Below, one piece after another: positions 1 through 64,000 of a stretch of DNA of 64,000 nt. Location of the stretch: NCBI GenBank assembly GCA_030533445.1, contig CM060064.1, positions 40,553,287 to 40,617,286 of the forward strand, written 5' to 3'. The translations under genes and the position numbers were made by a program. This DNA comes from Cyprinodon diabolis. Taxonomy: Eukaryota > Chordata > Actinopteri > Cyprinodontiformes > Cyprinodontidae. Numbering within the stretch: the stretch's first letter is position 1; each line of letters opens with the position of its first letter. The notes under the pieces were generated by a model. The model was given only the letters and a program-made list of their open reading frames with translations. It made no database searches and was not told the origin of the DNA.

Positions 1-846
1 TTGCTAACTTTGACACGCTGGGACTAAAGCTTCTTCACATCTTTAACACTTGGGGGGATTTAACAGTAATGTATGTGCCTGAAGCGGATAAACATGAAGA
101 TTAAAAGCTGGTGGATCAATAATATTGACTAGGACACAAAAGAGGAGGTGATCACTCTGTCCGACACTTCATGTACTGTATGATAAACCCCCAAGAGACT
201 AGAGGTGAATGTGTGTAAATCATGGCCTATAATACCTGTGTGAAAACAGAACATTAAACCGGGCTCATGCTGGATGTCTGTACGTGTCTCAGTGCATGTG
301 CACAATCCTCTCATTATGTGTGTGCATTTTGTGTGACTAAGTAAACATAATTCCAGGCAATAACAACACTTGGACAACAATAGATCTTTTCTTCAGGTTG
401 TTTGGCTTCCCTCCAGTTTCCTCGGTTATTTTTGTAGTGATACTAATCCCACTTTGAGCAGCACTCAGTTAGTATAGCAGCTCAGACAGAACTGGTTGTT
501 TGGCTGGTGTATTGTGTATTTTATAGATTTTATTGTCCAAAAACCTAACTTTTTTAACTTGCATAGATTGTGGTCTTTGGGTGTTTTTATTTGCACACTT
601 TATTTGCAAACTATCATTTGTAGCATTTAACAGCAAGGGGTTTTGAGAAATTATACATTAGGAATTATGCTTTTGGTCATACTTCTAAAAATATGTGAAA
701 TTGTATGTTTTTTTTGTGTAATAACTTATATTTTTTTTTTAAATATGTCAATAAAAATACTCACTCACCAATTTTATAATATGTTTCTGTTTTGGTCAGT
801 ATCATCACTCTTGAGATTCTTTGGCCCACTTTACACCCACTTTTTT

Positions 847-1110
847 GGCCGCTCACACTGAGCCTGGTTCTGCTGGAGGTTTCTTCCTGTTAAAAGGGAG
901 TTTTTCCTCTCCACTGTCTCTACAAGCATGCTTAGTGTGAGGGATTGTATTTGAGTCAATGAGTCAATGCAATCAACTGGTTTTCCTTAGATAGAAAACT
1001 TTGTATCAATTTGACTGTATGATCTGGTTGAACTGTAAAGTGCCTTGAGATGACATGTGTTGTGAATTTGGCGCTATATAAATAAACTGAATTGAAATTG
1101 AATTGAATTT
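847..1110 (+). mobile_element. L2/Maui-type LINE 3' end
   Basis: The typical teleost LINE 3' sequence starts GCCGCTCACACTGAGCCTGG and ends in ATTGAATTGA tandem units. It matches the 3' part of the longer copy at 10751-11690 and a minus-strand copy at 33051-33212. The clade name is from recall. Confidence 0.65.
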
Positions 1111-1836
1111 ACCCTATATATAATTGTTTCTTTTTGACGGCCCTTTTTGGGCCAATATTCAGCTGTCTGACTGATCAACCTGCATTCTTTTTTGTAAATG
1201 TTTGAAATATAGAAGAATTACTCTTCAACTATGTCAAAGGTGTTAATTGAGCCTATTACTGTAACCCTATCATCTGTTTTCAGGCTGAAAGGCCCAAACC
1301 GACTGTTGTAGCCATGTTTTTTTTTTTTATCTTGGTTATGTCATGAAAATAGTGGTTATTTTTGGATTTCTGTTAAATGTATTTATACTTATTTTTAACA
1401 TTTGTTCTTTCTGGCTACAAAAAAAAAAAAAAAAATAAAAAAATGCCCCCTGGGGATAATTATGTTTATCTTAATCTTGATCCAACCCCATGCTTGACAG
1501 TCAGTATGAGGTGTTTGGGCGAATATGAAGGCAGTCTTGCTTTTCTCTCCAAACATGGTGCTCTACGTTGATCACCCATAATCTCTACTTTGCTTTTCTC
1601 TGTCAAAAGCACATTGTCTAAGAGGTTTTCAATTCTCGTTTATTTTAGAGAGAGAAGGCTTTTTGTTCCCTACCATACCTTACTTTTTCTGATGTTATTA
1701 TCACAAGTTGTAATATCACTGTGGAAACTGATGCCAGAGGTTTCTAAGGTGTTGTAGTTTCCTAAGCAGTGTACGGCCTGGCATGGGGGAATTTGACAAC
1801 TGTCTTTAATGTATTACTATTATAAATCATCTCTCT
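1111..1836. other. Non-coding, no feature recognised
   Basis: AT-rich DNA with an A-run near 1420-1441. The first 846 bp of the window are similar, with an AATAAA at 750-755 whose gene, if any, lies outside. No exon seen. Confidence 0.5.
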
Positions 1837-1844
1837 CACTAAAG

Positions 1845-2328
1845 CAGGGGTCTTCAACGTTTTTCCAGGCCAAAGACCCCCAAACTGATGGCGAGATGGA
1901 GCGGGGACCCCCTAATTATATATATTGTATGAAATTGTTATATCATACTGGTCCTATAGACACTCTATTACAGATGGAGTAAAGTAATGAAAGTAATGTC
2001 GCCCTGGGATTATCAAAGTATTTCTGATTCTGATTCCTGGTTGATGGGACAGGTGTTGTGAATGAAACGGTGCCCAGCTTGAAAGAGCTCCTGTGTGTCG
2101 CTGAATGTGTGCATTGATGCCTGAAAGACATCTTCTGCCCCCATTTATCTGTTTACTACAATGTGTTGAATTCATGATAAAGTGTATTTAAAGATATTTC
2201 AATTACTGGAAAAAAAATTGCAGGGGGGGAATATAAAAAAAAGTCTAATTAACCAAAACTTTCGCGACCCCCATGCAGTCCCTCTGTGGACCCCCTAGGG
2301 CTCACGGACCCCCTGTTGAAGACATCTG
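1845..2328. mobile_element. hAT-type MITE with perfect 8-bp target duplication
   Basis: The ends are CAGGGGTCTTCAACG... and ...GTTGAAGACATCTG, imperfect inverted repeats. They are flanked by CACTAAAG at 1837-1844 and again at 2329-2336. The 8-bp duplication places it in the hAT superfamily. The middle holds a LINE-tail-like piece (CCCTGGGATTATCAAAG). There is no transposase. Confidence 0.85.
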
Positions 2329-2869
2329 CACTAAAGAATTATGGACTTGTTTCAATGAAATAGGCATGGGGCATATAGTTCTACTTCAGTGAATAAATAC
2401 AGATTTTAAATTAGGGTATTTTGTTGGTATTTTGCATTAATACTCAGTGCAGCCAACTGTTTCTCCACAAATGACCATCTCTAGTAAGATATTTCTATAC
2501 ATTGAGCAGTTTTTCTTGAATTCTGAAAGGCTTAAATGTGCAAGAAAGCCATCTATTTTTAATTTAATCTCATATTGTTTCATATGTAATGATTTGTATG
2601 TAAAAGCAATATACGTTTGTCATTTTCATCTTTCAGTATTTCACATTTATTTTGTACTTTTGCTAAAAGACATTTTTATACCGCAAAAATGTTACTGTTT
2701 ATAGTATCTTGTAAGTATCCAATATTTTATACAAAGATTGGTTATGTCACTGTTAGATAGATCAGTTTTTATTGAAGTTTTGTAAGATTATCCCGAAAAA
2801 AAGTAATATACAATTGAAAGAAAATGTACAAATGCAAACTTGAAAAGTGTGGCATACATTTGTTTGCAG

Positions 2870-3245
2870 TTCCAACTTAGTAGTTTGCTGCAATTACAGC
2901 TGCAAGTCTTTGAACTCAAGTCTTTGCCATATTTATCATCTGCCATCTGTATGGCTGAACAGTGTGTGTGCAGGATGTGGTATGATCTGTAGAGATGCTA
3001 GCTGCCCTTTCCCTGACCTTAGACCCGTATAAGTTCTTGATGGAGGGAAGATCAGCCCCGATGATCCTCTCTGACATCCCCATTGTTCTTTGTAGCATTG
3101 ACTTGTTCAGTTTAGTAGAAGACCCAATGAACAGAGTTGGATAAGCACAGGATGCGCTTGGCAATGGTAGAGTATGACCAACAGCTCCTGTGGTGGGTGA
3201 TTCATTCTTGATTGACTGCAGGAAGTACAGTCACTGCTGGGCCTC
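2870..3245 (-). mobile_element. Non-LTR retrotransposon ORF fragment, decayed
   Basis: The minus strand reads ERIIGADLPSIKNLYGSK followed by VRERAASISTD. This resembles the C-terminal region of fish LINE polyproteins of Rex1/L2 type, in more than one frame. Confidence 0.55.
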
Positions 3246-4855
3246 CTTCTGTTTTCATTTTGGAAATCATGTTATGTTCTGTTATTCTATTGCATCAAAT
3301 TCTAAAAAAGTACTTTAAGGTTTGTATATCTGATGTGATGAAATATATAAAGTCTATGTTTTTTGGGGGGGGTTTGCCAGAAGTTTCCTCCGTTCTTAAA
3401 CTTGTACACTAACCTTGACTTGTCAAGTTTTGGTGTGAAGGTTCCTGTGAGCAGATGTACTTCTCTCTCTTCGCCAAAGTGAAAATCTGTGGAGGTGAAG
3501 TGTGGAGTTCTGAAGTTGGGTCAAACTGATGGAAGGACATAGAGGTGAAGTCCACAGGCTAACATGCTGGGAAGACTCCCCCTCACTCTTGCCATATTTA
3601 GAGATGTGACTCTTGGCACATCCCAGGAACCGCTCCCCTGGAGGGTTTAAGGGGGTCGATTTGGTCTGCAGAATCACAACATGATTACAGCTCTGCTTAA
3701 AGAGATGTACAAAGGGGGGTAAAGCAAAAGGTGGAGGGCTGTGTTTCTAAAGTCCCTCTGTTAGCTTTTAGCACCACTACTGCTAAAACCTCATAGTTGT
3801 CCATGCCATGTTGCAAAAAGGATTTGCGTGTCATGGTAAGCGTGTTATTAATCTCTCGATATCGACGTCTTTCACACTCCTTATGACAAACACTGTAGAG
3901 AGACTGAAGTCTTGTGTTAATTCATCTCTTTTTTTAACCACATTGCTCTTCAATTATTCACAAGCTCTGTGGAGTCAAACATTTCCTTTTAAACATGTTA
4001 CACTTGTTTGACCAGCTCGATGTTCGATAGCTGTAGCGACAGACGTAGCAGATGGACGGGTGAAGGGCGAGTGGGATCCGACAAGTTGTGTGATGTTATA
4101 AAGACTCTATTTAAACAATAAAAGCGTAACGCGTAACCCATCAAGCAACTCTTCAAAGTTTTAGTTCTTCACAGAAATCTGTTTTATGTTTTATTCTTTC
4201 CAATACTGAAACATTGGTTTCAATCAAAAGCATTTGTTCTAGTTGTGATACATGAGAATTAATTATTCCTATCAGACAGCGTTCAATAAATCTATTAGTT
4301 AAAAAACAAAACTTCTCAGCTGTTACAGCAGACATAACATCGGAAACTCAATGCTTCTCTGACTTTATTGACACAAACGGTTGAAACTGAGCATCAACCA
4401 TGACTCACATTAAAGCATATTTGAAAAGTGATAGCAATGGTTTAAAAACAGATGCAAGATCTTTCCGATATCTCTGTGGGTCACTCCAGAAATGCCATTA
4501 AGCCACAGAAACCTTAAATAAAAGAAACTTTCTTAACATTTTCTGCAATGGATTTCAGCAAAGCATGTTAAAAAAAACATAAAATACTTTGACTCACTGT
4601 GCTCATGCATTGAAGGTACATTTTGTTAACTAAAGCTATGCTTTATGTAACTTTGTTGTAAATACTTGAGAAGCCTAACAAAACGATTCAGACAGAAAAA
4701 AAAGTTATTAGGTAAGCAATTTTAGATCATTGTTTTAAAAAACAAAATATGTGGCAAGAGGTTGGGAATTATAGCCAAGTGTACAAAATGTATGCATGTG
4801 CCAGCTTTCTCTTCAGGAGTACCCACATCTTAACAGTGGAATGCAGAGGTACTGT
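3246..4855. other. Non-coding, nothing identified
   Basis: No repeat or gene recognised. A short CpG-containing stretch at 4020-4135 (with AATAAA near 4119) is the only change in composition. Confidence 0.4.
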
Positions 4856-5020
4856 GGATGTGTCAGGGTTGGTGGATGTTGTTGTGGACCCAAATGCAGA
4901 GTAAGGAGGCAGAGATAGTTTTTGCAGTTTTGATGGTGAAGTAGATGGTACAAAAGCATAAATCCAGAAATAAAAAGGATGGGGGCTCAGGAACCCAAAA
5001 CTAGATAAGCTTGGGAGAAA

Positions 5021-5086
5021 CATCCATCCATCCATCCATCCATCCATCCATCCATCCATACATACATCCATCCATCCATCCTTCCA
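5021..5086. repeat. (CATC)n tetranucleotide microsatellite
   Basis: About 16 units of CATC with two CATA variants. Read in frame on the minus strand it produces the artificial MDGWMDGW peptide. Confidence 0.95.
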
Positions 5087-5283
5087 TTATCTGACACGCT
5101 TGTCCCAATTGGGGTCGCGAGGGGTGCTAGTGCCTATCTCCAGCAGTCAATGGGCGAGAGGCGGGGTACACCCTGGACAGGTCGCCAGTCCATCGCAGGA
5201 CAACACAGAGACAAACAGGACATACAACCTTTCATGCACACACTTACATCTATGGAGAATATAGGGAAGCCAATTAACCTTGG
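5087..5283. repeat. Common teleost interspersed retro-repeat fragment
   Basis: It contains GGCGAGAGGCGGGGTACACC, then GGACAGGTCGCCAGTCC and CAATTAACCT, a very abundant fish repeat of RTE/Rex3-like or SINE origin. A second, split copy is at 41780-41869 plus 42241-42470. Confidence 0.6.
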
Positions 5284-5457
5284 AATAAACATACAAAGAG
5301 AAATTCAGAGAAACCAGCACTAAGGAACTGCAGAGGACGAGTATATATAGGAGACAGAACAAGGAGTGGAGTAATCAGTTAATAGGGAGCAGCTGTGGAC
5401 AGAAGCAGCTAGAAAGGAACTGAGGGGAAGGGGAAAGGGGCACTACGGGGCAACAAA

Positions 5458-6061
5458 GGCTATGTTCACACTACAGGCCTTGATGCTCAATTCAAAGTTT
5501 TTTTGTGAAATCCGAATTTTTTGCGCTGCTGTTCACATTTCCAAATATATGCTACTTTTATGTGTTCTCCAGTGTGAACTGCAGTCATACAACGCAAGTA
5601 CCCCGCATGCACAGTAGAGGATGCAATAACATCACAGGTCAGCGTGGTATGCGTTTACGGAAGTAAACATCGATGGTAGTGCCGGAGCGCATCTAGCGAT
5701 CTTTCCCAACTATAAAAACTCAATATTTTCAATATGGTTAAACATGTATACTGCTCTCCGCATCATTGTCTGCCATGGCTGTTGTTTTTCTTGCCGCTTC
5801 TTCATAGCAAGACCCAAAATACTGACCGTTGTCAAGTATTAATTGAGTTCAGGTCGGATGAATGCGACCTGGCCGTTCACACACAGGTCGGATTTGAGAA
5901 GATCAGATTCGTATCGTATTCAGGTCCACATAACCAAGTGGCCTGGGTCGCATTGGAAAAAATCGGATCTGTGGTGTTTAGACAGCCATAAAAAGATCAG
6001 ATACAGGTCGCATATGGGCCAAAAAATTTTGGTCACTTCAGGCTGCAGTGTGAACGTAGCC
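5458..6061. mobile_element. Non-autonomous DNA transposon, 604 bp
   Basis: The terminal inverted repeats GGCTATGTTCACACTACAGG and (inverted right end) GGCTACGTTCACACTGCAG match apart from two substitutions. Sub-terminal GTCGGAT/ATCGGAT motifs recur. No transposase is present. The superfamily is not certain from the flanks. Confidence 0.7.
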
Positions 6062-6421
6062 AAAAAGTAACCAGGGTTTAACTGTTTAAATTAGGCTAAA
6101 GGGGAAAAAACTAATCCATACAAAATATTGTATTGATAACCCAGGGGAAAACTAGTGGATAAGAGAAGGGACTGGAGATAACTGAAGCCATGGAACAGAT
6201 AACCTAAGAATTAGAGAATGAATAACTAACTAAAGCTAGACCAAGGAATAAATAATAGCAAAAATGCTGAAAAGAGTTCACAAGGAAGAGTAAAACTAAA
6301 AAAAAAAATATATAAATCTTGACAACACAGAACAGCATAAAATAAAGTGTAACTGAGAACCCAAAATGACAACTTAAACAGAACCAGAACCAGTTTAGAA
6401 TGATGATCATGGCAGAATGTT

Positions 6422-7157
6422 TGTCATGATGTTCTAAGAGATCTGACCCACATGCAGAAAACCACTCAGAGAAAACCAAAGTAAAAGTTCAACAGGTTTA
6501 TTTAGGAGTTCAAATGGGTTGGATTCAGGGGAATTTAGAGAGCTGGTGAACCAGAACTGGTCGCGAGAAGGGACGTTCACAGAGGTTAGTTTAGGGTCCG
6601 TGGGAACTTTGAACGACGTCTTGCAAAAACTGAGATAAACGGGAATCACGATTGCAGAGAAAGGTTTCTTCCCAGAATCCAGTCGGTGTGGGTTTTTCCG
6701 GAGATAGAAGGGCTCGTTGGAGGGCAGACAGGTTTTGGTTTGGTTGGTTCCTGAGGAGCAATGGAGCAGACTGCCACTTAAATTTCCTGGAGAACTCGAA
6801 CGGGACGTGTGGAGATTAATCCCCTGCTCAGTGTGAAGCTCAAACAATCCTTCCAGGGGGAGAAGCCCAAACATCCAGTATGCAGGATGACTTCCTGCCG
6901 AAAGGCAAAAGACAAAAATCACGTTAGACTTAGAGAAACAAAGACTCCGTTAGACTCAGCTAAACTCAGCTTGGCTAGAGTACCCAAAACTGGCAAACAC
7001 TCTGCTGTCGAAGTAGTGACAGTCCACCGCTTAAGAAGTCCTTAGTAATGAGCCAACCAGCTGCAAGTGTGTAGGAGGACCAACGAAAACAGGGCGCCAC
7101 TTGGTGGTGGAGGAGGAAAACACAAAAACACAACCCACACAGACTGGATTCCTAACA
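6422..7157 (-). mobile_element. Solo LTR, gypsy type, 736 bp, 5-bp target duplication
   Basis: The minus strand starts TGTTAGGAATCC and ends CATCATGACA, the TG...CA termini of LTRs. ATGTT flanks it at 6417-6421 and 7158-7162. Minus-strand AATAAA near 6503 fits the LTR poly(A) signal. The 162-codon frame inside (6434-6922) is not a host gene. Confidence 0.8.
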
Positions 7158-7162
7158 ATGTT

Positions 7163-8959
7163 TGGGTTTCATTAATAGAGTCAATTAAAAAACATCTGAA
7201 TAGTTAGTCTTTCTTTGATAAAAATTTGTGTCAGGATTACTTTTAATTTAAGTCAGACTAAATCAAGCCTAAAAAAACTTGGGCAAACTTGACAAAACAA
7301 GAACGGCATCAGTACATTAATGCTATCACTGAAAATATGAGAATTTTTTTAAAAAGTTGCTTAAATAATTACAAGAGATATGTTGTAGGATTGTAAAAAA
7401 AAAAAAAAAAAAAAGGTTTATTTAACATGCATAATTATCATACATAAGAAAGGACAGAGAAAATGCAATGTTAGGTGGTGTTTGAGATCTGTTTGTAAAT
7501 TATTTTATATTTTCAAACATATTTTCCGGTATTTATTTTTATGTTTTGTCTCAGTACCATCATAATTTAAAGTGTATGTGCTCGTGTTTTGTGGGTCAAT
7601 TATGTGGTATTTTCTAAAGTGGATCATAAATGTTTTCCAATCCTGGAATGGCTGTAAAACCTTTAAAACAAAAACATACAGCAAAAAATGAAAGTTAAAA
7701 CTGCCCTTCATGAAGTCCTCAGAAACATCAGACTTCTTCATGCTTTAGTTCAGTGACTCATCCATCACATCCTGCTCCCCCCTGACTCCAACTCTTTTCA
7801 TTTGACCTAGCCTTCACCAAGGCCCAGCATAATCCAGCTAAGTTTGGGCAAAACAGAGCTGGAGGCAGAGGGAGGGATGACAGTGGGGGTGAGGTCAGGG
7901 GAAAACGTGTTGTTTTAACCAGAGGTCCAAGACATGAACTTGCAGCCGTAGTGGCATTCAGCTGAGGCTTTTACTTTCTAATCCAGATAGCATTTAAAGC
8001 CCTGCTGATTTCTAAGAAAAGTGATTAAACACTAGAACACAATGGAATTAAACGCCCTGAACATTCTCTCTACCTACCAAGCTTCCCCTTTTCCTCAGCT
8101 TGCTTGTTTAGAAGTATGTCAGCTAAATACCTGAAAGAATTTGAGACCAAATGAAATACTGTTTATAAAGAATGAGGAAACAAGTCTTCAGTGCTAGTCT
8201 TACTGGTTTGCTATTGGTTGCAGCCTCTGGAGGGTGGCAGGAAATCCCAGAAATGCTTAGGAGTTGATGTTTAATGACGTGGGTGGCAGATGCAAATTAG
8301 ACATTAAGATGAGTAGTTGTCTCTATTGAATTTGTGCAGTCCAGGTGAGTATGATCCTGAGCCAAAATCCTGATGTTTATCAAACAACAATTAGAAAAGA
8401 GCTCCAGGTTATTGTGGCTTTAAACTAAATTCAGTCTGCAAATAAAGTTGAGTGTGAAGGCTAAATATCTAGGACCATGAAGCTGATGAACTGCAGCAGA
8501 CAGTAACTCAGGAATCAGCGCTGGTTATAGTGAGAACACAGGATGGACTGACAGATAGGAAGGAGAACCCACAAGAAACTAATTTCTTAATACTAAAGCA
8601 TAACTCTAATTTTATCACACGTTTGTATTTTCTACTGTTGAATACATTTTTGAGTCTTAAATCCTTATCATATCAGCAGTATCCTTCTTTTACTATTGTT
8701 CTCTGTAGGGAATCTCTGACCAGCTAGGAAATCAACAGGTTCCTGCAGAGTTGAAGAACTTCAGCCTTTAAAAAAAATTATAGGTCTTGTAGTATATTCA
8801 TGAATCTCTGCAAAATCAGTCATTGCTTTAGAACCTGAGAAATTGAGGTAATGAAGAACATTTAATTTATTTATCTATTTTTTTAGGGTATGATACATAC
8901 TTATTCTGTTGTTTTTATATATGTTTAAGGTCCAAATTTATGCAACCACTTTTTTTTCC
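7163..8959. other. Non-coding, nothing identified
   Basis: Contains an A21 run near 7397. Mixed composition with no exon or transposon termini recognised. Confidence 0.4.
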
Positions 8960-9050
8960 TGTAATGCTTGTGGGCTGCAGCACCACCATTTCCCCATTGT
9001 GGGACAATAAAGGGATTTTCTATTGTATTCAATTCTACTCTATACATTAG
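8960..9050 (+). repeat. LINE 3' tail fragment
   Basis: CCCCATTGTGGGACAATAAA is followed by degenerate ATTCT units, the usual tail of fish CR1/L2-like LINEs. Confidence 0.45.
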
Positions 9051-10750
9051 TTGTGACCTGCTTCATGTTTTTATCTTTTTGTTTTAACTTTTTTTTTTTT
9101 CAGTATAATCTTGAGGTGAAATTTCACGTCTTCGACAGTCTGTGAGTTTTCCTAAAGAGAAAAATAATCAATAAATAACTGAATTAATCAGAATGGTGGT
9201 TAGACTGTGTCCTTTTCAGATGTTCCAACTCTTCATTGTAAATAAATCTTCATCGGTTCAGACATACTATATACACAGACACAACATTTGACAGGCGCTC
9301 ATGTTTAAGCAGTAATAGTGATGTGTTTTAGCAGTGCCATGTATGCTACAATTTTAAATCCAGAGCAATGCTATTTACTTAGGCAGTTTAACTTTTAATG
9401 TCACTGAAGTGCGAGGTGGAAATTCAATGATGCTACAAGAATATATATTTTTTTTATTTTGTTGAATAATTTCTCCCAGTTATTCATTCCGTACCAAATC
9501 TCCTCTGGGTTCCTGTAAGCTGCTGCCTCTTTGGTAAGAAGTCTGACCTGTTTCTACCTTCCCCAAGTGTTTATATGCCCCATTTTTTAGCACCCCTTTT
9601 CAGATCCCCCCTTTTTTCCATTCCTTTATGTCTGCTCTTAGTAAAATGTCTTTTTTCTGGCATCATCACATTTGTTGGCTGTTTTATATTATTGCTTCCT
9701 GATATTCAAGCTGTTTTGTAGGTTGTTTTTTTTTAATCATTAAACATTTCTGTTTTGCTACACCATCATACAACCACCACTGACATACTATGAACCAAAC
9801 AGATCATGCAAAAGAGACTTATATTACCTTTTTCAAGGGAAAAACTTACCTGCAACATTCTTTTAGATGTTACTTCAAATCAGACATGATGTGATGCTTT
9901 TGGTCTTCTAACCTTACTTTATATCAATTTTAATATATTTAGATTTTTATTTTTATTTTACACTTCTTCCGTGAACATGCTCAAACTTACCAGAAATCTG
10001 ATCAAAATGTAGTTTATTCTTTATAAACACTAATCATAATGACTTTTTAACAAAGGACCAAGCTTGTTAAGATAGCTTTCTCTAATAATTAATTCTCCAG
10101 TATTTAAAAGCTTATATATATATATACAGGTTTGTTTAAGTTTCTGAAAAATCTGAGAGGGAATTAAAGACATATATTGTCTTAAATTTCCTATGTTGAT
10201 ACTTGGGATGAGAAATGAGAGGCATGGTGGAAATGGTGGTCCTCCATCTGAACTTAACCTGACTGTGGCCTGGGACTGAGGAGGCAATTAGCACCAAGGA
10301 TCAGCATCAAAAGAAAAAGCGCAGTGTGAAGCTGGTCTGGTTAGTCATATGAACAGAACAGACTGACCACTGCATGCTTCGGGTAACACAGGGGGGCGAG
10401 GATAGGGAGGGTGTGAGGCTGACTCACTTAAGTCAACAGCAGGTGAATAAGAGTCCAGGCTGGTGAGGACATGCTTCAGATCAAAGCTTTGTAATGTCAG
10501 TGAATGTGTGACCTGAACTAATCTGCTGAAACACAATGGAAACATCCTACAATCCTTGTTTCTGAAATTTAACTTATGAGCAAAATGTATTTAGCAAGCA
10601 AACTGCACCTGGCACATTGTAAATAAAATAAAAATAAATCCATGATTTACCCTCTCTTTAATAATACACAGTATATAGCAGGCAATCTTATGTTAGGCTT
10701 GTTGTCTACACTAACATACTGTATGGGTTAGTATGTATGTATGTATGTTA
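9051..10750. other. Non-coding, nothing identified
   Basis: A (GTAT)n stretch lies at 10731-10749. The open frames on the minus strand at 10030-10545 show no splice context or family match. Confidence 0.4.
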
Positions 10751-11690
10751 AATCCAGAATAGAATATAAAATCCTCCTTCTCACATATGAAGCCTTAAAT
10801 GGCCGAGCTCCATCTTATATCTGAGATCTGATTGTTCCTTATGCTCCTAACAGAGAACTTCGCTCTGAATCTGCAGGTTTACTTGTGGTTCATACAATTT
10901 CTAAAAACAGAATTGTAGGCAGATCTTATAGTTATCAGGCTCCTCTCCTATGGAACCAACGACCAGTTTTAGTCCGTGAGGCAGACACCCTGTCCATTTT
11001 TAAGAGGGGCTTAAAACTCATTTTTGATAAAGCTTTTAGTTAGAGTGGCTCAGGTTATCCTGAGCTATCTCTAAAGTTATGCTGCTATGGGCTTAGACTT
11101 CTGGAGGACATAGGCACCCTCATTTCATCATTCTGGTTCATCTATCTCTATTCTCCCACTCTGCAGAATCTGTTAGTTCAATCTCTAACTATCTGCTCTC
11201 TCTGCTTTTCCTCAGAGTAGCTGTGCCTTGTCTGTTCCTGTTTGGCTGTGACACCATCCTGGAGAGAAATATCAGCTGTGCTGCTGCCATCAACACCTTT
11301 GTTTATAGATGTTGGAGATCGGCGTGTTTTCCAGTGTAGTCCTGTTTCTCTGACTGTGACTGGCTGGATGTGCTCTCTTCATGCTCTGACATGGGAGCTA
11401 GCTCGGAGCTCGTCTGCCTGGCTGTGTGTTTCCTGAATGGAGCCGCCTTTTACAGTTGTTTTTTGTATCTCTGCTTCTGTCTCCTTGAACCCCAGTCGGC
11501 CTCGGCAGATGGCCGCTCACACTGAGCCTGGTTCTGCTGGAGGTTTCTTCCTTTTAAAAGGAATTTTTTTCTCTCCACTGTCGCCACAAGCATGCCTAGT
11601 GTGAGGGATTGCATTTGAATCAATAAGTCGATGCTATCAACTGGTTTTCCTTAGATAGTAAACTTTGAATGAATCTGACTGTAAACTGAT
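10751..11690 (+). mobile_element. L2/Maui-type LINE, 3' part with reverse transcriptase C-terminus
   Basis: The + strand reads RIEYKILLLTYEALNGRAPS, one stop, then VPYAPNRELRSESAGLLVV and ADTLSIFKRGLK, the C-terminus of the L2 reverse transcriptase protein. A 3'UTR shared with 847-1110 follows. It is dead, truncated at the 5' end. Confidence 0.8.
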
Positions 11691-12394
11691 TGTTTAATTT
11701 TTATAGACGATTTTTGTTCCCCCTTACAAAACATTTGATACAGGTCCAAGGCAATCAGACCCTGAAAAGCTTAGCCTTCACATATAATGTGTGAAACTTA
11801 TGACAACCTTTTGACAACTACATTTGCACTTGAAAGTGTACATACTCTTCCATTAAAGACAAAAAAATCAGCTAGGAGTAAAATAAATTGAAATTAAAAT
11901 CATCCATCCATCCTGCCATCCATCCTTGCAAGGGTGTTTCTATAATGTTCTTTAATGTTATTTTCTGTAATGTTCAGGAAATGTTAAATCAGATTTCTGC
12001 ACCTGTTAACAGGTATGTTGGTTCACAGTTCTCCAGTGAGGTACTTTAATTTGTCTGAAGGTTTTCCAAAATTATTTTTTTAGCAAAAATGAAAAATCTG
12101 GATTTTGTTTTACAGAATTATCATTTAGTCGTTTTTTTATTTATAAAATTTTTTTTCACTTTTGTGTTGTCTGAATTGCTAATGTGAATTCATTATTTCC
12201 TTTAATGGGAGTGTAAGTAATCTTTCAAGCACAACTGTATGAAAATGATGACACTGATTCTCTTATGAAAGACATGGAGATGAAAATGTCTTCTTTATGT
12301 TGCCTTAACTGAGTTTTAAGTAAAAAAAAAAAAAAGATAATACATTTTTTTTTATTACGTTGACATGCATAACCAATATCTGCTACTTTAACGA

Positions 12395-12445
12395 TGCTGG
12401 TCAACATTCTCAGTCATCCAGGTCATGGGCATTCAAAAATGACTA
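12395..12445 (-). repeat. Short fragment of Penelope-like/dispersed repeat
   Basis: The minus strand contains ATGACCTGGATGACTGAGAA, the same end motif as the insert at 56811-57140. Confidence 0.4.
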
Positions 12446-12954
12446 TGAATATGACCTCATGATGTTTTAGGCAATCTGGATAGATTTTAAGAACCACCTT
12501 CCTACTCCTGTTCATTTAATAAAAAAACCAGTATACCATTTGTTACTTACAGTGTTTTGTTAGTACGTCATAAACATAAAATAGTTAGTTTTTCGGGAGG
12601 TTTAATTAATTAAACAGATGAATTGCATAAGTCATCTGCTAATAAATCTCAGTTTTACTATTAGATCCAGCATGTACTTATTATTTCTTATTAATCGTGT
12701 TTTTTGAAATACTATTTTCTAAAACAAACAACATATGAATTATATAATAGCCTAGGATTTTTAAGCTACCTTTATGCTTCCAGGTCATAGCTGCAGATCT
12801 AAGCAGATGAAATGTTGTGGCTCTGACTTCACATCTAATCAGCTTCATCCTTAACCATCTTCTCTCCCTGGTGAAGTTTTTGTTGGATTGTCTGCAGTTT
12901 GCGTACCAGCCTGGCATTGAATATGGATGAGATCATCATTTACCTCCCACTCCG

Positions 12955-13160
12955 AGCTCTGACCTGCCTGGAATAGATGGAAGCCCTGTGAAGCTCATGT
13001 TCTTTGATTCCTCCAGTTCTTTTAATAGCATCCAGACCGGCCCTTTGAAAGAGAAGCTGGAGCTGTCAAGACTGGACCACCATCTGTCCCAGTTGATACT
13101 GGATTACCTCACTGACAACAAGGGGACTGTGTGGCTGGTCTTCAGCACGGGGGCCTGAAC
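12955..13160 (+). mobile_element. LINE reverse transcriptase fragment
   Basis: The + strand reads MFFDSSSSFNSIQTGPLKEK and LDHHLSQLILDYLTDNKGTV, a decayed version of the DFSSAFNTI...LDFLTNR region of fish LINE reverse transcriptases. Confidence 0.6.
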
Positions 13161-13789
13161 ATGGCCTCATTACAGGTGTGGGAAATTCAAGAGACAAGTG
13201 CTGCGAATTAGTTTCTGATATAAGGTCTATGATGCAGACTTCTGCACAACGGTCTGTTTATTTTGTTGTTTCTGTCCCTATTAAATACACCAAATAAATA
13301 AAGTTACAGCGTATGAAGTTTGCAGACTCGTGCCAAAAAGACACCAAATGATCAAAGCAGGAGAAAAACCAAGGAGCTGGAGGTGGATCTCCAGAAACAC
13401 AGACCCACCACTGGCAGCATTCAGGGAACTAAGAATAATATAGAGGACTAGGTGTTCTCTGCAACCACAACCTGGACTAAAGTCACAACACTGATAATCA
13501 TGCAGCCAATTTCAGAGCAAACTGAGTCAGACAGAGACGCGATTATTTAAACTAAAGATATTAAGCAGGACTCTACCATTTATGTAGAACGGCATATGTA
13601 TAAATATCCGAATAAACAGGACAAAATATGAAGATGTAAGAAAGGCTGAAAATTATTTTAGTATTTTGTATTTTCCACACTTGAAAATTGATTTTCTCAA
13701 GTGTCTTTATTTCTAGCGTCCTAATTGTTGCTAAATAATTGAAGTAATTTCCAGTCCTTAACGATTATAGGCTTGGATCAGTAAATACT

Positions 13790-14200
13790 CTAGAAACTTA
13801 GACTTAGACTCAACTCCTTAGACTCAACTTAGATTTAGACTCAATTACTCCTTCAGGGAAATTCTGGTTCCAGTAGTTTATATAGAGTACAAAGAGTTAA
13901 AGCAAGATGCCATTAAAGATAGAAACACAACAGACAATATAAAAAGAGTGTATATAGTACAAATGAGCATAATAAAGTTCCAATGACCTAGAATATGTTT
14001 CCTTTAGATATAAAAACATCAGCACTGTAGAGAGCTAAGGAAAGACTACACAGTAGTTGACTTGGATTGTTGCACTTGTACTGCAGAGATGTACTGACCT
14101 TATACATGAGTAAAAAATTACACAGACTGAGCAGTAGTCAGCATGTACTATTGCACAGGGAGAGAGAAGAATATTTCACATGAGTGACAATATGCAATGT
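13790..14200 (-). repeat. Probable LINE 3'UTR fragment
   Basis: On the minus strand TTTCCCTGAAGGAGTAATTG and TTAGACTC tandem units resemble a LINE tail. TATTGCACA-like motifs occur further in. The family is not assigned. Confidence 0.35.
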
Positions 14201-15149
14201 TTTGCATAAAAATATCCCTAATATAATAAGCCCCCTCCGTTGCCCCTGACGCATAATTCGCTTGTGCCGCCGTCACTGCTTAAGACTCCTGTAAAGAACT
14301 CTAAACACCATTACTCATTAAAATAGCACTTTGGATCATAATGTGGCTTTTAAAGCAGGAGTAAAAAAATATCTATATCAGGAAGCTGGGGATTGGCTGT
14401 GAACACGTGATAGGAACATGATGACACACAGAGACTGATAAGAGCCAATCAGGAAGAGAACTCATTGTTTCCAAAAGTCTCTATTCCAGTCTGTCACCAA
14501 GACAGCATCAGAAATGCAGCGTTCACTCTAAAACAATCACTTTAATGGACTGCCTACTACGGACTCAAAGAGAGCAGAAAACCTGCAGCTATTTTTACAG
14601 ATATTGTTTATATATCTGCAAAAACAAACTTATTGGAGTGTTGATCTTTTAAAGCCCAGGTTTAACCCAACATTGGATATGTATAAAAAGTACAAATGCA
14701 GCACTGTGCAATAGTCTTGGGCTAGATCAATTGATTAAAATAGGTTCAAAGTTAGATTTTCTTCATAAGGGATAATGGTATAGCTTTTAAAGTTTTTCAA
14801 AGGCCTTTCATTGTTTTTTAATTATGTTAATTAATTTCCATTGGGTTTAATCCTGTCCTTTTCTTATGCTGCCTTGAGATATCATGTGCTCTACAGCGAA
14901 AAGACAAACCTAAAGAGGGTGAGATACTGCTTTGTCTTTTCTGTTGCATTTGTTAATTCAAGCACTTCAAGGACACATTTCCCACAGTTTAATTTTGCTA
15001 TATGGCTTATTTTCTTTTTATTAATTAAGCTCTTGTATTTGATGCAGTTTTTATTCCTTGTTAGTGCATGTAAATAAGAGGACATTCAGTTATAAAACTG
15101 CTTTTGTTTGAATTGGATTGGTTTTAAAAGGGCTACAGATATATATTTA

Positions 15150-15425
15150 AAGAGCTTTTTGAATTGACGTAGGTCTATCCTACCGTGTGGACGTCTCATA
15201 TCCACAGCCCTTTCAAGGTGACCCCACAGATTTTCTATCATTTTTTTTGTCTGACTTAAAACAGCATTAAAAAAAATCTAATCTGTGATCGACTCGGCCG
15301 CATACTAGGAATCCAAGTGATGCCTAAAAAATTGAATCTGTCTTTACATTTTAGCAGACACCTGGTGGTTTCGAGGTTGAGTCTCTGGGTTTCTTGACAA
15401 TGCTTCCACCTCCGTGTTTTGAAGG
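15150..15425 (-). pseudogene. Decayed Tc1-family transposase, older family
   Basis: The minus strand reads IENLWGHLERAVDMRRPHGR (15241-15182) and KHGGGSI (near 15420-15400). These are the E-box of DD34E and the GGGS box. Frameshifts separate them and the spacing is shortened. It is distinct in sequence from the three intact copies. Confidence 0.65.
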
Positions 15426-16019
15426 TCTTCATCTTTTAATTTTCCAACCCTAAAAGGCAGTTGATTGTTTTGTCACCTAGAACAGAACTGGCACTTTTCA
15501 GAAATAACTGCTGCTCCTGCCAGCCTCCCTACTAGCTTCCATGTTGTTGTTATGAATATTGTCAGAGAAGCTTCCAGTTCCGTTGTAAGTTTTTCACTAT
15601 TTTATCATTTCTTTAACTACTGAAAGCCGTCTTTATGCTATTCTTTTTATCTTCCGGGTCCCATTCTCCTAGCTTTTAGTAATGAGACCATTTTGACCCT
15701 TTGTTATCATTTTTAACAATGGCTCCAGCCAAACAAAGCATATCAGCAAATGCCAGATAAGTCCCACTAAAAAAAAGGAAATTTTATTTCTAAATAGTAT
15801 AAAATTATAAATGTGAGCTGAGACTAATGTGCAAAATTTAATACAATTGGGCAAAGTTTTGGTTTAAAGCTGTGTTCCCTTTTACAGAAAGGGTGAATTT
15901 TATTTTTCTTTATATGTTATCTTCATTTGTATTTTTTTTTTAATTTAAATTCTAGTTGTTGTGTCTTCCATTAAATGTAGAAAAAGCATTTTGAAACTAT
16001 GAGGTGTTTTAGAATAAAA

Positions 16020-17180
16020 GACTTTCATATTCGCAGTAACAGTCACAAACAGCAGCCTTTAGCTGAAGCAACATAAATCGGCCCCCTGTGTCCCCTCAGC
16101 CCTGCAGGTGAACACTGCCATGTAATATGCAGAAGCAGTGGTGATAATGAGGATTTACATTGACAAAACAAATGCTTACCAATATATCAAACATATTCCC
16201 GCTGCCTGTCCTCTAATCTGGTAAAAAAAAAAAAAAAAAAAAGACAAAGAAAAGAAGGAATCTGTCAGGAAGGTGAAAGGGCTGGGTCACAACAAACAGC
16301 CATTTCATTACTGTGGCTCAAATGTCCCAGGGTTTAATTCAATCACAGGGCGATTATTTTTACTCAGATTCCACTCTGCAGGGAATTGGCTTTCGTGTGC
16401 TGCTGACCTCTTTACACGATGGCCATTTATCCCCCTCAGAAGAATTGTTTGGACGGTTTCATTGTCATATCCCTGAGTGCTGCTGGCTCTGGGTTTGGTG
16501 AGCCGTCACCTATCTTGTTATCTCCTCCTCCTCCTGCTGGTGAGATCAACTCGAGGAAAGCATGCAGAGCTGCATAAAGAAGAAACTTGTTTTAACATCT
16601 ATCTATCTAATTATCTATATATCTATCTAAGTTAAAATGTATATTAAATATATAAATGTGATTACTCGCTAAAGGCCTATATTAATATAAAGAGGACATC
16701 AAGTGTTCCTTCATTTTTTTCTGTTTCCTTTGTTAATTATCATGCAGCACCATCACTAACCACCATCTGTGCTTTAACCTCCATGCTGCCTGTTTCTTTA
16801 AGGCGCCAGCGGCCCCTGAAAGTGTGAATAATATTCAGTAAGGAGTGACGCTTAAGAGGGAAAGCTTTTAGCACATTATCCACTGCCAATTGCAAGGTAA
16901 TCTCATTTGCCAGTGCAGGTCTCTTATTAAATATCTGCACCAGCAGATCTGCATTCAGGAGTCCCCTAATAGGTTTAGCTGCTTGGCCGGTCTTTGGCTC
17001 TGTGTTTGGGTTAGCTGCTGTTTCCCTGAGAAGAGTAAAAGTGACTTTGAGGACACTGAAAAAAACAGGCAACACAGAGGTTACTGCTTTGGGAACATGG
17101 TGCCAGATGCTCCTTGAAATATTTTCAGCTTGCATTGGACTCACACTAGTAACAGATTGTTGTTTTGAGCCAGATCTTGC
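16020..17180. promoter_or_regulatory. Unique upstream block, candidate tbx20 regulatory DNA
   Basis: No transposon features are seen, except the poly-A at 16222-16242 and an ATCT microsatellite at 16601-16630. Base composition is more balanced than in flanking DNA, and there is no coding signal on either strand. A role as a conserved non-coding element is inference; conservation cannot be tested here. Confidence 0.25.
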
Positions 17181-18929
17181 ATTTATTGTGCGTCCTCCCT
17201 CTGGTTGGATTTGTTTTTCATGTATTCATTTTTTTGACTGACTAGGAGCAGTTATAAACTGATAGTTGGGAAAGGGAAAACTTCAGAATAAACAAGGGCT
17301 GCTGTCACTAATTAGACTTTTGCTGAAAAAAGCTCATCTTCCGCTGTTTTGCCTTGATATTTTTTCTGTATTTGCGGAAAGGCAGCAGGTGTGATGAAGA
17401 GTTTTGAAAATTGTACAGTTTGCCTATTCGATTCCTCACCTGGGGCTGAACCAGACCTGCAGAACATTAAGCCTAAGTGAATCTCTGGTGAAATTTTCTT
17501 TCCTGAATTCTCCTTGAAATTTTTACAAATGTTTATTTTGTTCTGAATGGTTTCTTACATGTGAGTCAGAAATGTACCTCTGACCAGCACTCCATAATAT
17601 GCTCACTGTGTTATTTGTCCTATCTTAGCTATTCTTAGCAACCTATTGGATTCAAAATAGCACTTTAAATATTCCTCCTTAATATATGTCAGTAAATTTT
17701 AATTTAAAACGTTTACAACTTTTCTTTACTTTTAATCTATTTTATTTTTTTTTTCACTCATTAGTTAATAACATGACATAAAATAAAATAACTGCAAAGC
17801 TAATTAAAAAGTAAGCCACTGTGAGAGGTGATTTTGAACCTTGATTTAGAGAGACATTATTTTCACAAAACCTCATGTCACTTCAGGCCTCAACCTTCTG
17901 GAATACTAAGCCTATTTCAGCAAGGGAATGCTAAAATTTTCAAACCCTCTAAATAAATAAAAAAATGCGGTTGCTAGATGCTCAAACATTTGATCATGAG
18001 TGATCGGGGTGCACTATAGTGATAAACACATATGGACTATTTATTATCTTTAATGCTTTCAGTGCAATATATCACTAAGTACAATACCAGTGTGATCAGT
18101 GCAGTACAAGAGCTGTAAAATTCAAATAATTCACTTTTTTTTCTTCATTATAGTCATTGACCTTATTGTTTGTCTATACTATGATGTGGTGTCTATGTTA
18201 AGGGTTTTAAATATCTAATTTGCCTGTGACAACAACTTGCCAGGAGGACAGATTGAAATTAGCCTAAAGCTATAATCTGGCATATTTATATTGTCTATTG
18301 TTCATATGCATGGTCCTCTATTTTTTTCAAAATCAATAAAACATTTTAAAAATGTATAAAACAACAAATGATGAAAAGAAACACTTAAAAAAACATGAAA
18401 ATCAAAACACATTGTTCATGCAGTTTTTTTGTTTTTCTTTTTGTTTTTTTCTTTTTAACCAAAATAATAGCTGGGCCAAATATAATTAAATTTCAAACCC
18501 TTTTCTTTTTATTATAAAAAATACAACAAGGCACTTTTTTGTAGACCTGTGTCCCAATCTGTTTGATGCACCTTTTTTTCTGGATGAAATGGATAAAACC
18601 ACCAATTAAGTTGTAATAATACATTTAAATAAGTATAAAGCAGGGGAATTACCATAGGTTAAAAGGCCTTTAAAAAACCTCCACATTTATCTAATTATAT
18701 ATTCTATGCGCCCTTGTCAAACCTTGCTCTTATTCTCCTCCAAGAACTTCCTTTGTTGGTAAATTTCACCCTCTGGATTAAGTGATGCATTAAAATGTCC
18801 TTCATTATCTTTAAAGGGGATCAAGGTAAAGCAAATGTAAAGGATGGTTCATATGGATTCCCTTTTGTTTTGCAAGACATCAAAGGAGTTCTCCTGCATA
18901 TATTAGTCATTTCAGTCTGTCATCAGCCT
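17181..18929. other. AT-rich non-coding DNA upstream of the tbx20 promoter
   Basis: No genes or clear repeats seen. 11691-12394, 13161-13789 and 14201-15149 are likewise empty to my reading. Confidence 0.4.
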
Positions 18930-19456
18930 CTGCAGTCATAAAATTCTCACATTATTACTTCCAATATCTCTCTCTCTCTGTTCTGCTCCAGCTCTGTTTC
19001 CCTGTCTGTCTCTGTTGGCAGCAGCAGGTGATTTAATTGGCTGCTCGCTTTCAGGGCCTCTGTGAGACAGTGGGAGCGTGACGTGGAGGCAGAGGCAGTG
19101 ATTGGAGGGCAGACTGGAATAATAAGGAGAGGCTGAACCGGAGCGGACTGATGCGTCCCAGCCGCTGGCCTCAGATCTGACATCCACCAGGAGACACTTG
19201 TGCGTTCCTCCTTCAACATGAATCCAACAAGACCTCCTGTTAGGCTGCAATAAAACTGCTTGTCTTTCTTTCTGACTGTTAACCTGCACACTTCAGCGAA
19301 GCATTTTTGCGCAGAAAGTCCTTAAATCAAGGAAAAACAGCGCGTAAATTTCTTCAACTTTCTGCCGCTTGGAGCCAAACGGCGGCTGGCATCTCTAGAG
19401 ATTTTCTGCTTTTATTTGATCAGAGGGGAATATTTTGCCTTTTTCACAGCACCGAC
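18930..19456 (+). promoter_or_regulatory. tbx20: Probable tbx20 proximal promoter and 5'UTR
   Basis: This block just upstream of the start codon is GC-richer than its surroundings and holds no repeat I recognise. It includes a TTAATTGG homeodomain-like site near 19033, a GTGACGTGG CRE-like site near 19078, and purine-rich blocks. No clear TATA box was seen, so the transcription start cannot be fixed. Open frames in it on the minus strand look like chance. Confidence 0.5.
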
Positions 19457-19586
19457 ATGGAGTACACGTCATCTCCCAAGCCGCAGCTCTCATCCCGGGC
19501 CAATGCTTTCTCCATAGCCGCCCTGATGTCCAGCGGGAAGTCCAGCAAGGACAAGGAGGCGGAGGAGAACACCATCAAACCTCTGG
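19457..19586 (+). CDS. tbx20: tbx20 exon 1 (residues 1-43)
   Basis: Starts at the ATG and ends after the first base of a Glu codon at a GTAAGA donor. The frame stays open upstream to about 19307 but has no ATG there, so 19457 is the start. It encodes the serine-rich N-terminus with the conserved [18 protein letters not shown] segment. The Nkx-type start of this segment (FSIAALM) resembles an eh1-like repressor motif; that reading is an inference. Confidence 0.95.
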
Positions 19587-20844
19587 GTAAGAAAGGGTTT
19601 TATCTCAGTCACTGCTGGATCCTCTTGACAAAAAATGGCAGTTAAATATTTAATATGTATCATTAAAATGAGAGAAAAGGCTTTGCTTCTTTATCTTTTT
19701 TATGTGAAAAAAAAATGTCAAATAAACGTTGATGTGGAACCGTACATTTAAGCTTTTACGCACAGCTTGGTCCATTTATCACCTGAGGAAGTTTGATACA
19801 CTATCATCGTTTTTTACATCATATTGATATTTGGTCTTATCAATTTGCTGAAAAAAAGTTATTCGTTTTTTTTTTGTTTTGTTTTTTTTTTTTGTTAAAA
19901 AAGTCGTAAAGTTTTTACATAAATACATTTTAGTTTTATATTGTTGTCGGTTTTAATGATAGGGTTTACTCATTATCAGGTACAAGAATAAAAACTCATA
20001 TATTAAGAATCCATGATGATTGTTCTCATTTTTATTGACACGTTTATGGATTTAAATTCCAAAATATAAAAGGTTAATTATTCCACGAAATTTGCTTTTT
20101 GTTTTGTTTTGTTTTTTATTTTGTTGCCTTAGTTTTTTTTCTTATTTCTTTTTTTACTTTAGCCTATTTACTCATAGGGAACCCTCGTATTGTTGAGACT
20201 TTTACATCTTAAGGATTTTTTTTAATGTATCATTCTTTCTGCTTAAAGGCTATAATGTGAAATAAGAACTATCCTCATTTTTATTCTCATCCTCCTAATA
20301 TCAGAGCAATTCGTGGAGAAATCCTCCTGCAACCAGCAGTCCCTGGCTGACTTGTCCTCCCTGGACGGGCACGGGGACTTCAGCGGGAACGCGCCCGCAG
20401 TGTGCACGGAGCCACTCATCCCCACCAATCCCGGCATCCCCAGCGAGGAGATGGCCAAGATCTCGTGCAGCCTGGAGACCAAAGAGCTTTGGGACAAATT
20501 CCACGAGCTCGGCACTGAGATGATCATCACCAAGTCTGGAAGGTAAAGTGTTTGAATGCATTCATGCAGATGCTGCTCTCTAGTCACTCTGAACACATAG
20601 AATATATGAAATGTGGAAAATATAATGAAAGGTGGCCTCTTCCCTTCTTGTCTTTAAATTTATTGTTTTAGGATTTGTGTCTGTCTGTGCTACATGTTAT
20701 GTTTTTATTAAATTGCTTTATTTTTTAAAATGAAATAAATAAAAAAATTGCTGCTCTCTATTTATTTATGTAGGCTACTGGTCAGACGGCGCTGAGAAAC
20801 AATAGAAACCGATTTCACTTTAAAAAAAAACCTGTTTACTGTTA

Positions 20845-20912
<68 letters not shown>

Positions 20913-23900
20913 TCTTTTTTTACTATCAAAGCTGCAGATGAAATTGTCCAGAGAGCTTTTACAAACGAATTTTTTTTTTTTTTTACGCTGGTATAAACAA
21001 AATGACAACTAAAAACTTTCTGAGTCTTCACTTTCAGTAGAGGTTATAACTATTGTCGGGTTTTTGGGGCGTTTTTTTTTTTTTTTTTTTTTTTGTGCTA
21101 CACACAACAAGGGTTAACTTAATTAATGGTTATTTTTAAACGAAAATACTTTCTTTAAATTTAATGCAATGGGTTAATTGTGATAAAGAAGTCCAACATT
21201 TTCAGCACAATTTATTTTACTCTAAAGGCATCACTTTACCACAATAATTTTTTTGTAGCCACATTAAAATAAATTTTTTAAACATATATCCAACCTGATA
21301 TATTTTATTATTTTCATGATTTGATAAACAGGCTGTTTGCATAATTTTTGGTTGTATTTATTTTTTTCTTTTTAAAATCCAATCTAAAATCCCATTAATC
21401 TGATCCCATTTGTCTGCTGTGTCTAGGATCAAAGGTTTATTCAACCTTTATTACATATCCTGTTGTTTTTATGGAGTTAAATCCGTCTCTAACGCTGAAT
21501 CATCCAAATATTCCGTTTACATTTTATTTTTATATTTTCTTTTTCTTTTTCGTTTATTTATTATTTTATTTATCGCAATAATAATAAGAAGAATATTATC
21601 CTATAGGCGGATGTTTCCTACCATCCGGGTTTCTTTCTCCGGGGTTGACCAGGACTCCAAGTACATCGTCCTGATGGACATCGTCCCGGTGGACAACAAG
21701 CGGTACCGCTACGCCTACCACCGCTCCTCCTGGTTGGTGGCCGGCAAGGCCGACCCTCCTCTGCCCGCCAGGTAAACACCACCAAACTGGACATTATTCT
21801 GGATTTTTATCATATTTTCTTTCTATATCAAAGATTAAGATTAAAACAAATCTTTTAAATAGTCGCATTGGTGTCTTGAGTGTAAGCTTTAGCCGCAATA
21901 AGTCTCATATTCTACAAAATAAATAAATAAATAAAAAACAGCAAAAAAACAAAATAAAAAAATAAAAAGAAAAAAATTATTTTATGCTGTTTTAATTTTC
22001 ATTATACCAGGGACAATACAAACTGTTTAGTCTCCTCATCCAACAAGGATTTTATCAATTACTTATTCCCAATATAATCAACATCTTTATAAGAACCAGC
22101 ATTTGCCTCTGCAATTATCATGGGCTACAATTATAATTCAACAATATAATAATAATATCACGTTAAAAGCAATTAAGCAGTACCTTAAAAAAACACAGTT
22201 TTCTGATGCTGAAAGATAAAAGTCTTAAATGCCTCCCTTATTTTCTTGAAAACAAAGAAACGGCTGCTTGTGGTGACATAATAAAGACTATGATGCATTT
22301 TAAAGAAAGAAAAAAAGGGAAAATTTTCATTTCAAACCGTTTTTCACCAACCTCAAAAAATGAGAAGATTTAGCCAGACGTTTTGTGACGATACACTTTG
22401 TGTCAATTAAAATCAATTAAGTTCTGCTCGTTCATTGGTCAAGCGGCCCGTGCTTCGAATTCCTCTGAGCCAATCAGATGTGAGATGTGTTCTCCCGCTG
22501 CAGGTTATACGTCCACCCGGACTCTCCGTTCACCGGGGAGCAGCTGATGAAGCAGATGGTTTCCTTCGAGAAGGTCAAGCTGACAAACAACGAGCTGGAC
22601 CAGCACGGACACGTGAGCGCGGCTTTTCTCTTTTACGAGTTCCTGTTTTTTACAGAAAGAAATATACCCATAAAAAAATAGAGGTCTGACTCAGGTCCAA
22701 GTGTTAGACAATATTTGGCTTCATTTATGCTTTTTTTTCATTTTTGGTTTTGTTTTAATTTTTATCAATTTATATATTTTTTGTCTTTAGGAGGCTAATT
22801 GTCCATTAAATATAGGCTATATATATACACTATATTGCCAAAAGTATTTGCTCACCCATCCAAATTATTGGAATCAGGTGTTCCAATCACTTCCATGGCC
22901 ACAGGTGTATAAATTCAAGCACCTAGGCATGCAGACTGTTTTTACAAACATTTGTGAAAGAATGGGTCGCTCTCAGGAGCTCAGTGAATTCCAGCGTGGA
23001 ACTGTGATAGGATGCCACCTGTGCAACAAATCCAGTCGTGAAATTTCCTCGCTCCTAAATATTCCACAGTCAACTGTCAGCTGTATTATAAGAAAATGGA
23101 AGTGTTTGGGAACGACAGCAACTCAGCCACGAAGTGGTAGGCCACGTAAACTGACGGAGCGGGGTCAGCGGATGCTGAAGCGCATAGTGCGAAGAGGTCG
23201 CCAACTTTCTGCAGAGTCAATCACTACAGACCTCCAAACTTCATGTGGCCTTCAGATTAGCTCAAGAACAGTGCGCAGAGAGCTTCATGGAATGGGTTTC
23301 CATGGTCGAGCAGCTGCATCCAAGCCATACATAACCAAGTGCAATGCAAAGCGTCGGATGCGGTGGTGTAAAGCACGCCGCCACTGGACTCTAGAGCAGT
23401 GGAGACGCGTTCTCTGGAGTGACGAATCGCGCTTCTCCATCTGGCAATCTGATGGACGGGTCTGGGTTTGGCGGTTGCCAGGAGAACGGTACTTGTCTGA
23501 CTGCATTGTGCCAAGTGTAAAGTTTGGTGGAGGGGGGATTATGGTGTGGGGTTGTTTTTCAGGAGCTGGGCTTGGCCCCTTAGTTCCAGTGAAAGGAACT
23601 CTGAATGCTTCAGCATACCAAGACATTTTGGACAATTCCATGCTCCCAACTTTGTGGGAACAGTTTGGAGCTGGCCCCTTCCTCTTCCAACATGACTGTG
23701 CACCAGTGCACAAAGCAAGGTCCATAAAGACATGGATGACAGAGTCTGGTGTGGATGAACTTGACTGGCCTGCACAGAGTCCTGACCTCAACCCGATAGA
23801 ACACCTTTGGGATGAATTAGAGCGGAGACTGAGAGCCAGGCCTTCTCGTCCAACATCAGTGTGCGACCTCACAAATGCGCTTCTGGAAGAATGGTCAAAA

Positions 23901-25383
23901 ATTCCCATAAACACACTCCTAAACCTTGTGGACAGCCTTCCCAGAAGAGTTGAAGCTGTTCTAGCTGCAAAGGGTGGACCGACGTCATATTGAACCCTAT
24001 GGATTAGGAACGGGATGTCACTTAAGCTCATATGTGAGTCAAGGCAGGTGAGCAAATACTTTTGGCAATATAGTGTATGTGAGTCAAGGCAGGTGAGCAA
24101 ATACTTTTGGCAATATAGTGTATATATATATATATATATATACACTATATTGCCAAAAGTATTTGCTCACCCATCCAAATTATTGGAATCAGGTGTTCCA
24201 ATCACTTCCATGGCCACAGGTGTATAAATTCAAGCACCTAGGCATGCAGACTGTTTTTACAAACATTTGTGAAAGAATGGGTCGCTCTCAGGAGCTCAGT
24301 GAATTCCAGCGTGGAACTGTGATAGGATGCCACCTGTGCAACAAATCCAGTCGTGAAATTTCCTCGCTCCTAAATATTCCACAGTCAACTGTCAGCTGTA
24401 TTATAAGAAAATGGAAGTGTTTGGGAACGACAGCAACTCAGCCACGAAGTGGTAGGCCACGTAAACTGACGGAGCGGGGTCAGCGGATGCTGAAGCGCAT
24501 AGTGCGAAGAGGTCGCCAACTTTCTGCAGAGTCAATCACTACAGACCTCCAAACTTCATGTGGCCTTCAGATTAGCTCAAGAACAGTGCGCAGAGAGCTT
24601 CATGGAATGGGTTTCCATGGTCGAGCAGCTGCATCCAAGCCATACATAACCAAGTGCAATGCAAAGCGTCGGATGCGGTGGTGTAAAGCACGCCGCCACT
24701 GGACTCTAGAGCAGTGGAGACGCGTTCTCTGGAGTGACGAATCGCGCTTCTCCATCTGGCAATCTGATGGACGGGTCTGGGTTTGGCGGTTGCCAGGAGA
24801 ACGGTACTTGTCTGACTGCATTGTGCCAAGTGTAAAGTTTGGTGGAGGGGGGATTATGGTGTGGGGTTGTTTTTCAGGAGCTGGGCTTGGCCCCTTAGTT
24901 CCAGTGAAAGGAACTCTGAATGCTTCAGCATACCAAGACATTTTGGACAATTCCATGCTCCCAACTTTGTGGGAACAGTTTGGAGCTGGCCCCTTCCTCT
25001 TCCAACATGACTGTGCACCAGTGCACAAAGCAAGGTCCATAAAGACATGGATGACAGAGTCTGGTGTGGATGAACTTGACTGGCCTGCACAGAGTCCTGA
25101 CCTCAACCCGATAGAACACCTTTGGGATGAATTAGAGCGGAGACTGAGAGCCAGGCCTTCTCGTCCAACATCAGTGTGCGACCTCACAAATGCGCTTCTG
25201 GAAGAATGGTCAAAAATTCCCATAAACACACTCCTAAACCTTGTGGACAGCCTTCCCAGAAGAGTTGAAGCTGTTCTAGCTGCAAAGGGTGGACCGACGT
25301 CATATTGAACCCTATGGATTAGGAACGGGATGTCACTTAAGCTCATACAGTATATATATATATATATATATATATATGTTATG

Positions 25384-25458
<75 letters not shown>

Positions 25459-28400
25459 ATGGAATATACAAATATCTGCAAAATCACACATTTATTAATT
25501 TAGGTCCAAACAAATGCATTTAATGAGCAGCAATATTCATATCGCTTGTTAGTTTATTTTATTTGCTCACAGTCTCAGTAATATGAAAATTGAATATTTT
25601 ATTTTTCTAAAACTGAAAAGAAATCTATGGATTTTATTACATAGAATGAAAATACATAAGAGATTACTTTTACTGTCACTATGGGAACACAGCTGTATTA
25701 TCTGCAAAACAAGCACAATAAAAGGCAAATTAAACTATAGATACACTGTCAAATTTTGAAAAAGTCAAAAAATTAAAAATAGCAAAGGGATATCATGAAT
25801 GTAAAGACATAGCAGATTATTAGAAATATGTGCAACAAGCAACTTATGTTGTTATTATTTTTGAAATACCATAAAGAATTTTATGCTAGTATTTCTGTAA
25901 CAGAATGAGAAACCTAAAGAGGTCTCCATCTGTAGCTGATGCATCCTTTACTTTTAGTGGATAAATAAGATATTATTTGCAGATTTAGAAAAATATATTT
26001 ATTGTACCTCCCTTAAATGTGTTCCAAGATTTTTCTATTCTTCTTTATAATTTTTCTCTCATTATACAATCTAGATTTTAATTCTCTTTGGATTGTAAAG
26101 GCTGCAGACTTCCAAGTCATTACCTAAAATAAAATACATTCTAATGCACCGTACCGTAGGCATATAACATCCTGTTGTTGACAATTTCTCCAATACCTTA
26201 ATTCAATATTTACTCATATTCTCAGTGACTATGCTTTATTATACCCTATTTATGAAATAAGAACATTTAAGAGTATTTCTGAGGTGTGAATGAAAGTCAT
26301 TGTTTGTAACATAATTATAAATGTTGCCATCTTTTTGTGAAGACTTTACTTCATCAACTCATCATAGCACTTTAGGGGTTAAAGCTAGCTGAGAGTAAAC
26401 AGAGCTTTTTTTTTTTTTTTTTTTACAGAACCAAAATCTTTTGTGTGTTTCGTTTCACATCAGAAAATGCAAACAATCATGTTCAGATTGTTTTTATTTT
26501 GAAATTTATGATGAAATTTTAGTTTAGTTTTTCAGTGTATATTAATACATGTATAAAAGTTTGTCTGTGGTCCTCTGTCCGTTGTTTATTGGTCAGGAAT
26601 ACATCTTTGTGAACATGGAAAAACAAGCCCTGTATTTGTAAAGGACCTGGAGGTTACCCAGATAGTGTCTGTGGGAGTGATTTCAAGTATAAACATGTAG
26701 GGAAATGTCCGATGGAACAATGTGTGAGGCTAACTGATGGGGGGACTCATGCAGAATGGTCAACTTCAAATGAATAGAAAGAAAAGCATTAGCTACTTTT
26801 TGAGGGACCATTGGTGTCTGCAGTATGAAAACATTTTCTTTATTTTTTCTTATTCTTTCCCTTTGCAGATCATCCTGAACTCTATGCACAAGTATCAGCC
26901 GCGAGTTCACATTATCAAAAAGAAGGACCACACCGCCTCGTTGCTCAACCTCAAATCTGAGGAGTTTCGCACCTTTGTGTTTGTTGAGACTGTCTTTACT
27001 GCTGTCACAGCTTATCAGAACCAGCTGGTGAGTAAACCTGTCAGTTCTTGATCATATGTCCCTGCTTAAGCTCTAATATTTTAGTTTTTCTATATTAGAT
27101 GTTCGGGCATGCTTAAATGAGTCACATGAACCTTTTTAGGACAGAACTTCTGTTTAAACTGAGGTTAAAAGTGCAATCTAAATCAGAAAATGGAAAGCTT
27201 AAGAGAAGGTCATTTAATTTACCCGGTTTGATGCCCACAGTCTGCACTCTGGGTTCCTGAGCAAAACCCTTAACCCCACGCTGCTCCCCGAGTGCCGCAC
27301 AATGGCATCCCAATGCTCCACAAGGGGATGGGTTAAATGCAGAGATAAATTTCTCCAATGTGAGATCAATAAAGTTAAATTATTGTTACATAAATATATA
27401 TTAATACTGTGCTGTACTCTCCAAAAAATTTTACATAGAGACAGACAAATAAATGTGACCCTGCATGGATAAGAAGTTCACTGGAATAAAACTTACATCC
27501 TTAGGGGTATGTAACCTTTAGATGTGACTATTGCGCTACACACCTGAATAAAATAGCTAAATCACCTTATTATGATGATGATGATGCTAAGTGATGCTAA
27601 AATCGGAGTCAGGTGTGTTACAGCAGAGATGCATCTAGAAGTCTCAGACACCTGTTATGAGGGCCTGAAGATGGGGTTTATTTTTGGGCAGCAAAAAAGT
27701 TCCTACTTGTTGCGCCCCCTGGTGTAAGGATTGTGGTATATACTCACAACGTACACCCTTTGGGATTTTTCTTACCAATTTGTAATTTGTGCAAACTTAT
27801 ATATTTACATGATTTTATTTAGGTATTTTAGCTAGATTCTCATTCAAGAATGAAATAAAATGTGAACAAAACTGAACAAAAATGTTTAATTAATTTACAT
27901 TAGATTATTATTTTTAAATATTTAATTACATGTTGTTTATTAAATGCTACATCCAGCAATGTTGGAATATAAAGCAATGTGTTTATCGAACACTAACTTT
28001 TCTTAGAGCATTTTTTTTTAACCAGGGCTTTGATTATGTGAAAATTTGACTAAAAACATCCAATGAAACCTGTATCTTTAAAATATTTTAATATGTCTTA
28101 ATAAGACTTTCCAAAAATTGGCTTTTAATATTTGTTTTGAAATATGGAGTTTATATTCTCTGATGTGGTAACTGAAGATTAATTTCTAGGAGAAGGAAAA
28201 CAAAGTTGGGAGCAGAGAAGAAAAGCAGATTGGTCTAAATTGTCTTATGCTTCTGTCCCCCCAGATAACTAAGCTGAAGATCGACAGCAACCCTTTTGCC
28301 AAAGGCTTCAGGGATTCTTCCCGGCTGACGGACATGGAGAGGTACTGGGGATTCTGGGCCCAGAAGTGTTTGTTTGGCTTTGTTCTCACTAATAAGACAC

Positions 28401-28824
28401 TAAAGAATGGATGAGATTTTATTCCTGTTCATCAGGATCTCTGTTGCTTCTTTGTCTAATGGACAATTCCTGTGTTTTATCCTAGTTCATAGTTTCCACT
28501 TTTTCTTGTTGTTGCCCATACTAAATCTTCCATTCTGTTATATCAGTCTTCTGCCCTTTCCTCATTCCTTAACACCTTATTCTACTTCTTTCTTTCCTTA
28601 CAGCTTGTTATAATATGCTCTGACAGATTAGTGTTTTTCTAACTTTTGAGCCAACCAAAACCACACAGAGTATGTTTTTCATCTTGATTTATGCACTTTA
28701 TCAGAAACAAAACAGTTACAAACAGTGCACAGAGAGTAAATTTGGTTTCAATTAAATAGGAATTTGATAAAAGATCTACATATCAAACGTGGTCAGGAGC
28801 ATATTATATAAATATATAGATTTA

Positions 28825-28865
<41 letters not shown>

Positions 28866-29188
28866 CGTATATAAGTATGTATATAATATAGTTTTTTGAA
28901 ATACATTGTGCATCAGTCAATGTAACAAAATGTACGATGTAATTAAACAGTGTAAGTATTTGTAACTTCCATAGCTACAAATGTCAATGTTAAATATACT
29001 TATAAAGTCTAATTATTATACAACAAAAACTATAAAAAATAATTAATTCCATATATAGCTTCTCAATCTTTTCTAGTTTTCAAAACAAATGTCTATTTTT
29101 GTTCTTGAAAAAGATGAAAGTCTTTTATTCCATTCCATAAAAAAAAAAACATGAAATGCTTTAATTTAAAGCATTTTTTTTCCATCTT

Positions 29189-29287
<99 letters not shown>

Positions 29288-30716
29288 TTCTTTGTGCATT
29301 TCTTGTCTTCTCCTACTGTCTCTACTGCTCTACTAACACTTTTTTCTTAGTTCACACCTGTCCGTTTTTTCTTAACATTAAAATGCATCCAATCTGAATC
29401 CCAGACAAATGCAGACACCAAGAACCACGCCTCTGCAGATTTCTGCAGATGCAGCCAAAACACATACTTCTCGTAATTCCCAATTCCGGCACTGTGGCCA
29501 AAATCAGCTGACAAAATCAAACCATCTGCCCATTTCCCTCAATCAAAGATCCCAAACAGAGACCGCTGAAACGCATCCAGACAGCTCCACCCCCCCTCCT
29601 TGTACTTCTCCGTTTTCTCTTTGTGAGGGCTGTGAATTAGACCTGATCAATTGGTCTTCGGGAGCTGCAGAAATCACATTAGTCTGGAGTCGGCCACTGC
29701 ACTAAAACACACTGTAATTCAATTGGCAGCAGTGACTGATTGAAACCAGAATGCCCCGCCTTACCCTACCAACTGCCATGCACTGTGGGAGTTTGCTCTG
29801 GCTCCTGCGCCGCAGGGGCCCAACACTGATAAAAACACACACATTTGTACTCCTCTGCTGACAGATATTGCACTTTCCTAACCTAATTGGAGAGGTTTGG
29901 GCTGCGCAGGGGCGGGGCGGGAGGGACGCTGCTAATGTGAACGCATGACTCTCATGATGTAGAACACTTGCCTGTCCATCCAGACAAACACACACATGAA
30001 CACACACCAACCATATCTGTCACTGTGGTTTAGAAGTGCTGCCTGACAAGTCTCAAATGAGCTAATGCAGTTTGTGGGGCTGTGAACACATACATGACGC
30101 ACTCTTGCCTAAATCCACATGCACAGGCTGAAAAACAAGATGAATACACAAGCTAAATGCATAGAACATTTAGCTTGTTTTATTGTGCGTTAGCATACAT
30201 AGAGTGTTCTGCAAAATATTCTTACATTTTTCAACTATTGTACTTTTTTGTGCTCTAAATGTCATTGGGAGATGTGACACAAGATGGAAGCCATAAGTTG
30301 TCCCATTAGCAGATCCCCACACTCCGTGAGGAACTTCACTAACATGGAAGATTTTAACCTACATTGGTTGAAAAGTGATGCACTTGAACACATCATCGAT
30401 GCCATAATAGCATTTCGGAGTGGGACACTTAATCAGGCATGACAGGGAAGATGATTGAAGGTTATTTGAAGATAAATTAACCAAATCACAAAACAAACAT
30501 GTAAGAAAACATCTGAGAAGCTTGAAAGACTTTAGATCAGGACAGCAGGACAGTGTTTATATATTTTTAAAGCTTCTCCCTGCCTGACCTCACCTATTTT
30601 AAATTAATAGGGCTTGTGTATGCCACTGTAGACTATGAAGAAACACTGAGAAAATCATTAAATGATTTTAAATCAGGTGTGTTCAATTAGGGCCAGTATT
30701 TGATTTATATATATAC

Positions 30717-30764
<48 letters not shown>

Positions 30765-33700
30765 GTTGCAGATTTAAATAAAAATCCCTGCCTGATGTGA
30801 TGGATGAAACAGACACGTCACACAAAATACAAACTTTAATGGCTGTTCTAAAACCACTTCACATTGGATGAACCACTGGAAAATACATTTGAACCAAGTT
30901 GAATTGATATTCCATTTTGTTTCCCACATGGTTCAAATTCCAGAGAAAATCCTGCCATGTCAGGGGGAAAAGTGCAGAGATTTTCAATATTCTACTATTT
31001 CTTAAATTATAAAGAACAAACTTAAATATCACTGTGTGTGTCTGATTTATGTAAGCTGGGCATGTCACTTCTTCTAGGAAGGATAACAAAAAAGAAACAA
31101 AGAGATTTACTTTGGGGCTCTGTCTTTGGCTTTTGCTGCAGGGAAAGTGTTGAGAATCTGATCCACAAGCACTCATACGCCCGATCGCCGATCAGAACCT
31201 ACGCTGGCGATGAGGAGAACCTGAGCGAGGACGGACACACCACACACACCAGAGGTGAGGCGTCGCCACAATGGATCCAATCAGTAAAGTAGAATATCAC
31301 TGAAAAGTGATAAGTGAAAAGTGAACCACAATATTTTAACCATTTGTTTTTGTGATGATTTTACATTTACAGCTAAATAAAACTCAATATTTTCTGATCA
31401 GAATATCACATGAGAATTATAAGAAAAAATTTCAAGTACAGAGATGTTGGCTTAATAAAAAGCAAGCTTTAATTTTGGCCTAAATGTTGATATAACCAGA
31501 AGGAATTTTATTTCTGACAAACAAACCTCATCAAGATAGATATTCTAATTTCTTGAATCTGGCTTTAGATGAGATACATCATGTTTGCTGAAAGACTAAA
31601 GGTGAAAATATATAATCTGAGAAAATCTAATTTCCTTATGAAGTCTAGCTCCATAGTTTGAATTAATTGTAAATGAAACAGTCCCCACTTCTTCTATTTA
31701 AAAGCACCAGTGTATGCAGTCCTGGCAAAGATTTAAAAAGAAATAAATATTACAAAGAATTTGATTTTTTTCATGTTCTAATTTGGATTAACTTGGAAAT
31801 AATGGATATAAATAAACACGGTTGAGTTTCTTCAAGTGGAAGAAACTGGAAGAAAGGTTTTTATTTTTCTAATGCTTCCGAAATAAACTGGGAGAAAGTC
31901 CTGGTAATAGATCATAGTTTGGAGAACTGGGATAGTTCCAATGAAAAGTAAACTCACCATATCCACCAGGCTACATAAGGAGAAATCTTTATGAGAATAT
32001 ACACTGTGACCCAAATTACGAATTTCAACAATTTCTTAATTGTATGTAATACACATCTAGATGAATTAATAATTTGGTCACATCTGTATACTCAGATTAC
32101 ACCAGTTGGCTTTCTTCTGCTATTCATGCCCCAAAACAACCCTGCTTTATAGATATAACCTCAAGGTTATTACTGGATTTGGGCCTGTTTAAGGAAAAAT
32201 ATTCACCAAAAGAAAAATAACTTTACAGAAAAAAAAAAAACTACTTTCAATCCTGCAAATAAACCAACATTAAGAAGTACTTTTAAAGATTTTCTTTTGT
32301 TTGTATTACAACGACGTCTGCTAAATATCCATGATTGCTGAGAGTGGAGGGGATGTACTAAAGAGCTCAGGCCCCAAATGACATTTTACCATACAACCTT
32401 TGGTCAGGCTTGTTAGTATGTATTGGGCTGACATCTAATGGTGTTATAGACACTTTATAACCCATAGATGCAGCTCTCTGTAGCATTGATCTAACAATAT
32501 GCTATGCTGCCACTTTATGTGGTCAAGATTAGTTTGGATTCTTGTTGTCGATACAGTTTATTTACACTTTTTTAATTATTACCCTGACATTATCTCTAAA
32601 TTAGTTGAAAAATGCAGCTCCTTTTCCTTTAACCCAGTTTGAAGTTTAACACATGTAATCATCATCTTAATGCTACATATGCGTTCCTGTCTTTTCTGTT
32701 TTGAACAGTTATAAACCTGTGTTGTGTCTTATTCATATATCAGTGAGCGAGGAATGAATTGACAGTTCATAGATGCTTTGAGCAACTTAAAAAAGTAAAT
32801 AATACATTTAAAATGTCTGTCTTTTTGTTTAAATGGGTTAAAAGGGGAATCTATCTTTGTCATCAGTGATTTTTTTTCACATTTCCTTCTTTTCTTTCAA
32901 ATGAATACATAAACCTAAAAGTCAGTGTAATATTTAGTTACTATGGATTTTGTTGCTAACATTTCATTAAATTTTTTTTTCTTCTTTGGAGAAACATTAT
33001 TGAAGATCACAATGAATAAGTCAAGCACCTGCTAAAATACCTGATAAATTCATTTCAATTCAGTTTATTTATATAGCAGCAATTCACAACACATGTCATC
33101 TCAAAGCTCTTTAAGGAGACAATTCAACCAGATCATCCAGTCAAATTGTTCAAATTTTATACCTAAGGAGAACCAGCTGATTGCATCGACTCATTGACTT
33201 GAATTTAATCCCTCTAAAAAATACAGATTATATGTAGTAACTTTTGTATATGCTAGAAAAGAAAGAATAGCATGTAATTTTATACACATTTACATAAAGA
33301 CTTTCTAAGCTTTTCAGTAAAACACACTATAATTCCTTTCAATTACGATTTGGTATGCTACAAACAATCACTATAAAAGAAATAGTTTGCTGTGAAGTTC
33401 AGAGTCTTTAAAAAAAGCCCGTAAATATAAACGCAGTCTTAAGGCATACATTTTATCAAGGCTTAAACTAATCTGCAGATATACCAAGTCTTTATTTCTA
33501 CCTTTCTTTTACCAGCAGGCTCAGCGTTTACCGCCTCAGACAACCTCTCCCTGAGTTCCTGGGTCACCACCACCTCCGGCTTCTCAGGCTTCCAGCATCC
33601 TCAGACCTTGTCAGCCATGGGCACCGGAACCGCCTCCCTACCCCACCCCATCCAAGGATCCCTCCCCCCTTACAGCCGGCTAGGTATGCCGCTCACACCA

Positions 33701-33847
33701 ACTGCTCTGGCTGGAACCATGCAGGGCAGCGGGCCTTCCTTCCCTTCCTTCCACATGCCCCGCTACCACCACTACTTCCAGCAGGGGCCCTACGCTGCCA
33801 TCCAGGGACTTCGCCACTCCTCAACGGTCATGACGCCCTTTGTATGA
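19457..33847 (+). CDS. tbx20: T-box transcription factor Tbx20, complete, 8 coding exons
   Basis: Coding exons join 19457-19586, 20305-20542, 21607-21771, 22504-22612, 26869-27027, 28265-28341, 31142-31254 and 33519-33847: 1320 nt including the stop, 439 residues. Mammalian TBX20 is about 447. All introns are GT-AG and phases agree. The protein opens [20 protein letters not shown], a Tbx20 signature. The T-box DNA-binding domain runs from about residue 100 ([14 protein letters not shown]) to 288 ([15 protein letters not shown]). The tail ends [18 protein letters not shown] followed by TVMTPFV, as in Tbx20. Tbx20 is a nuclear factor that acts with Nkx2-5, Gata and Tbx5 in heart and motor-neuron development (family knowledge). 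The ATG has purine at -3 and G at +4. Oddities are Val253 where most T-box proteins have proline, and a tandem acceptor at exon 8. Intron 4 (4.3 kb) carries two Tc1 elements. The assignment is secure. Confidence 0.97.
20305..20542 (+). CDS. tbx20: tbx20 exon 2 (residues 44-123), T-box start
   Basis: Acceptor TATCAG, donor AG|GTAAAG. Encodes EQFVEKSSC, then a variable linker, then the conserved [20 protein letters not shown] and the beginning of the T-box ([20 protein letters not shown]). The exon is markedly GC-richer than the flanking introns. Confidence 0.96.
20849..20909. repeat. (TA)n microsatellite in tbx20 intron 2
   Basis: About 30 uninterrupted AT units. The apparent IYIYIY peptides on either strand are artefacts. 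Confidence 0.97.
21607..21771 (+). CDS. tbx20: tbx20 exon 3 (T-box core)
   Basis: Acceptor CTATAG, donor AG|GTAAAC. Encodes [14 protein letters not shown] through [20 protein letters not shown]. These are canonical T-box DNA-contact segments. Confidence 0.97.
22504..22612 (+). CDS. tbx20: tbx20 exon 4 (T-box)
   Basis: Acceptor CTGCAG, donor CAC|GTGAGC. Encodes [20 protein letters not shown] and then [16 protein letters not shown], the central T-box segment. The following intron holds two Tc1 transposons. Confidence 0.97.
22828..24075 (+). mobile_element. Tc1/mariner transposon, copy 1, full length (1248 bp)
   Basis: The ends are a 29-bp perfect terminal inverted repeat beginning CACTATATTGCCAAAAGTAT, flanked by TA. 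The element encodes an intact transposase. It lies in tbx20 intron 4 in the same orientation as the gene. Immediately after its right end come TA and a second copy of the last 43 bp of the element (24078-24120). The 1248-bp length equals copy 3. Confidence 0.96.
22962..23993 (+). CDS. Tc1-type DD34E transposase, copy 1, intact
   Basis: A 343-residue protein starting [17 protein letters not shown]. The first ~110 residues hold paired-type helix-turn-helix DNA-binding motifs, with an AT-hook-like GRPRK at 59-63 between them. The catalytic triad is D154 (WSDESRF), D245 (FQHDCAPVH) and E280 ([10 protein letters not shown]), with exactly 34 residues between the last two. A glycine-rich box [11 protein letters not shown] is at 187-197. 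There is no stop or frameshift. It catalyses cut-and-paste transposition at TA. Upstream in-frame codons lie in the 5' region and end; the Met in MGRSQ is the usual start. Confidence 0.95.
24076..24120 (+). mobile_element. Orphan 3' tail of a Tc1 element (TA plus 43 bp)
   Basis: An exact repeat of the right-hand 43 bp of the Tc1 element, including its inverted repeat, directly after copy 1 and separated by TA. It is precisely the part missing from copy 2, whose body stops at the same internal TA. Confidence 0.9.
24143..25347 (+). mobile_element. Tc1/mariner transposon, copy 2, missing right terminal repeat
   Basis: Identical line for line to copy 3 from the left terminus to GCTCATA, then replaced by CAG and a (TA)n array. 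It lacks the last 43 bp and thus the right inverted repeat, so alone it should not be mobilisable, although its transposase frame is intact. A (TA)11 stretch (24121-24142) separates it from the orphan tail. Confidence 0.94.
24277..25308 (+). CDS. Tc1-type DD34E transposase, copy 2, intact frame
   Basis: 343 residues, the same as copy 1 at every position, with D154, D245 and E280 present. Its element has lost the right end, so this copy could supply enzyme in trans but not move. Expression would depend on a promoter in the 5' end or on tbx20 intron transcription. Confidence 0.94.
25351..25455. repeat. Interrupted (TA)n array after Tc1 copy 2
   Basis: Two AT blocks split by GTTATGGAA (25378-25386). 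The same GTTATGGAATATA recurs at the end, so part of the array has been duplicated. Confidence 0.95.
26869..27027 (+). CDS. tbx20: tbx20 exon 5 (T-box)
   Basis: Acceptor TTGCAG, donor CTG|GTGAGT, phase 0 at both ends. Encodes [20 protein letters not shown] through [13 protein letters not shown]. Residue 253 (codon GTT, 26983-26985) is valine; in most T-box proteins this position is the proline of FPET. Confidence 0.97.
27215..27385 (-). repeat. Teleost retro-repeat fragment in tbx20 intron 5
   Basis: It contains CAGTCTGCACTCTGGGTTCC, CTTAACCCCACGCTG and GGGATGGGTTAAATGCAGAG, ending with a CAATAAAG tail. This is a common fish SINE/LINE end. A copy in the other orientation lies at 60280-60460. 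Strand is from recall of the family and may be reversed. Confidence 0.5.
28265..28341 (+). CDS. tbx20: tbx20 exon 6 (end of T-box)
   Basis: Acceptor CCCCAG, donor AG|GTACTG (weaker than average). Encodes [20 protein letters not shown] and LTDMER, the end of the T-box. At 77 nt it is the smallest coding exon. Confidence 0.96.
28803..28860. repeat. Imperfect (TA)n in tbx20 intron 6
   Basis: AT dinucleotide stretch with a few A/T interruptions, followed by a T run. Confidence 0.9.
29192..29284. repeat. Long (TA)n microsatellite in tbx20 intron 6
   Basis: About 46 uninterrupted AT units, one of the longest perfect arrays in the window. Confidence 0.97.
29405..29995. promoter_or_regulatory. GC-rich island in tbx20 intron 6, candidate enhancer
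   Basis: Embedded in AT-rich intron DNA between two (TA)n arrays. It is non-repetitive with no splice-bounded exon. It holds GGGGCGGGGCGGG (Sp1/KLF-like, near 29910) and GATA-like and homeodomain-like TTGAATTG/CTAATTGG cores. The open frames across it do not resemble any protein. Enhancer function is inference. Confidence 0.3.
30700..30761. repeat. (TA)n microsatellite in tbx20 intron 6
   Basis: AT array with two ACATAT interruptions at its start. Confidence 0.95.
31142..31254 (+). CDS. tbx20: tbx20 exon 7
   Basis: Acceptor CTGCAG, donor G|GTGAGG. Encodes [20 protein letters not shown], then an acidic stretch [17 protein letters not shown]. It lies just outside the T-box. Short-isoform transcripts reading past this donor would stop soon afterwards at about 31290. 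Confidence 0.95.
33051..33212 (-). mobile_element. L2/Maui-type LINE 3' end in tbx20 intron 7
   Basis: Reverse complement of the 3' end seen at 950-1110: it starts AATTCAGTTTATTTATATAG and includes the ACACATGTCATCTCAA segment. Confidence 0.65.
33519..33847 (+). CDS. tbx20: tbx20 exon 8, C-terminus and stop
   Basis: Encodes [16 protein letters not shown] to the terminal VMTPFV, with TGA at 33845-33847. The acceptor is a tandem CAGCAG: using the first AG (exon from 33516) adds one alanine. The second AG is chosen because it gives the R-GSAF junction recalled for vertebrate Tbx20. The C-terminal region carries the transactivation/repression activity in mammals (family knowledge). Confidence 0.95.
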
Positions 33848-36340
33848 CTTTAAAAAACAGAGGGCCAGAACTAACTCTGACCATTGATTGGGTGCAGACC
33901 ATTAATCTTCATCACTCCTCATCTGATTTGCGCCTGACCCACTGGTTTTTTGTAAATACCTCAACTGCAGCGATTGAGATGAGGATCGAGATGTGAAGAG
34001 GAACCCGCACAGTGAACCTGAAACAGACTGTGCTCCTCTCTCAGGATCTGAATCCAAAATACAGTTCTGTTATATGAAAAGACTGACAACCTCATTGCAA
34101 ACGAGATGCAAGGCAAATACACGTGCATGCTTGTTTTATTTCAGCCCTCAAGTTCAAATTACACTTTCTAATCAGTTTTTAAACAGCTGCTGAGATTCCT
34201 AAAAATGACACAAGGAGACAGAGGGATCATTTCAATATGAAGGACATGCAGAGACGCTATCTTCACTCCTCTGTGTGAAGGAAACCAGCCATATGTACAG
34301 TTCAGAATAACAGCTCCACAATCTGGGGATGATGTAGATATGTGTCTAAAGAAACTGAAGAAAAGAAAACGTTTCACTACATCCCTTTTCTCACTGTAAA
34401 TTACCAAACAAAGAGTCATAGATCGCATGCTGACTGCAGTAGACAAAACATTGCTTAACATGTTCAAATACAGATAGAAGGACTGTGAGTAAGATAGGGA
34501 AATGTTTTTTTTTGTTCCAGGCCTGGTCAAACCGGGAATTGCAAACCTGCTTATCAATGTTATCAATGCTCCACCATTTATGGCATGAAACATTCTTCAA
34601 AAAAAGGCAAAGGTTTTAAACTGTTAACATTTTTAAATCACGCCGTTTTTTATGGTTTAAAATATTATAAATAAGATGCCAGAGTAATTGCATGGGGTTA
34701 AGGTCCTTCCCACTCTTTGGGAGATAGAGTAAGGCAGAACCTGTTGCCACACACTGCTGGTCAGCTGGCTGAAGGATGGCTGTTGCATTCTTCCCATGCT
34801 TGGCTGTTTGGGAATCAAAATGGAGAGCCAGCATTAATTAAACCTATGATGTTTTAAATCTACAATTGGAAAGCTATAAACAGCATATCCGATTAGCATC
34901 TAAATGCTACACCAGCAAAGAGCATAACTAATACAAATACTGCAAAATCAAGGCATTTTCACTGAAGGATAAAACACAAAAAAAATCAGATTCATATCTA
35001 CTTCAGACCATCTGTATAAAATATATTCATGTGTGCTACCAAAGCTGAATATTACTTCTTAAATGAGGAGCTTTTTTTCTACAAGGAAGCTGATACAGAA
35101 AATAAGGACCATATTTCAACCTCCTTTAGTGCAGAGCAAAATAAAAAGAATGAAATTAATAATCATATCGGATCTTTATAATGCCAGTCTTCTTAAGAAA
35201 CAGTTAAAGGTGGCTTCAGGCAAACAGTCAGAAGAAATAACAACATAATAGAAGAAAAACAGAAACATCAACTGGTTAGGATGGACTCTATTTAGCAACT
35301 TAGGAAGAGGAGACGAACAGCTCAGACACCTGAAGCTTTATGCTGATGGCCTCTACATAACAAGCTGAAAGCACCTGCAGGCAATCCTCAGCAGGTGGAG
35401 TTGATTCATGGCTGTGGCAGCATGGGCCGACAGAACATCAACACCTTAAAATAATGACTGTGGGGCCCCATCTAAAGCACAGAGAGAGAAGAACGGCAGA
35501 AGCATAGAGAGCTGACCTGCATAGTGACAGTGGCACTGTCAGGTATTGAAAAAGAGACACTAGATTTGAAAATCTGTTCTGGACAAACAACAAAATGTTC
35601 CTGGATATTTGGATTTATTCGGTCTGTTATAGTCTACATGGGGATTTTTTTTTTTCACACTGGAAAAGGGCTGAAATCACGGAAGGATGCCATGTACAGA
35701 AAACAATTGGCTGGTCTTTTTACGCATCATTTACAGCTTTTTGTAAACAAAAAAACAGAAAGGTGTTGCTTCTAATAATACTTTGTGGTTGCATGAAGAT
35801 CTGATTATTCAGAGAGGTTTTAAAAGAGCCAGGTAAACAAACACTGTAAAATGACTTGTGCAACCTGTTTTCCATCCAGCTTTTGGTTTGATCTCTTCTT
35901 GGTTTAAAAGGGAGTATATCTTTCACAGCCTTATCTGATGTACAGTCAGTTTTTGATGTAAACATTGACACCTTTGAGTTTGAAATTGAAGATAATTTTC
36001 TTATGTTTCGTTTGACATAATCAGATCCTAGAACGTTTCTGTTTTTGCTTATTTTAAGTGCAATATATTTATTTTGCTCTGTTGATATGATCTGTAATGC
36101 CTTATATCACATTTAAAGTTATTTGTAAAAAATCCTGAGAAATATATATATATATATTACCACCACCAAATATTTTGCTTTTTTTTGTTTTTCCACAGTC
36201 CTGTCACTAAAATTCTCTGGGAAGTTTGCTTGGGGGAGAATTTAACTAGGTTAATTTATTTCTAACATTTACATCAGATAAAGTTTCATAAGCAGAGATA
36301 TATAATATTATACATAATTTATTTTGGGTTGGTGAATAAA
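33848..36340 (+). other. tbx20 3'UTR and flank (end uncertain)
   Basis: Non-coding DNA after the tbx20 stop. AATAAA hexamers lie at 35140-35145 and 36335-36340, so the mRNA could end near either. Around 34615-34830 the minus strand gives a weak resemblance to a Tc1 transposase C-terminus (DLNPMQLLW). If real, that is an old insertion in the UTR or flank. No exon is seen. Confidence 0.4.
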
Positions 36341-36901
36341 TTGTATAGAACCACCTGCTGGACTCATCAATATTTGCAGAAATTGTGCACTAAACTTAAA
36401 GAAAAATCCTCTCAACATCAAATGAAATAACCCTTAATTTATGACTACCGGTACCTCTTAGTGCAAACATACTTGACCACTTAGCTTAGGGTTCTTGTAT
36501 CTGTTTAGATCATCCGTGTTAGCATAAAATACCTTTTTTGTTACCTCACTATTACACAAAAAAGTATGTCCAGATAACAAATAGGTGACACATTTAAATA
36601 TTGACATGAATAATAATCAAAGACAGAATCATCAATATGTTTAAATCATCAACCAGCACCACAACATTTTTGCATTTTTAAAATTATATTTGTAAGCATT
36701 TACACTGTATTAGAACATAGAAAATCCTTTTATTGTCGACAATGAAGAAATTTTGGCATTACAGCAGCAGCAAAAGATTACAGTAAAAGTGGTCACACAA
36801 ATGCGGACCTTAAGAACTGTATAAAAAGTGTTAAAAAAAAAATTAACAAGTAAAGTACTGTACAGTGTTTTTACAAATATAAATACTGTTCCAAGAATAA
36901 A

Positions 36902-37895
36902 CAATCAATATATTGACCCGTTTGAGTTTCAGTCAGGTTTTAACGCTCATCATGCCACAAAAACAGCTCTGATGAAAGTTACTAATGATATTCTCATGGC
37001 CCCAGATAATGGACTTGTATCTGTAATTGTCCTGTTAGATCTCAGTGCTACATTTGATACAGTCGATCATGATAACATACAGCTTCAATATTTTGTAGAA
37101 TTTAAGGGAACAGCGCTAGGCTGGTTTGAATTGTATTTATAAATTAACAGATTGCAGTTTGTTCAAGTTGAGGATAGCTTTTTCTCATGCTCCATGGTTA
37201 CCTGTGGAGTACCACAGGGATCAGTGCTAGGGTCAAATCTCTTAACTATATATATGTGGTCCCACTTGATAGAATTCTACACTGCAAAAATATACAAAAG
37301 CTTAATAAAACTTTCTTAAAATATGTGTATTTACCCCTAATTCGAGCAGGTAAATCAGATGATCTGCCTGTGGAATAAATAATTTTACCCTTAAATTAAT
37401 ATATTTAGATATTATACGCATGAATTAATAGAATGCAATTGTTTTATTTTTAATTTGTTTTAAATGTAATTTGTCTCACTTACGTGCTCAATTCAAGAAA
37501 AAATGCACATATTGCAAGAAAAATTTACTTGCTTATATTTAAATATTTTGCAGCGTAGACGGCATGGTATTATTTCCTCTATATTTGTATGCGATGATAC
37601 TCAGCTATATTTGTCAATAAATCCATATGATACTAACCCATTACATAGACTACGGGCATGTCTTAAAAAACTAAAAACCTGGATGACTTTAAATGTTCTG
37701 ATTTTGAATGCGGAAAAAACAGAGATTATTGTCTTTGGACCAGAGTCTTTAAAAATAGTAATAAAAAAATTTCGAAAAAAAGTAAGAAAATATCCAAGCG
37801 CAATACATGTTGAATTAAAGAATAATACACAGAAGTCTCACTGTGGGCCTTTCCCCATGTGCAGAAGAAATAACCCAATAGGCTGGGCTTGTGCC
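36902..37895 (+). mobile_element. L2-type LINE reverse transcriptase relic, split by a DNA transposon
   Basis: The + strand reads PFEFQSGFNAHHATKTALMK, VSVIVLLDLSATFDTVDHDN and CGVPQGSVLG. After the insert at 37280-37555 it continues HGIISSIFVCDDTQLYLS and NAEKTEIIVFG. Both LDLSATFDTVD and the catalytic YADD equivalent (VCDD) are recognisable. It is decayed, with stops. Confidence 0.85.
37280..37555. mobile_element. EnSpm/CACTA-like MITE inside the LINE relic
   Basis: It begins CACTGCAAAAATAT and ends ATATTTTGCAGCG, an imperfect inverted repeat of CACTGCAAAAATA type. It interrupts the LINE frame exactly between IYMWSHLIEF and RRHGIIS. Only a 2-bp TA flank is shared, so the superfamily is tentative. 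Confidence 0.6.
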
Positions 37896-38423
37896 TCCTA
37901 TTGAGCAAGGCAAACAGAACAGAACAGTGCATAAAACAATAGAATCTTAAACTGAAGTATCCATCTAACCGTGATAGTTTGATCTGAGAGATAAATCCAG
38001 AAAATACCAGCACTTGGGTCAAATTTAGTTTTATTTTTTTCTTGTGATTTATGAATTCTCTACCAAACATACATTTCATTTCAATTTGTTATCAAATTGT
38101 TTTGCACTTTAAGAAATATGCATACCGTTTTTTTTTTTTGTTTTTTTTTGTTATTCTCCATCCTCGTATTATATTAGAAAATTTTTTACCTATAAGCTTT
38201 AGCCAAATGTTTAACAAGGTAAAAAAGACGCAAAACATTTAAAGATCATAGGTGTGATAATATCTCAAACCTAAACATTAAAAAAATACTGCTATTGCTA
38301 TTTATATTGGCAATACTTGCCATGTATTGCACACCTTTAAATTCTAGTTACTTTGATTATTTTTGGTGCATCTAAACTAGTAAGTAAGCGCATTTAAAGC
38401 AAAAAACAATACCTGACAATCTC

Positions 38424-38929
38424 TTAAAGCTACAGTGTGTGATTTTCAGCGACATCTAACGTCCAGACTGCAGACCGCAGCAACATGAACATCTCCCCCC
38501 CACCGCTTCTCCCCCCCAACAGTACGGCGAGCGTTACGGGACAAAATGTCTTCCACAACGTCCGCATCACCTACCTTCTCAAGTGATGAGGTTTGTTTAC
38601 ATAGATAATTTTACAGATAGTATTTCATTAGTCTGTGTGTTCAGTACCGTCTCAGTTCACCTCTCTCAACTTGCCGTAGTTACTTTCGAGCGTAATGGGC
38701 GATCTCGCAATCGCTAGTTTGTTGGCTCTGCGCTGCCGTAGCGCAAAGATGTCTGCCTCCATGGCTGCGAGACCCGCTCCTATGTAATTATAAATAACGA
38801 ATTCTAAGGCAACGCAAATATTAAGGTTAAGAGGCTGAGCTCGTAGATGATGATAAATAACATAGTTATGTATAATATATTACATTTCTGACTGTATATC
38901 CCTGTAATTATTACACACTGTAGCTTTAA
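38424..38929. mobile_element. MITE with TTAA termini
   Basis: TTAAAGCTACAGTGTGTGAT at the left and its near-exact complement (ATTACACACTGTAGCTTTAA) at the right. TTAA target sites suggest the piggyBac or Kolobok type. The interior is GC-richer, with many CpG. Confidence 0.7.
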
Positions 38930-41779
38930 AATATTTATTTCATGATAAATTGACTAAATTTATTTCATGATATGAATCATTTTGAAGGATCATCTGCCTG
39001 CAGGAATGGATAAAGTAAACAAGTCTCTAGCACAGGGGCTCTCAATCCTGGTTCTCATGATCTACTGTCCTGCATGTTTTGGGTGCTTCTCTAAGACTTA
39101 AAGGTATAGGGGAGGATTTTTGTGAATTTTCTAACAGACCCACCCTCCCCACTTAAAAAAATGCACATGCACAACCTTGTACCTGCTCCCAAGAGGCAGC
39201 GTCTATTAAACGCATGTGAGAGCATGCACAAGTCAATTTCTCCTCATGAACGCTCTGTTTAAAAGTTGCTGTTTGCATCCCTCATACAAGCTTACTTTCT
39301 AAAAGAAGATTTGTAATTTTTCCACCATGTCAGACTCACCACCGATAAGTGAAAATGGGGATGAGCACATAGAATGGCTTTACATAAACATATCACCAGA
39401 ATTTATATCCACCCAGAAAAAGAACATCCTCCACCAAACCTTTAAAATCTAATTTTAACAACAAATCAAAAAACTTCTAAAGCCTTAAATGGCATGCTGA
39501 CGAGGTACTGACATTTTTAGAATCAGGTGTGGTAGAGTATAGATCCATCTAAAGTGGAAAGTAGACCCTGATGACCGGGTTGAAAAATCGCCGTCCAAGC
39601 AGCAAGGGCTGTGACCATTATCTGTGCTACTCTCTTCAAAATATAAAGTCCAGGATAACTTTAAGTTGTGGCAACCAAAACTTTCCATCAACGCATCCCT
39701 TAAAGAGAAAAAAAAGTTGAAATTATTTGTGCTTTACAAATATAACAGTGTTCTCTGTATTGGACCATCTGTAATTATCATAAAATCTTTCAGTGACCAA
39801 GATGATAACATTTGAATCTAATACCAACTTCCTATCGACAATCAAAGATGGAAAGTTACTTCTCCTCCATATAAGAGTGTAAAACTCCCATTTAAACAAC
39901 TTATGGCTTCAATCCATGAAAAATGGAAAAATGGAATAATATAATCCTTAAAACCATAATTGAATAACTTTGGTATCAATGCCTAAAACATTATCCTCAA
40001 GATTAAGTAGTTATGATTATGGGTTAATAGGTATTGAATTAAGTCTAATATAGCCCAAATATTCGCATACACCCCATTTTCTATTTCCATGGTTACTTAT
40101 CCACACATGAAAAAAAAAATAAAAAATCTAATTCCATATGCATTCTTTTTTAAACACAGGGTTTTATCCTATTAATGAAAATCTGACTTAATCAAAGCAA
40201 CATCATATGATAGCAATGTTTTATTTTTCAATTGTTAAAAAAAAAGGACCTAAATAAAACCTACTTATAATTAATCTAGTCTCTGGAGCTGCTTAGAGCT
40301 GTGAGGATGCTGGAGACTGAAGGTGAGACACACTGAAGACAGGTTTCCATCTGTTGAGGATGCTGCAAAAACATTTAGATCATCAAACTTCCGGTGGTGA
40401 GGCAAAACTGCTCATCCCGAGTGTAGGCCTCTGCTTATCACAACAGACAAAAACGCATGAACTGGAAAACCAAACAGAAGATAAAGTGCCACAGCTTGAT
40501 AAATATGTCCATATGTGCATTATTGACTTCAGGGCAAACACTCATACATATAAACACACACACAATGCAGTCTATCACCAGAGCCATCAGCCGCCACCGC
40601 AGACAAACTGACGGATCGATGGCTGAACGTTAGTCACCGTTTCACCAGGAAGAAGACACTACTTCTGTCCTGATAAGAATCGGTTACATCCTTTGAAAAT
40701 AAATAAATAAACAAATAAATAACATCCAGTGTGGCTCTGATTGGATTAAAGGGAGAAGGGAAGGGCAAGACAAGCCACCATGAGGTATGGCCAAGCAAAT
40801 TGGAGCTAACAGTTGGGCCAGAGAGTCCATTTTGGGGTATAATTTACACAGTGAGGAGCATGAGCTGAATCTAATGTCATTTCCATCAATTTTGCATTTT
40901 GGCCCTTTTTTCCCCTTCCCTGAAGGCTTTTAGCGGTCATCTGAATCATCTGGAGGACGACGGCCAGCAAGCATTACAATGTCGGAGACGACATTTAGCG
41001 CAGCAACAGAGTAAGAGGTGGTTCTTTATTGCGTGGTGACTGGTGGCTGTATTGTATATCCGCCCCTGCACCATCTTGGAAATGGCTAACAATATGCTAA
41101 TAGGTTAAGAGCACCGAATAGCCCCAGACAAGCCACTTAATGGATGTTTTATCTGCAGGTCTGGAGTCTCATCAGCTGCCATCTCTCCTGACAAGACGTG
41201 CCAAGTCAAATTTAGCAATAAATTGCTTTTAACAAACAGGCCACAAACTGCTTCAGGCAGCACAAAGGACGTGGACACCGACATGTTTGTGGTGAAAAGT
41301 GAAACCTGTTGGCAAACAATGGAAAGTTGTTTTAGAGGAGATTCACATTGAAACAAAATGACCCGAGAACAAACGGAGATGACAAGGCTTCCTGTCAGAG
41401 CCCAAGTTAATTTAACTTAATTTAAGAAACTGGTCTTATATCAAATGGAGATGATTTCTGCCAAATTTAGTTTGACCTTGAGACCAGAATGGATAGATTA
41501 TTTCTGATGCTTGTTTTTATTATAACTTGAAATTAGCAAAGTAAAGGTAAGACATAACCTTGACACAACAACTTTGATGCAATGCCTCTAGGCCTTTTGC
41601 TACACAGAACTAATTTACAGTGTTAAGTTTTTAGAAGAAGTGGGAGTTAATTAAAATGATTATGATGCTAAGAATTTGATATCCCAAATTAAAAAAGGGA
41701 GTGCATGGATAACAGAGAAGATGGGGTGACAGGCCAAGGTTTTTGGGTCCAAATTTAAAAACAAAACCTTCTTGAAATA
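38930..41779. other. Intergenic DNA between tbx20 and herpud2
   Basis: Near 39019 CAGGGGCTCTCAATCCTGG and CCTGCATGTTTTGGG look like one end of a hAT-type repeat. A TTAAAGGTATAGGGGAGG start near 39098 could be another MITE end. 40740-41400 is unique, balanced-composition DNA. No exon identified. Confidence 0.35.
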
Positions 41780-42470
41780 TTCTATCCATCCATGTTCTAT
41801 GGGCGAGAGGCAGGGCACACACTAGACAGGTCACCAGTCTATTGAAGGGCAACACAGAGACAAACAGGACAAAATACTAGTGTTGTGCCGATGCCATTTT
41901 TTGTCCCCAATACCCGATACTTGGCTGTGCAGTATTGGCCGATACCCGTACCATACAGATACCATCTGTTTGAAATGGATGTGTATGCGCATATATGAAG
42001 AACTGCATACTACTTGGATGTAAAATAATCGCCATCATGGCTTTGTCAAGCTGCTGCCTACCTTAGTGAAGCAGGAAAAGACTAATACAAAGTGAATCCA
42101 GCAGAACTTTTTATTGCCTACCTGGACTGGGTGACAATAGTTGAACAAACTTTTGGCTCTCAAAATGGTATCGGTGCCCTAATTGTTGGTACTCGCCAAT
42201 ACTGATACCACCATTTTAGTGCAGTATCTGGGCAACACTACAAACAACCATTGATGCACACCATCACACCTAAGGTGAGTTTAGAGAAGCCAATTAACCT
42301 AACAGTCATGTTTTTGGACTGTAGGAGGAAGCCAGAGTACCCAGACAGAATCTGTGCATGCACAAGTAGAAAAGGAGACTCCATGCAGAAAGACCCCAGG
42401 CCAGGAATCGAACCCAGAACATTCTTGCTGCAAGGCAGCAACACTACACACTGCTCCACTGTGCAGCTCT
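41780..42470. repeat. Teleost retro-repeat split by a hAT-like MITE
   Basis: The left part (to 41869) has GGGCGAGAGGCAGGGCACAC and CAACACAGAGACAAACAGGA. The right part (from 42241) has GAGAAGCCAATTAACCTAAC, TTTGGACTGTAGGAGGAAGC and CAGGAATCGAACCCAGAAC. They join into the same repeat as 5087-5283. Confidence 0.65.
41878..42240. mobile_element. hAT-like MITE, 363 bp
   Basis: Termini TAGTGTTGTGCCGATGCC and (inverted) TAGTGTTGCCCAGATAC. The flanks CAAAATAC and CAAACAAC match at six of eight positions, consistent with a decayed 8-bp duplication. Paralogous to the MITE at 58600-60260 that hosts Tc1 copy 3. Confidence 0.65.
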
Positions 42471-42649
42471 ACAGTCAAAGAAAAAAGGTAAACAAATAAG
42501 ATGTACACAGTCGATCTTTCTCAGGTCTAAAGGTAGAGAATTCCAGACTTGGGTGGGTGGGACAATAAATGTTCTTTACTTCTTTTATAAGAATAGGGAA
42601 CTATGAAGAGCCCTCAATATCGGACCTCAAGAACCTATCAGGGACTTAT

Positions 42650-43075
42650 GGGTGTAATCCCTTGCTCACACTGGCTCCGGTGCGGTTACCGAGCCGACGG
42701 AGACCGCAACTCCCGCACACCCCCTCTCACACCGCCCTTGCGGTGCGGCTCTGCGGCTCCGGCAACAGGTCCGGAGATTTAACTCGCGAGAACAGAAGTT
42801 CACTTGAGTTCACGTAACTTCACGCGATAACACTGCCCAAATAAGGATATTTGCGAGAGCTTGTTGCGGAGGGCTCCGGCACGCCGCAAGGGTAGCTTTC
42901 TTGCGGAATTTTCTGCAGCGCCGGAGTGTCTCGGTAACCGCAGCTGGACAGCACAGCAGCCGGTGAGAGAGGTTTACGTCTTTTTAATGACTTGGAATCA
43001 CTGCGGCGCCGCACCCACCGCACCGCAACGGTAAGACCGGAGTCGGTGTGAGCCTGGGGTAAGGGCCCTCTGAGA
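42650..43075. mobile_element. CpG-rich MITE-like palindromic element
   Basis: Left CTTGCTCACACTGGCTCCGG and right (inverted) CCAGGCTCACACCGACTCCGG form imperfect inverted ends around a strongly CpG-rich interior of about 380 bp. It resembles a CpG island but has no adjacent gene. The 67-codon frame on the minus strand is incidental. Confidence 0.5.
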
Positions 43076-46000
43076 AAACCTGCTGCCTGTCCATAAACAA
43101 CTGCCCAAGCCAGTGACTTATTTTTAAATTGTACTTAAACTGTAGCAGTTATACACCAATATATAAATGCTCATAAAAGAGGGTTTCCTTTTTATTTTTT
43201 CCGTAATGGCACCTCTATTAACGTTTAAATGCGCATAGACTGAGAGCACCAGAATTTATATCCCATTTTATGAACACCAATCTTAAATAAAATCAGATCC
43301 TGATTTTGAAGTTCTTAATGTCCAACTTTGGCATCATTGAAATGACATTGTTTTATTTGTGGTGGACATGTTAGGATGAAAGGAATTAGCTTCTACATAA
43401 AACAGTTTTTTTCTGGATTTAATTGCTAGAAAATCCATCTCTATATTAGAAAGTAGAAACTGATTAATATTATCATGTGTGGGCATAATTACAAGATCCA
43501 GGGATTCAACTATTTAGCCGTTTTATATTATGAAGAAATTTTAATCAAGCAGATGTAACGCTGATATTTTCTTTTTTTCTTTTTATTTTACAATAATAAT
43601 CATTTTACATTGTATACAATGTTTACAATGTCAAAAAGAGCCCAACAGATTTTGCTTTCATAAGTGGAGCAGTACGGCTATCGCCATAGTGTTCCGTTTG
43701 ATTTGTACCTATAATTACCTCTATTATAATTCATTCAGGGAGTATTACAGATTATATGGACACTGCAATGTAAGTAAAACAGGAAAGGAAAAACAGAAAA
43801 AAAGGAGAAAAGATGAAAGAAAGAGGAGATAAAAGGGGAGATAAAAATTAGATAATGATAAAACATCTTCAGTCTGCTTCATCACCTGCAAGAAGAGATG
43901 TAAAAAGAACAGTGCAACCAACGGATATAGTATAAGAGATACAATAAAGTAACACCTTGATACTATTGCTGAAGAATAAGTAGTATTATCTAGATTTTAA
44001 TATTTTAATATTAAAAAGTAATAATCCCAGATTTCTTTTCTAAAAGTAATAAAAATCATATAAAACAAGTATATATACTACATTATGAACCTTTATTATA
44101 CTATTAATATAAATTTTAATTTTATATTTCAATGATATCAATTAGATTAGAAACAAGTTCCACAGAGAAAACTACAACACAGACATACATGGAGATACAG
44201 CTTGAATAAAATGTGCAGCTAGACTCTTAGGGGGCACTTTTAGTGCTGCGATGCATCACCATCCCATATACACAGGTGTCATCCCCCATCTCCCCTCTCT
44301 GCCCCCCTAATAAACTCAGTCTATCTCCTTCTCTCCGTTCCGTGGCAGGTGTCCAGCCCAACTGCTGCCCCTCCAAAGACAACGAGGCCTGATAGCAGAG
44401 AAACAGGAGTGAGTCTGCTGCATAACAAGGACTTATTATGATGATGAAATGTCCTACAAGCTCCCAAACACCCTCTTAAAGAAATCTCTACCTTCGATAA
44501 GGGAAGTCTAGCAGTAGACCCCCTCTGCAGAGGAGGAGGAGGGAAGGGTTCTAACCTGATTGGATCGGCAGCTTTGAGGGGGCGCATGTAACAAAATCAA
44601 ATGGCTGTCAAGCCTGTGTCATGCATAATTAATTGGGCCTTCTACGACAAAGTACAGAAAAATCCATGGTCATTTGATTAGAGGGGGTATGGAGGACTCT
44701 GAAGTGCATCGCTGTCTGAGCTGCTTCCACACCATCCCCAATGAGGACGGTGTCAGAGAAACGTCAACCAATTTCAAAGTTTAAGTTTTGTTTCAGCTGG
44801 ATGTTGAAGTCCAACCTGCTCTTGGTGATTTAACTGTTTGAGGGCAGCATGAGTGAATTCTGCAGAGCCATGACCTGCGGATGGAAGTAACGCCAAAGCT
44901 GATCAAAAAGGTACAAGTTCCAACTTGTTTACATCTGAAAAATCTGTCAAAATCTCTAAAATAATCTAATACCATCTAATTGAGCAAAGAAAAATGACAA
45001 AGAGGAACCAGGGAAAGATTTACAACTCTGGCTTTTATGTAAGAGAGGCAAGAAGAGAACAACTGTTTAAAAATAAGCATTACACATCCCTTGTGTGCAG
45101 TTTGTTACAAGAGAGGAGGAACAGGAACAAGGCAGGTCATCTGGATCAGATGAGACAGACTTAAACTAAACCTTTTGGCCTAAATTCAAAGCACACAGTG
45201 CCAAAAAACTCCAAGGTGAACTGCTTTTAAATTATGAAGTTAGCAGAAACCTTCAACCAAGAATTTTTTTTTTCACAAAACGTTTTACTGCTTTAGTAAT
45301 TTAATTTGTCAAACTCCAATTATACAAAGTTATCCATTTAGAGCATTCATTTCTTACTAAGAAAAAGTGTTTATGTACTGTTCAGTGAACATATTCAATA
45401 CTTGCTTTGAGGTCCTTCTCGTCTAACTGAGTTTATTGATGTAATTTAGTTTTTCCTTCCACTGAGCTTTCGATGAATCAGCTGTGATACAGCACTTTCT
45501 GAACAGCCAGGTTTTTTGCAATGAACCATTTGTTACTTTCTCATCTTGTGCAGGACGTCACTAGCTGCTGGATAATTGTAGCATCTGCGACAGGGCAGAA
45601 ACATTTCCATAATTAAAACATTTTTAATTCTAATGTGAGAAAGTCCTAGGTTGCCACCAGTGATTCATATCAACTGTCATACAGATTAGAGAGTTTTAAA
45701 GCCTTCTTGTGTCCTTCCTGACACCTGGGTCCCTCAGATCAAACATCTTTTTGAGGTTCATTAATTGTAATAAAGAAATACTAAAAGCAACAAACATAAA
45801 CACTTGTATATACAGTATATTGAGCCCCTCATTAAGCCCTTAGCATCTTACACATATGCTGTAGGGAAAATATGGAGTATGCTTTCAAGCCTTGGTTCTT
45901 CACAATTTGGGGAAAAATTTCAATAATGAAAAATAAATTCAAAAGTCTTGATATAATTTTATTTCAGTTTGCAGTTCACTAAATATGTTTCAATTGATGA

Positions 46001-46660
46001 AATGGATTAGATTTTCTCATGGTCTAAAACTTAAAAAAAAGGAGGAAAGTAAAGAACCATCTGGATCTTTGGGTATTTATTTTTAGTAATGTAGCACATC
46101 TCTACCCACAGGAACAACTTGTTTTGGGTTATTTTTCCTCCAAGGATGCAGCTTTTCGATCATGAGACAAACTGTCCTGTAGCAAGGCCCAGAGGGAGCT
46201 GAGGAAGGGCAAAGCAAGCACACCAGCAGCAAACTGACTTCCATAACAACCCAGGTAACATGTAAAAAGGCATTACGGCCATCCCGGGTGATAGGAGCAG
46301 GGAACAGCAGCTCAGCTGTGATCTAGCTGCGCCTGACACCTTATCAGCTTCAATCTTCTAAGCAGCAGGAAGTGTGAATTTCACCCACGGTCAGAGCTAC
46401 AGTATCTGGCTCTACTTCTACATCAACAAGGCTGCATGTTCAGACAAAGTGTAAGGTCGGACCCTCAAATTCTGCGTTTTTCTAGACATCTCTAGCCTCT
46501 ACCTGCATTTTTCCATGGGCCCTGTCTGCCTGTATTCCTACATTATTGTGCCTGTGCCCCCCCAAAAAACAACTAAACATTACTGCCTCTATGATTACAG
46601 CCTTGTTGCTCCGACCCCACATCACTAAGTTCTTTCAGAGGATCTTTCTGAAGTAGAACA
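43076..46660. other. Intergenic DNA, mostly unassigned
   Basis: Around 43570-44160 the purine-rich strand resembles repeat DNA. At 44621-44636 lies ATGCATAATTAATTGG, a POU/homeodomain-like composite site. Frames at 44321-44587 and 44793-44975 lack support. Confidence 0.35.
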
Positions 46661-46679
46661 AAGAGCTGATGCATGCAGA

Positions 46680-47095
46680 GCATCTACAGGGGATGCTGTC
46701 GTTAGCAAACCCCTCAGCTCTAACTCAGCTGCAGCTTCCTAACACCTACCTTAGGATGCTTTTTGCAGACTTCAGCTCATCCTTTAATACTGTCTTTTCA
46801 GACATGCTGCCCCTCAAGCTACAGCCTGGAATTATCAACACCGCTTTCCTCCTGGATCAGTGACTCCATCTTAAACAGTCCCCAGGTGGTGAGGATAGGG
46901 CAAGTCGCATCTGCCCACTCATTGCAGGGTTGTATGGGGGCTGCACGGCACAGGAGAAAACCCACTTGGCACAAAGGATTGTGGGATGGTGTGTGGCAGA
47001 TCTGGACTCTTTATATTACTGTCAGGAAAAGATTCAGACGTATTGCTGCTGATCACCTGGGCTATGAGCAGATTGTCCCACTTCTCTCAGGAAAA
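46680..47095 (+). mobile_element. LINE reverse transcriptase relic
   Basis: The + strand reads TYLRMLFADFSSSFNTVFSD, the DFSSAFNTI motif of fish LINE reverse transcriptase, followed by shifted frames including FRRIAADHLGYEQIVPLLSG. Confidence 0.5.
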
Positions 47096-47163
47096 TGATT
47101 TGGGATGATCACATCCAGAATAAATACTTAAAAAATGCTTTGTTTCCCAGAGCAGTAAAAGCA

Positions 47164-47188
47164 CCCCCCCCCCCCCCCCCCCCCCCCC
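47164..47188. repeat. Homopolymer C25
   Basis: Twenty-five consecutive cytosines, the only long C/G homopolymer in an AT-rich window. Confidence 0.95.
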
Positions 47189-47199
47189 AAACACAAAAT

Positions 47200-48489
47200 A
47201 GTCAAGTTCATGACCACAGGCTGCTCTGGCAGAAGATGCTAGATCATGCTAGATCCAATGTATATACTATGGATCCATAGTGATAAAGATTCTTCATAAG
47301 TACCAAACCAGCAGCCAAAGCCTGGACGAATTGATTATACCGTTAGGATCACCCCCTAATCATCAGAGGCTGAAGGATTTAGGCTGATGAGGTTCTACAA
47401 GAAGCCATTTGGAGATCAGATATTTTTTCAAAGGAACCTGTGATGTTTTTGTTGTGCAGGACATAGCTTCAGGTAAGGAAATCAGATTGAGGAACTTACC
47501 TTGTTAATGTTGAAAGATACATATGCTGATAAAGTTTTGCTCAGCAAACCTTTATTTCTCCACTGTTATGCTTTGTTTTAGTGTCGCTTTAGAAGCTGGC
47601 TTCAGTTGTTTAAAAAAACTGTTACTGGTTTAGGAAAAAAATTAAATGCACTAAACAGATTAGGTCCAAAGAATCTAACAATATTTGATCAGATTTAAAA
47701 AGCAAATTTGCGAAATATTTAAAATAATTACTTCAAACAAGGACTTCAGTTCTAGTAAACTTTTGATATCCAGTATTTTGTTCTCCAGACTTTGTGTGTA
47801 AAAAATATTTTAAATCCAATTATTTAAAAAACTATGTTTGATTTTCAAATACGGATAAGGAAGGAAGCCTATAAAATATTTAGACCTTACAATTCTCTGG
47901 GAAATATGACTTGTATAAGGAATCAAGATAACACATTACTACCTACTCATTTTCTGCAACAAATACTTTATCAATAAATTGATCAAGAACCTGAAGTGCT
48001 GCCTCTTTCCTGATGTAATACCCAACTGATTAGAACTAAAATAACTTGTTTTTAAAGTTTTTTTCCTCTGTTGAATGTTTTCAGGTATTCTCTTTATGAC
48101 CCGTAGGGGTTAAATATGAAGAGGCTGCAGAAAAACCCTAGTCACATTTACACAAGCAGAATAATAGCTGAATTGGGAACTATACAAACAACCAGTTTAT
48201 TTAGCATTTGAAATGAAATGCAAAAACTAAAATAATGCTGCTTAGCTAGATTCATCAGTTGCCTAATTAATCTGGTTATACTTAAAAAAGGCAGCCATTA
48301 AATGCATTCTGAGCTTCTGATCTGCTACACAAAGTGTCTTTTGTAACCACAGGTATTAAATATATCCAAGACATAAAGAGTTGAAAACAAAAAAACCAAC
48401 TCGAAGAAAACCCAACAAAATAAAATAAAACATTTGTGAGAAGATGCTGCCATCTGTAGGACACCGAAAGAACTCCATGAGGTAAACAG
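47200..48489. other. Intergenic DNA, nothing identified
   Basis: AT-rich sequence with no recognised repeat termini or exons, ending at the inferred herpud2 poly(A) site. Confidence 0.4.
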
Positions 48490-48688
48490 TTTCTGTATGC
48501 AGGCAAAACTTTATTCAAAAGGCATATACACTAAATTTATAGATGTATTTATTTACATGTGTAATTAGATGATAAAGTGTGTAAAATTGAGCTTTAGTAG
48601 CTGCAATGTTTATATGCAGCAGGTGTGCATATGTCAAAGTATTTCAAAAGGACAAACCTATTGATGTCCGTTTTATGTCAGTCTCATC

Positions 48689-48719
<31 letters not shown>

Positions 48720-49014
48720 ACCCACTTAATTCAATCTTTGCTTGAAACAGCAACAGTTCTCTTTTCTTTTATCCTTTTCTTCATAGTTGACACCTTAAAA
48801 CACATTTCCTGTTTATCCATTTCCCAGTTCCTTTCCTTTCAGCAAGGTCACTTCGCAGCTGTCCTCAGCTCCCATTAGTAGGAGGCATCTACTAAACCTC
48901 CTGTTACCATTCAAGCTGTTTTTGCAGTCTTAACTTTGTATTACAGCGAAGATGAAGGTTGGAAACTGTAGAGCGGTACCAGCCTGGCAGGAGGAAGAAA
49001 GGCAGAATGTCTTC
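48490..49014 (-). other. herpud2 3'UTR with poly(A) signal
   Basis: Minus-strand AATAAA lies at 48515-48510, about 500 nt after the stop. The UTR would contain an A-run on the + strand (48691-48717), read as poly(U) in the mRNA. The cleavage site is inferred only. Confidence 0.45.
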
Positions 49015-49197
49015 CTAGTTAGCTGGGTGGGGCTGAACCTCAGGGATGAGTGAAGTGAAGAAGGTGCTGATGAAGGACCACGCTACGGTGAGGATGTTTG
49101 GCTCAGGCAGAGCAGCACCCAGAGCTCCATCTCTGCTCCCTACACCACCTTCCTCCCCACTGTCATCATCCTCCAAACCCTCATCCATCAGTCGTTC
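49015..49197 (-). CDS. herpud2: herpud2 last exon with stop
   Basis: Acceptor GTCACAG. Encodes ERLMDEGLEDDDSGEEGGVG and ends in TVAWSFISTFFTSLIPEVQP followed by HPAN and stop. The C-terminal FTSLIPE is typical of HERPUD proteins. Confidence 0.95.
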   Translation of the reverse strand, partial: ERLMDEGLEDDDSGEEGGVGSRDGALGAALPEPNILTVAWSFISTFFTSLIPEVQPHPAN

Positions 49198-50118
49198 CTG
49201 TGACAATTGCAAGCATCAATAATCAGATACTTACTAATGATTTATTTTTTTCAAAACTGGAAAAGAAATTTTTTTTCTTGCATTTAGTTGTTGAATGACA
49301 ACGAATTATGTGTTAATAAACCATTATTGCCAAAAAAAAAAAAAAAAGTTTGTGCTTAGATAAACTCAGCCTGCAGCTGCTGTACCACTGAGCTGCTAAA
49401 AGAGGCGTTCACAGGGTCAGGTTAGGCATTAGAACAACGTGTGGGAAACAGATGCTGTAGCCACTTTAAGGATTTTTTTAGCCCATTTTTTGAGGAGCTG
49501 GTCTTTCTAGCTTTAGCTTACAAGTATAAAAGAAACCAGGTCCACATCAGAGGGATTGCTGACTGCATTAAATGTATTGGTAGATTACCCATTACTGAGT
49601 TATAAATAAATCTATTTGCATGTCAGTAGGGTTAATGAGATTCACTGCCGTGCAACAAAGCAAAATGTGTTAGAATAGCAAACAAAGATATTTCTCTACA
49701 TCTCACAGGACTTTTGTATTTTGTGTAGTTAATTATATTTTTTATTATGGCTCTTTAGGGGATTAAACCCTGAAGATTTCCATTCTAATTCTTAAATAGA
49801 TTTTTAGGGGAAACTAAATATAGAGGAAAGAATGAAGGATACAGACAGAGTTATTCAGTAGTTTCCATCTGTTGGCTTTAGGACTTATACGAGCATTTAG
49901 TTTGTCTTCCAAGAATAACGAGACACAGAAAACAGAAAAATTACACTTAAAAACTTACAATTTCCTCAATGTCCTGCTGCCTCTGAGCTTCTCCTGGAGG
50001 AGCATCGGCCCTTTCTTCTCCTCTAAAGTGTTGCTGCTGTGGTCTAAAGGGAAACCACTGAGCCTGGTGCCTGAAACCATAAACAGCCTTGTAAGCTAAT
50101 ATTAAAATAAGATAAAAA

Positions 50119-50150
<32 letters not shown>

Positions 50151-53100
50151 CATTTTTAAAAACGTTTTTTTTTTAAAACACCAGCATACTTGACACTTAA
50201 AATATAAAACATGCAGGATATTGCAGGTCCAGTCCCATCCTGGCTGGGGCCCACTGGTATAGGCAGATACAAGTTGTTTATCTTTCATAAACAATATTTT
50301 ATTCTTGCCTGTTGTATTGTTTATATATGAGGATTAGAGATCAAGCTTATTTCTAGAGATGTACCAATCTATTTTTTCCGATCCAGTTGTATCGATATCT
50401 GGGCAGAGCGTATTGATTAATCTGATTCACCCGTTCAATGGATGAACCATATATCTGGCCATATGAGTGAAGGCTTTAGCCTTGCCTTAAACGTTGTTCA
50501 CAAAAGGTTAACAATTTAACATTGATGTAAATGTACTTTACATTATTAATTAATAAATAAGCAGCAAAAAAAAACAAAAACAAAACAGAAATAAGAGTCC
50601 CATGAAAAAAAGCACTGGATGAGATCTCTGATGTCACATTATTAATATTCTAGTTAGCACTCTGATTATGACAGACTTTATTCAATTTTTTTTTGTTGTT
50701 TTTGCCATGGTCATCTTTTTATTATTTCAATCAATTGACACAATTTTTCACTTCAGTTGCCTTGTTAAAAAAGTCTCCCAAGCTTATTGTCTTTGGATAA
50801 TTGGTTTGTTATCTCAAGGTGATTTTGAATGATGAGGAAACCAAAGCTTCTATTTCTCATAATCCCAGCCTTTCAGTTATTACACACCCTTTACATAAAC
50901 CTTGCCAGGGATATTTTTATTTTTTTAGCTTAACATTAACCAGTTCAACACCCACAAAACCATTAATTGACAGAAATATCTGTAAAAGATTAGCGGTTAT
51001 TTTATCTTCAGATGAATGAAAACCAGACTTTTACAGTTCTAACAGTTTAGCCTCGTCACACCCACTGAAATTTCTGACTTTCCTATTATTAACCTGAAAT
51101 GCCAATTACAAAGAGTCTGTAACACTACCTAAAAATGTTGTGAAAAATAAGAGCTTTATTTAATATTATAAACTATAATGTAAGAACTGACAAAGAAAAT
51201 AGAAGAGATCTTTTTCTTTGTGAAAATACAAAGAAATGTTTACATCTTAAACTGAAATAGGGGAACTAGGAGAGAGATCTAGTGGGAGATAATGCAAACA
51301 TTTATTCTGGGTTAGTACAAGCATCCAAACAAACGACATTTTGCATAACCCCTCAGGAGCAGGAAGAAAGAGAAATAACATTCTGAAGATAAAAGCATTT
51401 TTCATACGTGGCTAGTAGCATAGTTTGCATACAGTATATCAACTGATGAGTGCAGAGACGGTTGAGTAAACAGCTGATGTTAACAGGCCTTTCTGTAGAA
51501 GTAGAGTTTGTCAGTTTAGTGTATGTCAGACACATATTGAGACTGTATGCCAGACTGGAAAGCAAACCAGTCTCCTTATATACTTAGATTGGCAACTATG
51601 TGCTGAAGCTGGTGAAACAAAAATAAGCCTCAATACAACAGGCAGCAGTTTGTGGCCAGTACTGGGTACCCTTGCTGACTTCAAAGGTTCGCACTAGCAT
51701 TTTATTTTAACCCCTATTCATAATGTAGGCAGCTAGTTTAGCCACTAAAGCTAATGCTAGCTTGTTAATCAACATCACTTTAAAGCCTCTCAAGCCGGTT
51801 CCTTCAACGTCCACGAAGGTCCAAGTATTCAAATCACTGAGTTGTAACTGTTGGCTGCTCCCGCTTTGGTCAGCACAATCCAACCAGATTGCAGTATTCA
51901 CGCTCATATGTTAATGCTGTAGTTCTATTAGATAAATGTTATTGAAATTAGGGCTCCCTACCAGTTAGTTCAATATCAAACTGACGTCAAAGAATCATCC
52001 AAAAAACATCAATAAAATTATTTCAGCAATAACTCCAATTCTCTGCATACGTTTGGATCTACACGGGTCACATTCAATAGCAGCCGTTAAAAACGGCCCG
52101 TCCCAGTGAAACGCCAGCCGAATGGCAGCCCACCTCCCTACAACTCCCGGAAAAATCCCCCCCAACTTCCAGCCACTTGAGTGACCCCCTCCTTCCCCTA
52201 GGCGTGCATGTTTTTTTACTCAGACTCCACCTTTCCCTGAATTACAGGGTCTGACCAGGAGAAGGCACTTCTCTTTAGATCTTAAGTTCCACAAATCATG
52301 ACAGAAAGAATATTGATGTTTAAAAAAGGAATTTTAAGGGACCAGCCAAGGGTCCATCAAGGAAAGTGAGGAAATTTTGAATGGCAACCAAATTGAGATC
52401 CAAATCCTTTTAATGATTCTTAGAATCTGTTTTAATAGATAACTAAACGGTGCATTTTTCCAAGTAATGAGTAAAGAAATTAGGTGTGTGTTAAGGGTTT
52501 CAGACAGTTCTGTGGAAGGACTTACAAGTAGACGAGCAACATGGCACCAACCACCATGACAAAGCGACTAAAGGAGGAGTAGAAGTAGACGATGCTCAGC
52601 AGAACACCAGCACGTGACACTGTGTACAACCAGTCCAGCCAGTCCCGGTTCAACTCGTCATCATCCAGCAGCGCCCCACCCTGTGCGTTCATCTGGATGG
52701 GGTTGGCAGGCAGGTTCTCCTGATTAGGGTCCTGGGCTGGGTTGGGACCCAGCGGAGCCTGCACAGCTTCATTGGGTTGGGCTGGCTGATGGGGTGATGA
52801 GGAGGGAGATAAAGTGCTTGGAGGCTGTGAGGCAGCTACTGCGGCCTGACTACAAAGAGGTGAGAATAAAAAAATCAAATGGTGGGAAATTCCCAGAAGA
52901 GATTCCCACTGGGAAGTTTGCTCAAAAAATAAGGAGGTAAAGATCAGCTCCAACAATACACTTACTACTGCATGTAGTATTGGCGTGCGTACATCTGCTG
53001 CCACCACAGCATCTGCATGGGGATGTAGGCTGGATGGGGGGGCATGCTGGCCGGGAGGCCACCTTGCAGAGGGAACTCTGCTGCATCTGGGCTGTGGAAT

Positions 53101-54274
53101 ATTTGTTTATATTCATTATTTAAGAATGAGCCAAAAAAGAAAACAGCAAAGAAAAAAGTCAACAATGTTTTTTTTTCTCTACCCATTTAATTCTTTGTTG
53201 AATGACTTGTGACTGGGTTTGTATCTGTTACTTCTTAATGCTTATGCAGTTTTTAATGCAGACATTTACTCAAAAGGTCATGATGCAAAAACATCAATGG
53301 TTTGAAGTTATAGTATGGTTATATCTTTTTTTTTTTTTTGAGTTTTTACAGCACTAGTTGCTCGTTTTAATGGACAGTAGGCTGACAGGAAAGGGGGTAT
53401 GAGAGAGGGGGAGAGACATGCAGGAAAGGACCTCCGTACATGGGTCGGGTGCACTAACCACTGCGGCACCAAAGCACGCCCGATAATATCTATACTAATA
53501 AACCAAATAATACATTTAAAAATGTTGCTAGTTAATAACCATTCAACAATCCATGGATATTTAGAAGACCTGTGAGATTTAAAGCCAACCTTTTGAAGTG
53601 TGCATTAAAAATCAAACTGCAGCATTAGAATAACTTCTACAAACAGAAGACGTTTTGGGGCTGCTATTAAAGGTTATTCTGACAAACACCAGGACCCTGA
53701 CCAGGATTTTTTTATCAGCGCAGCTGGGAGGGTCATTTGTATTGGTTGTCTCTCAAAATTTATGGTGGGTTAAACATAACTATCAACTAAAACTGCTTAC
53801 CAGTGAGGGACACCAGGGGGAGTATGAGGATGGTAGGAGGGAAAGCCACTTCGATACCTCAACCCATCATTAGTTCCTGGGAAAGAGGAATTAGCAGAGG
53901 AGGAAGAGGCTGACTGGCTGTCCAGATTCGGCATCGAGGCAGGCGAGGAGGAGCTGGTGCTGTCTGAACTCTGAAACCACATGGAAACATTAAATGGCAA
54001 CAAAGGGAAAAGACAGCTTTGTACAAACAAAGGATTTAAAACTTTAAAAAACAAAAACTAACACAGAATTCAAATACTTTGGTGCAACTTTATGATAATT
54101 TGGACAAAAGGTCAAAGAACAGCATCTACTAGATGTGGTTTGTGACTGTTCTTGTACAAAGGAAAGTGTTATGTTTACTTACGCTTGAGTCAGAAGCAGA
54201 GGAGTTGGAGGGACTCTGAGGCATTGGCGAGCTGGAGGGACTAAGAGAAGACATACTGGATGCATCATGCGGTC
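49015..54274 (-). CDS. herpud2: HERPUD2-like ER membrane protein, six secure C-terminal exons
   Basis: Exons in order (minus strand): 54274-54183, 53970-53801, 53091-52966, 52849-52526, 50070-49959, 49197-49015. They give 334 residues plus stop and all phases agree. Diagnostic segments are MLWWQQMYARQYYMQYQAA, then NRDWLDWLYTVSRAGVLLSI with a hydrophobic hairpin through MLLVYLHQAQWFPFRP, an acidic ERLMDEGLEDDDSGEE, and the end WSFISTFFTSLIPEV. HERP proteins sit in the ER membrane by a hairpin and help ER-associated degradation (family knowledge). HERPUD2 fits better than HERPUD1 because of the ERLMDEGLED region. The ubiquitin-like domain that should precede these exons was not found in the window, so the model is 5'-partial. 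Confidence 0.92.
49959..50070 (-). CDS. herpud2: herpud2 penultimate exon
   Basis: Acceptor TTTCAG, donor ATT|GTAAGT. Encodes HQAQWFPFRPQQQHFRGEER and continues to QRQQDIEEI. The WFPFR motif directly follows the membrane hairpin, as in the family. Confidence 0.94.
50071..52525 (-). other. herpud2 intron between membrane-hairpin exon and WFPFR exon
   Basis: About 2.5 kb. A poly-A/T tract (50120-50175) lies near its 3' end. TCTAGAGATGTACCAATC near 50353 resembles one terminus of a hAT element. The rest is unassigned. Confidence 0.5.
52526..52849 (-). CDS. herpud2: herpud2 exon with membrane hairpin
   Basis: Acceptor TTTGTAG, donor TT|GTAAGT; 324 nt. A Pro/Gln/Ala-rich stretch is followed by QMNAQGGALLDDDELNRDWL and DWLYTVSRAG. 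Next come hydrophobic segments LLSIVYFYSSFSRF and VMVVGAMLLVYL, which insert the protein in the ER membrane. Confidence 0.96.
52966..53091 (-). CDS. herpud2: herpud2 exon with LWWQQMYARQYYMQ motif
   Basis: Acceptor TCCACAG, donor TA|GTAAGT. It encodes PDAAEFPLQGGLPASMPPHP and then AYIPMQMLWWQQMYARQYYM. The WWQQMYA-QYYMQ block is a family hallmark. Confidence 0.95.
53375..53480. repeat. SINE-like fragment in a herpud2 intron
   Basis: GAGAGAGGGGGAGAGACATG followed by CAGGAAAGGACC and a GGTCGGGTGCACTAACCACTG box, typical of a dispersed fish repeat. The family is unnamed. Confidence 0.4.
53801..53970 (-). CDS. herpud2: herpud2 exon, Ser-rich linker and RYRSGF region
   Basis: Acceptor TTTCAG, donor TG|GTAAGC. 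Reads SSDSTSSSSPASMPNLDSQS and then a segment ending GLRYRSGFPSYHPHTPPGVP. It matches the low-complexity region that follows the ubiquitin-like domain in HERPUD2 (GLRQR in mammals). Confidence 0.88.
54183..54274 (-). CDS. herpud2: herpud2 exon, serine-rich linker
   Basis: Acceptor CAACAG, donor AGC|GTAAGT. In frame it reads PHDASSMSSLSPSSSPMPQS and more serine. It contains an internal in-frame ATG (the M of SSM) that could start a form lacking the ubiquitin-like domain; this is speculative. Confidence 0.8.
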
Positions 54275-55213
54275 CTGTTGAATGTTTTGCCATTTTAGAG
54301 TTGAGAAAGGATAGACCGAAAAAAAAAAACAGAAAACAGAAGGGGAGAAATTAGAGAGAATGAGGAGGGAAGTCCCACACAGTAAACCCATTTTGTTAGT
54401 AACACACGAGATCAGCCATTGTTTGAGAGGCAGCCCGTTTCAGTTCCCGCACAGACTGAAGTACAAAGAAGCCCGCAAAACAACTAAACCAAAGCCACTG
54501 CAGATTATTAGTTCCCTAAAAAGCTGGATCTGTAAAATGAAAGGTTTGCCTAATGTCTAAACATTAAAACGTACTGCAGGACAATATGTTGATGAAACTC
54601 CACAAGTGTTATCAAACTAGACTGCTTCAGCTGAAATGCTTCCATTCATCTATGCTACAACTAAGACAAGGACATAAAGGGATTAGGTTTGATCTGGTGA
54701 GTAACCCAAAAATTAGAGGTTGGACAAACTGTGACATCAGAGCGGTCACATGGAGAAATAGTAAGAAAATCATCATTATAACAAGTAAGCAGATTTGATC
54801 TGGTAGAAATAAATGGACATGGTTAAATAAATAAATGAAAAAAAAAGTTTGGGCTCCAGCAAGACAGTAAAAGTAACCAACAGCTAATCTAAAAATGAGA
54901 GAAGAAATTAAAATGAGGCTATGCAACATTTAGCAAACAAACGTCATGCTAAGCGTAATTATGCTAACATTTGGATTCATCTAACATCCTGAAACCCCAA
55001 CACGCTGCTGCATTACTCTGATTATGGTGGATTATGGTTGTAGAACATTATTCAAAACATTAAAACCGTATTTTAGCAGTTAATACTGCTAAATATGGTA
55101 TTAACAGTATTTATTTAAGCTTATGAAAGATGTAACCATCCCATATCATTACCGGTTCATGGTGTTTCCAGTATAATAAAGTATACTGCGGAAAGTGTTA
55201 TAAGATATCTTAC

Positions 55214-55271
55214 CTCTGTGATACCATTGTGGTGCTGATGAAGTGTTCCTCAGTAAATCAGCTCCAGTTTT
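55214..55271 (-). CDS. Candidate upstream herpud2 exon (58 nt)
   Basis: A poly-T tract and TTTAG acceptor precede an open block ending CACAGAG|GTAAGA. In the frame required by the next exon it reads KTGADLLRNTSSAPQWYHR and ends in phase 1, as needed. The peptide does not resemble the mammalian HERPUD2 sequence I know. It could be a fish-specific linker, a 5'UTR exon or chance. Confidence 0.4.
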
Positions 55272-55905
55272 CTAAATAACTAAAAAAAAAAAAAAAAATA
55301 CAGCCAAGTTTACTTTGTTTGCATGACAATTGATAAAACTAAAGAGCAGTGAGAACAAAATAATAATGACCAAACATATCGTCGAAAAAAGCTGGAAGAT
55401 TTTAATTCGTGTCCTTATGCATTACTTTATAGGCAACTATTATGGATTTCACATTTGTTGAAATGTAAAAGCATAAAATAAAGTCAAATTCTGTTTATCT
55501 ACAAGTTTTAGTAAATGTATATGTTTATGTCAACTGAGCAATACTATCTGTTAAAACAGTCAAAGCTACGCTTTATATTTGCCAAAAAAAAAACATGGGA
55601 CGTTTGTTGGGAATGTCCTATTCTATCAGGGCCATGATTATTGGTGGGTCAACCAACTTTAAACCAGGGCCCACCCAATCATTTGGCCCTCAAAAAAGAA
55701 GAAAAAAAAGAAGTAATTCAGTTTTATTTTTGAAGAGTATCACTTGAAGTCATCTAAGAGTAAAGTAAAACAGCATATACGTAAACTGAGCTTGTTCTAA
55801 ACATAAAAACAAGCCTCATGATTTAGCGCTCAGTGAACTGGAGACAGAGGGGATTCATTTGCCTTAGAGCTGAGGGACTGTTTCACTGAGAAGCTAGAAA
55901 CTCAC

Positions 55906-55940
55906 CTCTGCTGAGAAATTGTCAGCGTGTGAAGGTGGTG
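55906..55940 (-). CDS. Candidate upstream herpud2 mini-exon (35 nt)
   Basis: Acceptor AATTTCAG and a perfect GTGAGT donor enclose 35 nt that read PPSHADNFSAE in the frame joining the 58-nt candidate exon in phase 0. The support is splice signals and phase only. Confidence 0.3.
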
Positions 55941-56810
55941 CTGAAATTAATGACACAAATCTACTTTTTATGATATTCTACTTATATGGACAGCACCAGT
56001 AATCAACTTTCTGAAACAATAACTTTTAAGGCACATTATATAGGTCTTGTCTTCCTCATTGCTTCTTTTAAAAAAGCCATTTACAGTTTGTATTTAGGCG
56101 TTTCTACTACCATGTCCAGTGCAGTAGTGAAAAGAAAAAAAAAGCTGAAAATAAACCATGGGGGAACCAGACTCCCTGTTCTAGGCGCCCTGAAGAAATA
56201 AAGGAAAAATAATTTGTTCAGGATGGAGGTTGTGATGACAAACCTGCAGCTGTGAAAGGTGATAAAAACTATTATGAACTGAAACAGTTCAGACGAGCAG
56301 GAGCAGAACACAAGAGAGGGAAAAAAAAACACATTGGATCATGGGTAATGACTCAGGATAACAACCCCTGTGTGCTTGAAGTGCTGCAGCAAAGAGGAGA
56401 AATGTCTGAGCCCCGAAAGGCTTGATTAAACTCAGCCATAGGGGCAGATACTGACACAGGCCTACAGCAACAAACAAACCCATAGAACAATGATAAACAG
56501 GGGTTTTATTGTCTATGTGAGTCTAATTTATATTGTTAATAGGGTTGTTAAAGGTGTCGATATGTAAACTTCATATCTTGATACAATACTAAGCTAGCAC
56601 GGTATCAATACCAAAGTGAGGTGTTTACATATTTTTGCTATTGTTATTTTCAGATTTCTGGGTTATTTATTTTCTGGGTTTTTGTTGCGAAAACATGGTC
56701 CATGATGAGATGAAAAGATAAAATTTTTTCCAAGTTACTTTTTTTTCCCAGCCTTTAATTATTTGTTAACTTTTATCCAAGTTGAATTGAATATAATATT
56801 AGCTATCAAA

Positions 56811-57140
56811 CCGTAAAAGTTTAAAAAACAATCCACTGGACTTGTTTTCCATCTCTCCTTTAACAACCAACCTTCAGAATCCTAGACAGGTTTCAGATAA
56901 TACAGGCCAACAATGGAACCAAACAACCCGCTCGTCGGTTTCAATTTGCATGTTTCCAAGCAATAAAACACCTTGTCTATATAAAGCCTCAAACTCACTG
57001 TGGACCCAGACATTTGAATTGAGAAAGCTTTCTGACGGGGAAGTGAAACATCTTCAAACCTTGGAAACCAAGTCCAGTGGATTGTTTTTTAAACTTTTAC
57101 GGAATGACTATGACCTGGATGACTGAGAATCTTCATCAGC
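56811..57140. mobile_element. Penelope-like insert with 40-bp inverted arms and 13-bp target duplication
   Basis: Arms 56811-56850 and 57063-57102 are inverted copies (39 of 40 match), beginning CCGTAAAAGTTTAAAAAACA. The unit is flanked by ATTAGCTATCAAA (56798-56810) and ATTAGTTATCAAA (57141-57153). A variable-length duplication with an inverted end piece is typical of Penelope-like retroelements (family knowledge). Confidence 0.6.
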
Positions 57141-58032
57141 ATTAGTTATCAAATATTTTCCTGCATATCGATAATGAGTTTGAAATTTTCATATAGTGAT
57201 AACCCTAATTGTTTAAATATTTTTTTTAATTTTTTTTTTCAAACATCAGCTGGGCAATTACCTGTATTTTCACCTTTTGTAACATTATCTGTGTTTATTA
57301 GAAGCAAACAGCAGAGGTTTTCAATTAGTAAAAAAAAAACAAAACTGTTGCTTTTGTCTTTGGTGTCTGGTTTGAAGACGACTGTTTCTGTGCGACATTG
57401 AGCTCTGAAAGTGAAAGATTGAAAAATGAGGCTGACATCATTTAAATCATCCAGAAGTGACTCCTATGTGTTTGCATCCCAAAATCCCCTTATTGGTCTG
57501 GGTTATTTTTTTTTCCCTATTAGGTTTTTTTCCTCCTTCCTCTCGGCTTGTTTCTTCTCAGTAGTGAACATAAAAGAGCATACTTTCAATTTGAATTATT
57601 TGGCTCATTCATTTTTCATTTAACCCTGCTTAAAACTGATTTCTGGGTATGCATTCATTTCTGTACATTAAAACTGAAGTACTTGATTAACATTGCTGCT
57701 ACTCAACTTGGGACCTAAACTAGAGCAACTGTAGTAAGAACAATACAAACTAGCTATAATTGAACATAAACAACATGAAATGTGTTTGAGCGGCTAAATA
57801 TCAACTTGCAGGAGTTAGAAGGGCCTTCCTGGAATGTTAAGATTGGCCTGGTTTCCAACAACCCACTGCCTGGGAAAAAAATGCTTCAAAGTGAGGCAAC
57901 AAACAGAAGTTTTCTGTACAGTAAACAGTACTTGTTGGTTGAAACAAAACAACAGGCTGGCTATGATTTCAAACTGATAATAAATTAAATGTATTTATCT
58001 CATGTTGGAGAAATTTACCTCTGTATTTAATT

Positions 58033-58590
58033 AGGGCTGGTTAAAAAAATAGCTTTAATCGATTTTGGATCGATTCCTTTACATTTTTGCAAAATTGATG
58101 TGTAAGGAATGAGATCGATTAGTTTTATAGTGACGCGCGTGACGTTCACATTCAAATGAGCAGGTGCGTGCAAATACCAACCCAAGTAACACACCGCTCA
58201 GCAAGCTGTCCCAACTGAAGTCTTATGTCTGGAACCATTTTAGATTTAAAACAACTAAAGATAATGTGCTGGACATGGGACATTAAAGTAACTTCCCAGT
58301 ACATTGATAATCTGTGGTGCCTCGCATCTCGTGCTACAGACCACCAAGATTACTTCATGCCAGACAGCTGCAAATATAGCCAATAAGTTGACTGAAGACA
58401 TTAACAAATGGGGGCTGACAAGCAAACCACCCTTTAGTTGTTACAGACAACGCTGCAAATATGGTTTGTGCAGTGAAGATAATGCAGCTCATGCATGTCT
58501 GCTGTATCCCCGCTGTCTCATGTCTGCTTGTTCGTGTGAGGCTTCACTTTTTCACAAGTTTGCGTTTTTGAGACAATTTTCTTCATATCT
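58033..58590 (+). pseudogene. hAT transposase relic (BED-finger and N-terminal part)
   Basis: The 5' end TAGGGCTGGTTAAAAAAATA with ATCGATTTTGGATCGATTC resembles hAT ends. The + strand then reads SYVWNHFRFKTT, a BED-finger-like start, and later LVVTDNAANM, a hAT catalytic-core motif. Frames shift and stops occur. Confidence 0.6.
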
Positions 58591-58702
58591 CACATTTAAT
58601 AGTGTTGTGCCGATGCCATTTTTTGGCCCCGATACCGATACTAGCTGTTCAGTATTGGCAGATACCATACAGATATATGTTTGAAATTGATGTGTGTGTA
58701 TA

Positions 58703-59950
58703 CACTATATTGCCAAAAGTATTTGCTCACCCATCCAAATTATTGGAATCAGGTGTTCCAATCACTTCCATGGCCACAGGTGTATAAATTCAAGCACCTA
58801 GGCATGCAGACTGTTTTTACAAACATTTGTGAAAGAATGGGTCGCTCTCAGGAGCTCAGTGAATTCCAGCGTGGAACTGTGATAGGATGCCACCTGTGCA
58901 ACAAATCCAGTCGTGAAATTTCCTCGCTCCTAAATATTCCACAGTCAACTGTCAGCTGTATTATAAGAAAATGGAAGTGTTTGGGAACGACAGCAACTCA
59001 GCCACGAAGTGGTAGGCCACGTAAACTGACGGAGCGGGGTCAGCGGATGCTGAAGCGCATAGTGCGAAGAGGTCGCCAACTTTCTGCAGAGTCAATCACT
59101 ACAGACCTCCAAACTTCATGTGGCCTTCAGATTAGCTCAAGAACAGTGCGCAGAGAGCTTCATGGAATGGGTTTCCATGGTCGAGCAGCTGCATCCAAGC
59201 CATACATAACCAAGTGCAATGCAAAGCGTCGGATGCGGTGGTGTAAAGCACGCCGCCACTGGACTCTAGAGCAGTGGAGACGCGTTCTCTGGAGTGACGA
59301 ATCGCGCTTCTCCATCTGGCAATCTGATGGACGGGTCTGGGTTTGGCGGTTGCCAGGAGAACGGTACTTGTCTGACTGCATTGTGCCAAGTGTAAAGTTT
59401 GGTGGAGGGGGGATTATGGTGTGGGGTTGTTTTTCAGGAGCTGGGCTTGGCCCCTTAGTTCCAGTGAAAGGAACTCTGAATGCTTCAGCATACCAAGACA
59501 TTTTGGACAATTCCATGCTCCCAACTTTGTGGGAACAGTTTGGAGCTGGCCCCTTCCTCTTCCAACATGACTGTGCACCAGTGCACAAAGCAAGGTCCAT
59601 AAAGACATGGATGACAGAGTCTGGTGTGGATGAACTTGACTGGCCTGCACAGAGTCCTGACCTCAACCCGATAGAACACCTTTGGGATGAATTAGAGCGG
59701 AGACTGAGAGCCAGGCCTTCTCGTCCAACATCAGTGTGCGACCTCACAAATGCGCTTCTGGAAGAATGGTCAAAAATTCCCATAAACACACTCCTAAACC
59801 TTGTGGACAGCCTTCCCAGAAGAGTTGAAGCTGTTCTAGCTGCAAAGGGTGGACCGACGTCATATTGAACCCTATGGATTAGGAACGGGATGTCACTTAA
59901 GCTCATATGTGAGTCAAGGCAGGTGAGCAAATACTTTTGGCAATATAGTG
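58703..59950 (+). mobile_element. Tc1/mariner transposon, copy 3, full length (1248 bp)
   Basis: Perfect 29-bp terminal inverted repeats and TA at both sides (58701-58702 and 59951-59952). It is inserted inside a hAT-like MITE whose uninterrupted relative lies at 41878-42240. It lies 5' of the recognised herpud2 exons, antisense to that gene. Confidence 0.96.
58837..59868 (+). CDS. Tc1-type DD34E transposase, copy 3, intact
   Basis: 343 residues identical to copies 1 and 2, with all three catalytic acidic residues and both terminal repeats around it. This is the clearest candidate for a still-active autonomous copy. Confidence 0.95.
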
Positions 59951-60279
59951 TATATATGAAGAACTACATACAACTTGGATGTAAAATAATTGCCATCATA
60001 GGAATACTTTCGCAAGGCACTGTATATTTCCAAAGTAGTGTGTCCAGGGTGAAATGACTGATAAAAGTAAAACTTGTCAAGGTGCTGCCTACCTTTTTGA
60101 AACAGGAAAAAGACAAATACAGAGTGAATCCAGTAGAACTTTTCATTGCCTACCTGGAATGGTTGACAATTGTTGAATAAACTTTTGGCTCTCAAAACGG
60201 GATCAGTGCCCTATTTGTTGGTACTTGCTGATACCACACTTTTAGTGCTGGATCGGGGCCCTGCCCTATACTGGTAAAG

Positions 60280-60460
60280 GTGCAATACTGGCATTTAACC
60301 CATCCCCTTGGGACGCAGTAGACTGCCATTGTGCAGGGCCCAGGCACCAGTGTGGGGTTAAGGGTTTTGCTCAAGGACCCAGAGTGCAGGCTATGGTTCT
60401 TACAACCTTCTCAGAGCACAAGCGCATTGCTCTAGCGACTAGGCCAACCCTCTCCATAGA
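60280..60460. repeat. Teleost retro-repeat fragment
   Basis: CATTTAACCCATCCCCTTGG, GTGTGGGGTTAAGGGTTTTG and CTCAAGGACCCAGAGTGCAG are the reverse complement of the motifs at 27215-27385. Confidence 0.5.
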
Positions 60461-61589
60461 CAGAGGAGACAAAGCATATTCTTCTTATCTAACATAGACT
60501 CCGTTCCTAGTGGTCTAAGAGAAAGCAAAAAGGAAAACAATTTCGTGCAGATGATCTACTGTCTACTACCCAAAACGATGATTACGAAAAAGAGGCTGTC
60601 TGTTCAGGCGACTATGAGGCCAAGTTATTCAGAAACCAGTTTCACTTCCAACTCAAAACAATAGGCAAATATGCCCAACTACTTTGGTTAATGTGTTACA
60701 AGCATTTTGTTTAAGAGTGTTACCTTTTTAAAAAAACAGGAATACCACATTAACTGATTTTTTTATCTCCAAAAAGGGGTTATAAAGTTTTTACTTGCTG
60801 CAATAGTTATGTAATCCTACAAGGATAAAACATTTTGTGTTTTTTATTTATTTTGAGAGAAAAAAATGCGATTATATACCAAGATATGGAAATTAAAACA
60901 AAAAATAAAAATAAATATGGGGAAAACTGGCATCTCTCAATAGAGGAAATAAAATACAAAAAACAGGACCTTACTGATTGCACCATTAAAATAAAAATTT
61001 AAGTAGATTTCTTGCACCTTCCTTCTTCAGAAAAAAACAAAAATATTAGATACAATTTTTATTATCTATTTTTGTGACCTAAATAAGAATAAATACCAAC
61101 TTTTACAAATAAAAAACAATAACCAGTCTGAAACTGTAAAAAAAAAAAAAAAATTTAAGATACTAGAAAATATTTTTTTTTATTAACCGTCATATGAAAC
61201 TGTAAAACTATTATATAATTTTACAGCCACGGAGACAAGACATAACATAACTAACTGAAATGTGGTTCTTGGTCTTGGATTTGAATTTAATGAACAATTT
61301 TCTTCGCGGAAAAGTAAAGAAAAAAACAAACAAAACAGAAACCAAATTTCAACACTTACAACCACCTTCCATGTTTGTTGCATATTCTGTTTACTGCTTC
61401 AACAGTTCGCTAAAGCTAAATCTACCCAAGAGGACGTGGAATATAAAATAAGAATAAACAACCTCGACATTATCAAATTAACCGCTTGCTTTAGTATTTT
61501 CAACAGCACAAAAGCTAGGTTTTAAAGCCTGTTTTTTTTAGATCATTTTGGGGCCACGGTTAGCTGCTAGCGAGTTAGCTAGTTTAATT
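60461..61589. other. AT-rich non-coding DNA, nothing identified
   Basis: No ubiquitin-like domain exon of herpud2 was found here on the minus strand. The open frames at 61183-61525 overlap on opposite strands and show no family match. Confidence 0.4.
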
Positions 61590-61980
61590 AGCTCAGTATT
61601 TATGCAGTCGGGTCGCTGCGCTATTCACATCAGATGTGTTCGATTTACTTTTACAAGTATACTCAGAAAGTTGCGTTTCTGTACCTTTTTCCTCCAACCA
61701 GCACCGTCCTCCTGACCCTCAACTGCTCGCCTCGCCTGTCTTGTTGTTGTAATGTCGACTCTGGAGCGGAAGCCACGTGACCGCTGCATCGATAACAGCT
61801 GATGATGACAACACGTAGCTTCCGGTGAGGCCATGCTGGAGTTTCTATGCTACAGTCGGGTGTTGAAGCCGAGTACAAAGGGATGTCAAGAGTTTCCTTC
61901 GTTAACCGGGGAGAGAAAACGGAGGAATTATCCGGACAAAGGCGATACCTGGATGGGTTAATGAAGCGTTTCAACACATT
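61590..61980. promoter_or_regulatory. CpG-richer promoter-like block, possibly herpud2 or bidirectional
   Basis: CpG dinucleotides are much denser here than in the surrounding AT-rich DNA. A CACGTG E-box lies at 61774-61779 within CCACGTGACC, and a CTTCCGGT ETS-type site lies near 61820. On the minus strand an open leader ends at an AAAAAG|GTACAG donor near 61687, compatible with a first exon of herpud2. On the + strand a 42-codon frame starts at 61833. Both are unproven. Confidence 0.4.
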
Positions 61981-62886
61981 GCATAACTATTGGTACTGCC
62001 TCACAGAATAATACTGAACCCTGCTGGACATTTAAAGACACTACAGGCAGCTTATTTTTACAGACTGAACTGAATTGATTTGATGACCTAATACAATATC
62101 ATTTAAGTTATTTGAGGTTATATTGTTATATTTGAATGAAAATATTAATTCAAATTCAGAAATATTAATATAATAATGAAAATATCTTAAATCATATTTT
62201 TAAAACAATATTTGCAGTAAAAAAAAAGTCGATTTGAAATTAACTTTAATTTCGGTAAGTCGAAAACTGTGAGGAAAAGGATGACACAATCAGAAAATGA
62301 AAATAAAAACAAAACGGCTGAAACGTTCCTATTCTTTTTAGGCTGCTCAAAAAGATATTTTTTAAGCAGATTTATCATGTTGACAGATTTTATACCCAGT
62401 TTGGTGAGTCATCGCCTGTGGTTGTTAAGGACAGGGTGGGATAATCTGTGAGATTTAACCCTCCCCTATATCAGCACCTGCTCGGACCACTTCATATCAG
62501 GTCATTTAACTTACAGCTGTTGTTCTAGTAAACATGTGGGGCTATAATCTGGTAAACATGCCATCCATTGTGAAACACAAAGCAAGTGCTAAAGTGTGTT
62601 TCCTACCATGTCCTCTGACTTCTAGGGTTGCAGAAATGTTTTTGTCTTTAAATGCCACCAAACCTCTTTCCAGCTCCAGAGACAAATAGTTGTTCTAAAG
62701 ATAAATCAATAAATAAAGCTAAGAATATGAATAAATTAATGGTAATTCTCCCACTTATAAATTAATAAGAACTCCCATAATTTCCAGACTATAAACATTT
62801 TGCTCTATTTGACTTCAGTTAAAAAAATGTTTAATTCATTAAAAAATAAAACAGTTAAGGTGTTTATGCTGTGATGACTGGAGACA

Positions 62887-63230
62887 GATGGAGTCATGTA
62901 ACGAAAGTAATTTCTCCCTGGGATTATTAAAGTATTTCCGATTCTGATTCCTGGTTGATGGGACAGGTGTTGTGAATGAAATGGTGCCCAGCTTGAAAGA
63001 GCTCCTCTGTGTTGCTGAATGTGTGCATTGATGACTGAAAGACATCTTCTGCCTCCATTTATCTGTTTACTACAGTGTGCTGAATTCATGTTAATGTGTT
63101 TAAAGACATTTCAATTATTGGAAAAATGCAGTGGGGAATAGTAAAAAAAATAAATAAAAACAGTCTAATCAACCAAAACTTTCACGGCCCCCAAGCAGTA
63201 CCTCGGGGGAACCCCTGTTGAAGACCTCTG
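62887..63230. mobile_element. Second copy of the hAT MITE, 5'-truncated
   Basis: Closely similar to the right two-thirds of the element at 1845-2328, with the right terminus GTTGAAGACCTCTG. I find no left terminus or matching duplication upstream. The open frames shared by both copies on the minus strand are repeat-derived. Confidence 0.75.
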
Positions 63231-64000
63231 TTCTATAACATCAGGATGTTTCTAGAGTCCAACAAACCCAAATCAACTGAGTGAATTGCCTCCTCATGCA
63301 GCCCAGTTTTACATAGTTCTCCTAATGATCTATGAGATTCAGATGTGACAAAATAAGACATTGGAGGGAAAGAGTTTAGACTCACATTTATCCTGTTTTC
63401 ATGAAAGTACACAAAGGAAAACTTTCTATAGGTGTTAATTTGGATTTATTCAGTGCCTTTTGATTTTAATTTCTAGAAAAGCATCGATCCGATACCTTGC
63501 TTGTTAATCAGCTTCAATATTTACTAATTAGCTGGGAGTAGGAGATTTTGAGGCAGAATAAAAAAAAAAAGGAGAATATTTTTTTCTCCTTTGTGCTACA
63601 GCTGCAAAGGAGAGGAAGATGTCTGTTCGTGTTGTACATTTGTATGTAGTTTTGTATGGCAGGCTGTTTTGACGTTTATTAAAAGCACTCTCCTTCCTCT
63701 CTGTTGCTCCAGTTGTAGATCACTAAACTAGGATTCTTCCTGATCAAAATCACATTCCTATTCAGAACTTTGACAAGAGATTTTCTAAATTATATTTTTG
63801 CATCTGAAGCTGAATTTCAGAGAAAAAAAACCCTGTACCCATAAGAATTAACTTTAATAAAGGACTTGTTTTGTAAACCCAGACGGTTTAATGCATTACC
63901 TTTCAGAAAATGTATAACATGCTTGGTGAAACTTGTACAAATGGTTTTTAAACTAGGCATAAAAACATTTTTAACCAATGTTTGATGACTGGTTTTGTTT
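63231..64000. other. Non-coding end of window
   Basis: Unassigned. 61981-62886 is similar. No exon of herpud2 or of another gene was recognised. Confidence 0.4.

Follow-up and report, generated by a model that had tools for sequence, protein, structure and literature searches.

Complementary breakpoints in two adjacent Tc1 copies of Cyprinodon diabolis: a nested pair and a mixed-end hop as a candidate origin

Background

Two copies of a Tc1 transposon lie side by side in the genome of Cyprinodon diabolis, in a 64-kb window, by which we mean the whole stretch of DNA that was analysed. The first, copy A, is complete and is followed by a second right end. The next, copy B, has no right end. How did this arrangement arise? 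Did one Tc1 insert into another, and if so, what moved afterwards? Here we describe the anatomy of the locus, compare it with a third copy in the same window, and ask which transposition routes could have produced it.

Results

The 2.9-kb segment that holds both copies is accounted for exactly as flank, A, TA, tail, (TA)11, body, TA, CAG and flank (Table 1). The initial annotation had described copy A as a complete element of 1248 bp with a TA and a 43-bp right end behind it, and had given the order as copy A, TA, tail, (TA)11 and body; both descriptions are confirmed base by base. It had also ended the body of B after 1203 bp, at the internal TA of GCTCATA. This is exactly where the extra tail starts. 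The sum 1203 + 2 + 43 = 1248 holds, and both breakpoints fall on a single TA, one of the TA sites of the element. The stretch 24076-24120 is identical to element positions 1204-1248 at every base and repeats the right end of A itself. More than 1200 identical base pairs in tandem with complementary ends are no chance similarity; whether the A/B arrangement came about as one linked event is a matter of interpretation.

Table 1. Positions of the features of the A/B locus, of copy C and of its empty site in the 64-kb window
Feature	Positions	Strand	Remark
(TA)5 left of copy A	22818..22827	.	Proposed left remainder of the target TA run
Copy A, complete Tc1	22828..24075	+	1248 bp; 29-bp perfect TIRs, CACTATATTG...CAATATAGTG
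Transposase gene of copy A	22962..23993	+	343 aa, intact
TA and 43-bp right end	24076..24120	+	Element 1204-1248; taken to be the right end of B, moved with A
Hybrid unit (A-TA-tail)	22828-24120		1293 bp
(TA)11	24121..24142	.	Separates the hybrid unit from the body of B
Body of copy B	24143..25347	+	Element 1-1203 and TA (matches 1-1205), without right end
Transposase gene of copy B	24277..25308	+	Intact, identical to that of copy A
CAG	25348..25350	+	Lies after the internal TA of B and before the (TA)13 run; proposed footprint of excision
(TA)13	25351..25376	.	Right flank of B
Copy C, simple full-length element	58703..59950	+	TA on both sides; identical to A over 1248 bp
Paralogous empty site for copy C	41875..42233	+	Dispersed repeat without the element

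Each of the two unusual junctions, the composite junction AGTGTATGTGAGTC (GTG-TA-TGTGAG) and the body junction CTCATACAGTA (TA-CAG-TA), occurs once in the 64-kb window. The junction expected of a nest, CTCATACACTATATT, is absent from the window on either strand. The letters that follow the body of B, CAG and then (TA)13, did not figure in the initial annotation and are the key addition made here; copy C is a further one. The right flank of B is rich in TA, and its stretch 25378-25468 contains GTTATGGAATATA twice, at 25378 and 25456, with a (TA)34 run between the two; this probably reflects a local duplication of that flank.

The element belongs to the Tc1 group of the Tc1/mariner superfamily, as seen from its DD34E transposase, its terminal inverted repeats (29 bp, perfect) and its insertion at TA, of which it has 42 sites of its own. 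The transposase of 343 aa is uninterrupted and identical in all three copies in the window. Its catalytic residues, assigned by the motifs of such transposases, are D154, D245 and E280, the spacing from D245 to E280 being 34 residues. Three Pfam families, HTH_SB, HTH_Tnp_Tc3_2 and DDE_3, match the protein above their cut-offs. Solved structures that match are those of Sleeping Beauty (SB100X chain 5cr4_A, E 3.5e-50) and of other Tc1/mariner domains. A search for relatives of the protein scored 7,985 candidates and gave 3,779 matches, the best 120 of which were listed; among these 120 the top protein is 99% identical and comes from Cyprinodon variegatus, and frogs and spiders are also among the sources. 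When the listed proteins were compared with the window (tblastn, E 1e-4), they matched only around the three Tc1 copies. Scans for the transposase gave 2 pattern stretches and no relatives in viral contigs, and 27 pattern stretches and no relatives in prokaryotic genome contigs; the DNA of the right end had no match in the viral contigs. Little was expected in either set.

Copy C allowed the limits of the element to be checked against an empty site. When its flanks are joined with one TA, their alignment to the repeat at 41875-42233 runs through the junction with no gap. This repeat differs by several bases at the junction and has CA in place of the kept TA, so it supports an element of 1248 bp with a 2-bp duplication without itself showing the TA. 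Judging from the three copies, the element is young and probably recently active. The dispersed repeat is present twice in the window, at 41875-42233 and 58597-60259, the second holding copy C and, on the right of C, additional sequence. Other dispersed repeats are found at 1970-2296 and 62884-63216 (86% identical) and at 846-1019 and 11510-11683 (91% identical). There is also an open frame at 52522-53106 (-), the C-terminal part of which may resemble a HERPUD-type protein.

What is the trinucleotide CAG? Sleeping Beauty ends in CAG. The ends of the present element are CAC (left) and GTG (right), and since they are CAC rather than CAG, the scar is no plain copy of either element end. Given the geometry of the cuts, it is best read as CA from the left end and G from the right end. 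Four of the 64 possible trinucleotides, CAG included, consist of a prefix of CAC and a suffix of GTG, and these four make up 22 of the 388 TA-NNN-TA motifs in the window, the scar at B being one of the 22; the chance for the scar alone is therefore about 6%. The chance of the two breakpoints sharing one TA is about 1 in 42 if all TA are equally likely. The assumptions behind these figures differ, and the two were not multiplied.

The same form is familiar from related elements. Sleeping Beauty footprints are given as TAC(A/T)GTA in the part of PMC3432063 used here, and as CAG or CTG between TA dinucleotides in the corresponding part of PMC3952818; for the zebrafish element ZB, the portion consulted gives a footprint of 0-3 bp. 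The likeness of TA-CAG-(TA)13 to an excision footprint of the Sleeping Beauty type suggests a simple history of nesting and hopping. At 20843-20907, 2 kb upstream of the A/B locus, TA-CTG stands directly 5' of a (TA)30 run; this also has the form of a Sleeping Beauty-type footprint and could be chance.

The breakpoint itself, TA 1204, ranks top among the 42 TA sites of the element, agreeing with the target consensus AYATATRT at 7 of 8 positions. It is also one of 5 TA sites with a palindromic hexamer.

Which routes lead to the observed segment? From the nest B[A], exactly one of 7,256 combinations of end pair, scar, target and orientation matches the segment: the inner left end acts with the outer right end, the unit is 1293 bp and the scar is CAG. 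Eight scar types were tried, CAG among them because it had already been seen at the locus. With TA runs collapsed, six starting structures were compared: the nest, a single B, a single composite and three tandem arrangements (A-B, A+tail followed by B, and a duplicated A+tail). Of these, the nest alone gives the observed order by a single cut-and-paste step. Starting from a single B, a second element was inserted at each of 134 TA sites, either way round, and one hop was then allowed; this gives 97,256 combinations, for which the CAG scar only was admitted and the orientation of the hop was kept. One route emerges, with site 1204, + orientation and the inner left end paired with the outer right end; it is counted 11 times because positions within the collapsed TA run cannot be told apart. 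The enumeration was confined to cut-and-paste steps and same-chromatid reversed-ends deletions. Within these rules a nest followed by a mixed-end hop is both sufficient and unique, and its occurrence is not thereby established.

Discussion

We consider it likely that a nest, followed by a mixed-end hop of A with the tail of B, explains the A/B locus. The initial annotation was right in its choice of a starting point, for the insertion of a Tc1 into a Tc1 at TA 1204 remains the best one. From there it offered tandem duplication with loss, re-entry of a circle or misassembly, none of which is the simplest route; one mixed-end cut-and-paste step yields the order exactly and explains the CAG at the truncated end as well. 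Copy A would have inserted, in the same orientation, at TA 1204 of B, giving B-body-TA-A-TA-B-tail, a nest that offers two left and two right ends. The transposase would then have paired the left end of A with the right end of B, rather than the ends of one element, and excised a hybrid unit of 1293 bp, A-TA-tail of B. Sealing of the donor break with a 3-bp scar, as the sequence suggests, would have left B-body-TA-CAG-TA. Finally, the hybrid unit would have landed in the TA run immediately 5' of B, at a TA some 1.2 kb away from its departure site and 22 bp from the left end of B. The exact landing target is masked by the TA runs. Excision of A alone was rejected by reasoning, because the tail would then remain in place after the scar.

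Of this history, the sequence itself gives the layout of the pieces, their precise breakpoints, the CAG and transposase genes that are intact, and the enumeration shows that the route leads to the arrangement observed. Both of its products have candidates at the locus. A macrotransposition unit of 1293 bp with mixed ends and a second right end would fit A-TA-tail exactly; since copies A, B and C are identical, they carry no marker of origin that ties the 43-bp tail to B. The sequence body-TA-CAG-TA would likewise fit a reciprocal donor site with its scar, a reading drawn from three letters at one locus in one assembly.

Three other explanations deserve weighing. Tandem duplication of A-TA-tail-(TA)n by way of the TA runs, with later loss of the tails of the second unit through a deletion from TA 1204 to the following TA run, appears unlikely. 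The copies do sit in TA runs able to mispair, they are identical over 1215 bp, part of the preceding TA run included, at a spacing of 1315 bp, and the two occurrences of GTTATGGAATATA indicate that the right flank was probably duplicated. In the Bari1 cluster, moreover, two adjacent truncated copies are attributed in the consulted part of PMC4877112 to exchange at short homologies, either by recombination or by unequal crossing over. Duplication nevertheless leaves the origin of A-TA-tail unexplained and must let the deletion begin at the same TA, one of 42. A deletion from TA to TA also predicts no CAG, and no single cut-and-paste step from tandem starts yields the observed order, free duplications and deletions being outside the enumeration. 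We hold it equally improbable that the locus is an artefact in which simple or nested Tc1 copies were misjoined in the TA runs or between haplotypes. Identical 1.2-kb copies with long TA runs, here on both sides, are hard to assemble, yet both junctions fall on one potential target TA, and the composite and body junctions, found once each in the window, seem unlike overlaps of identical sequence.

Least probable to us is that some other alternative transposition made the permutation, either a reversed-ends reaction (between tandem copies or sister chromatids) or the re-entry of a circle. Reversed-ends transposition between tandem copies could in principle yield A-TA-tail, and the part of PMC4270019 drawn on here documents alternative transposition in maize Ac/Ds. 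However, same-chromatid reversed-ends deletions from tandem starts never gave the observed order, and the sister-chromatid and circle routes would apparently take more steps and still have to account for the body of B. Tandem duplication with loss, misassembly and same-chromatid reversed-ends transposition were each rejected as the main explanation.

If a mixed-end hop from a nest is accepted, how unusual are its steps? A landing 22 bp from the left end of B is a very short hop, far below the local transposition interval of Sleeping Beauty, 5 to 40 Mb in the portion of PMC3432063 consulted. Reinsertion close to the donor is reported there for Sleeping Beauty, and in the consulted portion on ZB for that element, for which 4 of 8 mapped re-insertions were on other chromosomes. 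These data on local hopping make a hop of 1.2 kb possible, not expected. As for self-insertion, the Sleeping Beauty autointegration described in PMC3952818, where a figure legend names 53 events, yielded one insertion in the inverted repeats; TA 1204 is close to the 29-bp repeat here, though 14 bp inward.

If the proposed history is true, one natural locus of a vertebrate Tc1 records both products of a mixed-end transposition next to each other: the hybrid unit that moved and the donor with its scar. The doubled right end and a body ending in TA-NNN-TA would then be searchable signatures, and scans of fish genomes could gauge how often Tc1 elements pair the ends of different copies. Cross-copy pairing of Tc1 ends would also be a possible source of local rearrangement in transgenic Sleeping Beauty arrays. 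It is conceivable, and we put it forward as a doubtful conjecture, that repeated self-insertion at a good internal target, 45 bp from the element's own right end, makes hybrid-ended units that spread as a new mobile variant and strip residents of their right ends, the family thereby producing and inactivating its copies as linked pairs.

Comparison with known systems

In the literature searched, where subscription papers mostly fall outside coverage and a negative result is accordingly weak, the listed titles and abstract openings contained no description of this arrangement for a Tc1, and a search for nested Tc1 pairs excised together gave no paper; a text search for the terminal repeat sequence of the element gave 0 matches. 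Huang and Dooner (2008) reportedly dealt with macrotransposition of Ac/Ds in maize. In that system, as described in the part of PMC4270019 consulted, the ends that cooperate come from two distinct elements lying close to each other, as is proposed here. The maize elements differ in their 8-bp target duplications (same source), whereas the present element is a Tc1 with a TA target and the pair is nested; only 45 bp of extra DNA were carried.

The nearest engineered parallel is the Sleeping Beauty sandwich vector (Zayed et al. 2004, as reported in the consulted part of PMC4229213), in which a transposase of the Tc1 type mobilizes a unit whose two ends belong to different elements. There the elements are head-to-head and the inner ends are disabled (PMC4229213); the present locus is natural, has its copies in the same orientation and keeps the inner right end intact. 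In mice, Sleeping Beauty concatemers resemble the locus in that many adjacent identical Tc1-type elements rearrange locally under transposase, but these are transgenic arrays with large rearrangements, whose mechanism the authors leave unsettled in the sections used of PMC1584263, which also cite rearrangements by Tc1 itself. The Bari1 cluster of Drosophila melanogaster shares tandem Tc1-type copies and has a terminal copy cut to 16 nt of its right end (PMC4877112); aberrant transposase activity was proposed for its terminal copies. It differs in being a large heterochromatic array whose adjacent truncated copies are ascribed to recombination, with no nested origin described in the part of PMC4877112 consulted.

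By analogy with these systems, the A/B locus would work like macrotransposition, its parent nest being absent from the window. Mixed-end transposition is already known from maize Ac/Ds, and what we describe here, at one locus, looks like a natural case of it in a Tc1.
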